The position numbers were made by a program, and so were the translations under genes. Positions 1 through 64,000 of a DNA stretch of 64,000 nucleotides are shown one piece after another. How positions within the stretch are numbered: the stretch's first letter is position 1; each line of letters starts with the position of its first letter. Under the pieces are notes generated by a model. It saw nothing but the letters and a program-made list of their open reading frames with translations, was not told the origin of the DNA and made no database searches. The stretch spans positions 62,001-126,000 of the forward strand of contig NZ_AULM01000004.1 of NCBI RefSeq assembly GCF_000422285.1, given 5' to 3'. This DNA is from Desulfatiglans anilini DSM 4660 (GTDB lineage Bacteria > Desulfobacterota > DSM-4660 > Desulfatiglandales > Desulfatiglandaceae).

Positions 1-1002
1 GGCCAGGTCGGGGTCGGTCAAGAACGGCCGGCAGATCTCCCAGTAGTCGAAGACCCCGGTGGCCAGGGCGTGGTCGGCCGCGTAGGGATCCGACAGGCGG
101 GGGCCGAAGGCCAGGGGGACGTCCCCGATGACCTTTTTCGCCTTTTCGGCCAGGGGCAGCCACTGGGTGCGGCTGACATCCCGCCCGAGAGCGCCCTGGC
201 GCGACTCGTGCCAGCCGATCACCATGCTGATCATGTCCACCCCGCGGTCGGCCGCAATGCGCATGATCTCGATGCACTCGTCGTTGCTGTTTCCGCCGTA
301 CTCATCCATGAGTTCGGTCCCGTTCAGACGGATGATCACGAGTCTGTCCGGCCCGACCGCCTTGCGCAGGGCATCGAGGATCTCCACCATGAACCGGGCG
401 CGCTTTTCGAGGGTGCCCCCGTACGCGTCGGTCCGCTTGTTGGTAAAAGGGGAGAGAAAGGTGCTCATCAGATAGCCAAGAAAACTCGTGACCTCGACCC
501 CGTCATAGCCAGCCTTGACGCAGCGTTCGGCGGCTTGAGCGTGGTCCTCGATCACATGCGCGATTTCGTCTGTGTTCATGGCGCGCGGCGGGCGAAAGTG
601 ACGAAGGGTCTGGGGCGTGTCGGATGGCTGGATACAGTAGCCGATATCGATCCCTCCGTAGCGCCCCCCATGGAGGATCTGCTGGATGGCGACCGCATGA
701 TGGTCATGAAAGAGATCCGCAATCCTCTTCAGCCCGGGAATGTACCGGTCGTCATTGATGCAAAGCTGACGGTGATAGGCCTTTCCCTCGCCCGATTTAT
801 CCGGGTAGGCGCCCTGGTTGGTCATGATGGAGGCTCCCGTGGATGCGATGACTTCGTCCCGGGCGAATTCCCTTTCGGAGAGGAAGCCGTCCCGCGTATT
901 GAAGTTGCTGACGCAGCAGGCGGCATATTTGATCCTGTTCCGAACTTTGAAAGGTCCGATTTTCCCTTCACCGAAGATGTGCGAAAAACCGTTTGAATCC
1001 AT
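1..1002 (-). CDS. Old Yellow Enzyme-family NADH:flavin oxidoreductase, 3' truncated by window edge
   Basis: The first 334 residues of an FMN-dependent TIM-barrel oxidoreductase; the rest lies beyond base 1. Motifs typical of the family are visible: an ILHGGRYG segment near residue 110 (family QLxHxGR) and YGGTLEKRARF near residue 195 (family YGGSxENRxRF). The ATG at 1002 has AAGGAG seven bases upstream. Relatives include 2,4-dienoyl-CoA reductases and other enoate reductases, which usually continue with a 4Fe-4S site and an NAD(P)-binding half, so a protein of 640-680 residues is possible but not shown. In this catabolic setting an enoyl-CoA or enoate substrate is plausible. It is preceded by a perfect inverted repeat at 1231-1250. 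Confidence 0.85.
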   Translation of the reverse strand, partial: MDSNGFSHIFGEGKIGPFKVRNRIKYAACCVSNFNTRDGFLSEREFARDEVIASTGASIMTNQGAYPDKSGEGKAYHRQLCINDDRYIPGLKRIADLFHDHHAVAIQQILHGGRYGGIDIGYCIQPSDTPQTLRHFRPPRAMNTDEIAHVIEDHAQAAERCVKAGYDGVEVTSFLGYLMSTFLSPFTNKRTDAYGGTLEKRARFMVEILDALRKAVGPDRLVIIRLNGTELMDEYGGNSNDECIEIMRIAADRGVDMISMVIGWHESRQGALGRDVSRTQWLPLAEKAKKVIGDVPLAFGPRLSDPYAADHALATGVFDYWEICRPFLTDPDLA

Positions 1003-1421
1003 GGTGTTCTCCTTCGCTCCTTGGCGTTTCCGGCCGAAGGATGCCCGCTTCGATGCCCGCATTTTTTTCCAGCCGGGGATAAAGGTGTAACCAAGCAGAT
1101 GAAGCGCAAGACTCCGGCGGTCCAAAGGAATCCGACCGCCTGGCAAAAAGCTGCAGCAACAAGCATGCCAGCATGAAACAGCCATATTTCTGCTGTGTTG
1201 GATCTCCGAAGGAAAGCGGTTTGAAACTTTATTTCAATCGGCATTGAAATATTTTTTAAATAGGCCATCGATCTGACGGTTCATTCGGCGCTGAGGAAGA
1301 CTGCATCGAGGACATCGAGGCTGATGGCGGGGCGAGCCAAGGAATACTGAGGGTGGACATGAGGAGACCCGGAAAGGAGCTGCGAAGGGGAACGCCGCTG
1401 AGGAACATGCCCCTCCAAAGC
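1003..1421. other. Intergenic region upstream of the OYE-like gene
   Basis: No gene is supported here. Reading frames in this stretch have no recognisable product or convincing ribosome binding site. The only clear structure is the inverted repeat at 1231-1250 in an AT-rich patch. The rest presumably holds the promoter of the leftward gene and the 3' flank of recO. Confidence 0.5.
1231..1250. promoter_or_regulatory. Perfect 8-bp inverted repeat, candidate operator
   Basis: ATTTCAAT and ATTGAAAT are separated by CGGC, inside an AT-rich stretch about 230 bases upstream of the OYE-like gene start. The size and symmetry fit a dimeric repressor site such as those of TetR or MarR proteins. A run of T follows on the plus strand, but the stem is too AT-rich to be a convincing terminator. 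No regulator gene lies next to it in the window. Confidence 0.4.
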
Positions 1422-2228
1422 TTAGAGCCATGCCAGGCTTTTCGGCCGGCGGCCGAGGCGGTAGTCCATGTGGCGGCGGTTGACGCGTTCGATGGCCTGC
1501 GCCATCTCCCGCGGCAGGGTCATCCGCTCGAAAAGGTCCCATTCCAGGGCTTGAAGGTGTCCAAGGGCCTGAACCCCAAGGGGATCCAGACCCGGATTGA
1601 GCGCGGATTCGGACCCGCACCGCAGACACACAATCCCCCCCTTCTCCGGATGAAAGGCCGCCCTGCCAAGTCCCTCATAGGTCCGGCCGCAGGAACTGCA
1701 TCTTCCGAGTTCGATCCCATAGCCTCCGAGCGCCATGGCTGCAGCCTCGAAAAAGATCTGCACGTGCAGCGGCTGGATTTCCCCTTCCAACAGCTTGAAC
1801 GTCCTGAGCAAAAGGCTGAACAAAGAGGGGTCGGCCGCCTGGGGCGGAGAAAGCATCTCGACCACTTCCACCATGTAGCCCGCCAGAGTCAGGATGCTCC
1901 AATCCCGCCTGAGGCCTTCAAACCCATCCAGCAGCCGGCAGGAGATCATCGTGTGAAGCTCCCCGCCCCTGGGATGCTCGGCGTACTCCACGCGGCTCAG
2001 GCAGAAGAGATCGAGGCAGTTCGGGAACCGCCTGCGGCTGCGGCGGGCGGCCCGGGCCACGCCCTTCAGACACCCCCGCTCCGGGGTGAAAAAGGTCACC
2101 AGGAGGTCGGCTTCGCCGAAATCCCTGACGCGCGTAATAATGGCCGGAGAAATGCAGGTCTTCAAGCTCTGACGTTCTTCAGCGGCGATCACCTTCACCC
2201 GGGCGCCTTTGGATGCCCTGAGGCACAC
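1422..2228 (-). CDS. recO: DNA repair protein RecO
   Basis: RecO helps load RecA on gapped DNA together with RecR. The N-terminal OB-fold segment is visible in AIITRVRDFGEADLLVTFFT, followed by the basic stretch GVARAARRSRRR. The C-terminal half has a four-cysteine zinc site (CSSC then CLRC, about 20 residues apart). The start is uncertain: the longest frame begins with GTG at 2228 without a clear Shine-Dalgarno site, while a TTG at 2165 would place the N-terminus as in other RecO proteins and give about 247 residues. It stands alone between catabolic genes. Confidence 0.9.
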   Translation of the reverse strand: MCLRASKGARVKVIAAEERQSLKTCISPAIITRVRDFGEADLLVTFFTPERGCLKGVARAARRSRRRFPNCLDLFCLSRVEYAEHPRGGELHTMISCRLLDGFEGLRRDWSILTLAGYMVEVVEMLSPPQAADPSLFSLLLRTFKLLEGEIQPLHVQIFFEAAAMALGGYGIELGRCSSCGRTYEGLGRAAFHPEKGGIVCLRCGSESALNPGLDPLGVQALGHLQALEWDLFERMTLPREMAQAIERVNRRHMDYRLGRRPKSLAWL

Positions 2229-2421
2229 TGATCAGGCCGTCGGGAAACGCCCATCTGCTGCGATCCGCTCATCCCATGCGCCTCTGCCGGTGCACCGCTT
2301 GGTGCGCCTCATTCAGCGGGCTTCTGCACACCTTTCATCCGGCCGTTTTTCAACGGCCTGTGCGCAGGGGATTTTTCAAGTCTTTGCAGTGTGCGAAGGT
2401 TGAAGGATGCCGCCGCTTATG

Positions 2422-2458
2422 AAAAAAGGCCCTGCGCCGTTGTGCAGTGCAGGACCTT
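2422..2458 (-). terminator. Rho-independent terminator after acyl-CoA synthetase
   Basis: Read on the minus strand, AAGGTCCTGC pairs with GCAGGGCCTT (one G-U pair) around a 13-base loop, and a run of T follows. It sits 34 bases after the stop codon of the leftward acyl-CoA synthetase gene and isolates it from recO. Confidence 0.85.
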
Positions 2459-2491
2459 GCTGTTTCAGGCGGCCAGGGAGCAGGTGTGAGC

Positions 2492-4015
2492 CTAAGCCCT
2501 GTCCCCATAACGTTCCTTGACCTTGGCCCGATCGGGGTTCCCGTCCTCGAGTACGGGCATGGCGTCGACAAATTCCACGTACTGGGGTTTCTTGTAGCGG
2601 GCGATGCGCTTTCCGACAAAGTCGATCAGCGCTTCAGCGCTGAGCGCCTCCCCCGCCTTGAGTTCGCAGACCGCTTTGATGCCTTCCTTCCACTTCGGAT
2701 CCGGCACCCCGAAAACCACGGTCCTGTGAACGGCCGGATGCTCCAGAATCGCCTTTTCGACCTCCGCCGGGTAGACGTTCTCGCCGCCCGGCTTGATGAG
2801 CTCCTTTTCGGCCTTCCGGCCGGCATACCAGAGGAACCCTTCCTCGTCGAAGCGCCCCAGGTCCCCCGTGTGGTGCCAACCGTCCCTGAACACGTAGCGG
2901 TTGTCTTCGGGCAGATTCCAGTACCCCCTGAACACCATCGGGCCCTTCATGGTGATCTCCCCCACCTGCCCGACAGGGACCGGCCGGTCGTACTCATCCA
3001 CCAGCTTCACCCGGGCGAGCGGCAGCATCCTGCCCGCCGACCCGGGGCGGTCGTTGTAGGGGGCGAAGGTCGCCACACAGGAGGTCTCCGTCTGGCCGTA
3101 CATACAGAAGAACGTGCCACCGGTGATCTGCTGATACCGCTCGATCGTCTCCGCCGATTCCAGCCCTACCACGGACTTCAGGGAGGAAATGTCCTGCCCG
3201 GTCTTTTCGTGGGTATCCAGAATGGAAGCCAGAATCGGGGCAAAATCGAACATGAACGTGACGCCTTTCTCCGCAATCAAATCCACCGCCTTCGCAGCGT
3301 CGAACTTGCTCATGTTCACATTCAACGCACCGGCATGGAAGATTGCGGTGGCCATGTGAAGCCCCCCGACGTGGAAGAGCGGCAGGAGATTCAAGTGGAC
3401 GTCCGAGCTGTTCAACCCGCAGAAATAATCGAAATGCATATCGGAGCAGAGCAGATTTCCGTGGCTTAAGAGCGCACCGCGTGGACGCCCGGCCACCGCG
3501 GCGGTGTGGATGATCACGAACCCGTCGTCCGAGGCGACATCCGGCGCTTCGAATGTCCCATCGCCCGACAGGAGGGACTTGATAGGCTCGAACCGCCCTC
3601 CGTTCGCTTCCAGACTGAAGAAGCGCTCTACAGACCCGAGCCGGCCTCGAATCTCTTCGACCAATCCTTGAAACTCGGCCCCGGCAAAAAGGAAACGCGG
3701 CGTGCAGTCATTCAGGTTGTACTCGATTTCAGGTGCGGACAAACGCCAGTTGATGGGCAGAACAATCGCCCCGAGCGCCGCCGCCGCCCCATAGAGGACG
3801 AAATACTCCAGACAATTCTTTCCGAGAACGCCGATGCGGTCTTCCTTCCGGACGCCGCATGCCTGAAGCCCCTGCGCCAACCGATCCACCTGCTCCTTGT
3901 ACTCCGCAAACGTCAAGGACCGTGAATCGTCCACCTCGAACCACGCCGCCTTCCTCCCGTAGGAAAAGGCGTTCCGGTTGACGAGGTCGTAAAATGTAAA
4001 ATCGTACAATCCCAT
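2492..4015 (-). CDS. AMP-binding acyl-CoA synthetase-like protein with altered catalytic motifs
   Basis: An ANL-superfamily adenylate-forming enzyme of about 507 residues. Family landmarks are present: YGQTET (about residue 305), HTGDLGRFDEEGF, GGENVYPAEVE and the hinge region. Two catalytic positions differ from the usual pattern. The P-loop, normally TSGTTGxPKG, reads TAAVAGRPRG, so its lysine is arginine. The C-terminal motif, normally with a GK pair, reads EDGNPDRAKVK. ATG at 4015 is preferred over ATG at 4027, because GAGG lies six bases before it and the longer start touches the upstream terminator. Substrate unknown; a fatty or aromatic acid is likely from the family. Activity could be reduced. 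Confidence 0.88.
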   Translation of the reverse strand: MGLYDFTFYDLVNRNAFSYGRKAAWFEVDDSRSLTFAEYKEQVDRLAQGLQACGVRKEDRIGVLGKNCLEYFVLYGAAAALGAIVLPINWRLSAPEIEYNLNDCTPRFLFAGAEFQGLVEEIRGRLGSVERFFSLEANGGRFEPIKSLLSGDGTFEAPDVASDDGFVIIHTAAVAGRPRGALLSHGNLLCSDMHFDYFCGLNSSDVHLNLLPLFHVGGLHMATAIFHAGALNVNMSKFDAAKAVDLIAEKGVTFMFDFAPILASILDTHEKTGQDISSLKSVVGLESAETIERYQQITGGTFFCMYGQTETSCVATFAPYNDRPGSAGRMLPLARVKLVDEYDRPVPVGQVGEITMKGPMVFRGYWNLPEDNRYVFRDGWHHTGDLGRFDEEGFLWYAGRKAEKELIKPGGENVYPAEVEKAILEHPAVHRTVVFGVPDPKWKEGIKAVCELKAGEALSAEALIDFVGKRIARYKKPQYVEFVDAMPVLEDGNPDRAKVKERYGDRA

Positions 4016-4029
4016 GCGCAACCTCATTC

Positions 4030-4076
4030 AAAAAAAGCCCTTTACCGGCCTCGACGCAGCACCGGCAAAGGGCCTT
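4030..4076 (-). terminator. Rho-independent terminator after the LEA/WHy lipoprotein gene
   Basis: On the minus strand, GCCCTTTGCCGG pairs with CCGGTAAAGGGC (one wobble) and is followed by seven T. It ends the lipoprotein transcript, and probably also the long liv operon, just before the next gene starts. Confidence 0.88.
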
Positions 4077-4089
4077 TCGATCTCAGGCT

Positions 4090-4686
4090 TTAGGGATAAA
4101 CGGTTTCGAAAGGAACCACCATGGTCTTGCCGTCAGCCGAAAAGGTAAAGGCACCCTCTTTGACCGAGACAGGCACCGAATAATCCGGGACGCCTTTCCA
4201 CCACCTCTCCAATGCATCCCAAGGACTCCACCCCTTATCCTTCAGCTTGAATCCACCGGTCACCATCAGGCTCAACAAAGCCGAACGGGCCGTGATCATG
4301 GTCGTCGCCCGCACATGGCTCGTCTTGCCGCCGGGGATCCAGATCGTGTCCATGTTGGCGACCGTCACCAATTCGAAATCGCCGTCGAAGGCCACCGTAA
4401 ATTTGTAATCACTCAACTGGACCGGATAGGGGTTCGGATTGTTGACGCTGAACAGGAAGCTCATCGGCAAAGGAGCTCCGCGGTCGCCCGCTTCACCCTT
4501 CGTGGGGGCTACATTCTTGCCAAAATACCAGTACCCGTCGTACTGGGGCACTTCGAAAAGTTCGAGGGTGACGGCGGGCGCCACCATCTCGGGCATCGCC
4601 TGCTGCGCGGCATGGTGGGCGCACCCAAAGAACAAAAGGCCTGCTGCAAAAATCATCAGGGTCATCAGGATCAGCTTCTTTTGCAT
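4090..4686 (-). CDS. LEA/WHy-domain lipoprotein
   Basis: A 198-residue predicted lipoprotein. It starts with a short charged end and a hydrophobic stretch, then the lipobox LFFGC (Cys at about residue 21). Residues 75-135 resemble the LEA14/WHy (water stress and hypersensitive response) beta-sandwich, with the characteristic NNPNPYPVQLSDYKF segment. Such proteins sit at the outer membrane or periplasmic face; their role in bacteria is not well established. GAGGGGAGG precedes the ATG. It lies 94 bases downstream of livF and upstream of a strong terminator, so it may be the last gene of the liv operon, though a link to transport is not shown. Confidence 0.8.
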   Translation of the reverse strand: MQKKLILMTLMIFAAGLLFFGCAHHAAQQAMPEMVAPAVTLELFEVPQYDGYWYFGKNVAPTKGEAGDRGAPLPMSFLFSVNNPNPYPVQLSDYKFTVAFDGDFELVTVANMDTIWIPGGKTSHVRATTMITARSALLSLMVTGGFKLKDKGWSPWDALERWWKGVPDYSVPVSVKEGAFTFSADGKTMVVPFETVYP

Positions 4687-4780
4687 CTTATCCTCCCCTC
4701 TTCATATGAGAAGAAAACCGCCGTTACGCACTTCTCGGCCTGCGACCGTCACCCGTTCGTCCGGACACGGCCGCCAGCCG

Positions 4781-5590
4781 TCAACCCAGCCAGCGCTTTC
4801 TTCGCTTGTAATGTTTCACTTCGCGGAAACTCTTTCGGCCACCCTTGTCGGTCAATCCAAGGTAGAAGTCCTTGATATCCTCGTTCTGGCTCAGCTTTTC
4901 GGCCGTGTCATCCATCACGATCCGGCCGGTTTCCATGACGTACGCATAAGGCGCCACGTTCAGAGCCAGCTTGGCGTTCTGTTCGACCAGCAGGATCGAG
5001 ATCTTCTCTTCCTTGTTGAGCTGGGTGATGATATTGAAGATCTCGTGGATCAGCATCGGGGCGAGCCCCATGGAAGGTTCGTCCAGAAGCACGAGCTTCG
5101 GCTCGGTCATCAGGGCCCTGCCGACCACGGTCATCTGCTGTTCTCCGCCGCTGACAAAGCCGGCGGTTTCGCTCCGTTTCTGCCGCAACCGTGGAAAGTA
5201 ATGGTAAACCAGTTCGAGTTTGTCCTTGACCGACCCGGTCTTCCTGAGGTGGGCCCCTACCTTCAGGTTCTCTTCCACGGTGAGATGCTCGAAGACCTTC
5301 CGCCCCTCGATGACCTGGACGATGCCCATCTTGGCGATCTTGGCGGCCGGCTCGTGATGGATCATCTGTCCCTCGAACTCGATGCCTCCATCCGTCACCT
5401 CGCCGTCCTCAACCTTGAGGAGCCCCGAGACGGCCTTCAACGTGGTGCTCTTTCCCGCCCCGTTCGCCCCGAGGAGGGCAACGATGCCCGCCTTCGGAAC
5501 CTCGATGGAAACCCCCTTCAGGACAAGGATCACCTCGTGGTATTTCACCTCAATGTTCTTGATCTTCAAAATGGCTTCAGGCGTCTCCAA
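4781..5590 (-). CDS. livF: Branched-chain-type ABC transporter ATP-binding protein (LivF family)
   Basis: One of two ATPases of a HAAT-type importer. Walker A is GANGAGKS, the signature region is SGGEQQM, and Walker B is LVLLDEPSMGLAP followed by the LivF-typical EQNAKLAL switch region. The best start is TTG at 5590, which has GGGAGGT seven bases upstream; the longer frame from 5641 lacks such a site. This gives 269 residues, a little longer than usual because of a basic C-terminal tail. It follows the binding-protein gene by 87 bases. The family carries branched-chain amino acids, urea, and in several anaerobes aromatic or dicarboxylic acids. Confidence 0.93.
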   Translation of the reverse strand: METPEAILKIKNIEVKYHEVILVLKGVSIEVPKAGIVALLGANGAGKSTTLKAVSGLLKVEDGEVTDGGIEFEGQMIHHEPAAKIAKMGIVQVIEGRKVFEHLTVEENLKVGAHLRKTGSVKDKLELVYHYFPRLRQKRSETAGFVSGGEQQMTVVGRALMTEPKLVLLDEPSMGLAPMLIHEIFNIITQLNKEEKISILLVEQNAKLALNVAPYAYVMETGRIVMDDTAEKLSQNEDIKDFYLGLTDKGGRKSFREVKHYKRRKRWLG

Positions 5591-5677
5591 GATCCCTACC
5601 TCCCAGGGTGTTGACAGATTCTCTGCAGACTGACGCCGCAAGGCACCGCCCGTTTACAGGGGCAACGCCGCAGGCTC

Positions 5678-6922
5678 CTACCAGCCCAGCCACTCCTTTT
5701 CCCATTTATCCGGCCAGCGCTCCTTCAGATCCACGCGCTCGACCACCTGGAATTTCCCGCCTTTGTATTCCTGAATGAGGCAACCGGTAGTCGGGCGATG
5801 GTCCGTCGCCGTGTAGGTGACCGGCGCGGCGGCGAGCCCGATCTCGAAATTGTTCATCGTCTCGAAGCCCTTGACCATCATGCCGGGTCCGGTCAGCTGG
5901 CCTGCACTGTCGGCGCGCTTCATGGCCTCGACGGTGATGATGGCGTCGCACCAGGCCTGGATGGTCCTGTTCAACCGCTTGTTCTGGGGAACGCTCGGGT
6001 TGTACTTCTTCGCGGAAGCCACAACGATATCCATGTTCTTGGATTCCTGGCCGTAAAAGCCGCATGGGGTCGCGCCCATCACGCCTTCGGCGGCCTCACC
6101 GGCCAAGCGCGGCAGATTTTCGTCGAAGCCCCAGTTGTTGACGATCCAGTCGGCGCCCAACCCGAGGGAATAGGCGTCACGAATGGTCGCGGAAACGGAC
6201 ATCGTGGTGTTGCCATGCCAGACGACATCCGGCGCGAAGGTCTTGAGCGCCATGATCTGGCTCTTGGTGTCCAGGGCGAACAGCGACACGTCCTGATCGT
6301 CGCCGATATCGAATCCCAGCAGGGCGGCCTGATCCTTGATCGCCTTGATAGGGGCGCTGCAATAAGGAGAGGCAAACATGTAGGCGCAGGCGAAACGCGG
6401 CTTGCGCTTCCCGTAATCGGCCTTCTGAGGCCAGCGCTTGTCGAACCAGGCCGTCAAGGCGGCCCGTGCATTGGTGGAATAATCGGAGGAGAAGAAGATG
6501 TTGTAGCGGGACTTGGCTGGATCGGTCAAATGGGCCGAGTAGGAGGCCGAGATATAGGGAATCTCGTCCTTGTTGACGGTCGGCGAAAGGGCCTCCGTAT
6601 CACCGGTCCCCCATCCCATGATCGCCAGCACACCGAGCCGCTTCAGCAGTTTATATTTGGTAATGGCCTCGGGAATCCGATAACCGTAGTCGAACCAGGT
6701 GTATTTGATCTCCTTCCCGTTGACGCCTCCCTGTTCATTGAAGTACTTGAATGCCTCGTCCATGCCGATGGCATAATCCTTCCCGACGTCAGAGGTCCCG
6801 CCGGTCGTGTCCATGATCCCGCCCAGTTTGATCTGATCGGCCGATGCAAAGCCGGAGAATCCGAACACCCACCCAACACACAGTGCAACTGCCAGTAACT
6901 TCAGGAAAAATCCTTTCTTCAT
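5678..6922 (-). CDS. Periplasmic substrate-binding protein of Liv-type ABC transporter
   Basis: A 414-residue type I periplasmic binding protein. The ATG at 6922 is preceded by GGGGGAAGAG and begins a clear Sec signal peptide (MKKGFF, hydrophobic core, cleavage near FASADQ). The mature protein opens with the family pattern IKLGGIMDTTGG and GKDYAIGMDEAFKYFNE. The ligand cannot be told from sequence. Its operon includes an acyl-CoA synthetase and it shares a region with benzoyl-CoA genes, so an aromatic or other organic acid is a better guess than an amino acid. LivK-like. Confidence 0.9.
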   Translation of the reverse strand: MKKGFFLKLLAVALCVGWVFGFSGFASADQIKLGGIMDTTGGTSDVGKDYAIGMDEAFKYFNEQGGVNGKEIKYTWFDYGYRIPEAITKYKLLKRLGVLAIMGWGTGDTEALSPTVNKDEIPYISASYSAHLTDPAKSRYNIFFSSDYSTNARAALTAWFDKRWPQKADYGKRKPRFACAYMFASPYCSAPIKAIKDQAALLGFDIGDDQDVSLFALDTKSQIMALKTFAPDVVWHGNTTMSVSATIRDAYSLGLGADWIVNNWGFDENLPRLAGEAAEGVMGATPCGFYGQESKNMDIVVASAKKYNPSVPQNKRLNRTIQAWCDAIITVEAMKRADSAGQLTGPGMMVKGFETMNNFEIGLAAAPVTYTATDHRPTTGCLIQEYKGGKFQVVERVDLKERWPDKWEKEWLGW

Positions 6923-6963
6923 GATCTCTTCCCCCTTCTCTTTTAAAAAGATGAAACAATGGC

Positions 6964-7012
6964 CTATGTCATCCGACCCAGCTTCAGCGGCACCCAGAAA
7001 CCCGTCACCTCC
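6964..7012 (-). other. Strong Shine-Dalgarno sequence with possible 9-codon leader ORF
   Basis: Between livM and the binding-protein gene the minus strand carries GGAGGTGA (7012 to 7005), nearly a full match to the 16S anti-SD. It is about 80 bases from the binding-protein ATG, too far to serve it. Eleven bases after it a GTG opens a 9-codon frame ending in TAG (6993 to 6964). It may be a translated leader or a coincidence. Confidence 0.2.
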
Positions 7013-7022
7013 TTTCATTTCG

Positions 7023-8123
7023 TCAATACGAAAACGGCCAAAGGTTGAAGTAGTTTTTGACCTGCCACCAGCGATAAGCCAAACCATTCGGTTCATAAAT
7101 CAAAAAGCCGCAGATGGCGAGCCCGAAGGCCGCATCCTTGATATAAGCGAAATCGAAAAGCAGTTTGGGATAATAAATCGAGAGAGGAATCACCACCGCC
7201 TGCAGGAGCTCCATGATAACCACCATGAAAATGGATCCGAAGATCGCCCCATGGATGGAACCCACACCCCCGATCAAAATCACCCCGACCAGCCAGAGGG
7301 ACCAGAACCATGGGAAATGCTCCGGGCTGAGCGCCGCTGTATTGCTCACCCAGAAGGCGCCGGCGATCCCTGCCATGAAACCGGCGACGAAGAAGGCAAG
7401 CAGCTTGTAATAGACGATGTTGATCCCCATGGCCTCCGCGGCGATGTCGTTGTCGCGGATCGCCACCCAGGCCCTGCCCGGTTTGGAACGGAGCAGATTG
7501 GCCAGAACGATGACCATCAAGGTCAGCAGCACCGCCATGAGATAATAGATCTGCCGTTCGTTTTCAATCGGCCACGGCCCGATCTTGATCGTACCGGGCG
7601 GGAGGGAAAAGGCCTGACCGCGCCCGCCGATCTGACTGACGTACTGCGTCAGGATGAAATCCACTGTGACGAACTGCGCCGCCATGGTCGTCAAGATCAG
7701 ATAGAATCCTTTGACCTTGGCTGAAGGCAGACCGAAGAGGACGCTCCACATCCCCGCCGCAAATCCGGCCGCAAGGATCGAAACGGGGTAGGCCAGCCCC
7801 CAGTCGAGCAGGATTTGGGGCCAGGGGAACTGCAGGATCAAAAGGGTGCTCGTATAGGCGCCCACCGCGATGAAAGCAGCGTGGCCAAGGGTAATGAGGC
7901 CGGCGAACCCGATCAAGAGTTGTACCCCGAGGGCCCCCATCGCCGTATAACCCACCATGGTCGCCACACTCATCCAGTACTCGGGAATCAGCCACGGGAT
8001 CACCACGAATATCGTCAGCAGCAGCAGGATCATCTTGCCTTTGATGAAGCTCGACTGCCACCATCCCTGATCTTCAGTGTAGCTCTGATGGTAGTCCCCG
8101 CATGGCAACCAGACGCTTGACAT
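7023..8123 (-). CDS. livM: Branched-chain-type ABC transporter permease (LivM family)
   Basis: A 366-residue inner-membrane permease with many hydrophobic segments from about residue 30 onward. The family motif is clear in GFAGLITLGHAAFIAVGAYT, and the cytoplasmic coupling segment reads GRAWVAIRDNDIAAEAMGI, where the EAA-like motif contacts the ATPases. GGGAGG precedes the ATG. The start lies 94 bases beyond livH. The long N-terminal lead before the first membrane helix (about 30 residues) is slightly unusual. Confidence 0.93.
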   Translation of the reverse strand: MSSVWLPCGDYHQSYTEDQGWWQSSFIKGKMILLLLTIFVVIPWLIPEYWMSVATMVGYTAMGALGVQLLIGFAGLITLGHAAFIAVGAYTSTLLILQFPWPQILLDWGLAYPVSILAAGFAAGMWSVLFGLPSAKVKGFYLILTTMAAQFVTVDFILTQYVSQIGGRGQAFSLPPGTIKIGPWPIENERQIYYLMAVLLTLMVIVLANLLRSKPGRAWVAIRDNDIAAEAMGINIVYYKLLAFFVAGFMAGIAGAFWVSNTAALSPEHFPWFWSLWLVGVILIGGVGSIHGAIFGSIFMVVIMELLQAVVIPLSIYYPKLLFDFAYIKDAAFGLAICGFLIYEPNGLAYRWWQVKNYFNLWPFSY

Positions 8124-8217
8124 AATGCCTCCCTTTCACATGGTGTTTTCGCTGAAACGCATTCTCGTCCCTGCGCGCGACGGGAGCCTGGACCGCTCGG
8201 CCTCGATCCGCAGCGGC

Positions 8218-9102
8218 TCAGACCCGCTCGATCCTTTCCCAGCCCCAAAGCCCATAGGGCTTGAACAGAAGAAACACCGCCATGAAGGCGAAGGGTACGA
8301 TCTCCTTTACGCCGCCGGGGAAATATTCGTCGAGATAGGTCCCGGCAAAGTTCTGGAGGAGCCCGATGACGATGCCGCCGACGATCGCCCCCGGCACCGA
8401 ATTCAGGCCGCCGAGTACAACGGCCGGTAGAACCAGCAGGCCCAGATACCCCACCGACATATTGATTCCGTTGATATTTCCAAGCAGCGCCCCTCCCACT
8501 CCGGCGCTCATGAAGGCGATGGCCCAGGCCGCGGCATAAACGAACCTCGCACTCACACCGAGCGACAACGCGGCGGTCTCGTCATCCGCAGTAGCCTGCA
8601 TCGACAGACCCCACCGGGTGTACTTGAAGAAGGCCACAAAGACGATTAGCAACAGGATGGCCAGAATGAACGACCACAGATAAACGGGGGAAACCTTCAA
8701 AAAACCGATGCTGATGGGCTGGATCGAAAAAACGGGCGGGGTGAAAACGCGGGTATCCGTGGCCCATATGAACTGCACCACGCCTTTGAAAAAAAAGGAC
8801 AATCCCACCGTCACCATGATGACAGCCAGGATCGGCTCGCCAATGAGCTTATCGAGGAAGATCCGCTCCGTCAGGATTCCAAGGATGATTCCCACTAAGA
8901 GCGTCAGGATGACAGCCAGGATAAATGGAATCCCAAGATTATAAAAAGTCAGTGAGACGTAAGCGCCGATGATCGTCAGTTCCCCCATGGCCAGGTTGAG
9001 GACGCCCGAACACTTGTAAATCAGTACCCAGCCCAGGGCCACCAGGGCATAGATCCCTCCGACCATGACTCCTGTCGTCAACGTCATCAAGAAAAGTTCC
9101 AT
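8218..9102 (-). CDS. livH: Branched-chain-type ABC transporter permease (LivH family)
   Basis: A 294-residue inner-membrane permease, partner of LivM. It has about eight hydrophobic segments, with YALVALGWVLIYKCSGVLNL at the N-terminus, which is characteristic of LivH. The coupling segment TRWGLSMQATADDETAALSLG is in the expected place. A very good site, AGGAGGAGG, precedes the ATG at 9102. It starts eight bases after the stop codon of the acyl-CoA synthetase, which shows that the ligase is a true operon member. Confidence 0.93.
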   Translation of the reverse strand: MELFLMTLTTGVMVGGIYALVALGWVLIYKCSGVLNLAMGELTIIGAYVSLTFYNLGIPFILAVILTLLVGIILGILTERIFLDKLIGEPILAVIMVTVGLSFFFKGVVQFIWATDTRVFTPPVFSIQPISIGFLKVSPVYLWSFILAILLLIVFVAFFKYTRWGLSMQATADDETAALSLGVSARFVYAAAWAIAFMSAGVGGALLGNINGINMSVGYLGLLVLPAVVLGGLNSVPGAIVGGIVIGLLQNFAGTYLDEYFPGGVKEIVPFAFMAVFLLFKPYGLWGWERIERV

Positions 9103-9110
9103 ACCTCCTC

Positions 9111-11033
9111 CTAAAGGCTGACCCTTTGGATACGCAGATCCGTTTTGATGCGCTGTTCCCTGCCATCTTCGTAGGTGATGGTCGTATCCATATGGACGAC
9201 GTCGTCATCGGAATAGAGCCCATTGACGATATCCTTATACCGGTTTTCAACGAACGCGCGTTTGAGCTTGCTCGTGCGCGTCAACTCCTCATCGTCCGCA
9301 TCGAATGCCTTGTAGAGATTGACGAACTTGTGGATCTTCGCAGGCCCGGGAAGGTCCTTGTTGGACTCCTCGATCTGTTTCTGAACGAGATCATAAACCT
9401 CCGGTTTTTGAGAAAGCTCCGTATAGCTCGTATAGTTGAGCTTCCGTTCATCGGCCCATTTGCCCACCACCGCGTAGTCGATGCACATGACGGCGGCCAC
9501 ATAAGGGCGCTTGTCTCCGATCACCCACGCCTCCTGGATAAAGGGGCTGAACTTGAGCCGCGTCTCGAGGTATTGGGGCGAGAAGGGGCGTCCGTCGTTG
9601 AGCGTCATGACATCCTTCGAACGGTCGAAGACCACCAGATGCCCGTCCTCGTCGATGAACCCGCGGTCTCCCGAATAGAGCCAGCCGTCCACCAGCGTCT
9701 TGCGCGTGGCCTCATCGTTCTTGTAATACCCCAGGAAGACGGAGGGGCTGCGGGAGAGGATCTCGCCCTCCTCCGTAATCTTCACCTCGGTATCCGGTAT
9801 CGGTGTCCCCACCGTGTCGAACTTGATGTCGCCGTCCCGGTGCACGATCGAGATGCCCGCGATCTCCGTCTGGCCGTAGATCTGCTTCAGATTGACACCC
9901 AGGGCGTGGAAGAACCGGAAATGATCCGGCCCCATGGCGGCGCCCCCGGTATAGGCGTGCCGAAGGCGCGACATGCCCAGATGATCTTTCAGCTTCTTCT
10001 GCATGGCGGCATAGGCGATCCACTGCAGCAGTTTCAGATGCCAGGGTATAGGCTCCTTTTCGAAGTGCATGTTGGCGACCTTGTAGCCCACCTTGGTCGA
10101 GAATCCGTAAATTTTACGTTTGATCCATGTCGAATCGATATACTTGACCTGCACCTTGCGGGTCATCCCTTCATAGAGGCGCGGAGGTGCAAACATGACG
10201 TGCGGTCCGATCTCGCGGATGTTCTCCTGGGCGGTCTCGGGCTCTTCGGGGAAATTGATGGTGAAGCCCACCTGAAGGCCGCACGAAATCGACATCATCT
10301 GCTCCCCGATCCATGCGAACGGGAGATAGGACACGAAGTCGTCGGTGTCATAGCAGGGGTCCACGGACATGAGGTTCTGCCCCATGGTCAGCATGTTCCA
10401 GTGGGAAAGCAGCGCGCCTTTCGGCAGGGCGGTCGTCCCCGAGGTATAAAAAAGGAGGCACACATCATCGCCGTGTCCCTCCTCTATGACCCTCTCGAAC
10501 AATCCGGGGTCTTCTTTGTCGAGCTGTCGACCCAGTTCCTGGACCCGGGGGATGCTCATCAGAAAGTCCTGATCGTAATTCCGCATCCCCTTCGGATCGT
10601 CCCACAACACCCAGCGCAGCTTCGGGCAGGCATCTTTGATGGCCAGGGCCTTGTCAACCTCTTCCTGCGTCTCCCCGACGAAGAACGTGGCGTCCGAGTG
10701 ATCGATGATGTATTTCACCTCTTCCATCATGCAGTCCTGGAAGAGCCAGACCGCAATCCCGCCCGCGCAGAGAGCCGCCATCTCCGCCCAGAGGCCCTCG
10801 GGCCGGTTGTCGCCGATCATCGCGACCTTGTCGCCCCGCTTCAGCCCCATCTTCACCATACCGAGGCTGAGATACTTGACGTTGTCATAATAATCCTGCC
10901 ATGTGAAAGGCCGCCAGATGCCGAATTCCTTCTCCCGCATGGCCACCTTGCCGCTGCCGTAACGCTTGCACTGGCTCGAGAAGAGCTTGGGGATAGTCAG
11001 ATTCTTGGTTATTTCTATCCCGGTTCCATTCAT
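9111..11033 (-). CDS. Long-chain acyl-CoA synthetase (AMP-forming), FadD15-like
   Basis: A 640-residue adenylate-forming ligase activating a carboxylic acid to its CoA thioester. The P-loop reads YTSGTTALPKG (about residue 200), then YGQTEIAG (about 395), YSGDRGFIDEDGHL and DRSKDVMTLNDGRPFSPQYL. The size and the gap before the C-terminal domain match the large long-chain/bubblegum-type class rather than benzoate-CoA ligases. It lies between livG and livH, with eight-base spacers on both sides and GAGGAG before the ATG, so it is co-transcribed with the importer. Import coupled to activation is the natural reading. Fatty acids, phenylalkanoic acids and aromatic acids all remain possible. Confidence 0.92.
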   Translation of the reverse strand: MNGTGIEITKNLTIPKLFSSQCKRYGSGKVAMREKEFGIWRPFTWQDYYDNVKYLSLGMVKMGLKRGDKVAMIGDNRPEGLWAEMAALCAGGIAVWLFQDCMMEEVKYIIDHSDATFFVGETQEEVDKALAIKDACPKLRWVLWDDPKGMRNYDQDFLMSIPRVQELGRQLDKEDPGLFERVIEEGHGDDVCLLFYTSGTTALPKGALLSHWNMLTMGQNLMSVDPCYDTDDFVSYLPFAWIGEQMMSISCGLQVGFTINFPEEPETAQENIREIGPHVMFAPPRLYEGMTRKVQVKYIDSTWIKRKIYGFSTKVGYKVANMHFEKEPIPWHLKLLQWIAYAAMQKKLKDHLGMSRLRHAYTGGAAMGPDHFRFFHALGVNLKQIYGQTEIAGISIVHRDGDIKFDTVGTPIPDTEVKITEEGEILSRSPSVFLGYYKNDEATRKTLVDGWLYSGDRGFIDEDGHLVVFDRSKDVMTLNDGRPFSPQYLETRLKFSPFIQEAWVIGDKRPYVAAVMCIDYAVVGKWADERKLNYTSYTELSQKPEVYDLVQKQIEESNKDLPGPAKIHKFVNLYKAFDADDEELTRTSKLKRAFVENRYKDIVNGLYSDDDVVHMDTTITYEDGREQRIKTDLRIQRVSL

Positions 11034-11041
11034 AATCTCCT

Positions 11042-11863
11042 CTACCTCCGTGTGGAATACAGGTCCTCTTCACCCAGATATGCTTTGACGACCTCGGGAT
11101 TCTTCTGCACCTTCTCAGGCGGACCGTCCGTGATCTGATTGCCGAAGTTCAACACGAACACATTGTGGGAGATGTCCATGACGACCCCCATGTCGTGCTC
11201 CACCAGGATGCAGGTGATCTTCCAGCGCTTTTCTTCGTTGATATCCAGGATGAAGCGGGCCATGTCCTCCACTTCTTCGAGGTTCAGACCCGCCAGGGGT
11301 TCGTCCAGCAGGAGCAGCTCCGGGTTGAGCGCGAGGGCCCGACCCAGCTCCACCCGTTTTTGCAGGCCGTAAGGCAGCATATGAACGGTTTTATCGCGAA
11401 TGCTCTCGATCTCGAGCAGATCGATGATTTCTTCTTCGATGAATTGCCTGTTCTCCAATTCCTCCCGCTTCGTCTTGCCGAGGTAGACCGAACCGCTGAG
11501 GATGCCCGATTTCAAATGGATGTGCCGGCCGAGGCGGATATTGTCGAGAACGGTCATCCCCCCGAAAAGCTCGATCTTCTGGAACGTGCGTGAGAGTCCC
11601 AGTGCGGCACGCTGGTGGGGTTTGAGATCGTTGATCCGTTCGCCTTTCAGATAGATGTTCCCCTTCTGAGGGTGATACAGGCCGTTGATGCAGTTCATCA
11701 TCACCGTTTTGCCGGCCCCGTTCGGACCGATGATCGAGTGGATCTCGCCCTTCTTCACCTCCAGGTTGACACCTGCCAGTGCAGCCACCTTGCCAAAGTG
11801 CATGTGAACGTCTTCGAGCTTCAAAAGGGTGTCGCCTTCCTTGAGCTCCCCAACTTGAACCAT
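11042..11863 (-). CDS. livG: Branched-chain-type ABC transporter ATP-binding protein (LivG family), first gene of operon
   Basis: A 273-residue ATPase. Walker A is GPNGAGKT, the signature is LPYGLQKRVELGRAL (the LivG variant of LSGGQ), and Walker B is LLLLDEPLAGL. The long insert after GLSRTFQKIELF is typical of LivG. ATG at 11863 is chosen because GGAGG lies nine bases upstream and the sequence before it contains the promoter; an in-frame TTG at 11998 is part of the -35 box. The operon order is livG, ligase, livH, livM, binding protein, livF and probably the lipoprotein. Confidence 0.93.
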   Translation of the reverse strand: MVQVGELKEGDTLLKLEDVHMHFGKVAALAGVNLEVKKGEIHSIIGPNGAGKTVMMNCINGLYHPQKGNIYLKGERINDLKPHQRAALGLSRTFQKIELFGGMTVLDNIRLGRHIHLKSGILSGSVYLGKTKREELENRQFIEEEIIDLLEIESIRDKTVHMLPYGLQKRVELGRALALNPELLLLDEPLAGLNLEEVEDMARFILDINEEKRWKITCILVEHDMGVVMDISHNVFVLNFGNQITDGPPEKVQKNPEVVKAYLGEEDLYSTRR

Positions 11864-11969
11864 GTCGCTCGGCCTCCGTATTGGAAAAGAAGTTGCTAAG
11901 TCAAGCAAAGAAATGAGGGAAAGATGGTTGGATGGAACAGGATCGATCAACGCCAGCAATGCGCTTTTA

Positions 11970-11998
11970 CTCTTACTCGGTCGGGCGTTTCTTGTCAA
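11970..11998 (-). promoter_or_regulatory. Sigma-70-type promoter of the liv operon
   Basis: On the minus strand TTGACA (11998-11993) and TAAGAG (11975-11970) are separated by 17 bases. Transcription would start about 100 bases before the livG ATG. The rest of the 11864-12085 gap is AT-rich and carries no gene. Confidence 0.65.
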
Positions 11999-12085
11999 CC
12001 CTGTTTGATAAAAAGAAATTTTTCACAAAAAGACTAAAATCATGGTAAATCGATTGGAAGAAATATGCTTTAACGCAAATATCAT

Positions 12086-13255
12086 TTATAAAATACCCAT
12101 TCTTACCTCTGGAAAGAAATTTTTCCTGCACTGCGCTAAAAAATACTCATCTGTCATGCCGGCGAGAAAATCACGGACGATGCCGGCCGGAGGCGTCCTT
12201 TCCCGGTATTCGGGTGACATCCCCTCCAAATAGGCACGATGGATCTCCGATGGCTCGTTGCCCTCTTCCAGGTCCCGAAGATATCGATCGAACATCAATT
12301 CAAACATGATCTTTATCTTCGGCGTCTGTTCCTTGACGAGCGGATTCTGGTAGATCGCTTCGTGGTTGAAGGCCTTCAGGCGCTGCAGCGCCTCCCCCAC
12401 CGCGTCGCTGAAGCGTATGAAAGGCTGGTCCAGGCTGTGCGCCGCCAGGTCTTCGACCAGGGTGTAAACGATGGTTCCATTGGTGTTTCCGAGGATATGT
12501 ACGCAGTCTCCCGGCAGGTCCTCCCGCCGGATCAGGCCGAGCCGGATGGCGTCCTCGATGTCCCGGCCGATGTAGCTGATGGTATCCGCAAGCCGCACGA
12601 CACAGCCCTCGAGGGTCATCGGCCAGATATCCCGCTTCGGGTCCATGCGTTTGAGCTGCATCTCCTCGTCCAGACGTTCGAAGCTCTTGCCTGTCAACGG
12701 TTCCAGGGCGTTTGTGTGCAGTTCCCCGTTGTGGCAGAAAATGCCGTCCAGCACCTGCAGAGCTAAATTCCAGCCCCGGCCCTTCCGCTCGATGCTCTGC
12801 AGGAAACGGACGCTTTGCAGGCTGTGTTGAAAAGTGCCGATGCCGTGCGCCTCGCAGAGGGCGGACAAAAACGCCTCCCCATCGTGTCCGAAAGGTGCAT
12901 GCCCGATGTCATGCCCGAGGGCGATGGCCTCGATCAAGTCCTCGTTCAAACGGAGGAGACGTCCGATGGTGCGCGCAATCTTCGATACCAGCTGAACATG
13001 GAGCACTCGGTGGGTTATGTGGTCGTTCTTGACCAGATAAAATACCTGGGTCTTGTCGATGTAGCGCGAGTACGCCAGCGAATGAAGGATTCGATCCGTA
13101 TCGACCGAAAAAAACTGACGATGCCCGAGCAGGGTATCCTCATCGGGGCGCCTCCTCACCGCCTCCGAACTCAGGCAGGCCCAGTGCGAAAACCTTTTCC
13201 TCTCGGCCTCGTCCAAGGCCCTGCGTATATGCAGTAGACGTTCGCTCGATCTCAA
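12086..13255 (-). CDS. dgt: Deoxyguanosinetriphosphate triphosphohydrolase-like HD protein
   Basis: A dNTPase of the HD superfamily, releasing triphosphate from deoxynucleoside triphosphates and so controlling dNTP pools. The metal-binding histidines and aspartates appear in ITHRVLH and in GHDIGHAPFGHDGE, with a later ADTISYIGRDIEDA segment. The protein is 389 residues, the size of the shorter bacterial class. The start is TTG at 13255, with GGGAGG about 12 bases upstream; no ATG in frame fits. It lies 26 bases after a small unknown gene and reads the same way. Confidence 0.88.
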   Translation of the reverse strand: MRSSERLLHIRRALDEAERKRFSHWACLSSEAVRRRPDEDTLLGHRQFFSVDTDRILHSLAYSRYIDKTQVFYLVKNDHITHRVLHVQLVSKIARTIGRLLRLNEDLIEAIALGHDIGHAPFGHDGEAFLSALCEAHGIGTFQHSLQSVRFLQSIERKGRGWNLALQVLDGIFCHNGELHTNALEPLTGKSFERLDEEMQLKRMDPKRDIWPMTLEGCVVRLADTISYIGRDIEDAIRLGLIRREDLPGDCVHILGNTNGTIVYTLVEDLAAHSLDQPFIRFSDAVGEALQRLKAFNHEAIYQNPLVKEQTPKIKIMFELMFDRYLRDLEEGNEPSEIHRAYLEGMSPEYRERTPPAGIVRDFLAGMTDEYFLAQCRKNFFPEVRMGIL

Positions 13256-13281
13256 AAAAACTCACCCTCCCATCCGGCAGC

Positions 13282-13521
13282 TCAAGGTTTGATCGCTTTC
13301 CGGAACTCCTCGAAGACCCGTTTGCCGCGCTTCGAGACCACTTCGCGGGCGTTGGCGACAACCTCTCCCGCCCGCTCCCGGAGGGAAGCCTCCTCAGGCA
13401 CCTGCTTGCCCTCCTTCTCGTAGCGCCAGCGCAGGAGCCGCTCCGTCCATTTGATCTCTTTTTCCTTCAAGGCCTCCTTGAGAACCGTTTTCAGATCCTT
13501 CTCGCTCTTACCCGGTGCCAT
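13282..13521 (-). CDS. Small charged protein of unknown function
   Basis: A 79-residue, highly charged and probably helical protein (many Lys, Glu and Arg), with an ERLLRWRYEKEGK segment near the middle and no cysteines or membrane segment. ATG at 13521 with AAGGGGG upstream is chosen; the frame extends to 13590, but that part is derived from the intergenic repeat at 13541-13656. I do not recognise a family. The only context is its place just upstream of dgt. Confidence 0.55.
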   Translation of the reverse strand: MAPGKSEKDLKTVLKEALKEKEIKWTERLLRWRYEKEGKQVPEEASLRERAGEVVANAREVVSKRGKRVFEEFRKAIKP

Positions 13522-13540
13522 AAACGCTGCCCCCTTTCGT

Positions 13541-13656
13541 ATTCCATCTCCGAAAATGGCTTTTTGGCCGATCCCGGCGTCAATCTGCACATTTGCTTGG
13601 ACGGCGGCCTACAGGTCGCCTCAATTCAAATATTTGATTTCATTGATCTTGGCAAA
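13541..13656 (+). repeat. Palindromic intergenic repeat A, copy 1 (right end replaced)
   Basis: This matches the left and central parts of the element best seen at 52513-52654: the TCCGAAAATGG start, a short T run, the GGCGTCAATCTGCAC segment, the central CCTACAGGTCGCC and the TTTGATTTCATTGAT segment. The usual right terminal repeat is missing; repeat B begins there. It lies upstream of a small leftward gene and about 400 bases upstream of rpsB. Confidence 0.8.
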
Positions 13657-13740
13657 TCGGAACCCGCCCCGGAGGGTGGGTCTGAGCACGCGAAGCGTGT
13701 GAAGAAACCGGGACCCGCCCCGGAGCGGTGGGCCAGGAAG
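13657..13740 (+). repeat. Hairpin-bearing tandem repeat B, copy 1
   Basis: One and a half units of about 51 bases. Each unit has CCCGCCCCGGAGGGTGGG followed by a small hairpin, CACGC-GAA-GCGTG. It follows repeat A directly. The same order and orientation recur at 32695-32975 and, on the other strand, at 35562-35747. Confidence 0.7.
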
Positions 13741-13948
13741 TGACTTTTTGCTTGCTGAAAAGATAGCTTTCTGTTAAGTAGTATCGTTTAAAGTTTTGGT
13801 TATCCTGACCCTTGATCGTTTACCACGCTCAGGGGCAGGAAGGGGAGCTTGTCAGAGACGGGCCGATGGTCCAAGGCGATCTATCCGGCCGGGGTCCAGT
13901 ATAGCAGGTCGTCTTTTCTGACTCAAGCTTCTCCGGAGGAAATCACAC

Positions 13949-14001
13949 GTCCGGGATATCGCCCGGTGCCCTGCATGATCGCGGGTCAAGACATCCCGGA
14001 C
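13949..14001 (+). promoter_or_regulatory. Structured leader of rpsB, possible S2 autoregulatory site
   Basis: About 250 bases upstream of rpsB are free of genes. They contain a perfect 9-bp stem, GTCCGGGAT (13949-13957) with ATCCCGGAC (13993-14001), enclosing GC-rich sequence that can fold further. Next to the ribosome binding site, GGAGA and TCTCC could pair. Ribosomal protein S2 controls its own mRNA leader in other proteobacteria; whether this stem does so here is inference. I could not settle a promoter: AT-rich sequence at 13741-13805 is the likely region. Confidence 0.4.
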
Positions 14002-14058
14002 CAGGAACCAACCGTGGCACGGAGACCTTAGCGGATCTCCACTGGAAGGAGGCGTTTT

Positions 14059-14898
14059 ATGGCTATCGTCAACATGAAGGAACTGCTGGAAGCCGGGGTG
14101 CACTTCGGGCACCAGACCAGGCGCTGGAACCCCAAAATGAAGCCTTACATCTTCGGGGCGCGCAATGGAATCCACATTATCGACCTGCAGAAGACCGTCC
14201 GGCTCTTCAAGACCACTTATGAGTTCGTTACGCGGACCGTGGCCGAGGGATATTCCGTCCTTTATGTCGGCACGAAGAAGCAGGCCCATGACTCCGTTAT
14301 CGAAGAGAGCGAACGGTGCGGGATGTTCAACGTCGTCAACCGGTGGCTCGGCGGTACGCTGACCAATTTTCAGACGATCACGAAAAGCATCGCCCGGCTC
14401 AAGGAACTGGAGGCCATGAAACGGGACGGTTCGATCAACCGGTACACGAAAAAAGAGGCCCTTCAGATGGAGAAAGAGCTGGCAAAGCTCGAGAAGAACC
14501 TCGGCGGCATCAAGGATATGGATGATCTGCCCGGCGCCGTGTTCATCGTGGACCCCAAGAAGGAACGGATTGCCGTCAAAGAGGCCCGCAAGCTGGGCAT
14601 CCCCGTAGTCGCCATCGCCGACACCAATTGTGATCCGGATGAGATCGATTTCATCATCCCGGGCAACGACGACGCTATCCGTGCCATCCGCCTGATCTGT
14701 TCCAAGATTGCAGACGCCTGCATCGAAGGGCACCGAATCGCCGAGGAACGATTGAAGGCCGAAGCAGAGATGCAGCAGAGCGAAGAAGGGGCGGTCGAGG
14801 AAGCGGAAAAACCGGAAAGCGAAGGAGGGCCCGAGGTCATCGTCATCCCGAAACGGGAAGAAACATCCGCCACCGAGCCCCCGGCAGCAGCGGAATAA
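14059..14898 (+). CDS. rpsB: 30S ribosomal protein S2
   Basis: Small-subunit ribosomal protein, 279 residues. The N-terminus [20 protein letters not shown] and the segment [14 protein letters not shown] are diagnostic, as are [18 protein letters not shown]-type residues near position 190. About 45 extra acidic, low-complexity residues at the C-terminus ([14 protein letters not shown]) go beyond the E. coli length of 241. The ATG has GAAGGAGG upstream. It heads the conserved rpsB-tsf-pyrH-frr cluster. Confidence 0.98.
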
Positions 14899-14952
14899 AC
14901 GAGTCCGCCGGCCTGCCGGCACGTCATATTATCCATTCAGGGAGAAGGAACG

Positions 14953-15555
14953 TTGGAAATTACAGCATCGATGGTCAAGGATTTACGGGAGAAGACCGGC
15001 GTCGGCATGATGGACTGCAAAACGGCGCTGAAGGAGTGCAACGGCGACATGGAAAAGGCCGTCGATTACCTGCGCAAGAAGGGAATCGCCACGGCGCAAA
15101 AGCGGGGCGGCCGGGCGACATCCGCCGGCCAGGTCCAGGCCTATATCCACGGAGGGGGAAAAATCGGTGTTCTCGTCGAGGTCAATTGCGAAACCGATTT
15201 TACCGGTAAGACGGATGACTTTTCCGAGTTCGTAAAAGACGTCGCCATGCAGATCGCCGCCACCAATCCGGTCGCCATCGACAGGGAGCATGTCCCTGCG
15301 GACCTCCTGGCCCGGGAAAAGGAGATCTACGCCACCCAGGCCAAAGAATCCGGCAAACCGGATAAGGTGATCGAAAAGATCGTGGAAGGCAAACTGGCCA
15401 AATTCTATTCCGAGGCCTGCCTGCTGGAACAGCCGTTCGTCAAGAACACCGACCTGAAGATCCAGGACGTCCTGAATGAATTGATGGCCAAGACCGGCGA
15501 GAACATCCTCATCAGGCGCTTCAGCCGTTTTCAGCTGGGTGAATCGGATGAGTAA
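14953..15555 (+). CDS. tsf: Translation elongation factor Ts
   Basis: Nucleotide exchange factor for EF-Tu. The N-terminal UBA-like domain and the hallmark TGVGMMDCK (residues 16-24) are clear, followed by VEVNCETDF. At 200 residues it is the short form with one core subdomain, as in several Deltaproteobacteria and Thermus, rather than the 283-residue E. coli form. Translation starts at TTG (14953) with GGAGAAGG upstream. The stop codon overlaps the start of pyrH. Confidence 0.97.
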   Translation: MEITASMVKDLREKTGVGMMDCKTALKECNGDMEKAVDYLRKKGIATAQKRGGRATSAGQVQAYIHGGGKIGVLVEVNCETDFTGKTDDFSEFVKDVAMQIAATNPVAIDREHVPADLLAREKEIYATQAKESGKPDKVIEKIVEGKLAKFYSEACLLEQPFVKNTDLKIQDVLNELMAKTGENILIRRFSRFQLGESDE

Positions 15556-16279
15556 CCCCTTTCCCCAGGTCAAACGCATCCTGCTCAAACTGAGCGGCGA
15601 GGCTTTGATGGGGGATGATCCTTACGGCATCGACGCCCCGGTGCTGCAGACCGTCGCAGATGAGATCGCGGCGATCGGCCGGCTGGGGATCCAACTGGGG
15701 ATCGTCGTCGGAGGGGGCAACATTTTCAGAGGTCTGAAGGCCGGCCAACTCAACATCGGACGGGTCGCCGCCGACCATATGGGCATGCTTGCCACCGTCA
15801 TCAATACGATCGCACTGGCCGAGGCACTGAGGGCGCAGGGCTGCGAGGCCCGGATCCTCAGTGCCATCCAGATGGAGAGCATCACCGAACCCTTCAGCCG
15901 CGAGCGGGCGGTGGGCTACCTCGAAGGGGGAGCCATCGTCCATTTCTGCGCGGGAACCGGCAACCCGTTTTTCACCACGGATACGGCGGCCACTATCAGG
16001 GCCCTGGAAATAGATGCCGACGTCCTCCTCAAGGCGACCAAGGTGGACGGGGTCTATGACGCCGATCCGGTCATCCACCCCGAGGCGAGATTTTTCGGGC
16101 GCCTGACCCACCGTGAGGTCCTGGAAAAAAACCTGAGGGTCATGGATATGACGGCGATATCCCTCGCGATGGAGCACGGGCTTCAGATCGCCGTCTTCAA
16201 TCTGCGCAAGCCCGGTAATATAGAGCGGTTCATCCGGGGAGAGCCCGTCGGCACGCTTATCACAGGAGAGAAGACATGA
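15548..16279 (+). CDS. pyrH: Uridylate kinase
   Basis: UMP kinase of the amino acid kinase fold, making UDP. Motifs: KLSGEAL near the N-terminus, GGGNIFRG, GTGNPFFTTDTAA and the ATKVDGVYDADP segment. ATG at 15548 starts inside the end of tsf (ATGAGTAA overlaps by eight bases), which suggests translational coupling. The product is 243 residues, normal for the family. Confidence 0.97.
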   Translation: MSNPFPQVKRILLKLSGEALMGDDPYGIDAPVLQTVADEIAAIGRLGIQLGIVVGGGNIFRGLKAGQLNIGRVAADHMGMLATVINTIALAEALRAQGCEARILSAIQMESITEPFSRERAVGYLEGGAIVHFCAGTGNPFFTTDTAATIRALEIDADVLLKATKVDGVYDADPVIHPEARFFGRLTHREVLEKNLRVMDMTAISLAMEHGLQIAVFNLRKPGNIERFIRGEPVGTLITGEKT

Positions 16280-16833
16280 TCGATGAAATCCTTACCGAAC
16301 TCCGGCAGAAAATGAACAAGTCCGTCGAATCGCTCCAGAAGGATTTCAAACGCATCCGGACGGGGCGTGCATCCGGCGCCCTGCTCGAAGGGATCAAGGT
16401 AGACTGCTACGAGACCCAGATGCCCCTCGATCAGGTGGCATCCATTTCGATACCGGAAAGCCGTCTCATCACTATTCAGCCATGGGACAAATCGATCACG
16501 CCCAACATCGAAAAGGCCATTCTCAAATCGGAATTGGGCCTGACGCCTTTGAACGACGGCAAGCTCATCCGGATCTCCATCCCCCCGCTGACCGAGGAAA
16601 GACGCAAAGAACTGGCCAAACTGGCGCGCAAGATGTCGGAGGAGAACAAGATCGCGATCCGCAATCAACGGCGCGAGGCCAATGACTTGTTGAAGGAGAT
16701 GAAGAACGAGAAGGAGATCTCCGAAGACGAGATGTACCGGGCCCAGGAACAGGTCCAGAAGGTGACCGATGAATTCATCAGCGCCATAGATGACGTCACC
16801 TCGGCCAAGGAAAAGGAGATCATGGAATTTTAG
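16276..16833 (+). CDS. frr: Ribosome recycling factor
   Basis: Splits post-termination ribosomes together with EF-G. It is 185 residues, the standard length, with the two long helices of domain I and the family segment RTGRASGALLEGIKVDCY, plus ISIPPLTEERRKELAK. The ATG overlaps the pyrH stop by four bases (ATGA). An intergenic repeat follows before uppS. Confidence 0.98.
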   Translation: MIDEILTELRQKMNKSVESLQKDFKRIRTGRASGALLEGIKVDCYETQMPLDQVASISIPESRLITIQPWDKSITPNIEKAILKSELGLTPLNDGKLIRISIPPLTEERRKELAKLARKMSEENKIAIRNQRREANDLLKEMKNEKEISEDEMYRAQEQVQKVTDEFISAIDDVTSAKEKEIMEF

Positions 16834-16835
16834 CC

Positions 16836-17004
16836 GGTTTCCATCCGGAAATGGTCTTTTTTGCCCATCTCGGCGCCAATCTGCCTGTTTGCTTGCGCGG
16901 CGACCCGCAGACCGCCGCCGCACAAGCGCTTGATTTCTTTGATGTTGAAAAGAAATCCTCATTTCCGGATGGGAAAGTGGATTCTACCGGGAAATCATTT
17001 TCCG
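16836..17004 (+). repeat. Palindromic intergenic repeat A, copy 2, inside the rpsB-ihfA cluster
   Basis: A near-complete copy. The left end GGTTTCCATCCGGAAATGG is mirrored by CTCATTTCCGGATGGGAAA at 16950-16968, and the extension GATTCTACCGGGAAATCATTTTCC follows. It fills the whole gap between frr and uppS, ending about 25 bases before the uppS start, so it will be transcribed if the cluster is one operon. The centre (GGCGACCCGCAGACCGCCGCC) is somewhat decayed. Confidence 0.85.
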
Positions 17005-17029
17005 TCCTTTTTGCACCCCTCGGGATACC

Positions 17030-17758
17030 ATGGTTCAGAACGATACCGAAAATTTACCGCGCCACATAGCGATCATCATGGATGGCAATGGGCGCTGGGC
17101 CAAGAAGCGCGGGCTGAAACGCGTCCTCGGGCATCAAAAAGGCGTCGACGCTGTTCGGACCGTCGTCAAAACCACGCGCAGGCTGGAGATCCCGTGGCTG
17201 ACCCTTTACGCCTTCTCCGAGGAGAACTGGTCCCGACCAAAGCTCGAGGTCCAGGCCCTCATGAGTATCCTGCGCCGTTTTCTGCAGTCGGAAAGACAGG
17301 AAATGATCCAGCAAGGCATCCGGCTTCAGACGATCGGGCGGACCGACAAACTCCCCGCAGCCACGAGGGATGAACTCGCAGCAACCATCCTGGCGACGGC
17401 GGAGAACAACGACCTGGTGCTGACCCTGGCCCTGAGTTACGGCGGCAGGCAGGAGATCGTCGATGCAGCGCGGGCCATTTCCCACGGGATCGAGACCGGT
17501 GCCCTGCGGGCGTCTGACATCAGCGAAGAGCTTTTTGCGAAATATCTCTATGTCCCCGAGATGCCCGATCCCGATCTTCTCATACGGACAAGCGGCGAAT
17601 ACCGCATCAGCAACTTTCTTCTCTGGCAGATCGCCTACAGCGAGATCTACATCACACCGACCCTGTGGCCGGATTTCAGCGAGGAAGAATACATCAAGGC
17701 TATTCGCGACTATCAGCGAAGGGAGCGGCGGTTCGGCGGCACCAACGAATCGGATTGA
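17030..17758 (+). CDS. uppS: Isoprenyl transferase (undecaprenyl diphosphate synthase)
   Basis: Cis-prenyltransferase making the lipid carrier for peptidoglycan. Motifs: MDGNGRWAKKRG with the catalytic Asp, FSEENWSRP, and RTSGEYRISNFLLWQ near the C-terminus. It has 242 residues, as usual. The start ATG at 17030 has only a weak ribosome binding site; the sequence just upstream is the end of a repeat copy. Confidence 0.96.
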   Translation: MVQNDTENLPRHIAIIMDGNGRWAKKRGLKRVLGHQKGVDAVRTVVKTTRRLEIPWLTLYAFSEENWSRPKLEVQALMSILRRFLQSERQEMIQQGIRLQTIGRTDKLPAATRDELAATILATAENNDLVLTLALSYGGRQEIVDAARAISHGIETGALRASDISEELFAKYLYVPEMPDPDLLIRTSGEYRISNFLLWQIAYSEIYITPTLWPDFSEEEYIKAIRDYQRRERRFGGTNESD

Positions 17759-17787
17759 GCCCGAACAGGCCGAAAGGAAATCCGAGC

Positions 17788-18585
17788 ATGCATCTAAAGA
17801 GATGGCTCACGGCGCTTGTCGGAATCCCTGCCCTGATCCTCGTCATCGGCCCCGGCCCCCGATGGGTTCTTTATGCCATCCTTCTCGCGGCGGCCGTCGT
17901 GGCCCTCCTGGAGTTTTACCGGATCACCGAACCCGAATTACCCGGGATCTTCCGCTGGACCGGCGTTGGGGTCGTCTGCGCCTTTTTTGCGGCAGTCTAT
18001 TTCCGGCATGTGCTTCTCTTGCCTGCCATCGCCGCTTTGACAGCTTTGGCACCGATGGTGTGCCACTTGTGGATTCCCGGGCAGCCCGCCGCCGACTGGA
18101 CCGCGCGCATCGGGAGGACCTGTTGGGGGCCGTTCTATACAGGGGTCCCGCTCGTCCTCTTGATGTTGATCGACATGCGGCCTTCCGGAAACCTCTGGAT
18201 CTTTTTCCTGCTGACGGTGGTCTTCGCAGGGGACACATCTGCCTATTACGTCGGGAAGGGCTTTGGAAAACGCAAACTGAATGCACGGATCAGCCCCGGC
18301 AAGACCTGGGCCGGAGCCAGCGGCGGAGCCGCGGGGAGCCTGATCGGCGGGATCCTCTTTATCAGGATGTTCCCCATTCACCCTTTGAATCTGTCCGCTG
18401 TCATCCTGATCCTGGTTCTCGCCGCGGCGGGCCAGGTCGGAGACCTCGCGGAATCGCTTCTCAAGAGAAGCCATGGGATCAAGGACTCCGGGGCGATCCT
18501 GCCCGGCCACGGTGGGCTCCTGGACAGGATCGACGCCTTGATTTTTGCAATTCCGATCCTTTATGCTTATCTTTATATTTGTTGA
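17788..18585 (+). CDS. cdsA: Phosphatidate cytidylyltransferase
   Basis: Makes CDP-diacylglycerol, the precursor for the psd/pssA branch encoded nearby. It is a polytopic membrane protein of 265 residues. The C-terminal signature is recognisable as LLKRSHGIKDSG followed by LPGHGGLLDRIDAL. ATG at 17788 has AAAGGAAA upstream and begins at a hydrophobic segment (LTALVGIPALIL); the frame is open further upstream inside uppS, but without a start site. Confidence 0.95.
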   Translation: MHLKRWLTALVGIPALILVIGPGPRWVLYAILLAAAVVALLEFYRITEPELPGIFRWTGVGVVCAFFAAVYFRHVLLLPAIAALTALAPMVCHLWIPGQPAADWTARIGRTCWGPFYTGVPLVLLMLIDMRPSGNLWIFFLLTVVFAGDTSAYYVGKGFGKRKLNARISPGKTWAGASGGAAGSLIGGILFIRMFPIHPLNLSAVILILVLAAAGQVGDLAESLLKRSHGIKDSGAILPGHGGLLDRIDALIFAIPILYAYLYIC

Positions 18586-18666
18586 TCTGCAGCAGTCCGG
18601 CGCCTTTCGGAAGACTCGCCCCGCACCATGCGCTGAAGAAGTGCAGACCGAGGTGAAAACCGCACC

Positions 18667-19878
18667 ATGATGAACATCGCACTCCTCGGGTCGACCGGTT
18701 CGATCGGAGTAAACGTCCTCAACGTCATACGCAGAAACCCTGGCCTTTACCGCATCCAGGCCCTCGGGGCGGGGACCAACATCGATCTCCTCCTCGCACA
18801 GACTGAGGAGTTCAAGCCCCGGACCGTCGTGCTGCGCGACGCAGACCTTGCGGTGGCCTTCCGCGACCGCCTGCCTTCGCACCTGCAACCCGAAGTGCTT
18901 CACGGGACGACCGGCCTTCTGGCCGTCGTCCGTCGTGGGGAAACCGACACTGTCATATCGGCCATTTCGGGCGCGGCCGGGCTGATGCCCACCTACGAAG
19001 CGGTGCGGTGCGCAAAAAACGTTGCGCTGGCCAACAAGGAAACGATGGTGATGGCCGGCCCGCTGGTCATGCGACTCGCCAGGGAAAAGGGCGTATGGAT
19101 CCGTCCCATCGACAGTGAACACAGCGCGATCTTCCAGGCCCTTCAGGGACACCGGCGCAAGGATGTCCGGCGCGTCATCCTGACCGCCTCCGGCGGGCCT
19201 TTCCGGAGCGCATCCCACGCATCGCTGACCCGGGTCACCCCGGCACAGGCGCTGGACCACCCCAATTGGCGGATGGGGCCCAAAATAAGCATCGATTCCG
19301 CCACGCTGATGAACAAAGGGCTTGAAATCATCGAGGCGCTCTGGCTTTTCGACCTGGCGATCGAGCAGATCGATGTGCTGGTGCACCCCCAGAGCATCGT
19401 CCACTCCATGGTGGAATACGCGGACGGGTCGGTCATCGCTCAAATGGGCATCCCGGATATGGTGATCCCGATTGCTTACGCCCTTTCCCATCCGGCCCAC
19501 CTGCCGACAGGTTTGCCTTCGCTTGACCTGAGCCGCACGGGCCCTCTGACTTTCGAGGCCCCGGATATGCAGACCTTCCCCTGTCTGAGGCTGGCCATCG
19601 AGGCGGCCCGGGCGGGGGGCAGCCTGCCGGCGGTTTTGAACGGGGCCAACGAGGTCGCCGTGGAGGCCTTCCTGAACGGCAGGATCGGCTTCCTGGACAT
19701 CCCGTCCGTGATCGAAAGGACCATGCACGCTCATCACCCCTTCCCGATCGACACGATCGAGCAAGTCCTCGAAGCGGACCTCTGGGCGCGCCGGACAGCC
19801 GGGCGGATGATCGAGAGCGTCCCTCTTCCCTCGGACACTGTGCCGGGTTCTCAAAACCTTCAAGACTCGCGGATCTGA
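18667..19878 (+). CDS. dxr: 1-deoxy-D-xylulose 5-phosphate reductoisomerase
   Basis: Second enzyme of the MEP isoprenoid pathway, NADPH-dependent. The nucleotide-binding GSTGSIG is at residues 8-14, and the metal and substrate region reads PIDSEHSAIFQ and SIDSATLMNKGLE. It has 403 residues, a normal length. Two ATG codons stand side by side at the start. It is followed after two bases by rseP, the usual order in this cluster. Confidence 0.97.
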   Translation: MMNIALLGSTGSIGVNVLNVIRRNPGLYRIQALGAGTNIDLLLAQTEEFKPRTVVLRDADLAVAFRDRLPSHLQPEVLHGTTGLLAVVRRGETDTVISAISGAAGLMPTYEAVRCAKNVALANKETMVMAGPLVMRLAREKGVWIRPIDSEHSAIFQALQGHRRKDVRRVILTASGGPFRSASHASLTRVTPAQALDHPNWRMGPKISIDSATLMNKGLEIIEALWLFDLAIEQIDVLVHPQSIVHSMVEYADGSVIAQMGIPDMVIPIAYALSHPAHLPTGLPSLDLSRTGPLTFEAPDMQTFPCLRLAIEAARAGGSLPAVLNGANEVAVEAFLNGRIGFLDIPSVIERTMHAHHPFPIDTIEQVLEADLWARRTAGRMIESVPLPSDTVPGSQNLQDSRI

Positions 19879-19880
19879 AC

Positions 19881-20966
19881 ATGCATTATCTCATTTATTA
19901 TGTGCTGCCTTTCGTCGTCGTCCTCGGCGTCCTCATATTCTTCCACGAGTTGGGGCATTTCCTCGTTGCGAAGCTTTACGGGGTCAAGGTCCTCAAATTC
20001 TCACTCGGGTTCGGCCCCAAACTCACAGGATTCAAGCGGGGAGACACCGAATATCTGATTTCGGCGGTCCCCCTCGGCGGGTACGTCAAGATGCTAGGTG
20101 AAAAGGACGACGAGGAGGACGAAGGGCCCCTGAGCGCCGAGGAGGCCGCCCGTTCCTTCAGCAACCAAACGGTCGGCAGGCGGATCGCCATCGTGGCCGC
20201 GGGTCCGGTCTTCAATCTGCTGCTTGCCCTTGTCATTTTCTGCCTCACTTTTCTGGTATCGGGTGCGCAGGTGCTGGTGCCGGAGGTGGGCCAGGTGCGG
20301 GAAGGTTCCCCGGCCGAAACCGCCGGCTTCCAGAAAAACGACATGATCGTGGCCGTAGACGGCATCGCCGTCGACACCTGGGAACAGGTCCAGGAGATGG
20401 TGAAGCATCATGAAGAAAATGAGATGACCTTCACTCTTCAACGGGATGGAGCGATGCTCGAAGTGCGTGTGCGCCCTGAAGTGACGACCATTGAAAACAT
20501 CTTCGGCGAGGAGGTCCGTACTGCGTTGATCGGCATCGTATCATCCGGCGCCTTCAAAACCGTCCCGCTCGGCCCGCTGCAGGCGGTCTGGGAGGGGGCC
20601 CGGCGCACCTGGGAAATGGTTGTGTTGACCTGGATGACCATCGTCAAACTGTTCGAACGGGTGGTCCCCATAGAAACGCTGGGTGGACCGATCCTCATAG
20701 GGCAGATGACAGGGCAGCTGGCGCAGGAGAACTGGACCTATCTTTTCCCGTTCATGGCGGTGATCAGCGTAAACCTCGGCATCCTGAACCTCCTGCCCGT
20801 CCCGATCCTCGACGGCGGCGTCATCCTGATCCTCCTGGTCGAGTGGGTCATCCGCAAGCCCATCAGCCCCAAGGCCAAAGAGATGGCTCAAAAGGCCGGC
20901 CTTTTCGTCCTGCTCATGCTGATGGCCATCGTGTTCTACAATGACATCAGCAGGCTGCTGCAGTAG
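19881..20966 (+). CDS. rseP: RIP metalloprotease RseP
   Basis: Site-2 type intramembrane zinc protease, which cuts membrane-bound anti-sigma factors and remnant signal peptides. The zinc motif HELGH is at residues 23-27 and the third ligand is in NLLPVPILDGG near residue 305. Only one PDZ domain (about residues 120-200) is seen, against two in E. coli, consistent with its 361 residues. Its start is two bases after the dxr stop. Confidence 0.95.
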   Translation: MHYLIYYVLPFVVVLGVLIFFHELGHFLVAKLYGVKVLKFSLGFGPKLTGFKRGDTEYLISAVPLGGYVKMLGEKDDEEDEGPLSAEEAARSFSNQTVGRRIAIVAAGPVFNLLLALVIFCLTFLVSGAQVLVPEVGQVREGSPAETAGFQKNDMIVAVDGIAVDTWEQVQEMVKHHEENEMTFTLQRDGAMLEVRVRPEVTTIENIFGEEVRTALIGIVSSGAFKTVPLGPLQAVWEGARRTWEMVVLTWMTIVKLFERVVPIETLGGPILIGQMTGQLAQENWTYLFPFMAVISVNLGILNLLPVPILDGGVILILLVEWVIRKPISPKAKEMAQKAGLFVLLMLMAIVFYNDISRLLQ

Positions 20967-20978
20967 GTTCGGCCGAGC

Positions 20979-21692
20979 ATGCTCCTGGCCGTTGACACAT
21001 CCACCACCCGGTTTTCCATGGCGATCATGGACCTGGATGGGTCCATCGTTGCAGAGTATTCCGCTGCCGGTGAAAAAAACCGGTTCGTTCATCTGATGCC
21101 CGCCCTGAATTTTCTGCTCGAGTCGGCGCAGATCGGGCTCCGAGAGGTCCGATGCCTCGGTGTGGCCCTCGGACCGGGCAGTTTCACAGGACTGCGCGTG
21201 GGGCTTGCGCTGACCAAAGGGTTGGCCCATGCCCTCGGAATACCCCTCGTCGGAGTCCCGAGCCTGATGGCGGTGGCTGCCCAGGCCCCGCCAACCGGGC
21301 TTCCGGTCATGCCCCTGCTGGACTCCCGCCGCGGCGAGTTCTTTACGGCCCTTTTCAAGGCGGGAGGCGACGGCGATATCGTCCGGCTCGCTCCTGACCG
21401 CGCTGTAAAGGCCGACAACCTGCCTGCCTGCTTCGAGGATCCGGTCCTTCTGATCGGGAATGATTTTCGCCGGCAGGCCCCCCTGGCCGAGAAGGATCCT
21501 GAAGGTTGGGCCACGCCGGCCCTGCCGCATCTCTGGGGGATTCGGGCCGCCGGTGCCGGCCGTTTGGCCCTGAAGCGGTTTCTTGCCGGAGACACGGATG
21601 ATCCGTGGGCGCTCGCTCCGCTCTACCTCAGGCCGCCGGACATCAGACCCCCTGCCGAGGGCCCGCGCGTGCCGGATTCAGAAGGGCATTGA
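20979..21692 (+). CDS. tsaB: tRNA threonylcarbamoyladenosine biosynthesis protein TsaB
   Basis: Non-catalytic partner of TsaD in t6A37 tRNA modification. The ASKHA-fold start LLAVDTSTTRFSMAI and the segment GVALGPGSFTGLRVGLALTKG are characteristic. It has 237 residues. The reading frame begins 12 bases after rseP. The last codons overlap the -35 box of the psd promoter. Confidence 0.94.
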   Translation: MLLAVDTSTTRFSMAIMDLDGSIVAEYSAAGEKNRFVHLMPALNFLLESAQIGLREVRCLGVALGPGSFTGLRVGLALTKGLAHALGIPLVGVPSLMAVAAQAPPTGLPVMPLLDSRRGEFFTALFKAGGDGDIVRLAPDRAVKADNLPACFEDPVLLIGNDFRRQAPLAEKDPEGWATPALPHLWGIRAAGAGRLALKRFLAGDTDDPWALAPLYLRPPDIRPPAEGPRVPDSEGH

Positions 21693-21717
21693 CAAAACCG
21701 TCGAAAACATATTACGT
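21689..21717 (+). promoter_or_regulatory. Sigma-70-type promoter before psd
   Basis: TTGACA (21689-21694) is followed after 17 bases by TTACGT; an overlapping TATTAC at shorter spacing is the alternative -10. The box includes the tsaB stop codon. It would give the phospholipid genes a promoter inside the larger cluster. Confidence 0.5.
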
Positions 21718-21772
21718 TCGCTAGAAGTACTTCGCCGGCAACCCTTGCAAGCTGAAAGGCAACATCACCTCT

Positions 21773-22453
21773 TTGGAAGCCTCACGGATCCATAACCGCT
21801 GGCCGATTGCACGCGAAGGTCTGCCCTTCATTCTGATCGCCGCCGGCCTGACCGGCTTCACCGCCCTGCTCGGCTGGACGTGGCTCAGTGTTCTTTTGGG
21901 CATTTTGACCCTCTTCGTCACTTCTTTTTTCAGGGACCCCGAAAGGATCTCGAGTGCAGCGCCCCATGCCGTTCTGAGCCCCGCCGATGGAAGGATCCTG
22001 AAGGTCGAACATATCGAATCGCCCGATAACCCGTTGAAGGCGCCCGCTGAAAAGGTCAGCATCTTTATGACGGTCTTCAACGTGCACGTCAACCGCATCC
22101 CTGTTTCGGCCACCATCCTCGAAACCATTTACAGTCCGGGGAAGTTCTTTTCCGCCGATCTTGACAAGGCCTCCGACGAAAACGAAAAGAACAGCCTCGT
22201 CCTCGCCACCCGGGACGGCCGGAAACTGGTCGTCGTTCAGATCGCCGGACTCATCGCCCGACGCATCGCCTGTTGGGTGAAGCCGGGCGATTTTCTGAAT
22301 GCAGGCGAGCGTTTCGGACTGATCCGCTTCGGATCCAGGCTCGAGGTCTTTGTCCCCGCCGGATCAGCGATTGTCGCCGCGCCGGGTCGAAAAGTCAGGG
22401 CGGGCGAAACCGTGATCGGGTACCTCGACGGGCCGTCTGAAAGTGAACGCTAA
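21773..22453 (+). CDS. psd: Phosphatidylserine decarboxylase proenzyme, short form
   Basis: Makes phosphatidylethanolamine. It has 226 residues, like the short PSD-A class. Two hydrophobic stretches lie at residues 18-55, then SPADGRI, the FMTVFNVHVNRIP segment and, near residue 182, RFGSRLEVF; cleavage at Gly-Ser there would generate the pyruvoyl group. Translation appears to start with TTG at 21773, with AAAGG about 12 bases upstream; the exact start is not certain. It is followed by pssA, as in many genomes. Confidence 0.93.
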   Translation: MEASRIHNRWPIAREGLPFILIAAGLTGFTALLGWTWLSVLLGILTLFVTSFFRDPERISSAAPHAVLSPADGRILKVEHIESPDNPLKAPAEKVSIFMTVFNVHVNRIPVSATILETIYSPGKFFSADLDKASDENEKNSLVLATRDGRKLVVVQIAGLIARRIACWVKPGDFLNAGERFGLIRFGSRLEVFVPAGSAIVAAPGRKVRAGETVIGYLDGPSESER

Positions 22454-22470
22454 GCAACGGTGGGATCCGC

Positions 22471-23307
22471 ATGAAGACCAGGCGCAAGAAAAGACCGCAA
22501 CATAGGGAAAAGAAGGGGATTTACGTCTTACCCAATCTCTTCACCACGGCCAGCCTTTTCAGCGGATTTTACGCGATCATCGCTACTATGCAGGAGCGCT
22601 TCGAAACCGCTGCAGCAGCCATTCTGATCTCTTGCGTCTTCGACGCGCTCGATGGCAAGATCGCCCGTTTCACCCACACGACCAGCCATTTCGGCTCCGA
22701 ATACGATTCTCTCTGCGATCTTGTCGCCTTCGGCGTCGCACCGGGGCTCCTGGCCTACCAGTGGGCCCTTGCACCTTTCGGGCGCCTGGGCTGGATCGCG
22801 GCCTTCCTCTACCTGGTCTGCGGCGCCCTCAGGCTCGCGCGCTTCAATGTCCAGAAGAACACTGTAGATCCAGGTTATTTTCGGGGCCTTCCAATCCCCG
22901 GAGCAGCGGGCTTCGTTGCCTCACTGGTTCTCTTCACATCCGTCTTCAGTTTCGACGGCCGGGCCTTTCCGTTTCTTTTCATCCTTTGCGTCTATATCCT
23001 CTCTTTTCTGATGGTGAGCACCATCAACTATCCCAGTTTCAAAGGCCTGGAACTCCGAAAGCAAAGGCCGTTCAGCGCTCTGGTGGCCGTAATCCTGACG
23101 CTGATCGTCATCGTCTACCAGCCCAAGATCATGCTTTTTCTGATCCTGACGCTCTACCTGCTTTCAGGGCCGTTCCTCATGATCTACCGCCGAAGGACGA
23201 GGGAGGTCACGAAAGCGCGGGGGGAGGACCTCTCCGCCAGCGCAGGAGATGAAACCCAAACGCAGGAAGAGTCCGACACCCATCGTCTGCGGCACATCAT
23301 TAAATGA
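22471..23307 (+). CDS. pssA: CDP-diacylglycerol-serine O-phosphatidyltransferase
   Basis: Makes phosphatidylserine, the substrate of the preceding gene product. It belongs to the CDP-alcohol phosphatidyltransferases, whose motif DGx2ARx8Gx3Dx3D is seen as DGKIAR, then G and two Asp in HFGSEYDSLCD. Several membrane segments follow. The 278-residue protein has a basic N-terminal tail and a charged C-terminal tail after the last helix. Its stop overlaps the rsmD start (ATGA). Confidence 0.94.
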   Translation: MKTRRKKRPQHREKKGIYVLPNLFTTASLFSGFYAIIATMQERFETAAAAILISCVFDALDGKIARFTHTTSHFGSEYDSLCDLVAFGVAPGLLAYQWALAPFGRLGWIAAFLYLVCGALRLARFNVQKNTVDPGYFRGLPIPGAAGFVASLVLFTSVFSFDGRAFPFLFILCVYILSFLMVSTINYPSFKGLELRKQRPFSALVAVILTLIVIVYQPKIMLFLILTLYLLSGPFLMIYRRRTREVTKARGEDLSASAGDETQTQEESDTHRLRHIIK

Positions 23308-23873
23308 GGATTACAGGAGGACAACTGACCGGGCTGCGGCTTCATTCCCCGCGTGGCCGCGACATTCGGCCGACGTCGGACCGTGTCCGGGAGGCGCTCT
23401 TCAATATCCTGGGGCAACAGCTTCATGATCTGCATGTGCTGGATCTTTTCGCCGGGACGGGGGTTCTTGGTCTGGAAGCCCTCAGCCGGGGCGCAGCCGA
23501 GGCCTGTTTCGTCGATCGTTCCCAGCACTCCCGCGAGCTTATCCTGCAGAACCTGGCGCACTGCCGCTTCCAGGAACAGGGCAGGTTCCTGCAGCATGAC
23601 CTCCTCTGCGGGCTGCCCGCAGATCTACTCGAACCGCCCGTCACCTTCGATCTGGTGTTTTTAGACCCGCCTTACCTCCTGCAAGGCTCGGTCGAGACCC
23701 TGGAAACCGCTGCGATGAAGGGCATCTTGAGCCCGGGGGCGCTGGCGGTGATCGAGACCTCGCGCAGAACGGCACCGCCTGAATCGATCCATTGGCTTCG
23801 GGCTGTGGACACTCGAATTTACGGAGATACCCGTCTCACGTTTTATCAGACTGTCGAAGAGGAAAAGATATGA
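23304..23873 (+). CDS. rsmD: 16S rRNA (guanine966-N2)-methyltransferase
   Basis: SAM-dependent methyltransferase. The N-terminal MRITGG and RPTSDRVREALFNIL match the family, the SAM site is LDLFAGTGVLGLEALSRG, and the catalytic motif is DPPY in FLDPPYLL. It has 189 residues. It overlaps pssA by four bases and coaD by four bases, giving a tightly coupled run of three genes. Confidence 0.95.
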   Translation: MRITGGQLTGLRLHSPRGRDIRPTSDRVREALFNILGQQLHDLHVLDLFAGTGVLGLEALSRGAAEACFVDRSQHSRELILQNLAHCRFQEQGRFLQHDLLCGLPADLLEPPVTFDLVFLDPPYLLQGSVETLETAAMKGILSPGALAVIETSRRTAPPESIHWLRAVDTRIYGDTRLTFYQTVEEEKI

Positions 23874-24367
23874 GCGAAAAATCCGCCATCTACCCGGGCA
23901 CCTTCGACCCCGTCACCAATGGACACATCAGCATCATCAAGAGGGGCCTCAAGATTTTCGACAAGGTCATCGTCGCCATTTTGAGAAACTCCCAGAAGAC
24001 GCCCCTTTTTTCTCTGGAAGAACGGATGACAATGATCCGGGAGTCGCTGAAGGCTTATCCGAACGTCGAGGTGGACAGTTTTGAGGGGCTGCTCGTAGAT
24101 TATGCCGTACGGAAAAACTGCAGGGTCATTCTTCGGGGCCTGCGGGCCATGTCCGATTTTGAATATGAATTCCAGCTGGCGCTGATCAATCGTAAGTTGA
24201 ATCGAAATGTCCAGTCCATTTTTCTGGTCACCGATTACAAATGGTTCTATACGAGTTCGACCATCATCAAGGAAGCCGCCAGCCTGGGAGGCGATATCAG
24301 CAGTCTGATCCCGCCCCTGGTCCATCAAAAATTGAAGGAAAAATTCGCCGCCTTAAAAAACACTTGA
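23870..24367 (+). CDS. coaD: Phosphopantetheine adenylyltransferase
   Basis: Fourth step of coenzyme A synthesis. The nucleotidyltransferase motif is seen in YPGTFDPVTNGHISIIKRG, the second motif in YTSSTIIKEAASLGGD, and RGLRAMSDFEYE lies between. It has 165 residues, as expected. The start ATG overlaps the rsmD stop (ATGA). Confidence 0.97.
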   Translation: MSEKSAIYPGTFDPVTNGHISIIKRGLKIFDKVIVAILRNSQKTPLFSLEERMTMIRESLKAYPNVEVDSFEGLLVDYAVRKNCRVILRGLRAMSDFEYEFQLALINRKLNRNVQSIFLVTDYKWFYTSSTIIKEAASLGGDISSLIPPLVHQKLKEKFAALKNT

Positions 24368-24392
24368 CAGCAAATCTGACATAAGCCATATT
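24364..24392 (+). promoter_or_regulatory. Sigma-70-type promoter of ihfA
   Basis: TTGACA (24364-24369), 17 bases, then CATATT (24387-24392). The -35 box overlaps the coaD stop codon, and the start of transcription would lie about 55 bases before the ihfA TTG. Confidence 0.6.
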
Positions 24393-24455
24393 TCTTACTA
24401 GATAATTTCGATATTATCCTTGCATTCAAGAAGGGTTTTTGGGGGAGGAAGAGTC

Positions 24456-24752
24456 TTGGCTTTGACCAAAGAAAAAATCATCAACACCATTTATCATCAG
24501 GTGGGACTCAGCAAGAGCCAATCGCGGGCCGTGGTAGAACAGCTTCTGGAGATCGTCAAGACTACCTTGGAAAGCGGTGAAGACCTCCTTATCAGCGGCT
24601 TCGGCAAGTTTGTCGTCAAGGAGAAGTCTGAAAGGCGCGGGCGCAACCCTCAGACCACGGAGGACCTTCAGCTCCGGGCCCGCAGGGTGATCGTCTTCAA
24701 AACCTCGGGTGTACTTCGAAACAGGATCAACGAGGCCGCTACAGAGCGGTGA
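24456..24752 (+). CDS. ihfA: Integration host factor alpha / HU-family DNA-binding protein
   Basis: A 98-residue DNA-bending protein. LTKEKIINTIY at the start, SGFGKFVVKEKSERRGRNPQT in the arm region and ARRVIVFKTSGVLRNRI near the end fit IhfA better than HU. Translation starts at TTG 24456, seven bases after GGAGG; the longer frame from 24420 has no such site. The last 14 bases overlap the 3' end of convergent rlpA. Confidence 0.9.
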   Translation: MALTKEKIINTIYHQVGLSKSQSRAVVEQLLEIVKTTLESGEDLLISGFGKFVVKEKSERRGRNPQTTEDLQLRARRVIVFKTSGVLRNRINEAATER

Positions 24753-25590
24753 CGAAGGCCTCTTCGAACCCGAGCGATTCGAGCCGGCGCTCGATCGCCT
24801 GTGCTTCGAAGAGCGACTGGGCCTGGGAAACGCGCACCCGGTAGAGCGTTCCCGCTTCCGGGTGGGCCGAAACGTCGATATCCACCTTGTCGAACCATGC
24901 CCGCAGCCGCTCGGCAACCCGCGCAGCATTTTCTTTGTCTTTGAATGCGCCCGCCTGAACGGTGAAGGCCCCCCGGCTGAAATCCTTTGGCTCGAGAACG
25001 GGTTTCGGGATGCCCGTCCGCGAGCGATCACGCCCCACCTCTTTCGCCAGCGCCGTAACCCTCACATCCGCCACGCCAGGGCTGACTATATCGATCGCGC
25101 TTGCAGCGGCGTAGGACAGATCGATGATCCGCCCTTTCACAAAAGGCCCCCTGTCGTTGATCCTGAGGACGATGTTCTTCCCATTCGCCAGATTTTCAAC
25201 CAGAACGTACGTCCCCAGGGGAAGCACCTTATGGGCCGCGCTGACCTTGTGCATATCGTAGGTTTCCCCACTCGATGTCCGTCTACCATGAAATGGATGC
25301 CCGTACCAGGAGGCCTTGCCGGTCTCCATATATCCGGACGCGCTCGGCAAAGGGTAATAGGTCTCGCCGTTGATCGTGTAGGGGCGCTGTGAAGGGGGCA
25401 ACAGGGTCACAGACGACGGCGGACCCGCATCTCCCGGCGGCTTGACCGTGTCGGGGCGGGTGGCGCAGGCCGAGAACAGGCAAACGACAGCCAGAAGCAC
25501 TGCCCAGGAGGCACGCGATGCAGCCGACCGCGACTCCGCTCCGCTTTCAGCCGATTCATGGATCCGATGGCGGGAAAGCATGGCTTCCAT
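24739..25590 (-). CDS. rlpA: RlpA-like septal ring lipoprotein with SPOR domain
   Basis: A lytic transglycosylase-like lipoprotein acting on denuded glycan strands at the septum. After a 25-residue polar lead comes a hydrophobic stretch with lipobox LFSAC. The double-psi beta-barrel core runs from GKASWYGHPFHGRRTSSGE to about residue 185, with NDRGPFVKGRIIDLS containing the conserved Asp. The SPOR domain (about residues 205-283) begins FTVQAGAF. The polar lead before the lipobox is longer than normal, so an internal start is possible. Confidence 0.92.
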   Translation of the reverse strand: MEAMLSRHRIHESAESGAESRSAASRASWAVLLAVVCLFSACATRPDTVKPPGDAGPPSSVTLLPPSQRPYTINGETYYPLPSASGYMETGKASWYGHPFHGRRTSSGETYDMHKVSAAHKVLPLGTYVLVENLANGKNIVLRINDRGPFVKGRIIDLSYAAASAIDIVSPGVADVRVTALAKEVGRDRSRTGIPKPVLEPKDFSRGAFTVQAGAFKDKENAARVAERLRAWFDKVDIDVSAHPEAGTLYRVRVSQAQSLFEAQAIERRLESLGFEEAFVTAL

Positions 25591-25654
25591 CCAACCTCCT
25601 CACGACGAATAAAGATCCCCAAACAAGGAGAAAGGGTTTGAGCAACTGGGGAGT

Positions 25655-25683
25655 TTCATACCACAGACGCATCTATTTATCAA
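25655..25683 (-). promoter_or_regulatory. Sigma-70-type promoter of rlpA
   Basis: On the minus strand TTGATA (25683-25678), 17 bases, then TATGAA (25660-25655), about 65 bases before the rlpA start. Confidence 0.5.
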
Positions 25684-25759
25684 GCTGATTTCAATGCTTT
25701 TTTACACGATCGGGCCGTCTGAAACCTCTGCAGCGCGGCCTTCGGTTTCAGCTGGAGAT

Positions 25760-25778
25760 CACGGCGCCCTGCGCCGTG
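25760..25778. other. GC-rich hairpin between rlpA and the aromatic cluster
   Basis: CACGGCGC and GCGCCGTG form a perfect 8-bp stem with a CCT loop. No T run follows on either strand, so it is not a standard terminator. It lies between two divergent promoters, in a stretch otherwise without genes. Confidence 0.35.
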
Positions 25779-25874
25779 CCGGCGGCAAACCCGCTCCCAC
25801 TTCGAAAAGCACCGTCCGTGGTCCGCCCTTTCCAAGAACTCCCCCTCCCCTCCTTCGCAAGCATAGGTTTTTCC

Positions 25875-25903
25875 TTGACACTCATCCCATTTTTTTTTAG
25901 AGT
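25875..25903 (+). promoter_or_regulatory. Promoter of the benzoyl-CoA degradation cluster
   Basis: TTGACA (25875-25880) and TAGAGT (25898-25903) are 17 bases apart. The start of transcription, near 25910, falls at the left arm of the inverted repeat described next, about 80 bases before the first gene. Confidence 0.65.
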
Positions 25904-25908
25904 TCGAC

Positions 25909-25940
25909 AATAACTATATTATGGCTATAATATAGTTATT
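25909..25940. promoter_or_regulatory. Perfect 14-bp inverted repeat overlapping the transcription start, candidate operator
   Basis: AATAACTATATTAT and ATAATATAGTTATT are separated by four bases (GGCT). The repeat starts six bases after the -10 box, where a bound repressor would block transcription. Seven T follow, so a weak attenuator is possible, but the stem has only two G-C pairs. MarR- or TetR-type repressors that sense an aromatic acyl-CoA often use sites like this; the regulator is not in the neighbourhood. Confidence 0.6.
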
Positions 25941-25991
25941 TTTTTCGCGGATTCCGTGGCAAAGACCATTATTCTCCGAAAGGTGCCATCT

Positions 25992-26744
25992 ATGAAATTG
26001 AAAGACAAAGTCGCCGTAGTCACTGGAAGCAGCCGGGGCGTCGGGAAGGCCGTCGCACTGGGTTTCGCCAAAGAGGGAGCCAAGGTGGTGGTCAATTACA
26101 CCTCGAACGAGAAAGCCGCCAACGAGGTGGTGGATGCCATCAAGGCCATGGGCAGCGATGCCATCGCCGTCAAGGCGGATGTCGCGTCCAAGGCCGACGC
26201 CGAACGCTTGATCGCGAGCGGCGTCGATGCGTTCGGGCGCATCGACGCCCTGGTCAACAACGCCGGATTCACCCGTCCGGCCATGATGCTGAAGATGACC
26301 GAGGAGGAATGGGATCAGGTCGTCGACATCCACCTCAAGGGTGCCTTCCTTTGCGGCCAGGCCGCTGCCCGCCGCATGAAAGATCAGAACAGCGGGAAGA
26401 TCATCAACGTAACCTCCGTGGCCGGCCTGGTCGGCACCGTCGGGCAGATCAATTACAGTGCCGCCAAGGGTGGACTTCTCAGCATGACGAAATCCATGGC
26501 GCGTGAACTGGCGCGCTACAATATCTGCGCCAATGTCATCTCCCTGGGCATCGTCGCGACCGACATGACGGAAAAAATCAGAACCGATGACAAGCTCAAA
26601 GAGATCTACATGAACCGCATCCTGCTCAAGCGTTTCGCGGAAGCAGAAGATATCGCACCCGCCTTTGTCTTTCTGGCTTCGGATGACGCCAATTACATCA
26701 CGGGTCAGCTTCTATGTGTAGATGGGGGCTATGGGATGATCTAG
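25992..26744 (+). CDS. SDR-family dehydrogenase (FabG-like), first gene of the aromatic cluster
   Basis: A 250-residue short-chain dehydrogenase. The cofactor motif is TGSSRGVGKA (about residue 10), NNAG is present, and the catalytic Ser-Tyr-Lys is visible in VTSVAG and YSAAKGG. The C-terminus FLASDDANYITGQLLCVDGG matches FabG-type 3-oxoacyl reductases. ATG at 25992 has AAAGGTG upstream; an in-frame GTG at 25956 does not. Because it leads the operon of ring-cleavage genes, oxidation of a hydroxyacyl-CoA intermediate is a reasonable guess, but a fatty acid role cannot be ruled out. Confidence 0.88.
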   Translation: MKLKDKVAVVTGSSRGVGKAVALGFAKEGAKVVVNYTSNEKAANEVVDAIKAMGSDAIAVKADVASKADAERLIASGVDAFGRIDALVNNAGFTRPAMMLKMTEEEWDQVVDIHLKGAFLCGQAAARRMKDQNSGKIINVTSVAGLVGTVGQINYSAAKGGLLSMTKSMARELARYNICANVISLGIVATDMTEKIRTDDKLKEIYMNRILLKRFAEAEDIAPAFVFLASDDANYITGQLLCVDGGYGMI

Positions 26745-26847
26745 GGACCGGCGTTGCCTGGCCCTGACGCCCCATACGATCCGCTTCGTCAACATGCACA
26801 ACCGTTGTGATCATCGAAGATGTGATCATCAATAAAGGAGGAGAAAA

Positions 26848-27954
26848 ATGGCTGGAGTACCCGACAAGATTCAGACCTGGCAAATGGTGCAACCGACCGT
26901 CTTCAACAGGGAGACCAAAGAAACCACTCCCGGCAAATTACAGAAAACCGAAATCCCCGTTCCCGAGCTGCAGCCCGGAGAGGTCCTGGTCGAAGTGGCC
27001 GGCTGCGGCGTCTGCCACACAGACCTCGGTTATTTCTATGACGGCGTCCCCACCGTGGTCACCCCCCCTCTGACCCTGGGACATGAGATCTCGGGCACGG
27101 TGGTCGCCGGCGATGAGCAGTGGATCGGCAAAGAGGTCATCATCCCGGCGGTCATGCCTTGCCGTAAGTGCATCCTCTGCAAGACCCGGCGCGGAAACCG
27201 CTGCATGGATCAGAAGATGCCCGGCAACAGCCTCGGAATCTATGGCGGCTTTTCGAGCCACATTCCCGTCCCGAGCATCGACCTGTGTGAAATCAAGAAT
27301 CGCGGCAAGTTCGAGCTCTCCCATCTGGCGGTCGTGGCGGATGCTGCGACGACCCCCTATCAGGCCGCCAAGCGCGCCGAACTCGAACCCGGTGACAATG
27401 TCATCGTCGTCGGCATCACCGGCGGTGTAGGCCAGTACATGGGTCAGGTCGCCAAGGCCCTCGGGGCCCGCACGGTCATCGGAATCGCCCGGAACCAGGA
27501 AAAGCTCGAACGCTCGCTCAAGTTCGGGGCCGATTTCATCATCAACTCCACCGGCAAGGATGCCAAGGCCGTCTCGAAGGAATTCCGCGGGCTGTGCAAA
27601 CAAAACGGTCTTCCCAACACCGGCTGGAAGATCTTCGAGGTGACGGGCGCCAAAGGCGGCCAGGAAATCGCGCTAACCCTGCTCGGCTTCACCGGCAAGC
27701 TTATCGTCGTCGGGTTCGGCCTGGCCAAGACGGAATACGCGATCGGGCGCCTCATGGCCTTCGACGCCGAGATCATCGGGACCTGGGGCTGCCTCCCCGA
27801 ATACTACCCCGCCGTGCTGGACATGGTCCTGACTGGAAAGATCAATCTCGAGGAGTTCGTGGAGGTCCGCCCCATGAGCACCATCGCTGAAACCTTTGCC
27901 GAAGCACACAAGGTGCCACCCATGAAACGGATCGTCCTGACCCCCGACTTCTGA
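26848..27954 (+). CDS. had: 6-hydroxycyclohex-1-ene-1-carbonyl-CoA dehydrogenase
   Basis: Zinc-type alcohol dehydrogenase of 368 residues that oxidises the hydroxyenoyl-CoA formed after reduction of benzoyl-CoA, using NAD. Catalytic zinc ligands are in GCGVCHTDLGY and GHEISG, the structural zinc cysteines in PCRKCILCKTRRGNRC, and the Rossmann motif is GITGGVGQ. The sequence and its position directly before the hydrolase gene agree with Had/BamQ. GGAGG precedes the ATG. Confidence 0.93.
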   Translation: MAGVPDKIQTWQMVQPTVFNRETKETTPGKLQKTEIPVPELQPGEVLVEVAGCGVCHTDLGYFYDGVPTVVTPPLTLGHEISGTVVAGDEQWIGKEVIIPAVMPCRKCILCKTRRGNRCMDQKMPGNSLGIYGGFSSHIPVPSIDLCEIKNRGKFELSHLAVVADAATTPYQAAKRAELEPGDNVIVVGITGGVGQYMGQVAKALGARTVIGIARNQEKLERSLKFGADFIINSTGKDAKAVSKEFRGLCKQNGLPNTGWKIFEVTGAKGGQEIALTLLGFTGKLIVVGFGLAKTEYAIGRLMAFDAEIIGTWGCLPEYYPAVLDMVLTGKINLEEFVEVRPMSTIAETFAEAHKVPPMKRIVLTPDF

Positions 27955-28040
27955 TGCCTGAAGGGGGGAAGCGTAGCCCGGACCAGGGTGGAACAAGCGC
28001 AAACCATTTTAAATTTTAGAGAAAGAAGGAGAGGAAAACA

Positions 28041-29186
28041 ATGGCTTTGAAGGGTTTGGAATGGTTTCCAAGAGAAGATGGAATGAAGGATCACATGCTG
28101 CACACGGACGTGCACTGGGGCACGGAAGCCCCCTGCACGGTCTATGAGAAGCGGCCTTTGAAGGATCCCAAGGGGAACGTGGTGGACGGCCTCTATGTCG
28201 CCTGGATCCGCCTCAACAACCCGAAGCAGTACAACTCTTACACGACCGAAATGGTCAAGGGCGTCATCGCCGGTTTCGAGAACGCCTCCCTCGACAGAAG
28301 CGTGGTGGCTGCGGTTTTCACCGGCACCGGCCCCTTTGCCTTCTGCACCGGCGGCAACACCAAGGAATACAGCGAGTATTACAGCCTCCGCTCGGATGAG
28401 TACGGCCAGTACATGGAGCTTTTCAACCACATGGTCGACTCCATCCTCGCCTGCAAAAAGCCGGTCATCTGCCGCGTCAACGGGATGCGGGTCGCCGGCG
28501 GCCAGGAGATCGGGATGGCCTGCGACCTGGCGGTGTCCTCCGACCTCGCCATCTTCGGCCAGGCCGGTCCGAAGCACGGCTCCGCCCCGGTCGGCGGCGC
28601 CTCGGACTTCCTGCCCTGGTACCTGAGCATCGAGGACGCCATGTGGAACTGCATCTCCTGCGAGATGTGGTCCGCCTACAAGATGAAGGCCAAGAACCTG
28701 ATCAGCAAGGTCGTCCCCGTGTTGAAGGTAGACGGGAAATGGGTGCGCAACCCCATGATCGTCACGGAAGACTACGTCAAGGATGGCGAGATCGTCTACG
28801 GCGAGTACAAGACCGGCGACGCGGCGAAAGAGGCCCGCGCCTTCGTCAAAGAGCATCAGCCCAATGCCGACTTCGAGCTGCTCGACAAGGAAGTGGACCG
28901 GATTACCTGGACCTTCGCCAATCTCTTCCCCGGATGCCTGATCGAATCGATCGACAGTGTCCGCCAGAAGAAGAAGTTCTTCTGGGATACGATGAAGAAC
29001 GCCCACAGGCACTGGCTGGCCGCCAACATGGGCGGCGAGGCCTTCCTCGGCTTCGGGGCCTTCAACACCAAGAAGATCACCAACCAGGATACCATCGACT
29101 TCCTCAAGTTCCGCCAGAACATCGCTCAGTGCAAAAACTGGGATTTGGATATGTTCGCGGAGGTGCTGGGCAAGCCCGCCAAGTAA
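28041..29186 (+). CDS. oah: 6-oxocyclohex-1-ene-1-carbonyl-CoA hydrolase (ring-opening)
   Basis: Crotonase-fold enzyme of 381 residues (BamA/Oah) that hydrates and opens the ring to give 3-hydroxypimelyl-CoA. It is longer than ordinary crotonases, with the oxyanion-hole segments FCTGGNTKEYSEYYS and RVNGMRVAGGQEIGMACDLA, and QAGPKHGSAPVGGASDFLPW further on. This gene is a widely used marker for anaerobic aromatic degradation. It follows had after 86 bases, with AAGGAGAGG before the ATG. Confidence 0.95.
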   Translation: MALKGLEWFPREDGMKDHMLHTDVHWGTEAPCTVYEKRPLKDPKGNVVDGLYVAWIRLNNPKQYNSYTTEMVKGVIAGFENASLDRSVVAAVFTGTGPFAFCTGGNTKEYSEYYSLRSDEYGQYMELFNHMVDSILACKKPVICRVNGMRVAGGQEIGMACDLAVSSDLAIFGQAGPKHGSAPVGGASDFLPWYLSIEDAMWNCISCEMWSAYKMKAKNLISKVVPVLKVDGKWVRNPMIVTEDYVKDGEIVYGEYKTGDAAKEARAFVKEHQPNADFELLDKEVDRITWTFANLFPGCLIESIDSVRQKKKFFWDTMKNAHRHWLAANMGGEAFLGFGAFNTKKITNQDTIDFLKFRQNIAQCKNWDLDMFAEVLGKPAK

Positions 29187-29213
29187 GGGCTTTTGAAGGA
29201 CGTTACTGAAACC

Positions 29214-29259
29214 GCGGCAGGCATGTCTGCAACCGGAGACCTGCCTGCCGCTTTTTTTT
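29214..29259 (+). terminator. Intrinsic terminator between oah and dch
   Basis: GCGGCAGGCA (29214-29223) pairs perfectly with TGCCTGCCGC (29242-29251), followed by eight T. The stem is GC-rich and stable. It lies inside what would otherwise be one operon, so it should reduce dch expression relative to had and oah, unless dch has its own promoter or the terminator is bypassed. Confidence 0.88.
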
Positions 29260-29283
29260 GCAGGAAAAAGGGAGCCCCAAATC

Positions 29284-30051
29284 ATGAGTTACGAACATAT
29301 CGAAGCGACCTTCCAGGACGGGCTCGGGACCATCACGCTCAACCGGCCCCCGGTCAACGTGCTCAACATTGCCATGATGCAGGAGATCAACCAGGTCCTG
29401 GACGGCTGGATCGGGCAGAAGGACCTGAAGCTGGTCCTTTTTCAGGCAAAGGGCAAGTGCTTCTCGGCAGGTGTGGACGTAGGCGAACACATGGGCGATC
29501 TGGCCCCCCGCATGATCGAGGCCTTTCACGGGATGTTCCGCCGCATGGACCGGCTGGGGATCCCCACGGTCGCCTCGGTTTACGGATCTTGCCTGGGTGG
29601 CGGCTGCGAACTGGCGGTCTTCTGCGACCTGGTGATCGCCGCCGACGACAGCAAGATCGGACAGCCGGAAATCCAGGTCGGCGTCTTCCCTCCGATCGCG
29701 GCCCAGATCATGCCGCGGATCATCGGATACAAGGCGGCCCTGGAGCTGATTCTCTCCGGAAAAATCATCGGCGCCGATGAAGCGCTGCAGCTCGGCCTGA
29801 TCAACAAGGCCGTGACCCGCGACAAACTCGAGGAGGAAACCGCCGCCTTTGTCAAACCTTACTTGAAGCTGAGCGCCGAGGTCCTGCGCAGCACGAAAAA
29901 GGCCATTCGGGCCGGCCTGGATGATGATTTCGAACCGTCCATCCAGAGGATCGAGGCCATTTACCTCGATGAACTGATGAAAACAGCCGACGCCCAGGAA
30001 GGGCTCCATGCCTTTCTCGAGAAGCGCAAACCGCAGTGGACCAATCAGTAG
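29284..30051 (+). CDS. dch: Cyclohexa-1,5-diene-1-carbonyl-CoA hydratase
   Basis: Crotonase-family enzyme of 255 residues adding water to the dienoyl-CoA product of benzoyl-CoA reductase, making the substrate of Had. Typical segments are NRPPVNVLNIAMMQEI, FSAGVDVGEHMGD and YGSCLGGGCELAVFCDLV; a generic enoyl-CoA hydratase is less likely because of the neighbours. It comes last, 24 bases after the T run of a terminator. Confidence 0.9.
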   Translation: MSYEHIEATFQDGLGTITLNRPPVNVLNIAMMQEINQVLDGWIGQKDLKLVLFQAKGKCFSAGVDVGEHMGDLAPRMIEAFHGMFRRMDRLGIPTVASVYGSCLGGGCELAVFCDLVIAADDSKIGQPEIQVGVFPPIAAQIMPRIIGYKAALELILSGKIIGADEALQLGLINKAVTRDKLEEETAAFVKPYLKLSAEVLRSTKKAIRAGLDDDFEPSIQRIEAIYLDELMKTADAQEGLHAFLEKRKPQWTNQ

Positions 30052-30402
30052 CGGCAACGGACCGGCGCTGGTGAAACCGCCGCCTACGGAGTGCAACACG
30101 GCGCCTGCCCGGAAAGGCAACCCGGGCCGGCGCCGGATCCGCCTAATTTGCGGGAATGTATCGCTCGGGGGGAGGCCCCTTCCCCTCGAAGCGCTTTCGT
30201 GTCACTTTAATACGGTGCGCTCGGTCATGGGGGTGCCACGAAGACCGCCTGTCTCGAAAGCCTCCCATGTCATCGTGGCACGCCTTCCGCTGCCGTTACC
30301 GCGGCATGGGAACTCCCCTCCTGCAGCCCATACGCCCCGGAAACATCCCGCACACAGGGGGTCGTTTCAATTCCCGTACGCCGGGACAGGCCGGGATGTT
30401 TT
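30052..30402. other. Intergenic region with two large hairpins between convergent genes
   Basis: No gene is supported. A strong hairpin at 30100-30134 (GGCGCCTGCCCGG with CCGGGCCGGCGCC, one mismatch) lies 49 bases after dch. A second pair, AAACATCCCG (30341-30350) and CGGGATGTTT (30392-30401), encloses a smaller CCCG/CGGG hairpin next to the mutase stop codon. Neither has a good T run. They probably end the two facing transcripts, perhaps with Rho. Confidence 0.4.
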
Positions 30403-30804
30403 CTACTCCCTCACGTGGGTGCGGATGTAAGCCACGATATCTTCGGTAGAGGTCCCCGGCCCGAAGATTTCGGCGATCCCGCAGGCCTTCAGCCCGGAAA
30501 CGTCCTCTTTCGGGATGATGCCCCCCCCCAGGACCAGCATGTTGTCGACTTTTTTCTCCCGCAGGAGTTCCATCACCTTTGGAAAGTGATAGTCGTGCGC
30601 CCCGGACAGGATGCTGAGGGCGATTACGTCGACATCCTCCTGGACGGCCGCCTCGACGATCTGCGCCGGGGTCTGGCGAAGGCCCGTATAAATGACCTCC
30701 ATCCCGGCATCCATCAACGCACAGGCTACCACCTTGATCCCCCTGTCATGACCATCCAACCCCGGCTTTGCAGCCAGAACCCTGATCTTCTTCGACGATG
30801 TCAT
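30403..30804 (-). CDS. Methylmalonyl-CoA mutase, cobalamin-binding small subunit
   Basis: A 133-residue B12-binding domain. The cobalamin motif DxHxxG is present as [11 protein letters not shown], with [12 protein letters not shown] and LVLGGGIIP further on. It pairs with the large subunit encoded 11 bases upstream to interconvert succinyl-CoA and (R)-methylmalonyl-CoA. Separate small and large genes are common in archaea and Deltaproteobacteria. Confidence 0.94.
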
Positions 30805-30815
30805 CGCGCTGCCCT

Positions 30816-32498
30816 CTATCGACCGATGGTGGTTATTGGCTCATACTCCCCGAAGACGCCCCGCAGCACATCGCAGATCTCACCGAGCGTGGCATAGGCC
30901 TTGACCGCCTCGAGGATCGGAGGCATCACATTGGCATCCGACTGCGCCGCACGCCTGAGCGCCTCGAGCGCCCCGGAGACCCGCTCCCTTTCACGGCGCA
31001 CCCGGAGGGAGGCGAGCCGCTTTGCCTGGTCGTCCCGGACGACCGGGTCTACCCGTAGAAGATTGGCCGGCTCCGGCTCCTCGACCTGGAATCGGTTCAC
31101 TCCTACGACAACCCGTGCGCCCTTTTCGATATCCTTCTGATAGCGGTAGGCGCTCTCCTGGATCTCACGCTGGATGTAACCCTTCTCGACCGCTGCCACA
31201 GCCCCCCCCATCTCGTCGATCTTCTGGATGTAGGCCAGAGCACGGTCATAGATCTCGTCTGTCAGGGATTCGAGGTAATAAGAGCCTCCCAGAGGGTCCG
31301 CCGTATCGGCCACGCCGGTCTCGTAGGCGATGAGCTGCTGCGTCCGGAGTGCGATGCGCACGGCCTCCTCGGAGGGCAGGCACAGGGCCTCGTCCATGGA
31401 ATTCGTATGCAGGGATTGCGTCCCGCCAAGGACCGCCGCCATAGCCTGAAAGGCTACACGCACGATGTTGTTCTTCGGCTGCTGCGCCGTCAGGGTGCAG
31501 CCCGCCGTCTGGGTGTGGAAACGGATCATCATCGAGCGGGGATTCTTGGCGTTGAAGCGATCCCTCATGATGGTCGCCCAAAGCCTTCGCGCCGCGCGGT
31601 ACTTCGCGACCTCCTCCAGAAAATCGAGGTGGGCGTTGAAGAAAAACGACAGCCGCGGACCGAATGTGTCCACATCCAGGCCGGCCTTGAGGGCGGCATC
31701 GACATAGGCGATGCCGTTGGCCAGTGTGAAGGCGACCTCCTGGACGGCGGTGGACCCCGCCTCACGGATGTGATAGCCGCTGATGCTGATCGTGTTCCAT
31801 TGGGGGACCTCCCCGGCGCAGAAGGAAAAGATGTCCGTGATGATCCGCATGGAGGGCTTCGGAGGAAAGATATAGGTGCCCCTGGAGGAGTACTCTTTCA
31901 GGATATCGTTCTGGATGGTGCCTCTCAGATCGGACGAGGCGACCCCCTGCTTTTCCCCCACCGCGATGTACATCGCCAGGAGCACCGCTGCAGGCGCGTT
32001 GATCGTCATCGAGGTGCTCACACGGTCGAGTGGTATCCCCGCAAAAAGGGTCTCCATGTCCTCGAGGGAATCGATGGCCACCCCGACCTTGCCGACCTCC
32101 CCGATCGCCATCTCGTGGTCCGAGTCGTACCCGATCTGCGTAGGCAGATCGAAGGCCACCGAGAGCCCCGTCTGCCCCTGTTCGAGCAGAAAACGGTAAC
32201 GCCGATTCGATTCCTCCGCCGTCGCGAACCCGGCGTACTGCCGCATCGTCCAGTAACGCCCCCGGTACATGGTCGGCTGCACACCCCGCGTGAAAGGGAA
32301 CTCGCCCGGAAATCCACTCGTTTTCAGGTAGTCTTCCGCATCCTCGTCAAGGGGTGTGTAAACGCGTTTGACCGGTATCCCCGAGGTGTTTTCGAAAACG
32401 ACCTTTCGTTCGGGGTGCTTTTGAACCATCTTCTCGACCTGCCCGTGCCATGCGTCGAAGGCCTCCTCGAGGCCTTCGCGTACCCGATTCTCCGTCAT
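30816..32498 (-). CDS. Methylmalonyl-CoA mutase, large (catalytic) subunit
   Basis: A 560-residue TIM-barrel catalytic subunit lacking the B12 domain, which is the next gene. Family segments include [51 protein letters not shown] and [19 protein letters not shown] at 32498 has AGGGGAG upstream. The frame runs open to 32696, but that part is intergenic repeat sequence. It may also act on related acyl-CoAs (for example ethylmalonyl- or isobutyryl-CoA types), which sequence inspection cannot exclude. Confidence 0.94.
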
Positions 32499-32532
32499 CG
32501 CAGTTTCTCCCCTCTTGTGCACTTCCCAGCAG

Positions 32533-32666
32533 GCTTCCGCCCGGAAAGGGACATTTGGCCCGATCTCGCCGTCAACCTGCGCAATTGCCTGTGCGGCGCA
32601 TTCCCCGCACCCCTTCGCGCGAGCACTAGATTCTTTCGAGTTTGCGCAAGAATCCTCCTGTCCGAT
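32533..32666 (+). repeat. Palindromic intergenic repeat A, copy 3 (decayed)
   Basis: Recognisable as CCGGAAAGGGACATTTGGCC, GATCTCGCCGTCAACCTGCG, TTGCCTGTGCGGCGCATTCC, then TTGCGCAAGAATCCTCCTGTCCG. The central palindrome is degraded. It lies just upstream of the mutase gene. Confidence 0.6.
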
Positions 32667-32694
32667 CTGACAACTGTTTCGTGTCCGAGGCCTC

Positions 32695-32832
32695 ACTCCC
32701 GGACGGACACGGGTAAGGTTCGCCCTGCAAAAGGTCTCTTCGGTCGACCTCGTTGTCGATCCTCACGTCTGCCTGTGCGAAGATCTACAGCGCGCCTCCG
32801 CGCAACCGCTCGATTCCCTTGATATCGGCCGG
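32695..32832 (+). repeat. Palindromic intergenic repeat A, copy 4 (decayed, right end replaced)
   Basis: The right half is clear: GCGCCTCCGCGCAACCGCTC, GATTCCCTTGATATCGGCC. The left half is weaker (CACGTCTGCCTGTGCGAAGA). The right terminal repeat is absent and repeat B follows immediately, as at 13541-13740. Confidence 0.6.
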
Positions 32833-32975
32833 ACCGAGATCCGCCCCGAAGGGTGTGGATAAACCAGGACTCACCCCACGGGAGTGGAACTGAACACCGA
32901 GAGAGCACGCAAAAACCAGGCCCCGCCCCGACGGGGTGGACCTAAGCACGCAAAGCGTGTCAAAAACCGACCCTC
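32833..32975 (+). repeat. Hairpin-bearing tandem repeat B, copy 2
   Basis: About three units of roughly 51 bases. The last is the best preserved: CCCCGCCCCGACGGGGTGG, then AGCACGCAAAGCGTGTCAAA with the CACGC/GCGTG hairpin. The first two units are degenerate. Confidence 0.6.
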
Positions 32976-33129
32976 CTTTCCGGATTTAAAGCTGGTTCGT
33001 GCTGCACGGTCATTTCCGCATGGATACCAGTAAACGGATACCAAATTACCCTCAAACACAGGAAAATTAACTTTATTTTGAAGATAAGACGACTGTCAAA
33101 CAAATTTTGACCCCTTTCCTCTTTTCACC

Positions 33130-33158
33130 TTGACAAAGAATCGCGCCTTTTCTATAGC
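33130..33158 (+). promoter_or_regulatory. Sigma-70-type promoter far upstream of the decarboxylase beta gene
   Basis: TTGACA (33130-33135), 17 bases, TATAGC (33153-33158). The next gene begins 557 bases later. A full copy of repeat A starts about 10 bases after the -10 box, so the repeat would form the 5' end of the transcript. Confidence 0.6.
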
Positions 33159-33165
33159 TAGTATC

Positions 33166-33339
33166 CATTCGGAGATGATTTCCCGATAGAATCCGGTTTC
33201 CAATCCAGAAATGAGGATTTTTTGCCAATATCAAGGAAATCAAGCGGTTGCGCGGAGGCGACCTGCAGGTCGCCGCACAAGCAAACGTGCAGATTGACGC
33301 CGAGATTGGCAAAAAAGACCATTTCTGGATTGGAAACCA
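33166..33339 (-). repeat. Palindromic intergenic repeat A, copy 5 (near-complete)
   Basis: Reverse-oriented copy including the flanking extension (GATGATTTCCCGATAGAATC), terminal repeats TTTCCAATCCAGAAATGAGG and ATTTCTGGATTGGAAACC, and a perfect centre GGCGACCTGCAGGTCGCC. The two halves are nearly mirror images, so the transcript could fold into one long hairpin. Confidence 0.85.
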
Positions 33340-33714
33340 GCTATCTACCATACTGAAAAGCGTATTGTCCGGCCTGCCAGCTTCTATCCGGCTTCGGCAG
33401 GGTGAAGCCGGCAATCGAATCTGCTGGTCATTTCGGTTACCCATCGGAATGACGGCAGCGCGCTTCGGGGGCAATGTCGGCGCAACATGCCGACATTACT
33501 TGTATTTACACATAGACGATTTCTTTGGCCCGGAGCCTGCCGGCTGGTCTGAGCTGTTTCTGGATGAAAATCCGTTCAGAAACTTTTTATCCCTTTGGGG
33601 CGAAGGAGCGGCTTTTTCCTCACAAGTGGCGCGGCTAGGGGAAAACCAGCCGTCGTTTTTGTTCGCCCATACTATTCAACCTTTAACAGACATTAGCAAG
33701 GAGAGGTCCCACTC

Positions 33715-34860
33715 ATGTCAGTCAACGAAATCATGGACATGCTAAGAGGTATCCTGTATACCACCGGCGTCTTCAACTTCCAATGGAACATCGTCATCAT
33801 GTGGGCCATCGGACTCCTGTTCGTCTGGCTCGCGATTGCCAAGAAATATGAGCCGCTGCTCCTGCTCCCTATCGGCTTCGGCATCTTCCTCGTCAACTTC
33901 CCGCTCGTTCCTCTCATGGGGCACAAGGTGGACGGGGCCCCCGAACTGCTCCAGGCCTTTTACCACTACGGCCTCGAATGGGAGATCATCCCCTGCGTGA
34001 TCTTCCTCGGGCTCGGCGCCATGACCGATTTCGGCCCCCTGATAGCAAACCCTAAAGTTCTCCTCATAGGGGCCGGGGCGCAGCTCGGGGTCTTCATCAC
34101 CTTTACGGGAACCGTGCTCGCAGGCTTTACCTTGAAGGAAGCCGCCTCGGTCGGCATCATCGGCGGCGCCGACGGTCCGACCACCATTTACCTCACACAG
34201 CATCTGGCCCCGCAGCTCCTGGGCGCCAACGCCCTTGCCGCTTATTCTTACATGGCCATGGTTCCTTTGATTCAACCCCCGCTTGTGCGTCTCATGACCA
34301 ACGCGAAGGAGCGCCGGATCCGCATGCGACAACTGCGGGCGGTCTCCAAACAGGAGAAAATGCTGTTCCCGTTGGTGACCTGCGGCATCATCGCTCTGCT
34401 CGTCCCCTCGGTCATGCCCCTCATGGGAATGTTTATGCTCGGGAACCTCATGAAGGAATGCGGCGTCGTCGCCCGGTTGACGGAAACCGCCCAAGGGGCG
34501 CTCATGAACATCGTCACCATCTTTCTGGGAATCTCGGTCGGCGCGACCATGCACGCAGACAAGTTCCTCAGCTGGAAGCCGCTCTTCATCTTCGGCCTGG
34601 GTCTGGTCGACTTCGCGGTGTGCACCATCGGCGGTGTCATAACGGTCAAGATCATGAATCTTTTCCTGAAAGAGAAGATCAACCCGATCATCGGCGCCGC
34701 CGGCGTCTCGGCCGTGCCCATGGCCGCCCGGGTCGCGCAGATGGAAGGACTGCGGTACGACAAGACCAACCACCTGCTCATGCACGCGGTGGGCCCCAAC
34801 CTGGCCGGGGTCATCGGATCGGCCGCGGCTGCAGGCATGTTTATCGCGATGTTCGACTAG
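33715..34860 (+). CDS. Sodium-ion-translocating decarboxylase, beta subunit
   Basis: A 381-residue membrane protein of the OadB/GcdB/MmdB family, which couples decarboxylation of a biotin-bound carboxyl group to Na+ export. The functional segment GGADGPTTIYLT carries the conserved Asp of the ion path, and GVSAVPMAARVAQ near the C-terminus is also typical. GGAGAGG lies nine bases before the ATG. Partner subunits are encoded at 35766-37640. Whether the substrate is methylmalonyl-CoA, glutaconyl-CoA or oxaloacetate is not settled; the neighbouring mutase favours the first, aromatic degradation via glutaryl-CoA the second. Confidence 0.93.
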   Translation: MSVNEIMDMLRGILYTTGVFNFQWNIVIMWAIGLLFVWLAIAKKYEPLLLLPIGFGIFLVNFPLVPLMGHKVDGAPELLQAFYHYGLEWEIIPCVIFLGLGAMTDFGPLIANPKVLLIGAGAQLGVFITFTGTVLAGFTLKEAASVGIIGGADGPTTIYLTQHLAPQLLGANALAAYSYMAMVPLIQPPLVRLMTNAKERRIRMRQLRAVSKQEKMLFPLVTCGIIALLVPSVMPLMGMFMLGNLMKECGVVARLTETAQGALMNIVTIFLGISVGATMHADKFLSWKPLFIFGLGLVDFAVCTIGGVITVKIMNLFLKEKINPIIGAAGVSAVPMAARVAQMEGLRYDKTNHLLMHAVGPNLAGVIGSAAAAGMFIAMFD

Positions 34861-34938
34861 TCTCCCGGGGCTTCTTCCGGAAATCGCGCCGTCAGATAAA
34901 CCCCTGACCGTTTATTCATTCTAGGAGAGGATCACAAC

Positions 34939-35409
34939 ATGAAAAGGTTTCTCATTCTCGCCCTAATCACCTGCTGGATGCTGCCCGCGCTTGCGGGCGC
35001 CGTGGACTTTCTCGGGGCCCCCGTCGTCCCGGAGGCGCAGGAAGTCAGCAGGACGAAGAAGCGCCTTGAAATGCGGACCCCGATGTCCCATGACCAGATC
35101 ATCGAATTTTACCGGAACGCCCTGGCAAACGAACAGGACATCAAATTCCGGGACTGGCCGGAGGCCACCTATATCGAAGATGACGGAAAGCTCCGCTGGC
35201 ACTCGATCACCATCGACAAGAACCCCGGCCCTCAGGGAACAACGGTGGTCATCATGAAGGACAACTGGACCTGGATCACCGGAACGCTGATTCTGCGGTT
35301 CGTGGCGGTCTTCGTCGTGCTGCTCGTACTTTTCGTCGCCATGAACATCTCCGGGCGGATCATCTCGAGTGCGGTCAAGAAATCGGAGGGCAAAAAGGCA
35401 TCCGCCTGA
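34939..35409 (+). CDS. Exported protein with C-terminal membrane helix, possible OadG-like subunit
   Basis: A 156-residue protein. It has a signal peptide (MKRFLILALITC..., cleavage near LAGA), a polar domain of about 90 residues, and one C-terminal helix, LRFVAVFVVLLVLFVAMNIS, ahead of a basic tail. The helix and tail resemble the small gamma/delta subunits that anchor Na+-decarboxylases, but these normally lack a periplasmic domain. It follows the beta-subunit gene after 78 bases and is ended by a terminator, so a role in the pump is plausible. I do not recognise the polar domain. Confidence 0.7.
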   Translation: MKRFLILALITCWMLPALAGAVDFLGAPVVPEAQEVSRTKKRLEMRTPMSHDQIIEFYRNALANEQDIKFRDWPEATYIEDDGKLRWHSITIDKNPGPQGTTVVIMKDNWTWITGTLILRFVAVFVVLLVLFVAMNISGRIISSAVKKSEGKKASA

Positions 35410-35437
35410 CGCATAAACGCCCGGCCGTTAAACCCCG

Positions 35438-35480
35438 AGCCCTGCCTCCGGTTTCCTTCCTGAGCAGGGCTTGTTCTTTT
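35438..35480 (+). terminator. Terminator after the beta-subunit transcript
   Basis: AGCCCTGC (35438-35445) pairs with GCAGGGCT (35464-35471), followed by TGTTCTTTT. It lies about 30 bases after the stop codon of the exported protein. Confidence 0.7.
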
Positions 35481-35561
35481 CGGACCGACGTCTGTTTCCA
35501 AATCAAGGCGGGCAGTGCACGCATTGTGTGGGCTGTCGTCCATCCAGGGTCCGGCGATGCA

Positions 35562-35640
35562 AGGAACGGCGCGGGGGCCGCTTTCTCCACACCCTGCGGG
35601 CGCTCAGCTCCACCCCTGAGGGACGGCTCATCGTTTCACC
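35562..35640 (-). repeat. Hairpin-bearing repeat B, copy 3
   Basis: On the minus strand: GTCCCTCAGGGGTGGAGCTG, AGCGCCCGCAGGGTGTGGAG, AAAGCGGCCCCCGCG, which aligns with the unit at 13660-13710. On that strand it directly follows the repeat A copy at 35641-35747, the third case of the same A-then-B order. Confidence 0.55.
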
Positions 35641-35747
35641 CGTATCGAGGAAATCAATTCCGCGGCGGCTATCTGTGGGGCCGCCCACGGGCAACCGTGC
35701 AGGCTGACGCCGAGTTCGGCAGCAAAGACCGTTTCCGGATGGAAAAG
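35641..35747 (-). repeat. Palindromic intergenic repeat A, copy 6 (right end replaced)
   Basis: Minus strand: CTTTTCCATCCGGAAACGG, CGGCGTCAGCCTGCACGG, then TTGATTTCCTCGATACGGG. The central palindrome is partly decayed. It runs up to about 20 bases from the end of the carboxyltransferase gene. Confidence 0.7.
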
Positions 35748-35765
35748 TCGTATCTCTCAGCGCGG

Positions 35766-37316
35766 CTAGAGCGGGACGTTCCCGTGACGGCGCTCGGGGT
35801 GTTGCTCCCTCTTGGTCCGAAGCATTTCGAGCGCCTGAATGAGACGGGGACGGGTGTTTTCGGGAAAGATGATCTGATCGATGTAGCCGAGTTCCGCAGC
35901 CTTGAAAGGGCTCGCGAAATTGTTGCGGTAAGCGTCTACGAGGCGTGCCCGGGTGGATTCGGGGTCGTCGGATTCGGCGATCTCTTTTCTGAAGATGATG
36001 TTGACGGCCCCTTCCGGGCCCATGACAGCGATTTCCGCGGTGGGGTAGGCGAAATTCATGTCCCCGCCATGGTGCTTGCTCGACATGACGTCATAAGCAC
36101 CACCGTAAGCCTTCCGCGTAACCACGGTGATCTTCGGGACCGTCGCCTCGCAGTAGGCATAGATGATCTTGGCGCCGTGCTTGATGATGCCGCCGTATTC
36201 CTGGGCTGTACCCGGCAGGAAACCCGGTACGTCCACAAAGGTCAGGAGCGGGATGTTGAAAGCGTCGCAGGTTCTCACAAAACGCGCGCACTTCATGGAC
36301 GCATCGATATCCAGGCAGCCTGCGAGAAACATCGGCTGATTGGCCACCACCCCGACGACCTCCCCGTTCAGACGCCCGAATCCGACCACCATGTTGCGGG
36401 CGTAGTGCTGCTGCACCTCCATGAACTCATGATCATCGAGCACGTTGACGATGATCTTGTTCATATCGTAGGGGACCCTCGGGTTGGTCGGCACAACGGT
36501 GTTCAAGGTCTTGTCCGACCGCTGCGGATCGTCATGGCACAGCACCGCAGGGGGGCGTTCGCGGCAATTCTGAGGCAGGTAGGAGAGCAGGGCCTTGACA
36601 CGGTCAAGGGCGGCCTGGTCGGAGTCTTCCGCAAAATGGGCGACGCCGCTCCGGGTGTTGTGGGTCATGGCTCCACCCAACTCTTCCGGCGTCACCTCTT
36701 CGGATGTCACGGCCTTGATCACCTGGGGCCCGGTAATGAACATATTGCTGGTCTTCTTGACCATGACGACGAAATCGGTCAACGCCGGCGAATAAACAGC
36801 CCCCCCGGCGCAGGGCCCCATGATGACGGATATCTGCGGTATCACCCCAGAGGCCCAGACGTTGCGCTTGAAGATTTCCCCGTAGCTGCCCAGGCTGACG
36901 ACCCCTTCCTGGATGCGCGCACCGCCCGAATCGTTCAGTCCGATGACCGGAGCGCCGTTTTTCAGGGCAAGGTCCATGATCTTACAGACCTTTTCCCCGA
37001 AAGGTCCGCTCAACGACCCTCCGAAGACCGTAAAATCCTGCGAAAAGACAAAGACGAGTCTGCCGCCAATCCTGCCGAAGCCTGTCACCACGCCGTCACC
37101 GGGGATCTTTTTCTTGTCCATACCGAAATCGTGGCAGCGATGGACAACAAATTTATCCAATTCCTGGAAGGAGCCCGCGTCAAGGAGATACGCAATGCGC
37201 TCCCTCGCGGTCATTTTCCCCCTTGCGTGCTGTTCTTCGATGCGCTTCAGCCCGCCGCCCAACTCGGCCTCAGAGTTCCGTCGCTCGAGCTCCTTGATTT
37301 TGTCTGCTATCTCCAT
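35766..37316 (-). CDS. Acyl-CoA carboxyltransferase subunit (methylmalonyl-CoA decarboxylase alpha / PccB type)
   Basis: A 516-residue biotin-dependent carboxyltransferase with two crotonase-fold halves. Visible landmarks: [14 protein letters not shown] near the N-terminus, [26 protein letters not shown] in the first half, and [18 protein letters not shown] and [12 protein letters not shown] in the second. ATG at 37316 with GGGGCG before it is chosen; a TTG four codons earlier is possible. With the carrier protein and beta subunit it could form a Na+-pumping methylmalonyl-CoA decarboxylase; no biotin carboxylase is visible here, which argues against an ordinary carboxylase. Confidence 0.93.
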
Positions 37317-37427
37317 CAGTCGCCCCAATGAATCTCGATCACAGCATCAAGTCTTATTTACGGCCCTCTGGACGGGCAACGCTCGTCTTTTGTCAATGGT
37401 TCAAGGCATATGCAGATCTAAGCGTGG

Positions 37428-37640
37428 CTATTCGATGACCACCAGAACGGTACCGGCCTCGACTGCGTCGCCTTTCTTGCACTTAACCTCCTTCACGGTC
37501 CCGCTCGACTCCGCGACCACTGGAAGCTCCATCTTCATCGCCTCGATGATCACGACCTCATCGCCTTCATTCACCGCGTCGCCGGGTTTGACTTTGACTT
37601 CCCAGACATTTCCGCCCATGGGAGCAGCTACTTCACTCAT
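37428..37640 (-). CDS. Biotinyl carrier protein
   Basis: A 70-residue biotinyl domain with the attachment motif EAMKME, its Lys at about residue 36. There is no long Pro/Ala linker, so it is the minimal form found as the gamma subunit of decarboxylases and in carboxylases. GGAGG lies upstream of the ATG. It is followed 111 bases later by the carboxyltransferase gene in the same direction. Confidence 0.93.
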   Translation of the reverse strand: MSEVAAPMGGNVWEVKVKPGDAVNEGDEVVIIEAMKMELPVVAESSGTVKEVKCKKGDAVEAGTVLVVIE

Positions 37641-37820
37641 TTCAATCTACCTCCTCGTTAAACATGATTGACTCATCTCTGTCCAATTCAACAGAAACAT
37701 ACCTCCCGCGTACCACCCGCCTCATGTGGCACCCTTCTGCCGTGCAGGGGCGGCCGCGACCAACGATGCAACTCAAAGCACATAAGATTTCAATCTTTTG
37801 ATCCATTTCATAAAGCCGTC

Positions 37821-37850
37821 ATATAACATCGAACAGACACCCCTTGTCAA
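37821..37850 (-). promoter_or_regulatory. Promoter of the carrier protein and carboxyltransferase genes
   Basis: On the minus strand TTGACA (37850-37845), 18 bases, TTATAT (37826-37821). The 5' leader would be about 175 bases. The 37641-38081 gap holds this promoter, the divergent pilC promoter and no gene. Confidence 0.6.
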
Positions 37851-37978
37851 GTACAATGTCGCTGCCGCGCCGCGCCCGGGAGGGCGGCGGATGGCTCCCG
37901 TGCCCCTCCCTGACGATCATCGCGCCGGCCTCGGGATGACAGCGGGCACTGGTGGAGCAACCCCCTGCGACAGACCGC

Positions 37979-38007
37979 TTGACACAGGCCTTTACTTTTT
38001 CTAGTTT
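37979..38007 (+). promoter_or_regulatory. Promoter of pilC-like gene
   Basis: TTGACA (37979-37984), 17 bases, TAGTTT (38002-38007). The gene starts 75 bases downstream. Confidence 0.5.
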
Positions 38008-38081
38008 CCTCTCAGAAAAGAACTTTTCGATCCAACGTGCGACAGCCGGCGGGGATACAGCCGGCCAGAAATGAGGGTGGC

Positions 38082-39290
38082 ATGCCGGCATTCCGATGGG
38101 TGGCTGAAACGAGCAGGGGAAAAACGATCCGGGGAGAAATCGAGGCGGTGGATGAAAAGATCGCCCGGCGGCAGCTGAAAAGGCGCAACCTGACCCCTGT
38201 CAAGATCAAACCTAAACCCAAGGATTTATTTGAAAACCTATCGTTCCTGCAGCCGAAGGTAAAAGCCAAGGATCTCGTGATTTTCACACGGCAGTTTTCC
38301 ACGCTGCTCGATTCCGGCCTTCCCCTGGCGCAGAGCCTCGCGCTTCTGACCGAACAGACAAGCCATAAAACCCTCAAGGGCATCCTCAAACAGATCGGCA
38401 ACGATGTCGGAGGCGGCCTGAGCCTTGCCGAGGCGTTCAAAAAGCACCCCAGGATCTTCAACAGCCTCTATGTCAACCTCATAGCCGCGGGGGAAACGGG
38501 GGGCGTCCTGGATACCATCCTCCAGCGCCTTGCCGCCTACGTCGAGAAGGCTGAAAAGCTCCGCTCCACCATTCGGGGAGCCATGGTCTATCCGGCCGTG
38601 GTCGCCGCTGTGGCGGTCATGGTCATCGCCGTTATTCTGGCATTCGTCATACCGGTCTTCGAAGACCTTTTCGCAGGAATGGGAGCCGGTCTCCCCGCGC
38701 CCACGCAGTTCGTCGTCGACCTGAGCCGCTTCACCAGAGACAACGCAGGGCATATCCTGACCGGCATCGTGCTTCTCATCGCGGTCTTCAGCCGTTATCG
38801 GAAGACCCGTCACGGACGGACGGTAATGGATGCACTGGCCCTCAAACTCCCTGTCATCGGGCTGTTGCTGCGCAAGGTCGCCATCGCCCGGCTGTCCCGG
38901 ACCCTCGGCACGATGATTTCGAGCGGGATTCCGATCCTCGATGCACTCGATATCGCAGCAAGGACCTCGGACAACGTCATCCTGGAAGAGGCCATCAGCG
39001 ACGTGCGCACAGGGGTTATCGAGGGGAGGAGCATCTCGGAGCCTCTGTTGGAAAGCGGTCTTTTCCCCGGGATGGTGGTTCAAATGGTCGCCGTCGGCGA
39101 AGCGACAGGCGCCCTGGACACTATGCTCGAAAAGATCGCCTCCTTTTACGACGAGGAGGTGGATGCCGCCGTAGCCGCCCTGACCGCTGCGCTCGAGCCG
39201 ATGATGATCGTCTTCCTCGGAGGCGCCGTCGGTGGACTTGTCATTGCAATGTATCTGCCGATATTCAGGATGGCAGCCTTCATAGGATAA
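38082..39290 (+). CDS. Type II secretion / type IV pilus inner-membrane platform protein (PilC/GspF)
   Basis: A 402-residue inner-membrane protein with two repeated GspF domains (about residues 60-185 and 265-390) and three hydrophobic segments. The pattern FTRQFSTLLDSGLPLAQSL and its later counterpart LSRTLGTMISSGIPILDAL show the duplication. ATG at 38082 follows GAGGG; an upstream in-frame GTG is less likely. No other pilus or secretion gene lies in the window, so it is separated from its usual partners. Confidence 0.93.
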   Translation: MPAFRWVAETSRGKTIRGEIEAVDEKIARRQLKRRNLTPVKIKPKPKDLFENLSFLQPKVKAKDLVIFTRQFSTLLDSGLPLAQSLALLTEQTSHKTLKGILKQIGNDVGGGLSLAEAFKKHPRIFNSLYVNLIAAGETGGVLDTILQRLAAYVEKAEKLRSTIRGAMVYPAVVAAVAVMVIAVILAFVIPVFEDLFAGMGAGLPAPTQFVVDLSRFTRDNAGHILTGIVLLIAVFSRYRKTRHGRTVMDALALKLPVIGLLLRKVAIARLSRTLGTMISSGIPILDALDIAARTSDNVILEEAISDVRTGVIEGRSISEPLLESGLFPGMVVQMVAVGEATGALDTMLEKIASFYDEEVDAAVAALTAALEPMMIVFLGGAVGGLVIAMYLPIFRMAAFIG

Positions 39291-39356
39291 ATCCTGATAT
39301 GACCCTCACCATTCAAGACACTGCACCTGCTCCCCAAAACTCAAAGAAAGGGCCTT

Positions 39357-41867
39357 ATGCTGTCCGAACCTGAAATCCGGCGCCTGCTGACTGTCAGCCG
39401 GCCCAGCCGTTATATCGGCCACGAAGTCAATATCGTCCGCAACCCCCCCGAAGAGATCGAGGTCTGCGTCGCGCTGGCCTTTCCAGACGTATACGAAGTG
39501 GGCATGTCCCACCTCGGTCTGAAGATTCTCTATGACATCCTGAATCGGCTGCCATGGCTCGCTGCGGAGCGGGTCTTTTCCCCCTGGCCGGACATGGAAC
39601 GGCGTCTACGGCAGGAGGCGACCCCCCTTGCGACGCTCGAATCCCGGCGGCCTCTCCACACCTGCGATGTGGTCGGCTTCAGCGTTCAGCACGAACTCTG
39701 CTTTACCAATATTCTGAACATGCTCGATCTGGCCGGCATCCCCTTCAGGGCGGCGGAGCGCAAGGCACCCGCCCCCCTGGTCATCGCCGGAGGGCCCGCC
39801 TGTTTCAACCCCGAGCCGATTGCAGCGTTTTTCGACCTCATCGTCATCGGCGACGGTGAAACCGTCACCCCCGCCATCTGCGATGCGATCCGCGACTGGA
39901 AGCGGTCGGGATCCGAATCGAAGGAAGAACTCTTGCGCCGCCTCAGCGCCTTCGAGGGGGTTTACGTCCCGGCCCATTTCGAGCCGCATTACGGCCCTGA
40001 AGGAAATCTCGAGGCGATCGAGCCGCTGCAAGCCGGGAAGGCGTTCGTGCAAAAAGCGATCGTGCCCGACATCGAAGCGATACCCTATCCGGAAGAGCAG
40101 CCGGTCCCTTTTACCGAGCTTGTTCATGACCGTCTCGCCATAGAAATCGCCCGCGGGTGCACACGAGGCTGCCGCTTTTGCCAGGCCGGCATGATTTACC
40201 GCCCGGTGCGCGAGAGGCAACCGGCAACCATCTCCCGCATCGCGGAAAAGGCTCTGAGCCTGACAGGCTACGACGACCTCTCGCTCCTTTCCCTCAGCAC
40301 CGGTGATTACAGCTGCATCGAGCCGCTGCTCATCCACCTCATGGACCAGCGCGAGAAGGACAGGATTTCCGTCAGTCTGCCGTCCCTGCGGATAGACAGC
40401 TTGAGCCCCTTGTTCATGGAGCAGATCAAGCGGGTACGAAAGACCGGCTTCACCCTCGCGATCGAGGCGGGCAACGAACGGCTGCGCCGGATCATCAACA
40501 AGGGCCTGACGGATGAAGACATTCTGCGGACGGCGCATCTCGTCTATCGGGCGGACTGGAACCTGATCAAACTCTACTGCATGATCGGGCTTCCGTTCGA
40601 AACCGACAGTGATCTCGAGGATACGGTGAAACTCGCGCGTGAGATCGCCGCCATCGGCGGAAAGCAAAGCAGGCGGAACCGTCTGAACCTGAGCGTTTCG
40701 ACCTTTGTCCCCAAGGCGCACACGCCGTTCATGTGGTGTGCACAGATCCCGCTCGATGAAGGTCGCAGGCGTCTGCATTTCATACAGGAAAGTCTGCGCC
40801 GCGGCCCGGTCAAGGTGAAATGGAATCAGCCCGAGATGAGCTGGCTCGAAGGGGTCTTTTCGCGCGGCGACCGCCGGCTGACGCGCTCGATCGAGGCCGC
40901 ATGGCGCAAAGGCGCCCGCTATGACGCCTGGGCCGAACACTTCAACCCGGCGATCTGGCGCGAGGCCTTCGCGGAAACGGGGATCGACCCGAACCTCTAC
41001 ACCGAAAGGGAGCGGGGTCTGGACGAAATCCTGCCATGGGATCACATCCGGAGCGGCGTGAGCAAGGCCTACCTCAAACAGGAATGGCGCAGGGCCGCAG
41101 AGGCCCTGCCAACCCCGGATTGCCGCCTGGGTTGCCTCGAGTGCGGGGTCTGTGACCATGACGTCGTCGATCCGGTCTTCGCCAAGCCCTGGTCGCCGCC
41201 CCCCGTCCCCTCCGCCCATGCCTCACCCGCCAGGACCGCGCCTGCAAGGTACCTCATCACCTACAGCAAGACCGGATCAGCTGCCCTGCTCGGGCACATG
41301 GAGTTCTCACGGGCCTTCCAGCGCGCCTTCAGACGGGCGCACATCCCGCTCCGGTTCTCCCAGGGATTCCACCCTCTGCCCAAGGTGACCTTTACCACCG
41401 CCCTCCCGTTGGGAACCGAGAGTTTCGATGAGACCATGGTCATCGAAACCGACGGGTGGCTCTCCATCGACCAGGTTACGACCGAACTCAACCAGAGGCT
41501 TCCAGACGGGATCACGATCAAAGGGATACGGAAACTCGACAAGGCCTCGCCGATCCCCAGGGTCAAAAGCAGCCGGTACCGGATTTCCTTCGAAGAGCTC
41601 GAACTGCGCAGAAGCCGGCTGGATGATTTCTCGGCCCGTCGGCATTTCGAGGTTGTCAAAAAAACAAAAAAAGGCGAACATGTCCTGGACATCCGCCCTC
41701 TGATCACAACGCTCGAGTTTTCCAACCTCAACCAACTGGAACTCGTGATCCTCCACCCGGAGGGACCGCAGATACGTCCCGTGGAAGTCATCCAGTCCGT
41801 CTTCGGTCTGACCGATTCGGAATCCGCGCACCTCCACATTCAGAAAATCGAGCAGGTTTTGATGTAA
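39357..41867 (+). CDS. Fused radical SAM protein with C-terminal DUF2344-type domain
   Basis: An 836-residue fusion. Residues about 30-200 resemble a B12-binding-like fold (VYEVGMSHLGLKILYD, VVGFSVQHELCFTNI). Residues about 250-560 are a radical SAM core with the cluster motif CTRGCRFCQAG. A four-cysteine segment, CRLGCLECGVCDHD, lies near residue 598. From about residue 635 (RYLITYSKTGSAALLGHMEF) comes the DUF2344 / radical-SAM-linked domain. The pair of this protein with RNase G is conserved in many bacteria, which suggests an RNA-related modification, but the reaction is unknown to me. Confidence 0.9.
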   Translation: MLSEPEIRRLLTVSRPSRYIGHEVNIVRNPPEEIEVCVALAFPDVYEVGMSHLGLKILYDILNRLPWLAAERVFSPWPDMERRLRQEATPLATLESRRPLHTCDVVGFSVQHELCFTNILNMLDLAGIPFRAAERKAPAPLVIAGGPACFNPEPIAAFFDLIVIGDGETVTPAICDAIRDWKRSGSESKEELLRRLSAFEGVYVPAHFEPHYGPEGNLEAIEPLQAGKAFVQKAIVPDIEAIPYPEEQPVPFTELVHDRLAIEIARGCTRGCRFCQAGMIYRPVRERQPATISRIAEKALSLTGYDDLSLLSLSTGDYSCIEPLLIHLMDQREKDRISVSLPSLRIDSLSPLFMEQIKRVRKTGFTLAIEAGNERLRRIINKGLTDEDILRTAHLVYRADWNLIKLYCMIGLPFETDSDLEDTVKLAREIAAIGGKQSRRNRLNLSVSTFVPKAHTPFMWCAQIPLDEGRRRLHFIQESLRRGPVKVKWNQPEMSWLEGVFSRGDRRLTRSIEAAWRKGARYDAWAEHFNPAIWREAFAETGIDPNLYTERERGLDEILPWDHIRSGVSKAYLKQEWRRAAEALPTPDCRLGCLECGVCDHDVVDPVFAKPWSPPPVPSAHASPARTAPARYLITYSKTGSAALLGHMEFSRAFQRAFRRAHIPLRFSQGFHPLPKVTFTTALPLGTESFDETMVIETDGWLSIDQVTTELNQRLPDGITIKGIRKLDKASPIPRVKSSRYRISFEELELRRSRLDDFSARRHFEVVKKTKKGEHVLDIRPLITTLEFSNLNQLELVILHPEGPQIRPVEVIQSVFGLTDSESAHLHIQKIEQVLM

Positions 41868-41902
41868 ACCTTCTTACCGGCAACCTCTGGAAAACGGATC
41901 CT

Positions 41903-43444
41903 ATGGCCAATGAACTGATCATCAATGCCCGTCCTCACGAAATACGCGTGGCCCTCGTCGAGAACGGCGTCGTCGTCGAACTGCATATCGAGCGAAGAAC
42001 CGGGCAGGAGCTGATGGGGAACATCTATCGCGGGCGGGTCGTCCGCGTCCTGCCAGGCATGCAGGCCGCCTTTGTGGACATCGGCCTCGAACGGACCGCC
42101 TTTCTTTATGTCGCCGACGTCCACAAGGACTTCTCCGACATGGAGAAGCTGATGCTCCAGTGCCCCCAGGAAAACCACGAAGAGGACGGCGAAGAAGCAA
42201 GCGACCAGCCCCTCTCCACCATGCATCCCCCTTTCCGCCCTGTTTACCAGATCGAAGACCTGCTCCATGAGAACCAGGATATCATCGTCCAGGTTTCCAA
42301 AGAGCCTCTGGGCAACAAAGGCGCGCGCCTGACCTCCCATATATCCATCCCTGGAAGGCATCTGGTCCTGATGCCTATGGTCAACCACATCGGCGTATCG
42401 CGCCGCATCGAGGACAAGGAGGAAAAGGCGCGCCTCAAAGAGATCATCAACGAGATCCGCCCCGCGGATTACGGCTTCATTGTGCGGACAGTCAGCGAAG
42501 GCGCCGGCAAGGAAAAGCTCAAGGCTGAAATGGATTTTCTCCTCAAACTCTGGTCGAACATCCAGGCCAAGGCGGAAAAGGGGTCCGGACCCAGGCAGCT
42601 CTACAAAGACCTGTCGATCTCGCTTCGTTCCGTGCGGGACCTGTTCACCCGTGAAGTCGACCGCCTTGTCATCGATTCACGTCCGGAGTTCGAAGGCGTC
42701 ATGGAGTTCATCGAAACGTTCGCCCCCCGGCTGAAGTATTCCGTCGAACTCTATGAGGGCACCGATCCGATTTTCGATGCCTTCGGGATAGAGATGGAGA
42801 TCTCGCGCGCCCTGGAGAAAAAGATCTGGTTGAAATCAGGCGGCTACATCGTCATCGAGATGACCGAGGCCTTGACGGCCATCGACGTCAACACAGGCAG
42901 TTACGTGGGGAAACGCAATCTCGAGGAGACGATCCTGAAGACCAACCTGGAGGCCGTCAAAGAAATCGCTTACCAGCTCCGCTTTAGGAACATCGGGGGT
43001 TTGATCGTCATCGACTTCATCGACATGGAAAAAGCGAGCAGCCGCGAAAGGGTTTTCCTCGCCCTGAAAGAGGCCTTGTCCAAGGACAGGGCGAAATCCA
43101 ACATCCTCCAGATCTCGGAGCTCGGGCTGATCGAGATGACCCGCAAGCGCACGCGTGCCAACCTCAACCGCCTCCTGACCGAGCCCTGTTTTTACTGCGA
43201 CGGCCGAGGCACGCTGAAATCGAGGACAACGATCTGCTACGAGATCTTCCGCGACCTCGAACGGGACTGCAGGGCCCTGAACGAGGAGGGTCCTGTACAG
43301 GTGCTGGTGCACCCCGATATCGCCAACGTGCTCAGGGAAGAGGAACAGGAATCCATCATGGATCTGGAAAGGAGGATCAACCAGAGGATCGTCATCATCC
43401 CCAAAGAGGGGTTTCATCTCGAAGACTACGAAATCAGTTTTTGA
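41903..43444 (+). CDS. rng: Ribonuclease G
   Basis: Endoribonuclease for 16S rRNA 5' processing and mRNA decay. The S1 domain is at residues about 35-125 (GNIYRGRVVRVLPGMQAAFV), with an acidic insert. The catalytic metal site is in AIDVNTGS and IDFIDM, and the zinc link in PCFYCDGRGT. It has 513 residues with no RNase E-type C-terminal extension. It starts 36 bases after the radical SAM gene. Confidence 0.96.
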   Translation: MANELIINARPHEIRVALVENGVVVELHIERRTGQELMGNIYRGRVVRVLPGMQAAFVDIGLERTAFLYVADVHKDFSDMEKLMLQCPQENHEEDGEEASDQPLSTMHPPFRPVYQIEDLLHENQDIIVQVSKEPLGNKGARLTSHISIPGRHLVLMPMVNHIGVSRRIEDKEEKARLKEIINEIRPADYGFIVRTVSEGAGKEKLKAEMDFLLKLWSNIQAKAEKGSGPRQLYKDLSISLRSVRDLFTREVDRLVIDSRPEFEGVMEFIETFAPRLKYSVELYEGTDPIFDAFGIEMEISRALEKKIWLKSGGYIVIEMTEALTAIDVNTGSYVGKRNLEETILKTNLEAVKEIAYQLRFRNIGGLIVIDFIDMEKASSRERVFLALKEALSKDRAKSNILQISELGLIEMTRKRTRANLNRLLTEPCFYCDGRGTLKSRTTICYEIFRDLERDCRALNEEGPVQVLVHPDIANVLREEEQESIMDLERRINQRIVIIPKEGFHLEDYEISF

Positions 43445-43453
43445 TCCTCCCTT

Positions 43454-43684
43454 TCAGCCACTTCTGTGGGCCTTCTTGATCCTGACCAACCCCTCCTCGA
43501 TCTCCGCTTTCGTAAAGGTCTTCTGGCAGCGCGTGCACTGATAGATCTCTTCGATCAGCTTGTCATAGATCAGCTCATCGGAAAAATTGACGCCGTGGAA
43601 CCGGAGCGAGAAGTTGTACACGAGCTTGAAATCCTTTCCGGCACAGCTGTCACACACAAAATAATCCTGGATATTCTCTTCCAT
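43454..43684 (-). CDS. Small zinc-ribbon protein of unknown function
   Basis: A 76-residue protein with two CxxC pairs: CDSC at about residue 11 and CTRC at about residue 49, a likely zinc ribbon, and a charged C-terminal helix. ATG at 43684 has GGGGAGGG eight bases upstream. It converges on rng with only nine bases between the stop codons. No family name is offered. Confidence 0.65.
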   Translation of the reverse strand: MEENIQDYFVCDSCAGKDFKLVYNFSLRFHGVNFSDELIYDKLIEEIYQCTRCQKTFTKAEIEEGLVRIKKAHRSG

Positions 43685-43708
43685 GGTAATGCCCTCCCCT
43701 GCCGGCAA

Positions 43709-44522
43709 GGCCTCGCGAACCTCCGTTGTACACCTTTGGCCGCCTGCTCACCGCCGACGATATGAACGTGTCACCCTCCAAGAAGGCCCTTCACGGGATC
43801 TGAACCGTTCCGCCCGCCTGTACGGCAGAGCCAGACGATCCTGCTACCCGGAACGGCTGAATCGTTCGGCTCACCGCCCCTCGATCCCCGTTGCAACTCA
43901 CGAAGCTTCCTGCCACCGAAGGCCTTCTCCGGATGGGATCCGGGTTGTGCCGGGAAATCATCTCCGCATGGACGCAAGCTGAAGAACCAGATTCGACGTG
44001 GCTTTATAGCGCTTTTTGGGCTTATTGACAACGATTTTTCCGGCGCGCGACCCCACGTTCTTCGGCGCGTCCTGCAGCGCGGGAGCAACGTCCAACACGG
44101 GCGCAGGGAAGGGGCGGAAGATCCTGGAAGGGGTGGCATCCGCTTTTCCACAAGAGGACCGTTTAATCCGGCTCCATTTTTGTGGTAGGATTATTGGCGG
44201 CTCGAAAAATCGCCCGCCCCGAAGATCGCTTCCGTTTGGACACCCTGGCGGTGCTCGTTCGACACAGCCTCCAGGCCCCAAGTGCCCTCGAGGCGACCGG
44301 AGCCCTTTGAGGCCGACTTCGCGACTTGGCCGGAAAGCGGGCCGGCGAAGCACCCTGGCAACCGCCCCGACGGGCCAAATCCGCCCGGTCGATGCAAAAC
44401 AGACATTCAGGGGCTGTTATCGAGCCTTGTCCTTGTAGGCGTCTCCGGCCCTGAGAGCCCGGAAGCATTTGCGGATGGCCTGTTCAGCCTGACGAAATCC
44501 TCCGATTGGGACTCAAGCAGCG
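43709..44522. other. Long intergenic region with no supported gene
   Basis: About 810 bases without a convincing gene. Open frames exist on both strands because of high GC content, but their translations are rich in Arg, Pro and Gly and match nothing I recognise. A fragment of repeat A lies at 43928-43984. A decayed gene or an untranslated RNA cannot be excluded. Confidence 0.5.
43928..43984 (+). repeat. Fragment of intergenic repeat A (right end and extension)
   Basis: TCCGGATGGGATCCGGGTTG, then TGCCGGGAAATCATCTCCGC and ATGGACG. This matches the sequence just after the right terminal repeat in the copies at 16836-17004 and 52507-52713. The central part is absent. Confidence 0.6.
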
Positions 44523-45947
44523 ATGCTCACCATCTCTCGCATACATCAAAAAACATGGCCTGCGCTCCTGACGGTCTGCCTCACGCTCGTCATCTGGCTC
44601 GGCAGCAAGGCCTATTATGAAGACTGGTTCAGCGACCCCTTCAAATACCCGGCAAAAGCGGCTTCCCTGGGCGCCACCATCCTGATGTGCTGGTGCGTCG
44701 TTCTTTCGACGCGGCTGCGCCCGATCGAAGCCTTCTTCGGAGGTCTGGACAAGGTCTACCAAGTGCACAAACGGATCGGACGCTGGGCCTTTTTTCTGAT
44801 CGTCCTGCACCCGATCTTCCTCTCGGCCCACAATTTTCCGGATTTCCTCGTTTTTCTGCAGGAACTGGGATTTCTCGAGCCCTTGGGGGACCGTTATCTG
44901 TGGGGGCACAACGTCGGGGTCGCCACCTTTCTCATGATGGCGGGTCTGATGAGCCTCACCTTGTGGCTGAAGATCCCCTATCACCTCTGGAAGATGACCC
45001 ATGAGTGGTTCGGAGGGGTTTTGATCCTGGCTGCGGCTCATGTGCTGATCGTCAACCGCGACGTCACCACCTATCCCCTCCTCAGGATCTGGGTCTATGG
45101 TTTTCTTGCGCTCGCCCTGGCAAGCTTTGTCTACACCCGTTTTTTTTATCGGTTCTATGGACCCCGGTTCGACTACACCGTCTCTGAAATCGCAAAACAT
45201 GGGGACGTGATCCAGGCGACCCTCCGTCCGGTCCAGGAGAAAATGGAGTTCAAGCCCAGCCAGTTCGTCTATCTCGTCGTGCGCAAGGAAGGCATCACCC
45301 CGGAGCCGCATCCCTACTCAATCGCCTCCGGCTACAATCCCCGCAACCGGATCAAACTCGGCATCAAACAGTCGGGGGACCACACACGCTCCCTCGACCG
45401 GCTCGAGCGCGGGGATCCTGTCCTTCTTTACGGCCCCTACGGGCACTTCAGCGACCGGTTCCTATCGGGTGTAGGGGACTGCGTCTTCATCGCCGGCGGC
45501 ATCGGCATCACACCGTTTCTCGGGATGTGGCATGTGGCGCTCCACTCAGAAGAGCGGCTCGATCCCCGGGAGGCGCCCGAACAGCTGAGGCGGATGCACC
45601 CGGAACTGATCAGGACATGGAGGAGCCCCGTCGTTTCCCTGTTCTACATCTGCCGAACGAGGGGTGACGCGAGCTTCGATGAAGACATCCGGCAGGAGGT
45701 CGCCATAAGCCGTTTCCACGGATTCAAGGCCTTCGAAGAGCGCGGGCACCACTACGAATGCTACATCACGTCAGAGCAGGGCAGGATTACGGCCGCTTAT
45801 GTCCGTGAGCGGGTCAAGGGGGGTCTGCAGGATAAAAACATCTTTCTCTGCGGCCCTTCCCCCATGGTCGCCTCCTTCGTTGAACAACTCTCAGCCCTGG
45901 GAGTGCGGGCTAGGCAGATAATCGTCGAAGACTTCAATCTGCTTTGA
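44523..45947 (+). CDS. Ferric reductase-like transmembrane flavoprotein
   Basis: A 474-residue membrane oxidoreductase of the ferric reductase/NADPH oxidase-like group. About six N-terminal helices contain paired histidines (VHKRIGRW..HP, THEWFGG..AAAH) suited to two haems. The FAD segment is PHPYSIASGY and the NAD segment GGIGITPFLG, with a C-terminal FLCGPSPMVASF. It probably moves electrons from NAD(P)H across the membrane; the acceptor is unknown. No good ribosome binding site precedes ATG 44523, so the start is open to question. Confidence 0.88.
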   Translation: MLTISRIHQKTWPALLTVCLTLVIWLGSKAYYEDWFSDPFKYPAKAASLGATILMCWCVVLSTRLRPIEAFFGGLDKVYQVHKRIGRWAFFLIVLHPIFLSAHNFPDFLVFLQELGFLEPLGDRYLWGHNVGVATFLMMAGLMSLTLWLKIPYHLWKMTHEWFGGVLILAAAHVLIVNRDVTTYPLLRIWVYGFLALALASFVYTRFFYRFYGPRFDYTVSEIAKHGDVIQATLRPVQEKMEFKPSQFVYLVVRKEGITPEPHPYSIASGYNPRNRIKLGIKQSGDHTRSLDRLERGDPVLLYGPYGHFSDRFLSGVGDCVFIAGGIGITPFLGMWHVALHSEERLDPREAPEQLRRMHPELIRTWRSPVVSLFYICRTRGDASFDEDIRQEVAISRFHGFKAFEERGHHYECYITSEQGRITAAYVRERVKGGLQDKNIFLCGPSPMVASFVEQLSALGVRARQIIVEDFNLL

Positions 45948-46091
45948 GCGGCGTCAGGACATTCACAGGCATGCAGTTTTACGATGAGGGGGCCGAGGAA
46001 GCCGGCGCAGACAGATCAGAAGGGTTCAGACGCCATCATAACGGTTTCGTGAAGGCGGAAGACCGGCGCAGTCTGAAGGAATTTGAAAAAC

Positions 46092-46167
46092 TGGAGCCAC
46101 CGTGCGGAATCGAACCGCAGACATCCTCATTACGAGTGAGGTGCTCTACCAACTGAGCTACGGTGGC
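46092..46167 (-). tRNA. tRNA-Thr(CGT)
   Basis: A 76-base tRNA on the minus strand. The acceptor stem GCCACCG pairs with CGGTGGC, the D-arm is GCTCAGTTGGTAGAGC, the anticodon stem CCTCA/TGAGG closes loop CTCGTAA (anticodon CGT, reading ACG), and the T-arm is TGCGG-TTCGATT-CCGCA. The CCA end is encoded. It lies alone between two protein genes. Confidence 0.97.
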
Positions 46168-46182
46168 CCACATCGATCGTAT

Positions 46183-46211
46183 AACATACTTGCTTTTTAA
46201 ACCGATGTCCA
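46183..46211 (-). promoter_or_regulatory. Promoter of tRNA-Thr
   Basis: On the minus strand TGGACA (46211-46206), 17 bases, TATGTT (46188-46183), about 15 bases before the mature tRNA 5' end. Confidence 0.5.
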
Positions 46212-46290
46212 TTATTTTTTCCGCCTGTTCCGGCTTTTCCGCGCCGGTCCGGCGCCGTATCTTTTTGCATCACCCGGAAAGAGGCACCTC

Positions 46291-47010
46291 ATGAAAACGC
46301 CCAAGGACTACATCATTTTTCCCCTGGACCTCCCCGATTACAAACAGGCCCTCGCCATGGTCGACCGGCTTCGCGGCCACGTTGGCCTTTTCAAGGTGGG
46401 CCTGGAGCTTTTCATCGCCGAAGGCCCGAAAGTCCTGGAAGCCATCCGGAGCCGCGGCGGGGCCGGCATCTTCCTGGACCTCAAGCTGAACGACATCCCT
46501 GCGACGGTCAAGCGGGCACTCTCGGCCGCCGCCCGCTATCAGCCGCGTTTCGTGACCATCCACGCCGAGGCCATGGACCCCATCCTCGAGGAGATCCCCG
46601 ACGATATCATGGGCTCGACCCGCATCCTGGCCGTGACCGTTCTGACCAGCCTCCATTCGGACAAACTCATCCGCTTCGGCTGCGATCCCAGGCTTGCAGC
46701 AGACATCCCGGCCCTCGTGCTCATGCGCGCCAGGGCGGCCAAAGAGGCCGGCTGTCATGGGGTGGTCTGCTCCGGACAGGAAGTGCGTGCGATCAAGTCT
46801 GCCTTCGGCCCCGGTTTCATCGCCGTAACACCGGGGATCCGGCCTGCCTGGTCGATCGTGCCCGGCGACGATCAAAAGCGGATCGTCACGGCCTCCGAGG
46901 CCGTTCGACTTGGAGCGGATTACCTTGTGGTGGGGCGCCCCATCCGCGATGCGGCGGATCCGGCCGAAGCGGCCGACAGGCTGGCGGAAGAAATCGCCTC
47001 AGCGCTTTGA
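46291..47010 (+). CDS. pyrF: Orotidine 5'-phosphate decarboxylase
   Basis: Last step of UMP synthesis. The catalytic DxKxxD motif is present in FLDLKLNDIP (about residues 67-76), and the phosphate-binding region in ITPGIRPA-like VTPGIRPAW and YLVVGRPI. It has 239 residues, as usual. Its last 12 bases overlap the 3' end of the convergent thioesterase gene. Confidence 0.96.
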   Translation: MKTPKDYIIFPLDLPDYKQALAMVDRLRGHVGLFKVGLELFIAEGPKVLEAIRSRGGAGIFLDLKLNDIPATVKRALSAAARYQPRFVTIHAEAMDPILEEIPDDIMGSTRILAVTVLTSLHSDKLIRFGCDPRLAADIPALVLMRARAAKEAGCHGVVCSGQEVRAIKSAFGPGFIAVTPGIRPAWSIVPGDDQKRIVTASEAVRLGADYLVVGRPIRDAADPAEAADRLAEEIASAL

Positions 47011-47448
47011 CGTCAGCTTATCCCGATGCACAGCCATGAGGGTCACCATCGCCTTGGCCGCCAGTCGCTCCACTCCCTCGGCGCGGTCGTAGACCTCCGA
47101 TTCGGCGATGATGACCTGCCTGCCCCCGCGAAGCACCTTTGAACGGCAGGTCAGGCGGTCACCGTAAGCAGGCCTCAGAAAATTGATCTTGAACTCGATG
47201 CTGAGGATCTGAAATTCGGGCGGTACGATCGTAAAGGCCGCATAGCCGGCTGTATGATCAGCCATGGTGGCCATGAGGCCCGCATGGATGAATCCGTCCT
47301 GCTGCCGGTGGCAGGGCGCGATCTCCACCTCCGAGCAGAACCTTCCGGCCGAGGCCTCACGCGCCTTCAGATGGCAGTATTCGATGAAGCCGCGCTCGAA
47401 ATCCCTCATCAGAAAGGCGGCACGCTCCGCCGATATGTCCCCCTTCAT
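46999..47448 (-). CDS. PaaI-family hotdog thioesterase
   Basis: A 149-residue hotdog-fold protein, likely hydrolysing an acyl-CoA. The helix segment QDGFIHAGLMATMADHTAGY carries the conserved Asp of PaaI-type thioesterases (in QDGFIHAG and the following ADH), and FKINFLRPAYGDRLTCRSKV is also typical. Phenylacetyl-CoA-type substrates would suit an aromatic degrader, but this is inferred. It overlaps pyrF tail to tail. Confidence 0.88.
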   Translation of the reverse strand: MKGDISAERAAFLMRDFERGFIEYCHLKAREASAGRFCSEVEIAPCHRQQDGFIHAGLMATMADHTAGYAAFTIVPPEFQILSIEFKINFLRPAYGDRLTCRSKVLRGGRQVIIAESEVYDRAEGVERLAAKAMVTLMAVHRDKLTSKR

Positions 47449-47489
47449 AGACCGCCCTCAGCGCAAAGCGCCCTGATCACCCTGGACCG

Positions 47490-47552
47490 GGGCGCTTCAA
47501 ACCCACATGCAGATGGACGCCGGGATGACCAAAAAAGACCATCTGCGGAAGA
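47490..47552 (-). repeat. Fragment of intergenic repeat A
   Basis: On the plus strand ACATGCAGATGGACGCCGGG, ATGACCAAAAAAGACCATCT and GCGGAAG match the end of the full copy located 50 bases further right, in the same orientation. It looks like the remains of a tandem neighbour. Confidence 0.6.
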
Positions 47553-47593
47553 AAAGGCACTTGCCCCTATCCGTTGAATGATCCTTCAGTCCC

Positions 47594-47737
47594 ACCCGGT
47601 CTCGAATCCGGAAATGAGGATTTTTTGCCAATATAAAGAAAACTAAGCGTATGCACGGAGGCGATCTACTGGCCGCCGCTCAAGCAAACATGCAGATGGA
47701 CGCCGGGATTGGCAAAAAAGACCATTTCCGGAAGGGA
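47594..47737 (-). repeat. Palindromic intergenic repeat A, copy 7 (near-complete)
   Basis: Reverse-oriented copy: terminal repeats CGAATCCGGAAATGAGG and GACCATTTCCGGAAGG, T run before GCCAAT mirrored by ATTGGCAAAAAA, and centre GGCGATCTACTGGCCGCC. It ends at the adk stop codon. Confidence 0.8.
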
Positions 47738-47743
47738 GTGCGT

Positions 47744-48427
47744 TTACTTGCCGAGCTGCGCCAGGAGATCCGCCGAGACCTCCTTCACCCCGGGGCGCCC
47801 GTCCAGTTCGACGATCCGTGGTTTGCCGCCGCGCTCGGCCGACAGCTTCTTGTAGAAGAAAATGGCCGCCATCGTCCCGGTCTTCTCATCGTAATAGATG
47901 TTGTGGCGTTGATCGATGGCTTCCTCGTCCTGGTCATCGCTGCGGGTCTTGAGGTCTCCGCCGCAGACCCGGCACTTGTCCCCGTTTGGCTTGATAGCAT
48001 CGATGAAGATGTTGTTCGGGTGGTTGTTGTCGTTGACGCACAGGCGCCGTCCCATGATGCGGTTCTTCGCGATCTGCCGGTCCAGAACCATTTCTATCAC
48101 GATATCGAGATCGATTCCTTCTGCGCTCAAGGCCTTGTCGAGTTCCCGGGCCTGCGTGAGGTTGCGGGGGAAACCGTCCAGGAGCCAGCCGTTCTTGCAG
48201 TCGGGTTCCTTCAACCTGCTCAGGATCATGGGAATGGTAATGCTGTCGGGGACCAGTTCCCCCCGGTCGATGTAGCCCTTGGCCTCTTTGCCGAGGTCCG
48301 TCCCGCGGCCGATGTTGTCTCGAAAGATGACACCCGTCTCGATGTGGGGAATCCCGAACTTTTCCTTGACGATGGCGCCCTGCGTACCCTTTCCGCTGCC
48401 GTTGGGACCGAAAAAAAGTATCTTCAT
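47744..48427 (-). CDS. adk: Adenylate kinase
   Basis: Interconverts AMP, ADP and ATP. The P-loop is GPNGSGKGTQ (residues 7-16), and DGFPRNLTQAREL and the LID region follow. The LID holds cysteines (LCVNDN, CRVCGG) that may bind zinc, in a long form (about 45 residues) seen in Deltaproteobacteria. It has 227 residues. ATG at 48427 with GAGAGG upstream is chosen over earlier in-frame codons. Confidence 0.95.
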   Translation of the reverse strand: MKILFFGPNGSGKGTQGAIVKEKFGIPHIETGVIFRDNIGRGTDLGKEAKGYIDRGELVPDSITIPMILSRLKEPDCKNGWLLDGFPRNLTQARELDKALSAEGIDLDIVIEMVLDRQIAKNRIMGRRLCVNDNNHPNNIFIDAIKPNGDKCRVCGGDLKTRSDDQDEEAIDQRHNIYYDEKTGTMAAIFFYKKLSAERGGKPRIVELDGRPGVKEVSADLLAQLGK

Positions 48428-48554
48428 TCTTTTCCTCTCCTTTTCACTGTAATTTGGGGCTCTCACACTACGATCCACCCCTGGAATCACCATTGATCCG
48501 CCGTGCACCCCTTGCCCGGCACGTTTCCCGGATAAACCCGCTCAACACCGCCCG

Positions 48555-48583
48555 AAAATAGGAGATCGGAGCCCCTCTGTCAA
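48555..48583 (-). promoter_or_regulatory. Sigma-70-type promoter of adk
   Basis: On the minus strand TTGACA (48583-48578), 17 bases, TATTTT (48560-48555). It begins three bases after the stop codon of the upstream phosphoglycerate-mutase-like gene; the leader would be about 120 bases. Confidence 0.7.
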
Positions 48584-48586
48584 GCC

Positions 48587-49813
48587 TTAAGCCCGCCCGA
48601 GAAAATCCGGCATCAACGTATGCCCCGCCTTGTAAAGGATGCCGCTCGCAGCGGCGTTTTTCTCCGTGAATCCCCCCTGGCTCGGTGACCGGGCCAAATC
48701 TTCGGGGCCGGCCCACGCGAACGGCGCCGGCTCACGGCTGTGGGTCTTGAGGCAGATGGGGGTGAAGTGGTCGCTGGCGACCATCACACGAAAAGACGGG
48801 CAGGCGGAAAGCCCTTCGAGGACGGTTCCGACGACCTTTTCGTCAAAGGCCTCGATCGCCCGGATCTTTTCCTCGAGGCTTCCGTTGTGGCTCGCTTCAT
48901 CGGGGGCCTCCACATGCACGAGCACGAAGTCATGCGTCGCGAGGGCCTCGATCGCGGCCTCGCCCTTGCCTCTGTAATTGGTGTCGAGATAGCCGGTGGC
49001 CCCCTCGACGAAAATCGGATCGAAACCGGCGTAAATGCCGATCCCCCGCAAGAGGTCCACCGCCGAAATGACGCCGCCGGTCAGGCCGAAGCGCTCGGTG
49101 AAACGCGGCAGCCGCGGCGCGCGCCCCTGTCCCCAGAGCCAGATGGAATTGGCTTCGAGGCGTCCGTCGGCGCGCCTCCGCCGGTTGACGGGATGCTCCC
49201 GAAGGATGGGCCACGAGGAAAGGATCAGCTCAGGCACGGGGTTCACCCCGCCCGTGTCGAGGTAAGCGGCCATATCGCGTCCCAGAACGTCGTGCGGGGG
49301 GATCGTCCGGGCATCCAGGGGACCGGATGACCACACCAGCAGATGGCGGTAGGCGACGCCCGGGTAGATGCGGATGCCCGGGGACTCGAGCCCCGTCTGG
49401 AGCACGGGGATCATCTCCCGCGACTCGGCGGTGGTGATGTCGCCCGAACTGTGGCTGACCATCACGATCTCGCCGTTCGGATGCCAATCCAGCGTAACCA
49501 GGTTCATCCGGAAGGCGACGTCGTCCGGGGCGAGGCTCACCCCGAGGCTTGCGGCCTCGAGGGGGGACCTGCCCGAATGGTACACGCGCGGGTCATAACC
49601 GAGCAGGCACAGATTGGCTACATCGCTCCCGGGTTCCATCCCCTCCGGGATCGTCTGGACCAGCCCCATGCGCCCCTGCGCGATGCGGTCCATATGGGGG
49701 GTGTGCGCCGCCTCGAGGGGCGTCCTGCCGTCCAGATCCTCGATGGGGTAATCCGCCATGCCGTCTCCCACCAGAAGCACGTAGCGGGTTCGCGGCGTCT
49801 TTTCCGAATCCAT
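48587..49813 (-). CDS. ApgM-family phosphotransferase: cofactor-independent phosphoglycerate mutase or proposed homoserine kinase
   Basis: An alkaline-phosphatase-superfamily protein of 408 residues. The N-terminal LLVGDGMADYP carries the metal-binding Asp, and GSDVANLCLLGYDP holds the active-site Ser, as in archaeal-type phosphoglycerate mutases. LVHVEAPDEASHNG and ASDHFTP contain further metal ligands. The gene overlaps hom by one base (TGATG) in an operon with an aminotransferase. Members in this context have been proposed to be homoserine kinases, which fits, as no thrB is seen. Function is not settled. Confidence 0.85.
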   Translation of the reverse strand: MDSEKTPRTRYVLLVGDGMADYPIEDLDGRTPLEAAHTPHMDRIAQGRMGLVQTIPEGMEPGSDVANLCLLGYDPRVYHSGRSPLEAASLGVSLAPDDVAFRMNLVTLDWHPNGEIVMVSHSSGDITTAESREMIPVLQTGLESPGIRIYPGVAYRHLLVWSSGPLDARTIPPHDVLGRDMAAYLDTGGVNPVPELILSSWPILREHPVNRRRRADGRLEANSIWLWGQGRAPRLPRFTERFGLTGGVISAVDLLRGIGIYAGFDPIFVEGATGYLDTNYRGKGEAAIEALATHDFVLVHVEAPDEASHNGSLEEKIRAIEAFDEKVVGTVLEGLSACPSFRVMVASDHFTPICLKTHSREPAPFAWAGPEDLARSPSQGGFTEKNAAASGILYKAGHTLMPDFLGRA

Positions 49814-51123
49814 CAGGTATGCGCCCCTTCCACGCGGATCATCACGGTCCTGTCCGTCAATACGTCGAGCCGGTCGATCAGCCCGATCGCCCGCTGCGCA
49901 CTCCGCTCCCGGGCCTCATGGGTCAGCATCACGATGGGAACCGAGCCGTTGACCTCGCGCCCCATCTGGATCACCGACGATATGCTGATCTGGTGGTCGC
50001 CCAGGATCCCCGCGATCCGCGAAAGGACACCCGGCTTGTCCTGGGCGGAAAAGCGGAAATAGTAGGCCGACACCAGTTCGTCCATGGGTTGGATGGCGAT
50101 ATGCTTCTGAACGGGCCGCGCATATCCGCGCGAGGGCAGGACCCTGCCCTGGCCCGAGCGCATCTGGCGCGCGAGGTCCATGATGTCTGAGACGACGGCG
50201 CTCCCGGTGGCCCGCCTCCCGGCCCCGAGACCGTAATAGAGGTTCGGACCCACGAAATCGCCTTCGATGTAAATGGCGTTGTACACGTCGTTGACGTTGG
50301 CGAGGATGTGGTCTTTGGGGATCATGGCGGGATGGACCCGCGCCTCGACCCGGTCCCCGTGGTGCCGGGCGATGGCCAAAAGCTTCACGCTGTATCCGAA
50401 TTCACCAGCGAAGCGGAGGTCGTCCGGGGTAAGCCGCATGATGCCCTCGCGGTAAATCCCGTCGAAGGGCACCGCCTCACCCCTCGAAAGCATGATAAGG
50501 ATCGCAAGCTTGTGGGCAGCGTCGGTCCCGTCCACGTCCAGGGTGGGCGGATCCTCGGCGTATCCCTCCCGGACCGCGTCCTCCACGACCTTCTCATAGG
50601 GCAGGGCCTCCCGGGCCATCCGCGTCAGGATGTAGTTGGAGGTCCCGTTCAGGATGCCCATGATCGTCTGAATGCGGTTCGCCGCCAGGCCGGAGCGCAA
50701 CGCGCGGATGATGGGGATCCCCCCGCCGACGCTCGCCTCGAACGCGAGCCCCACCCCGTTTCTCTCCGCCAGTTCGAAAAGCTCGTTACCGGTCTCCGCG
50801 AGCAGGGCCTTGTTGGCGGTCACAACGTGCTTGCCGCGCTCGAGCGCCATACGGATGAATTCCTTCGCCTGTTTCAGACCGCCCATCACCTCGACAACAA
50901 TCCCGATCTCGGGATCCTCGATGATCTCCATGGCGTCCCGGGTCAGAATCCTGCGGTCTATGGCCACTCCCCTGTCCCGTTCGATGTCGAGGTCGGCGAT
51001 GCGCCGGATGACGATCTCCATCCCGACGCGATCCGCAATCAGGTCCCCGTTTTCGAGCAGAACCTCGCAGGCGCCCGCGCCGACCGTGCCGAACCCTATG
51101 ATCCCCACCTGAAGCTGTGGCAT
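49813..51123 (-). CDS. hom: Homoserine dehydrogenase
   Basis: Makes homoserine for threonine and methionine. The NAD(P) motif is GFGTVGAG (residues 10-17), the substrate region includes GILNGTSNYILTRM and EGYAEDPPTLDVDGTDAAHK, and an ACT regulatory domain lies at about residues 350-430 (YYFRFSAQDKPGVLSRIAGI). It has 436 residues, the monofunctional form. It follows the aminotransferase gene by 74 bases. Confidence 0.96.
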   Translation of the reverse strand: MPQLQVGIIGFGTVGAGACEVLLENGDLIADRVGMEIVIRRIADLDIERDRGVAIDRRILTRDAMEIIEDPEIGIVVEVMGGLKQAKEFIRMALERGKHVVTANKALLAETGNELFELAERNGVGLAFEASVGGGIPIIRALRSGLAANRIQTIMGILNGTSNYILTRMAREALPYEKVVEDAVREGYAEDPPTLDVDGTDAAHKLAILIMLSRGEAVPFDGIYREGIMRLTPDDLRFAGEFGYSVKLLAIARHHGDRVEARVHPAMIPKDHILANVNDVYNAIYIEGDFVGPNLYYGLGAGRRATGSAVVSDIMDLARQMRSGQGRVLPSRGYARPVQKHIAIQPMDELVSAYYFRFSAQDKPGVLSRIAGILGDHQISISSVIQMGREVNGSVPIVMLTHEARERSAQRAIGLIDRLDVLTDRTVMIRVEGAHT

Positions 51124-51197
51124 ATACCCTCACATTTCAAAAGCGGTCGGTTGTCCGGCCATCGATATCCGTCCAATGCCCGCCGCCCATGCCGATC

Positions 51198-52367
51198 TCA
51201 AAGAATCTGTTTGATCCCCCTGACCGCCTGGCGGATCCGGTGCGGGTTTTCCACCAGGGCGAAACGGACGTGTTCGTCGCCGTATTCGCCGAAGCCGATG
51301 CCCGGTGAAACCGCGACCCTGGCCTTCTCGATCAGCATCTTCGAAAACTCCACCGATCCCATCGCCCGGTAGGGCTCCGGAATACGCGCCCAGACGAACA
51401 TCGTGCCTTTCGGTTTCTCGATCGCCCACCCGACGCGGTTCAGACCGTCCACCAGGACATCCCGCCTTTCCCGGTAGATTTCGACGATCTCCTCGACGCA
51501 GTCGTAAGGGCCGTTCAGGGCGATGATCGCTGCGATTTGAATGGGCTGGAAAACGCCGTAGTCGAGGTAGCTCTTGATCCGCCGCAGGGCCGAAACGAGG
51601 GCCGGGTTGCCGACGCAGAATCCGACGCGCCAGCCCGCCATGGAGTAGCTCTTCGAAAGGCTGAACAGCTCCACACCGATCTCCTTCGCCCCGGGGACCT
51701 GCAGGAAGCTGGGGGGCTCGTACCCGTCGAAGACCAGGTCCGCATAGGCGAAATCATGGATCACCATGATCTCGTGCTCGCGGCAGAACTCGACGATCTT
51801 TTCGAAGAAATGCAGATCGACGACGGCCGTCGTGGGGTTGTGCGGATAGGAGATGATCAGCATGCGCGGGTTCGGCCACGTCTGCTTGGTGGCCGACAGC
51901 AGGTCCTCGAAGAAATCCCGGTCCGGACCGATGGGGATGCTTCTGACATCACCCCCGGCGATGATCGCCGAGTAGGGATGAATGGGATAGGTCGGATTCG
52001 GTGCAAAAACGACGTCACCCGGGCTGATCGTCGCCAGGACCAGATGGGCGAGGCCCTCTTTGGCCCCGATGGTGACGATCGCCTCCTCATCCGGGTCCAG
52101 ATCCACATCGAAGCGCCGCTTGTACCAATCGCAGATGGCCTGGCGTAGTTTGGTGATCCCCATGGATGCGGAGTAGCGATGATTCTGGCCTTTTTCCGCC
52201 GCCTCCACCAGCTTTTCGACGATGTGCCTGGGAGTGGGGATGTCAGGATTTCCCATCCCGAGATCGACGATGTCATCGCCCCTGTGCCGCGCGTCCATTT
52301 TGATCTTGTTGACCGTGGCGAAGACGTAGGGCGGCAGCCGGCTCATTCTCCTGAATTCCTGCATCAT
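51198..52367 (-). CDS. Class I aminotransferase (aspartate/alanine type)
   Basis: A 389-residue PLP enzyme. The lysine that binds PLP is in [15 protein letters not shown], and [17 protein letters not shown]-like LIISYPHNP and the C-terminal RFALVEN with the substrate-binding Arg are visible. It resembles the AlaC/LL-diaminopimelate-type group often found before hom in Deltaproteobacteria. ATG at 52367, nine bases after GAGGAG, is preferred; the in-frame ATG at 52376 overlaps that site. Substrate, aspartate or another amino acid, is uncertain. Confidence 0.92.
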
Positions 52368-52506
52368 ATCCGTCATCTCCTCTGTGAATCCACACCCTGT
52401 CCCAAGGGCCGCACCGATCGGGAGCCTTTTCCGCCACCTTTCGCGTCGACCCACAAAGCCCCTGAACGGGCAAGATCATAGTGGATCGCCTCAAAAAATG
52501 CAAAAC

Positions 52507-52713
52507 CTACTTGGTTTCCATCCGGAAATGGCCTTTTTTGCCAATCTCGGCGTCAATCTGCACCTTTGCTTGTGCGGCGACCTACAGGTCGCCTCCGCGC
52601 AAAGGCTTGATTTCCTTGATATTGGCAAAAAATACTCATTTCCGGATTGGAAACTGGGTTGCACCGGAAAATCATCCTCGGATGGACACTACTTGGTTTC
52701 CATCCGGAAATGG
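52507..52713 (+). repeat. Palindromic intergenic repeat A, copy 8: best copy, with start of a second unit
   Basis: The core 52513-52654 has terminal inverted repeats of about 33 bases. The left one includes GGTTTCCATCCGGAAATGG and TTTTTTGCCAAT; the right one includes ATTGGCAAAAAA and CATTTCCGGATTGGAAAC. Its midpoint coincides with the central palindrome GGCGACCTACAGGTCGCC (52576-52593). After an extension (TTGCACCGGAAAATCATCC), the first 25 bases of the element recur at 52689-52713, 182 bases from the first occurrence. Confidence 0.9.
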
Positions 52714-52763
52714 TTCGCCGCTGTCGTTCGAACGGCCGGCAAACCGATCCGGCCAGAATTCGT

Positions 52764-52793
52764 TTGACAAACCCGGCCCTAAAATTCGAGTAT
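52764..52793 (+). promoter_or_regulatory. Possible promoter of purM
   Basis: TTGACA (52764-52769) is clear. GAGTAT at 18 bases, or TATAGG at 21 bases, could be the -10 element; neither is a good fit. It lies about 70 bases upstream of purM. Confidence 0.35.
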
Positions 52794-52860
52794 AGGCAGA
52801 TTCTATTATGCCTGAAACACCTTCTTTTTTTGCTCAAAACGCCTTGTTGGACAAAAACCG

Positions 52861-53916
52861 ATGACCGAGAAGAAACTGACGCGAAAGTATGCCGATGCCG
52901 GCGTCGATATCGACGCCGGCAATCGCTTCGTACAAAGGATCAAGCCGATTGTCAGCAAGACCTTCCGTACCGGGGTCATCACCGACATCGGAGGATTTGC
53001 GGGGCTGTTCTCCCTGAACCTCCAGCACATTGAAAAGCCCGTCCTCGTGAGCTCGACGGACGGCGTCGGCACCAAATTGAAGATCGCTTTCATGATGGAC
53101 CGGCACGATACGGTCGGCATCGACCTGGTCGCCATGTGCGTAAACGACATCCTTGTCCAGGGCGCCGCTCCCCTGTTCTTTCTGGATTATCTCGCGATGG
53201 GGAAACTGGATGTGGACAGGGCCGCCGACATCGTCAAAGGGATCGCCGACGGATGCCAGGAGGCGCAATGCTCCCTGATCGGGGGAGAAACCGCCGAAAT
53301 GCCCGATTTCTACGGCAAGGGGGAATACGACCTGGCCGGGTTCGTGGTCGGCCTGGCTGACAACAAGGATATCCTGGACGGCTCGGAGATCGCCGTAGGA
53401 CACCGCCTGATCGGCATTGGATCGAGCGGGCTGCACAGCAACGGTTATTCCCTGGTCCGCAAGATCTTCTTCGAAGACCTTCACATGAAGGTCGACGATT
53501 TTGTGCCCGAATTCGGACGGACGCTTGGAGATGAGCTGCTGGAGCCGACGCGCATTTATGTCCGTGCGATCCAGAACCTGCGCCGCGACTTCCGCCTTTA
53601 CGGCATCGCCCACATCACGGGCGGCGGGTTGATCGACAACCTCCCCCGGATCCTGCCGGCGGCCTGCAAAGGGGTGATCGAGCGGGGATCCTGGGAGCGG
53701 CCGCCGATCTTCCCCTACCTCGAGCAAAAGGCCGACATCCCCGAACGGGAGATGCTCCGCACCTTCAACAACGGGTTGGGTCTCGTGATCGTCGTGAGCG
53801 CCGAAGACACGAAGGAGGTCATGCTGCGTCTTCAGGCCATGGGTGAGAAGGGCTACCTGATCGGCACGGTCGACGAGCGCGGTGAGGGTGAAGAGCCCGT
53901 CGAACTGACCGGTTGA
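52861..53916 (+). CDS. purM: Phosphoribosylformylglycinamidine cyclo-ligase (AIR synthetase)
   Basis: Fifth step of purine synthesis. Diagnostic segments: YADAGVDIDAGNRFVQRIK, STDGVGTKLKIAF, DLVAMCVNDILVQGA, GGETAEMPDFY and HITGGGLIDNLPR. It has 351 residues, the normal length. It stands alone ahead of the tatA group; an ATG at 52861 is assigned without a strong ribosome binding site. Confidence 0.96.
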   Translation: MTEKKLTRKYADAGVDIDAGNRFVQRIKPIVSKTFRTGVITDIGGFAGLFSLNLQHIEKPVLVSSTDGVGTKLKIAFMMDRHDTVGIDLVAMCVNDILVQGAAPLFFLDYLAMGKLDVDRAADIVKGIADGCQEAQCSLIGGETAEMPDFYGKGEYDLAGFVVGLADNKDILDGSEIAVGHRLIGIGSSGLHSNGYSLVRKIFFEDLHMKVDDFVPEFGRTLGDELLEPTRIYVRAIQNLRRDFRLYGIAHITGGGLIDNLPRILPAACKGVIERGSWERPPIFPYLEQKADIPEREMLRTFNNGLGLVIVVSAEDTKEVMLRLQAMGEKGYLIGTVDERGEGEEPVELTG

Positions 53917-54017
53917 ACGTTGAACACCGGCCCCCTGTCAGCGCCTCGCCGGAGGCCTGAAAGGCAGACCGGAGGCGAATCACCCCCTGCAAAGATCCAA
54001 CTGAAGGAGCGTCATTC

Positions 54018-54341
54018 ATGTTCGGACTAGGCCCGAGCGAGCTTCTCATCATCGCAGTGATCGTGCTGATCCTGTTCGGCGCCAAACGCCTGCCGGAGAT
54101 CGGGAAGGGTCTTGGCGGGGCGATCCGGGAATTCCGGAATGTCAGAAAAGACCTCGCCGAACCACTGAACGAGGCTGAACAAACCCCCGATACGGCGCGC
54201 GGGAAGACCGTGGCTGAGCCCCCCGCCCCGCGGCCCCTTGAGGCCAAACTGACCGATGCCGTCATCGGGCAGGTCCCAGGCGTCAAGAGGGCTATCGAAG
54301 TCAAGGACAAGGCTCAAAAGATAAAAGAGATCCTGCAATAA
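54018..54341 (+). CDS. tatA: Sec-independent translocase protein TatA/TatE family
   Basis: A 107-residue Tat pore component: one N-terminal helix (PSELLIIAVIVLILFG), the FG hinge followed by AKRLPEIGKGLGGAIREF amphipathic helix, then a charged Pro-rich tail. The tail is longer than in E. coli TatA, so a TatB role is also possible. AAGGAG precedes the ATG. tatB and tatC are not seen here. Confidence 0.9.
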   Translation: MFGLGPSELLIIAVIVLILFGAKRLPEIGKGLGGAIREFRNVRKDLAEPLNEAEQTPDTARGKTVAEPPAPRPLEAKLTDAVIGQVPGVKRAIEVKDKAQKIKEILQ

Positions 54342-54494
54342 CCTGGCGGGATGAGAAGAGGCAACGACGACGCCGGCATTTCTTCGTCCATTCGGCGCAA
54401 TCTTGCTCCCACGCGTGACCTGCCGTCCATCCGGCAGAGCCGCCCCGCTTGGACGCCCCTGCAGATATTCTTCGAAGGAACGCCTTGAAAGACC

Positions 54495-54938
54495 ATGTCG
54501 ACCTGTGAAATCCCAGACAACCGGCCGCCGGACGAAGCCATTGGCGCGGTTCTGCGCAGATGCCGGACCATCGCAGTGGTGGGCCTCTCGCCGAAGCCCG
54601 CGCGGGACAGCCACCGGGTGGCGGCCTACCTGCTCGAGCACGGCTACGATGTCATCCCTGTCAATCCCGGACAGAAGGAAATCCTCGGACGCCCCTGTTT
54701 CCGAACCTTGTCGGAGATCCCGTTTCAAGTGGATCTCGCCGACCTGTTCGTCGGTCCCGAGCGCGTGCCTTCCTTTGTCGATCAGGCTGTCGGCCAAGGG
54801 ATCGGGGTGATCTGGATGCAGCTCGGGATCGTGCACGAGGAGGCCGCCCGGAAGGCGCGGGAAGCCGGCTGCACGGTCATCATGAACCGCTGCATCATGC
54901 GGGATCACATGCAGCTGCAAACCGGGGGCGGGAGATGA
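54495..54938 (+). CDS. CoA-binding domain protein (YccU-like)
   Basis: A 147-residue Rossmann-type CoA-binding domain like the N-terminal part of succinyl-CoA ligase alpha. The nucleotide segment is TIAVVGLSPKPARDSHRVA, then GYDVIPVNPGQKEILG and IWMQLGIVHEEA, and a C-terminal MNRCIMRDH. The biological role of stand-alone forms is unclear. Its stop overlaps the start of the next gene by four bases (ATGA). Confidence 0.85.
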   Translation: MSTCEIPDNRPPDEAIGAVLRRCRTIAVVGLSPKPARDSHRVAAYLLEHGYDVIPVNPGQKEILGRPCFRTLSEIPFQVDLADLFVGPERVPSFVDQAVGQGIGVIWMQLGIVHEEAARKAREAGCTVIMNRCIMRDHMQLQTGGGR

Positions 54939-55267
54939 AAAAGGCGTGGCTCGCGGCTCTCTGCTCCGGGCTGGTCATCCCCGGGCTGGGGCAGGTCTTC
55001 AACCAGCACCTGAAGAAGGGGTTGATCCTGCTCGGGTCCGTGTTCGTTCTCTTCCTCGCCGCCCTTTTCGCATCCTACCGGGTGATCCAGCAGGCGATGG
55101 AAAGCGCCCCGGATCCTTCCACCGCCGGCGGCGGGTTTATCGCCCGGCTTCAGGCCCAGGATCTCACCACCCTCAAGGTGATCCTGGCTTTATTCGCCAT
55201 CCTTTGGATCTACGCGGTCATCGACGCCTTCGTCTCCGGGGCGCGGATCGATCGCGGGACACGGTGA
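54935..55267 (+). CDS. Small membrane protein of unknown function
   Basis: A 110-residue protein with two to three hydrophobic segments. It begins MKKAWLAALCSGLVIPGLGQ, a PGLGQ pattern shared with small TM2-like and DUF5683-like proteins. A long polar loop separates it from the last helix (LKVILALFAILWIYAVIDAF). The ATG overlaps the stop of the CoA-binding gene, suggesting co-translation. No function can be assigned. Confidence 0.7.
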   Translation: MKKAWLAALCSGLVIPGLGQVFNQHLKKGLILLGSVFVLFLAALFASYRVIQQAMESAPDPSTAGGGFIARLQAQDLTTLKVILALFAILWIYAVIDAFVSGARIDRGTR

Positions 55268-55275
55268 CCCCTGCC

Positions 55276-55608
55276 ATGCGCGCCTATCTCCTCGATGAAA
55301 TACCGTCCGCCCACCTCGAAAGGATCAAGGGCTTTCTGGATCAAAACGCCCTGCACAGCAGGGTCGACGAGATCTACTGGGTTCAACTTCCTGACGACCT
55401 TCTGACCCCGGAACAATACAGTCATCAGGCCTGCCGCCCCCACGTCTTCGCCGTCGAGTTGGGCCCGGACTGGGTGCGGTTCGAATTTCTCATCCGGTCG
55501 CTCCACACCATGCAATGCACCTGTCCCGGCTACTGCACCGAAGCGCAGCGGCACTTCGTGATGCATTTTGCGGACAATATGCTGAAGAGCCTGGACATTC
55601 AGACCTGA
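55276..55608 (+). CDS. Hypothetical protein with cysteine cluster
   Basis: A 110-residue soluble protein. Its only striking feature is CTCPGYC near residue 85, followed by histidines, which could bind a metal. It shows no signal or membrane segment. ATG at 55276 is chosen; a GTG at 55264 that overlaps the previous stop codon is the alternative. Its 3' end overlaps the convergent lipoprotein gene by ten bases. I do not recognise the family. Confidence 0.65.
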   Translation: MRAYLLDEIPSAHLERIKGFLDQNALHSRVDEIYWVQLPDDLLTPEQYSHQACRPHVFAVELGPDWVRFEFLIRSLHTMQCTCPGYCTEAQRHFVMHFADNMLKSLDIQT

Positions 55609-56009
55609 CCTCCCAGCGTCTCCCGAATCCGTCTTGCGACCACCGCCGCACCCTCTTCATCACCCCAGAAACCGACCCGGATCGCGACCTCGGTTTGCTC
55701 CGCCGAGACATACTTCATTTTGAGGGTCACCGGCGTGCCGTCCGCCTGCCCGGCCGAGACCGTGCCCGAAGTGAGGTCGTGCCGCGCGTCCTTCATGGTG
55801 AACCCGAGGGCCTGAACGGCCGTGAGGCCCGCCTCCCAGGTCCTTTCGAACGGGGCGTTGTAGACGGTGATCAAAGAGCCCTGGTAATATCGATAACCTC
55901 CCACACCGGCGGCCGCACCCGTGCCGAAGACCATCAACGGCCCGCATCCGCCTAGGGTCAGGAACCATAAAACCACTGCCGCCATGCACTTTACGTTCTT
56001 CAATGCCAT
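55599..56009 (-). CDS. DUF3568-like lipoprotein
   Basis: A 136-residue predicted lipoprotein: lipobox LTLGGC at about residue 22, then a small Gly/Ala-rich segment (GTGAAAGVGGYRYYQG) and a beta-rich domain with YNAPFERTWEAGLTAVQALG and VGFWGDEEGA. This resembles the DUF3568 group of short outer-membrane lipoproteins, whose role is not established. It converges on the hypothetical gene to its left. Confidence 0.72.
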   Translation of the reverse strand: MALKNVKCMAAVVLWFLTLGGCGPLMVFGTGAAAGVGGYRYYQGSLITVYNAPFERTWEAGLTAVQALGFTMKDARHDLTSGTVSAGQADGTPVTLKMKYVSAEQTEVAIRVGFWGDEEGAAVVARRIRETLGGQV

Positions 56010-56078
56010 AAGACCTTTCGCTTCACAGCTTTAAGCGGGCGCGGCGATGCGCCGCCTTACCCATTTTCCCTCAGATTA

Positions 56079-56262
56079 CGTTCATCCGGAAATGATTTCC
56101 CGGTAGGACCCGGCTTCTTCAGACCCCTCGTCTGCTCAGCCCCCGCCCGGTCCGGCCAATATCAAGGAAATCGAGCGTTTGCGCGGGGACGACTGCAAAT
56201 CGCCGCGCAAGCAGCCGTACAGATTGACACCGTGACAGGCCAAAAAGACCCTTTCCTGATGG
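56079..56262 (-). repeat. Palindromic intergenic repeat A, copy 9 (decayed)
   Basis: On the plus strand: TTCATCCGGAAATGATTTCC, CGGTAGGACCCGGCTTC, GGCCAATATCAAGGAAATCG, CGGGGACGACTGCAAATCGC, AGATTGACACCGTGACAGGC and AAAAAGACCCTTTCCTGATG. The left terminal region is partly replaced. It lies between the lipoprotein gene and the ileS promoter. Confidence 0.7.
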
Positions 56263-56332
56263 ACATCAGATTGCCGACCGCTACGACGGATGTCAACCTC
56301 TTCAAGGTTCGACCTCCAAACCGAATCTGGAT

Positions 56333-56361
56333 TTGACTTGAAGAGGTGCATCTGTTATTTT
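56333..56361 (+). promoter_or_regulatory. Sigma-70-type promoter of ileS
   Basis: TTGACT (56333-56338), 17 bases, TATTTT (56356-56361), about 34 bases before the ATG. The short leader leaves no room for a T-box element. Confidence 0.65.
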
Positions 56362-56394
56362 TTCGGTTTATCATATGATATGGAGGCGCCTCGT

Positions 56395-59187
56395 ATGGAT
56401 TACAAACAAACACTCAACCTTCCCCAAACCGCCTTTCCCATGAAGGCCAACCTGGTCAAACGAGAGCCCGAAATCCTGGCCAAATGGGAATCGGAGAAGC
56501 TTTACGAACTGATCCGGACCCGGTCCAAGGGCCGCAAGCGCTACATGCTGCACGACGGCCCCCCATACGCCAACGGCCACATCCATATGGGCACCGCCTT
56601 CAACAAGATCCTGAAGGATATCATCATCAAATCCAAGCAGATGGCAGGTTATGACGCCCCTTACGTCCCCGGCTGGGACTGCCACGGCCTCCCGATCGAA
56701 CACAAGGTGGACCAGGAGCTTGGAAAACGCAAGGCGGACATGACCCAGGCCGAGATCCGCCGCCACTGCCGGGCCTACGCCGAGCGGTTCATCGACATCC
56801 AGCGCAATGAATTCAAGCGCCTGGGCGTCCTCGGCGAGTGGGAGCGCCCTTACCTCACGATGAACTTTCCCTACGAGGCCACCATCGTCCGCGAATTCGG
56901 CAAGTTCGCACTGAACGGCAGCCTCATCCGCAGCAAAAAACCCATTTACTGGTGCGCCTCCTGCCACACCGCCCTGGCGGAAGCCGAGGTCGAGTACGGG
57001 GACCATGCCTCACCGTCCATCTTCGTCAAATTTCCCATGGTCTCCGACCTGTCGCCACGTTACCCGGAGCTCCAGGGAAAGCGGGTCTTCGTGCTCATCT
57101 GGACCACCACCCCGTGGACCATCCCGGCGAACCTGGCCATCGCGCTCCACCCGGGCTTCGACTACGTCGCCGTGGAGATTCCGGGCGGGAACGTCCTCAT
57201 TCTGGCCGAAGGCCTGCTGCATGTCTGCATGGACACCTTCGGCATCGATGATTATAAAATCGTGACCGCCGTCGACCCCAGGGATCTCGAAAACCTGGAG
57301 GCGCGCCATCCCCTCTACGACCGGCCCTCCCGCATTGTGCTGGCCCCTTACGTCACCCTGGAGGCCGGCACCGGCTGCGTCCACACGGCTCCAGGGCACG
57401 GCCGCGAGGACTACGAAACCGGGCTCGCCTACGGCCTGGAGGTCTACTCTCCGGTGGACGGAGACGGCCGCTTCCTCCCTGAAGTCGAGTTCTTCGCCGG
57501 GCAGAGCGTCTTCGAGGCCAATCCGCTGGTCAACCAGAAGCTGCGGGAGGTCGGCGCCCTCATGAAGGAGGAGGTCATCCACCACGAATACCCGCACTGC
57601 TGGCGGTGCAAACAGCCGGTCATCTTCCGCTCGACAGAGCAGTGGTTCATCTCGATGGACAAGACCCAACTGCGGCAGCGCGCCATCGAGGCCATCGACC
57701 GCGTCAACTGGATCCCGGCCTGGGGGCAGGAGAGGATCCAGAACATGATCGCCAACCGCCCCGACTGGTGCATCTCCCGGCAGCGGAGCTGGGGGGTTCC
57801 CATCACGGTCTTTTTCTGCAAAGACTGCGGCGAGGTCCTCGTCTCGCAGGAGATCATCGACCACGTGGCCGCCAAGGTGGAGGCATCCGGCGCCGATATC
57901 TGGTTCACCCAACCCGAAACCGACCTTCTCCCCCCGGGAACGAAATGCCCCGGCTGCGGCTCGGAGCGATTCCAGAAGGAAACGGACATCCTGGACGTCT
58001 GGTTCGATTCGGGTGTCAGCTACGCCGCCGTCATGGAGAAGCGCCCCTACCTCGACAGCCCCGCCGACATGTACCTGGAAGGCAGCGACCAGCACCGCGG
58101 CTGGTTTCACAGCTCTCTGCTCTGCTCCGTCGGGACCCGGAACGAGGCCCCTTACCGCAGCGTGCTGACCCACGGTTTCGTGGTCGACGGGGCGGGCAAG
58201 GCCATGCACAAATCCGCCGGAAACGTCATCGCGCCCGAAGAACTCATCCGGAAATACGGGGCTGAGATCCTGCGCCTCTGGGTCGCGGGGGAGGATTACC
58301 GCGACAACATCCGGCTCTCCGACGAGATCCTGCAGCGTCTGACAGAGGCCTACCGGCGCATCCGCAACACCTGCCGCTTCCTGATCGGGAACCTTTATGA
58401 TTTCGATCCAGCGGCCGACCGCGTCCCCCGTGAAGACATGGCCGAGCTCGATCAGTGGGCCCTGCACCGTCTCCAGGACCTGAGCCGGCGGATCCTCAAA
58501 GCCTATGAGGACTGCGAATTCCACATCGTTTACCACGGTCTGCACAATTTCTGCGTGCTGGATCTCTCGTCGCTTTACCTGGATATCGTCAAGGACCGGC
58601 TGTACACCTCGCCCCCCCGCTCCCAGGCGCGGCGCTCGGCCCAGACGGCCATGCATGTCATCCTGGACGCTCTGGTGCGCCTCATGGCCCCGGTCCTCTC
58701 CTTCACCGCCGAGGAGATCTGGCAGTACCTGAAAGGCGATCGTGAGCCAAGCGTACACGCGGACTGTTTCGCCCCGCTCGACAAGGCCTTTTCCAACCCG
58801 GAGCTCGCCGAGCGCTGGGACCGCATCATGGCGGTCCGCCGGGAGGTCACCAAGGCCCTGGAACTGGCCCGCAAGGAAAAGCGGATCGGCCATTCCCTGG
58901 ATGCCGTCGTGACCCTGGGGCTGGGCGAAAACCTCATGGACCTGCTGCATGCTTACCGGGAAGAGCTTCGCTCCGTCTTCATCGTCTCGGAAGTGAGGCT
59001 CGCCTCAGGGGGCGATATGGACTCCGTGCCCGAGAGCGAGACGGTTCCCGGACTGCGGGTGCTCGTCGGACCCTCCGAGCAGGCCAAGTGCGAGCGGTGC
59101 TGGGTGCATGACGCGAGCGTCGGCGAGGCGGACGCCCATCCCACCCTCTGCCGGCGATGCCTGCAGGCGATCGAGGAAACGGAGTAA
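56395..59187 (+). CDS. ileS: Isoleucyl-tRNA synthetase
   Basis: Class I synthetase of 930 residues. The HIGH motif is present in PPYANGHIHMG, the editing domain has TTPWTIPANLAI, and the KMSKS position reads AMHKSAGN, a variant. The tRNA-binding C-terminus carries a zinc finger, CERCW and CRRC. ATG at 56395 has GGAGG about eight bases upstream; the frame is open further back but overlaps the promoter. It is followed by lspA, a common bacterial arrangement. Confidence 0.96.
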   Translation: MDYKQTLNLPQTAFPMKANLVKREPEILAKWESEKLYELIRTRSKGRKRYMLHDGPPYANGHIHMGTAFNKILKDIIIKSKQMAGYDAPYVPGWDCHGLPIEHKVDQELGKRKADMTQAEIRRHCRAYAERFIDIQRNEFKRLGVLGEWERPYLTMNFPYEATIVREFGKFALNGSLIRSKKPIYWCASCHTALAEAEVEYGDHASPSIFVKFPMVSDLSPRYPELQGKRVFVLIWTTTPWTIPANLAIALHPGFDYVAVEIPGGNVLILAEGLLHVCMDTFGIDDYKIVTAVDPRDLENLEARHPLYDRPSRIVLAPYVTLEAGTGCVHTAPGHGREDYETGLAYGLEVYSPVDGDGRFLPEVEFFAGQSVFEANPLVNQKLREVGALMKEEVIHHEYPHCWRCKQPVIFRSTEQWFISMDKTQLRQRAIEAIDRVNWIPAWGQERIQNMIANRPDWCISRQRSWGVPITVFFCKDCGEVLVSQEIIDHVAAKVEASGADIWFTQPETDLLPPGTKCPGCGSERFQKETDILDVWFDSGVSYAAVMEKRPYLDSPADMYLEGSDQHRGWFHSSLLCSVGTRNEAPYRSVLTHGFVVDGAGKAMHKSAGNVIAPEELIRKYGAEILRLWVAGEDYRDNIRLSDEILQRLTEAYRRIRNTCRFLIGNLYDFDPAADRVPREDMAELDQWALHRLQDLSRRILKAYEDCEFHIVYHGLHNFCVLDLSSLYLDIVKDRLYTSPPRSQARRSAQTAMHVILDALVRLMAPVLSFTAEEIWQYLKGDREPSVHADCFAPLDKAFSNPELAERWDRIMAVRREVTKALELARKEKRIGHSLDAVVTLGLGENLMDLLHAYREELRSVFIVSEVRLASGGDMDSVPESETVPGLRVLVGPSEQAKCERCWVHDASVGEADAHPTLCRRCLQAIEETE

Positions 59188-59192
59188 AATCG

Positions 59193-59687
59193 TTGGCACG
59201 CCCTGTTCATTTCGCCGTTTGGCCGGCGGCGGTCGTGGTGGCACTGGACCAGATCTCGAAGTGGCTGCTGATCCGCCTGGTTCAACCCTTCGAATCGATC
59301 CCGGTGCTGAGCGGTTTTTTCAACATCGTCCATGTCCGAAACCGGGGAATGGCCTTCGGACTGCTCAACCGGAGCGACGGCGTGCAGTGGCGGATGATCC
59401 TCCTCATCGGAGCCAGCCTGGCGGCTATTGTGGTCCTCGTCTGGTGGCTCGCGCGCTTGAAGCCCGGCGAAAGACTCATGGCCTTCGCCCTCTCGCTCGT
59501 CCTCGGAGGGGCCGTCGGCAATCTGATCGACCGTCTGGCCTATAGTGAAGTGATCGATTTTCTGGATTTTTATATCGGATCCTACCATTGGCCGGCCTTC
59601 AACGTCGCGGATGCAGCCATCACGACCGGAACCATCCTGATCGGGTTGGTCTTTCTCGGTGTTTCACGGAAAGGCGCTCCAATTTGA
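59193..59687 (+). CDS. lspA: Lipoprotein signal peptidase
   Basis: Aspartic membrane protease removing signal peptides from lipoproteins. Four hydrophobic segments; the catalytic Asp residues are in GNLIDRL...VIDF and FNVADAAI. The start is TTG at 59193, five bases after the ileS stop, with GGAG upstream, giving 164 residues. It is followed by lgt, so both lipoprotein-processing enzymes are adjacent. Confidence 0.93.
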   Translation: MARPVHFAVWPAAVVVALDQISKWLLIRLVQPFESIPVLSGFFNIVHVRNRGMAFGLLNRSDGVQWRMILLIGASLAAIVVLVWWLARLKPGERLMAFALSLVLGGAVGNLIDRLAYSEVIDFLDFYIGSYHWPAFNVADAAITTGTILIGLVFLGVSRKGAPI

Positions 59688-59842
59688 AGGCGTGAACATG
59701 CCCGGTCAGGACCCTTTTTTCAATCCGACGATGAAAACGGCACGAACTTCTCGAACCTCAAACGGTTTCCCGGCATGATGCAGACGCCCACCCGGAAAGC
59801 AGCATCCGGCACAATGGAATGTCCAGCCTGGAAAGAGTGCTT

Positions 59843-60646
59843 ATGTTCCCTGACTTGATCTCGATAGGCCCTTTCACCTTGCACAGTTACGGCCTTCTCG
59901 TGGCCACCGGGTTCCTGGCCGGTCTGTTCGTCACCCTCAAGATCGGGCAACGCGAGGGATACACGTCGCAGCAGATCATGGACATGGGGTTCCTGATGAT
60001 CCTGGGGGGTGTCATCGGATCGAGGATCCTGTATATCCTGATCAACTTCGGGTACTATCTCGAGCATCCCCTGGATGCCGTCAAGATCTGGCAGGGCGGG
60101 CTCGTCTTTTCAGGCGGGATCCTGGGCGCCCTGATCACCATGGGCTGGTACAGCCGCCGCCACCACATTCCGCTGTGGAACCTGGGGGACCTCTGGGCAC
60201 CGGCCGCCTCCATCGGGCAGGGCTTCGGACGGATCGGATGTCTCCTGGCCGGCTGCTGCTACGGGAAGCCCACCGATTCGTGGTGTGGGATCGTGTTTTC
60301 CCACCCCCATTCCCTGGCCCCGTTGGGGATCCCCCTGCATCCCACCCAACTTTACGCGTCACTGAGCGCCTTTGCGATCTTTGCGATCCTCCTTGTCCTT
60401 TCTTTCAGAAAAACCTATCCAGGACAGATCTTTCTGTGGTTTCTCATCCTGCACAGCACTGCGAGGCTCTGGATCGAAAAGTACCGCTGGGACGACCGCG
60501 GCAGTCTGGGAGGCACCTCTATGACCGTAACCCAGATGGTTGCACTTGGCATCCTGCTCGCTGCGATCGTCATGTTGTTCGTTCTCAAGTCCCGTCGCAG
60601 GAATATGGCAAATGCACCCGGCCGTCATCCACCTGACGTGGACTGA
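59843..60646 (+). CDS. lgt: Prolipoprotein diacylglyceryl transferase
   Basis: First enzyme of lipoprotein maturation. A polytopic membrane protein of 267 residues from ATG 59843 (GGAAAGAG upstream); an in-frame ATG eight codons earlier is possible. The Lgt signature is visible as GQGFGRIGCLLAGCCYG near residue 128, and GLVFSGGILGA and HPTQLYAS are conserved. It lies 155 bases after lspA. Confidence 0.94.
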   Translation: MFPDLISIGPFTLHSYGLLVATGFLAGLFVTLKIGQREGYTSQQIMDMGFLMILGGVIGSRILYILINFGYYLEHPLDAVKIWQGGLVFSGGILGALITMGWYSRRHHIPLWNLGDLWAPAASIGQGFGRIGCLLAGCCYGKPTDSWCGIVFSHPHSLAPLGIPLHPTQLYASLSAFAIFAILLVLSFRKTYPGQIFLWFLILHSTARLWIEKYRWDDRGSLGGTSMTVTQMVALGILLAAIVMLFVLKSRRRNMANAPGRHPPDVD

Positions 60647-60704
60647 TCGTTTCCCCTGACGGCGCATACGACCGGCCCCCATCCATCGAAAGGAACCTTG
60701 CGGC

Positions 60705-61922
60705 ATGTCTGGACCAGAAGACCTTTCCGGTCTGCGCATTGAAAAGAAGACATTCACCACCCGCCGGAGCCGGAAAAAATATTTTATCATCATCGCGGTT
60801 GGAGTGGCGGCCGCTGCTTTGCTCTACTGGCTTCATCAACAACAACTGCTCCAGCCGGCTACAGAGGTCCACACCTATCATGTTCAATCCTTATATCCCT
60901 CCCAGACCTTCACCCGCCTGAATGCCAGCGGCTATGTCGTCGCACAGCGAAAATCCGCTGTGGCAGGCAAAATTACGGCTCAACTGGTCGAGCTGTCCGT
61001 GGAAGAGGGCAGCCGTGTTTCGGAAGGGGACGTCATTGCGCGTCTCGAAGACCGTGACGCCCTGGCCGCGCGCGAAAGGGCGCGAGCAAACCTCGAACTG
61101 GCCGTTTCAAACCTCGCACAGGCGAAGGCCGAGCTGCGCGATGCCAGACTGGATTACGAGAGAAACCGGCAGCTCGTCGAGAAGGGAATCGTGGCGCGGG
61201 CCCAGTTCGACAAGGCCGAAGCGCGTTTCAGAAGTTTATCGGCCCTGGTCCGCGCCAGAGAGGCGGCGATCGAGGCGGCAGAGGCTGCGGTTCAGGAGAC
61301 GGAGGTGGCGATCGAATATACCTATATCCGCGCCCCCTTCGATGCCGTAGTATTGACCAAAAACGCCGACATAGGGGACATCGTCACCCCCATCGGGGCC
61401 GCCGCCAATTCCAAGGCGGCCGTCGTGACGATTGCTGACATGGACTCCCTCCAGGTGGAGGTGGACGTCTCCGAAGCGAACATCGCCATAGTTTACGAGG
61501 GGCAGCCCTGCGAGATCCAGCTCGACGCCTTTCCGGATCGGCGCTTTCCAGGAAAGGTTTACATGATCGTCCCCACGGCGGATCGAACCAAGGCCTCCGT
61601 CCTGGTCAAGGTTGCCTTCGACCGTCTGCCGGAAAATATCCTGCCCGAGATGAGCGCGAAGGTGGCCTTTCTGGAGAGGGCCGTTCAGTCCGATGAAGAG
61701 AAGCCCGTCCTTGCCGTCCCCGTCTCTTCTCTGGTCGAGAAAGAAGGCGAAAAGCATGTCTTCGTCGTCTCCGGGAAGCGGGCCATCCTGACACGCATCG
61801 AGACCGGGCGCCTTTTCGGGTCGATGCAGGAAATCACCGGCGGGATTGCAGCTGGCGACCGCGTCGTCATCGACCCCCCTGCGCAGTTCGCCCATCTGAC
61901 CCGGGTCAGTCTCCTGGAGTAG
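60705..61922 (+). CDS. Periplasmic adaptor (MacA/HlyD-like) of an ABC exporter
   Basis: A 405-residue membrane-fusion protein: cytoplasmic tail of about 25 residues, one membrane helix (FIIIAVGVAAAALLYWL), a lipoyl-like half (VEEGSRVSEGDVIARLE), a coiled-coil hairpin at about residues 110-205 (ANLELAVSNLAQAKAEL), then beta-barrel. It would link the inner-membrane transporter encoded next to an outer-membrane channel, which is not seen. Substrate unknown. Confidence 0.9.
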   Translation: MSGPEDLSGLRIEKKTFTTRRSRKKYFIIIAVGVAAAALLYWLHQQQLLQPATEVHTYHVQSLYPSQTFTRLNASGYVVAQRKSAVAGKITAQLVELSVEEGSRVSEGDVIARLEDRDALAARERARANLELAVSNLAQAKAELRDARLDYERNRQLVEKGIVARAQFDKAEARFRSLSALVRAREAAIEAAEAAVQETEVAIEYTYIRAPFDAVVLTKNADIGDIVTPIGAAANSKAAVVTIADMDSLQVEVDVSEANIAIVYEGQPCEIQLDAFPDRRFPGKVYMIVPTADRTKASVLVKVAFDRLPENILPEMSAKVAFLERAVQSDEEKPVLAVPVSSLVEKEGEKHVFVVSGKRAILTRIETGRLFGSMQEITGGIAAGDRVVIDPPAQFAHLTRVSLLE

Positions 61923-61925
61923 CGT

Positions 61926-62633
61926 ATGGACAAGGAAGACCGGATCCTCGTAGAGATCGATAACCTCAGCAAATCTTACCGGCGGGGCGATCAGACCATT
62001 CCGGTCCTCAACGACATCAGCCTGGAGATTCCCGAGCGTGACTTTCTGGCCCTCATGGGCCCTTCCGGATCGGGGAAAAGCACCCTGCTGAACCTCATAG
62101 CCGGCCTCGACCGCGCGGACAGCGGCATCATCCGTGTGGCCGGGGTCATCATCACAGGGCTTTCCGAGATCGAGCTGGCCCACTGGCGGGCCCAGAACGT
62201 CGGTTTCATCTTCCAGTTCTACAACCTGATCCCCGTTCTGACCGCTTTTGAAAACGTCGAACTTCCGCTCCTGCTGACCGACCTCCCCAAGAGGGCGCGC
62301 CGTGAACATGTCAAGACCGCACTCGCGCTGGTCAAACTGGATGACCGCATGGACCACCGCCCGGGACAGCTGTCCGGCGGCCAGCAGCAGCGGGTGGCCA
62401 TCGCGCGCGCGGTCGTCACCGACCCCGCCATCCTGGTCGCCGATGAGCCCACTGGAGACCTCGACCGGCGATCGGCCGACGATGTTCTCAACCTGATGGA
62501 GCGTTTGACCAGCGACCTCGGCAAAACCGTCATTATGGTAACCCATGACCCGCGCGCGGCTGAACGGGCCCGCACCCTGAAGGTCCTCGACAAGGGTATC
62601 CTCGCCAATGCTTCTGAAGCTCCTCTTGCGTAA
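61926..62633 (+). CDS. ABC exporter ATP-binding protein (MacB/LolD type)
   Basis: A 235-residue ATPase: Walker A GPSGSGKS, signature LSGGQQQRVAIARA, Walker B ILVADEPTGDLD and the H-loop in MVTHDPRAA. This is the LolD/MacB-type cassette. It starts four bases after the adaptor stop and overlaps the permease gene by 26 bases. Confidence 0.93.
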   Translation: MDKEDRILVEIDNLSKSYRRGDQTIPVLNDISLEIPERDFLALMGPSGSGKSTLLNLIAGLDRADSGIIRVAGVIITGLSEIELAHWRAQNVGFIFQFYNLIPVLTAFENVELPLLLTDLPKRARREHVKTALALVKLDDRMDHRPGQLSGGQQQRVAIARAVVTDPAILVADEPTGDLDRRSADDVLNLMERLTSDLGKTVIMVTHDPRAAERARTLKVLDKGILANASEAPLA

Positions 62634-63762
62634 CACCTTTCGATCCCGTCTGCGCAGCGCCCTCACCGTTAGCGGCGTGGCCGTCGCCATCCTTGCCTTC
62701 GGCCTCCTGAGGACGGTCATCGAAACGTGGTACGCCGGTGCCGACGCCACTTCCGCCACACGGCTCGTCACCCGCAACGCCATCTCGCTCATCTTTCCCC
62801 TGCCGATCGCCTACCTTGAGAAGATCCGCAGCGTAGACAACGTGAAGACCGTTTCCTACGGCATCTGGTTTGGGGGGCGATACATCGACGAAAAGCACTT
62901 TTTTGCCAACTTCGCCGTCGAACCCCGCACCTACCTCGAGCTTTATCCGGAATTTGTCCTGCCTGAAAAGCAAAAAGAGGCCTTTTTCCGCAACCGCAAA
63001 GGGTGCATCGCCGGAAGGCGGCTGGCCGAAAGGTTCGGGTGGCGCATCGGAGACAGCATCACCCTCCAGGGGACCATCTACCCGGGAAACTGGGACCTCA
63101 CCCTTCTGGGCATATACGAAGGGCGTGAGCCGACCACCGACGAGCGGCAGTTTTTTCTGCACTGGGACTACCCGAACGAAACCCTGAAAAAACTGGGTCT
63201 GCCGAGGGCGGATCAGGTAGGCTTCTACATGATCGGCATCGAGGATCCCGATCGTGCTGCCGCCACGTCGGAGGCCATCGACAAACTGTTCAGGAATTCC
63301 TATGCCGAAACCCTGACGGAAACGGAAAAGGCCTTTTCCCTCGGTTTCATCGCCATGGGCGAGGCTATTCTGACGGCGATTCAACTGGTTTCCCTGGTGG
63401 TGATCATCATCATCATGGCGGTTGTCGCGAACACCATGGCTATGAGTGTGCGGGAGCGCTCAGGTGAATACGCGGTCTTCAAGACCCTCGGCTTCGGTAG
63501 ATTTTTTCTGGGGCGGCTCATCCTGGGGGAATCGCTGCTGATCACCGGAATGGGCGGGATTTTGGGAATCCTCCTCACCTTCCCTGCAGCGGACCTCTTT
63601 GCCGATGCACTCGCGGATTATTTCCCGGCCTTCTTCGTCAAACAAGAGACCCTTATACTCGATGGGGTCGCGGTCCTGGCCGTGGGGTTGGCGGCATCCG
63701 TCATCCCCATCTGGAGAACCTTGAACGTTCGCATCACCGATGCGCTGGGCAGGATCGGATAG
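62608..63762 (+). CDS. FtsX/MacB-type ABC permease
   Basis: A 384-residue permease: one N-terminal helix (after RSRLRSALTVSGVAVAILAF), a periplasmic domain of about 220 residues and three C-terminal helices, with SVRERSGEYAVFKTLGFGRF between them as in the FtsX family. It lacks a fused ATPase, unlike MacB. Its start lies within the end of the ATPase gene, indicating tight coupling. Confidence 0.92.
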   Translation: MLLKLLLRNTFRSRLRSALTVSGVAVAILAFGLLRTVIETWYAGADATSATRLVTRNAISLIFPLPIAYLEKIRSVDNVKTVSYGIWFGGRYIDEKHFFANFAVEPRTYLELYPEFVLPEKQKEAFFRNRKGCIAGRRLAERFGWRIGDSITLQGTIYPGNWDLTLLGIYEGREPTTDERQFFLHWDYPNETLKKLGLPRADQVGFYMIGIEDPDRAAATSEAIDKLFRNSYAETLTETEKAFSLGFIAMGEAILTAIQLVSLVVIIIIMAVVANTMAMSVRERSGEYAVFKTLGFGRFFLGRLILGESLLITGMGGILGILLTFPAADLFADALADYFPAFFVKQETLILDGVAVLAVGLAASVIPIWRTLNVRITDALGRIG

Positions 63763-63768
63763 CCTCAC

Positions 63769-64000
63769 ATGAAACTGCTCTTCTTTTACAGCTTCAGAAA
63801 CCTCCTGACGCGCAGGCTTACGACCTTTCTGACCACCGGAGGGATGGCCCTGGTCGTCTTCGTCTTCGCCGCCATCGTCATGCTCGCCGACGGACTGCAA
63901 AAGACGCTGGTCGACACGGGCGCAGCGGACAACATCGTGGTCATCCGACGCTCGGCCTTATCCGAGGTCCAGAGCGCCATCGAACGCGACAAGGCCGCGA
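63769..64000 (+). CDS. Second FtsX/MacB-type ABC permease, truncated by window edge
   Basis: The first 77 residues of a protein starting MKLLFFYSFRNLLTRRLTTF, with a hydrophobic helix (GGMALVVFVFAAIVMLA), then DGLQKTLVDTGAADNIVVI. It resembles the start of the preceding permease, so the exporter probably uses a permease pair. It begins six bases after the previous stop codon. Confidence 0.8.
   Translation, partial: MKLLFFYSFRNLLTRRLTTFLTTGGMALVVFVFAAIVMLADGLQKTLVDTGAADNIVVIRRSALSEVQSAIERDKAA

Follow-up and report, generated by a model that had tools for sequence, protein, structure and literature searches.

Introduction

MITEs as such are well known. Prokaryotic MITEs are short, gene-less and mostly intergenic; they occur in high copy number, carry inverted terminal repeats, leave target duplications and form stem-loops. 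The Microcystis MITE (PMC11448079) is 187 nt long and has ISL3-like ends, and a 235-bp MITE, Chunjie, is known from Geobacter uraniireducens (reviewed in PMC10969869). Among insertion sequences, an ISDol1 subgroup has been described (digIS paper). In Geobacter metallireducens, 24 short RNA elements with the central palindrome GRCGTAGCGCTGCTACGCC have been predicted (Aklujkar, 2009; PMC2700814, Additional file 4), and the part of that paper on these elements names G. sulfurreducens, G. uraniireducens and Desulfotalea psychrophila.

Here we analyzed a repeat family in 64,000 nucleotides of Desulfatiglans anilini DSM 4660 (contig NZ_AULM01000004.1, positions 62,001 to 126,000; hereafter, the window). 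The family shares the traits of prokaryotic MITEs listed above and, like the Microcystis MITE, has its ends and its duplication length in common with a full insertion sequence (IS). It differs from these MITEs in having an ISNCY partner, a 6-bp duplication (TARYTA) and an interior common to much of the phylum; Chunjie was compared by description alone. The termini and the 6-bp duplication are those of ISNCY insertion sequences, and the transposase of the partner scores over the NCBIfam ISNCY cut-off, whereas the MITE itself retains the last ~15–17 bp and no gene. REP/BIME repeats are likewise intergenic high-copy palindromes, but the window's element is larger, has target duplications and a DDE-type partner, and shows no link to RAYT. 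As for the Geobacter elements, an identical apex palindrome, GGCGTAGCGCTGCTACGCC, is present in G122, G337, G408 and other genomes with related cores, which are also intergenic and multi-copy, whereas the apex of the window's copies is compensated (GGCGACC..GGTCGCC); this likeness is judged on the palindrome in the legend alone. The Geobacter elements are presented there as RNA elements, with no mobility described in that part of the source (PMC2700814), whereas the window's copies bear ISNCY ends.

Among the papers covered by a literature search, none described an ISNCY MITE of this type or such a MITE in Desulfobacterota. Three points are new: that the partner is an ISNCY element, that this family follows a 6-bp TARYTA rule, and that a high-copy MITE is linked to a covarying hairpin found across the phylum.

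Results

A palindromic core within a 176-bp unit

The original prediction, made from the sequence alone, described an unrecognised family of 142-bp symmetric palindromic elements. The palindrome is real, but it is only the core of the mobile unit, which is 176 bp long (52514–52689). The features at this locus are as follows.

52508–52513, no strand: left 6-bp target-site duplication, TACTTG
52514–52689, plus strand: full MITE copy of 176 bp, with core (52514–52654) and tail (52655–52689)
52568–52600, plus strand: conserved apex, CTTGTGC-GGCGACC-TACA-GGTCGCC-TCCGCG
52690–52695, no strand: right 6-bp target-site duplication, TACTTG, a perfect match to the left one
52696–52713, plus strand: truncated left terminal repeat (GTTTCCATCCGGAAATGG) of a further copy

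This copy, which is also found in the sister genome (G001), begins with GTTTCCATCC, continues as an imperfect palindromic core and a tail of ~35 bp, and closes with the second terminal repeat, its last bases being GGATGGACAC. The MITE as a family is 176 bp long with GTNTCCATCCGGAAATG-type ends and no transposase gene, and its core folds at -71 kcal/mol (z about -10). Subfamilies have GC-rich DNA inserted between the core and the tail (the copies at 13541, 56079 and 32726), and truncated-dimer composites also belong to the family.

All the copies and fragments that had been predicted were found in the sequence, in both orientations.

13541–13710, plus strand: copy in which a GC-rich insert separates core and tail, the tail being clearer in the sister genome
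16837–17002, plus strand: nearly full copy, 3 bp past the stop codon of ribosome recycling factor
32535–32707, plus strand: old full-length copy
32726–33024, plus strand: copy with insert, core at 32726–32830 and tail at 32958–33024
33164–33336, minus strand: full copy
35634–35745, minus strand: core copy, diverged
43923–43972, plus strand: tail-only fragment
47493–47554, minus strand: left-end fragment
47576–47736, minus strand: nearly full copy directly past the stop codon of adenylate kinase
56081–56263, minus strand: copy with insert, missing in the sister genome, with TCAGATT on both flanks and once in the empty site

A profile whose members came largely from other families in the phylum independently re-found nine of these with E-values from 1.6e-4 to 1e-27. 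Their intergenic position was borne out, since the gaps adjoin Pfam-supported genes; the sole ORF overlap of the 32535 copy is with the over-long start of a mutase ORF. No Rfam family matched the element over its gathering score. The family was also rightly called unrecognised in that no named family matches exactly, although the 2009 paper, in its part on the Geobacter elements, mentions a relative of the core (PMC2700814). The sole Rfam match in the window is a tRNA gene (46095–46167, minus strand).

The family moves as DNA, and its copies decay

A genome-wide search showed that copies occur across the whole genome, beyond the window. In 464 kb sampled regardless of the element there were 51 clusters, or one per ~9 kb, which extrapolates to ~500 clusters in the 4.67-Mb genome; the family makes up ~2% of the sampled DNA. 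Exact matches to the apex pattern numbered 59 in the window's genome versus 0 for the reversed pattern, which, together with the z-score of the core fold, indicates that the copies are not due to chance. In the sister species G001, which has a complete, syntenic, ~95% identical genome of the same genus, exact terminal repeats numbered 215 versus 0 in the control.

Flank statistics for 71 full copies revealed matching in excess at one main offset, spanning six positions, that is, a 6-bp target duplication with the palindromic consensus TARYTA. Most sites are common to the window's genome (G000) and G001; several hold a copy in just one of the two species, the other having an empty site. The site of the 56081 copy is among these, filled in the window's genome. 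The filled and empty sites and the 6-bp duplication in 71 copies establish that the family moves as DNA.

Thirteen old orthologous copies were 87.2% identical between the two species, compared with 89.5% for the adjacent 60 bp and 94.3% farther out, where the DNA is mostly coding. Individual MITE copies are therefore not preserved and diverge at about the rate of the flanking DNA. Relative to tandem genes, the MITE copies showed no clear orientation bias (14 versus 8), by gene-context statistics that come from a simple ORF caller and are rough.

An ISNCY insertion sequence with the same ends in the sister species

Of 27 transposase loci taken from the two genomes, three, all in G001, are flanked by the ends of the MITE. 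These were reached by a transposase-family search; exact terminal-repeat pairs in G001 gave no autonomous element among the matches listed. The elements are 1693–1698 bp long; one end is GTTTCCATCCGGAAA and the opposite end GTTTCYATCCGGAAATAG, and the ends match those of the MITE along about 15 bp. Perfect TAAATA duplications flank one copy (L191), and the other two (L188 and L192) are without matching ones. With the NCBIfam ISNCY model NF033593 (cut-off 325), the 455-aa transposase gives 438.9 bits; it also matches PF01609 and DUF772. We presume that the element may belong to the ISDol1 subgroup of ISNCY.

A transposase with 66% identity, with matching ends and TAATTA duplications, was found in another genus (L222 in G016). 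Further ISNCY relatives, from Desulfobacterales, Syntrophobacterales and Gammaproteobacteria, show GTGYCCATCC-type ends and TARYTA-type 6-bp duplications; a single-protein scan of genome contigs detected none of them, whereas an alignment scan did. By eye only, the tail of the MITE partly resembles the right end of the IS in other genera.

That no transposase gene lies in the window, as originally stated, holds for the partner, which was found in the sister species. In the window's own draft genome no intact partner was detected, only a ~67-nt fragment, and the MITE family is therefore probably stranded in this species. The IS and the MITE share the terminal ~15–17 bp only, and the sequences lend no apparent support to an origin of the MITE by internal deletion. 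From the shared ends and duplications, it is likely that the G001 transposase moves the MITE.

On contig 60 of G000 (L172:210–3080), two directly oriented ISNCY-like ends enclose three genes that by eye resemble those for an enoyl-CoA hydratase, a 3-hydroxyacyl-CoA dehydrogenase and an iron-sulphur protein. This arrangement is possibly a composite element or a remnant.

The hairpin core is widespread in the phylum

The core has a near-fixed apex, CTTGTGC-GGCG..CGCC-TCCGCG. DNA searches detected it in 27 of 61 relatives and in 47 of 395 genomes of the phylum, and a covariance model based on 34 copies found it in 101 of the 395 (65 of 246 genera; E<=1e-4). The apex-only pattern (CTTGTGCGGCG N6–18 CGCCTCCGCG) occurred in 25 of the 395, with up to 132 matches per genome and one control hit overall.

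The arms of the hairpin covary: 19 of 56 pairs were double-changed in the inter-genus alignment and 15 of 20 in the phylum alignment, where double-change cells numbered 79 versus 19 in shuffles. Only 6 of the departures were G-U, compared with the 79 Watson-Crick double changes, and the G-U and A-C counts pointed to neither strand clearly as the RNA. The scarcity of G-U intermediates suggests that pairing is kept at the DNA level, or that palindromes are corrected by template switching, more than selection on RNA.

The core occurs in two settings. Elsewhere in the phylum, MITE copies with ISNCY-type ends are flanked by perfect 6-bp duplications (TATCTA at L268, TCGCTA at L269 and L270, GAAATA at L273, TATTTA at L288). 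The cores of G337, G122, G156, G085 and G356 are without ISNCY ends and start directly past a stop codon, and their outer arms vary between copies while staying complementary. At 20 post-stop loci, both flanking genes were on the same strand in 17 cases and on the opposite strand in 3; another gene filter gave 13 versus 3. In two species of one genus, orthologous cores hold their position with the apex loop swapped (TACTTCCAGTA for TAGCGCTGCTA). The orthologous post-stop hairpins at L318 and L324 (G337/G122) have almost identical surroundings and differ in an ~11-nt apex loop (TACTTCCAGTA or TACCTCCAGTA versus TAGCGCTGCTA), which looks like copy-to-copy homogenisation limited to the apex.

The same apex was also seen on long hairpins with seemingly unrelated arms (L332, L333 and L335 in G408; L291 and L292; L293, a tandem triplet of apex-capped hairpins; L328), and two viral contigs (L315 and L316) each contain one exact apex match.

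DruA/DUF4338 genes near the repeats

In one relative, a DruA gene has a divergent core copy on one side and another, different palindrome on the other (L081:4180–5760). In G001 and G000, multi-copy DruA/DUF4338 genes were found inside larger insertion sequences as apparent accessory genes (L128–L140), and one DruA-bearing IS type has IS66-like ends (GTAAGCGATCACAGG).

Discussion

We are highly confident that the family is a MITE with an ISNCY-family partner, which has the same ends and duplication, and that its interior is a hairpin core also found without ISNCY ends. The suggestion of a MITE in the original prediction is thus supported by the 6-bp duplications, the empty sites in the sister species and the autonomous IS with the same ends and duplication. 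In the mechanism that we propose, the transposase would bind the terminal repeat, GTNTCCATCCGGAAAT, at either end of the 176-bp element and join the element into palindromic TARYTA targets, generating the 6-bp duplication; most such targets occur at stop codons or within AT-rich gaps. In the window's species, where the draft assembly shows the partner reduced to a fragment, old copies are probably decaying. The interior is a MITE form of the hairpin core with its near-fixed apex, not random filler.

The original prediction also offered REP/BIME-type repeats, which a RAYT (a Y1 tyrosine transposase) would move, and that reading is not supported. It fits high-copy intergenic palindromes, and Y1 genes occur in the genome of the window and in the majority of related ones; yet the element leaves a 6-bp duplication, the complete genome G337 combines 22 exact apex matches with zero Y1 matches, and among 30 Y1 loci no RAYT gene flanked by the repeat was found. 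The core was near a single one of the 30, in a core-dense genome. We therefore regard mobilisation by RAYT as very improbable. Still less credence is due to a DruA/DUF4338 protein as the mobilising enzyme. The L081 gene does directly adjoin a divergent copy, but among the other fetched DruA loci just one fragment (L140) is near a copy, and the candidate was ruled out by the multi-copy genes examined in G001, which sit within other insertion sequences.

That the repeats are primarily functional structured RNAs or regulatory hairpins, with mobility secondary, has more in its favor, namely the stable fold, the strong covariation over many families, the related copies elsewhere that lie directly past stop codons, in most cases sharing the strand of the gene upstream, and the orthologous copies kept in position within a genus. 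In the window's genus, however, MITE copies decay like their flanks or faster and are not clearly biased in orientation, and covariation with so few G-U pairs is unlike that of a typical RNA. We thus consider this explanation unlikely for the family as a whole; the hairpin-RNA proposal of the original prediction is not borne out for the MITE copies, while the phylum-wide core is kept as a candidate. Tentatively, and with less than even confidence, we propose that this core may be a phylum-wide functional module, a long hairpin with a conserved apex that in some lineages directly follows stop codons and that is probably recognised by a protein and under DNA-level selection or correction. ISNCY ends would have made it mobile in several families, amplifying it to hundreds of copies within the genus of the window.

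These results name a likely motor for a repeat family that fills ~2% of the sampled genome, and tie the family to hairpins that a 2009 paper raised as possible RNAs and that are absent from Rfam. The scarce G-U intermediates point to maintenance of palindromes at the DNA level, which is testable. In some genomes the core is a mobile, neutrally decaying MITE, and in others a post-stop hairpin conserved in position. Its two forms therefore provide a test case for distinguishing transposons that were kept for a job from functional hairpins that were captured by transposons.
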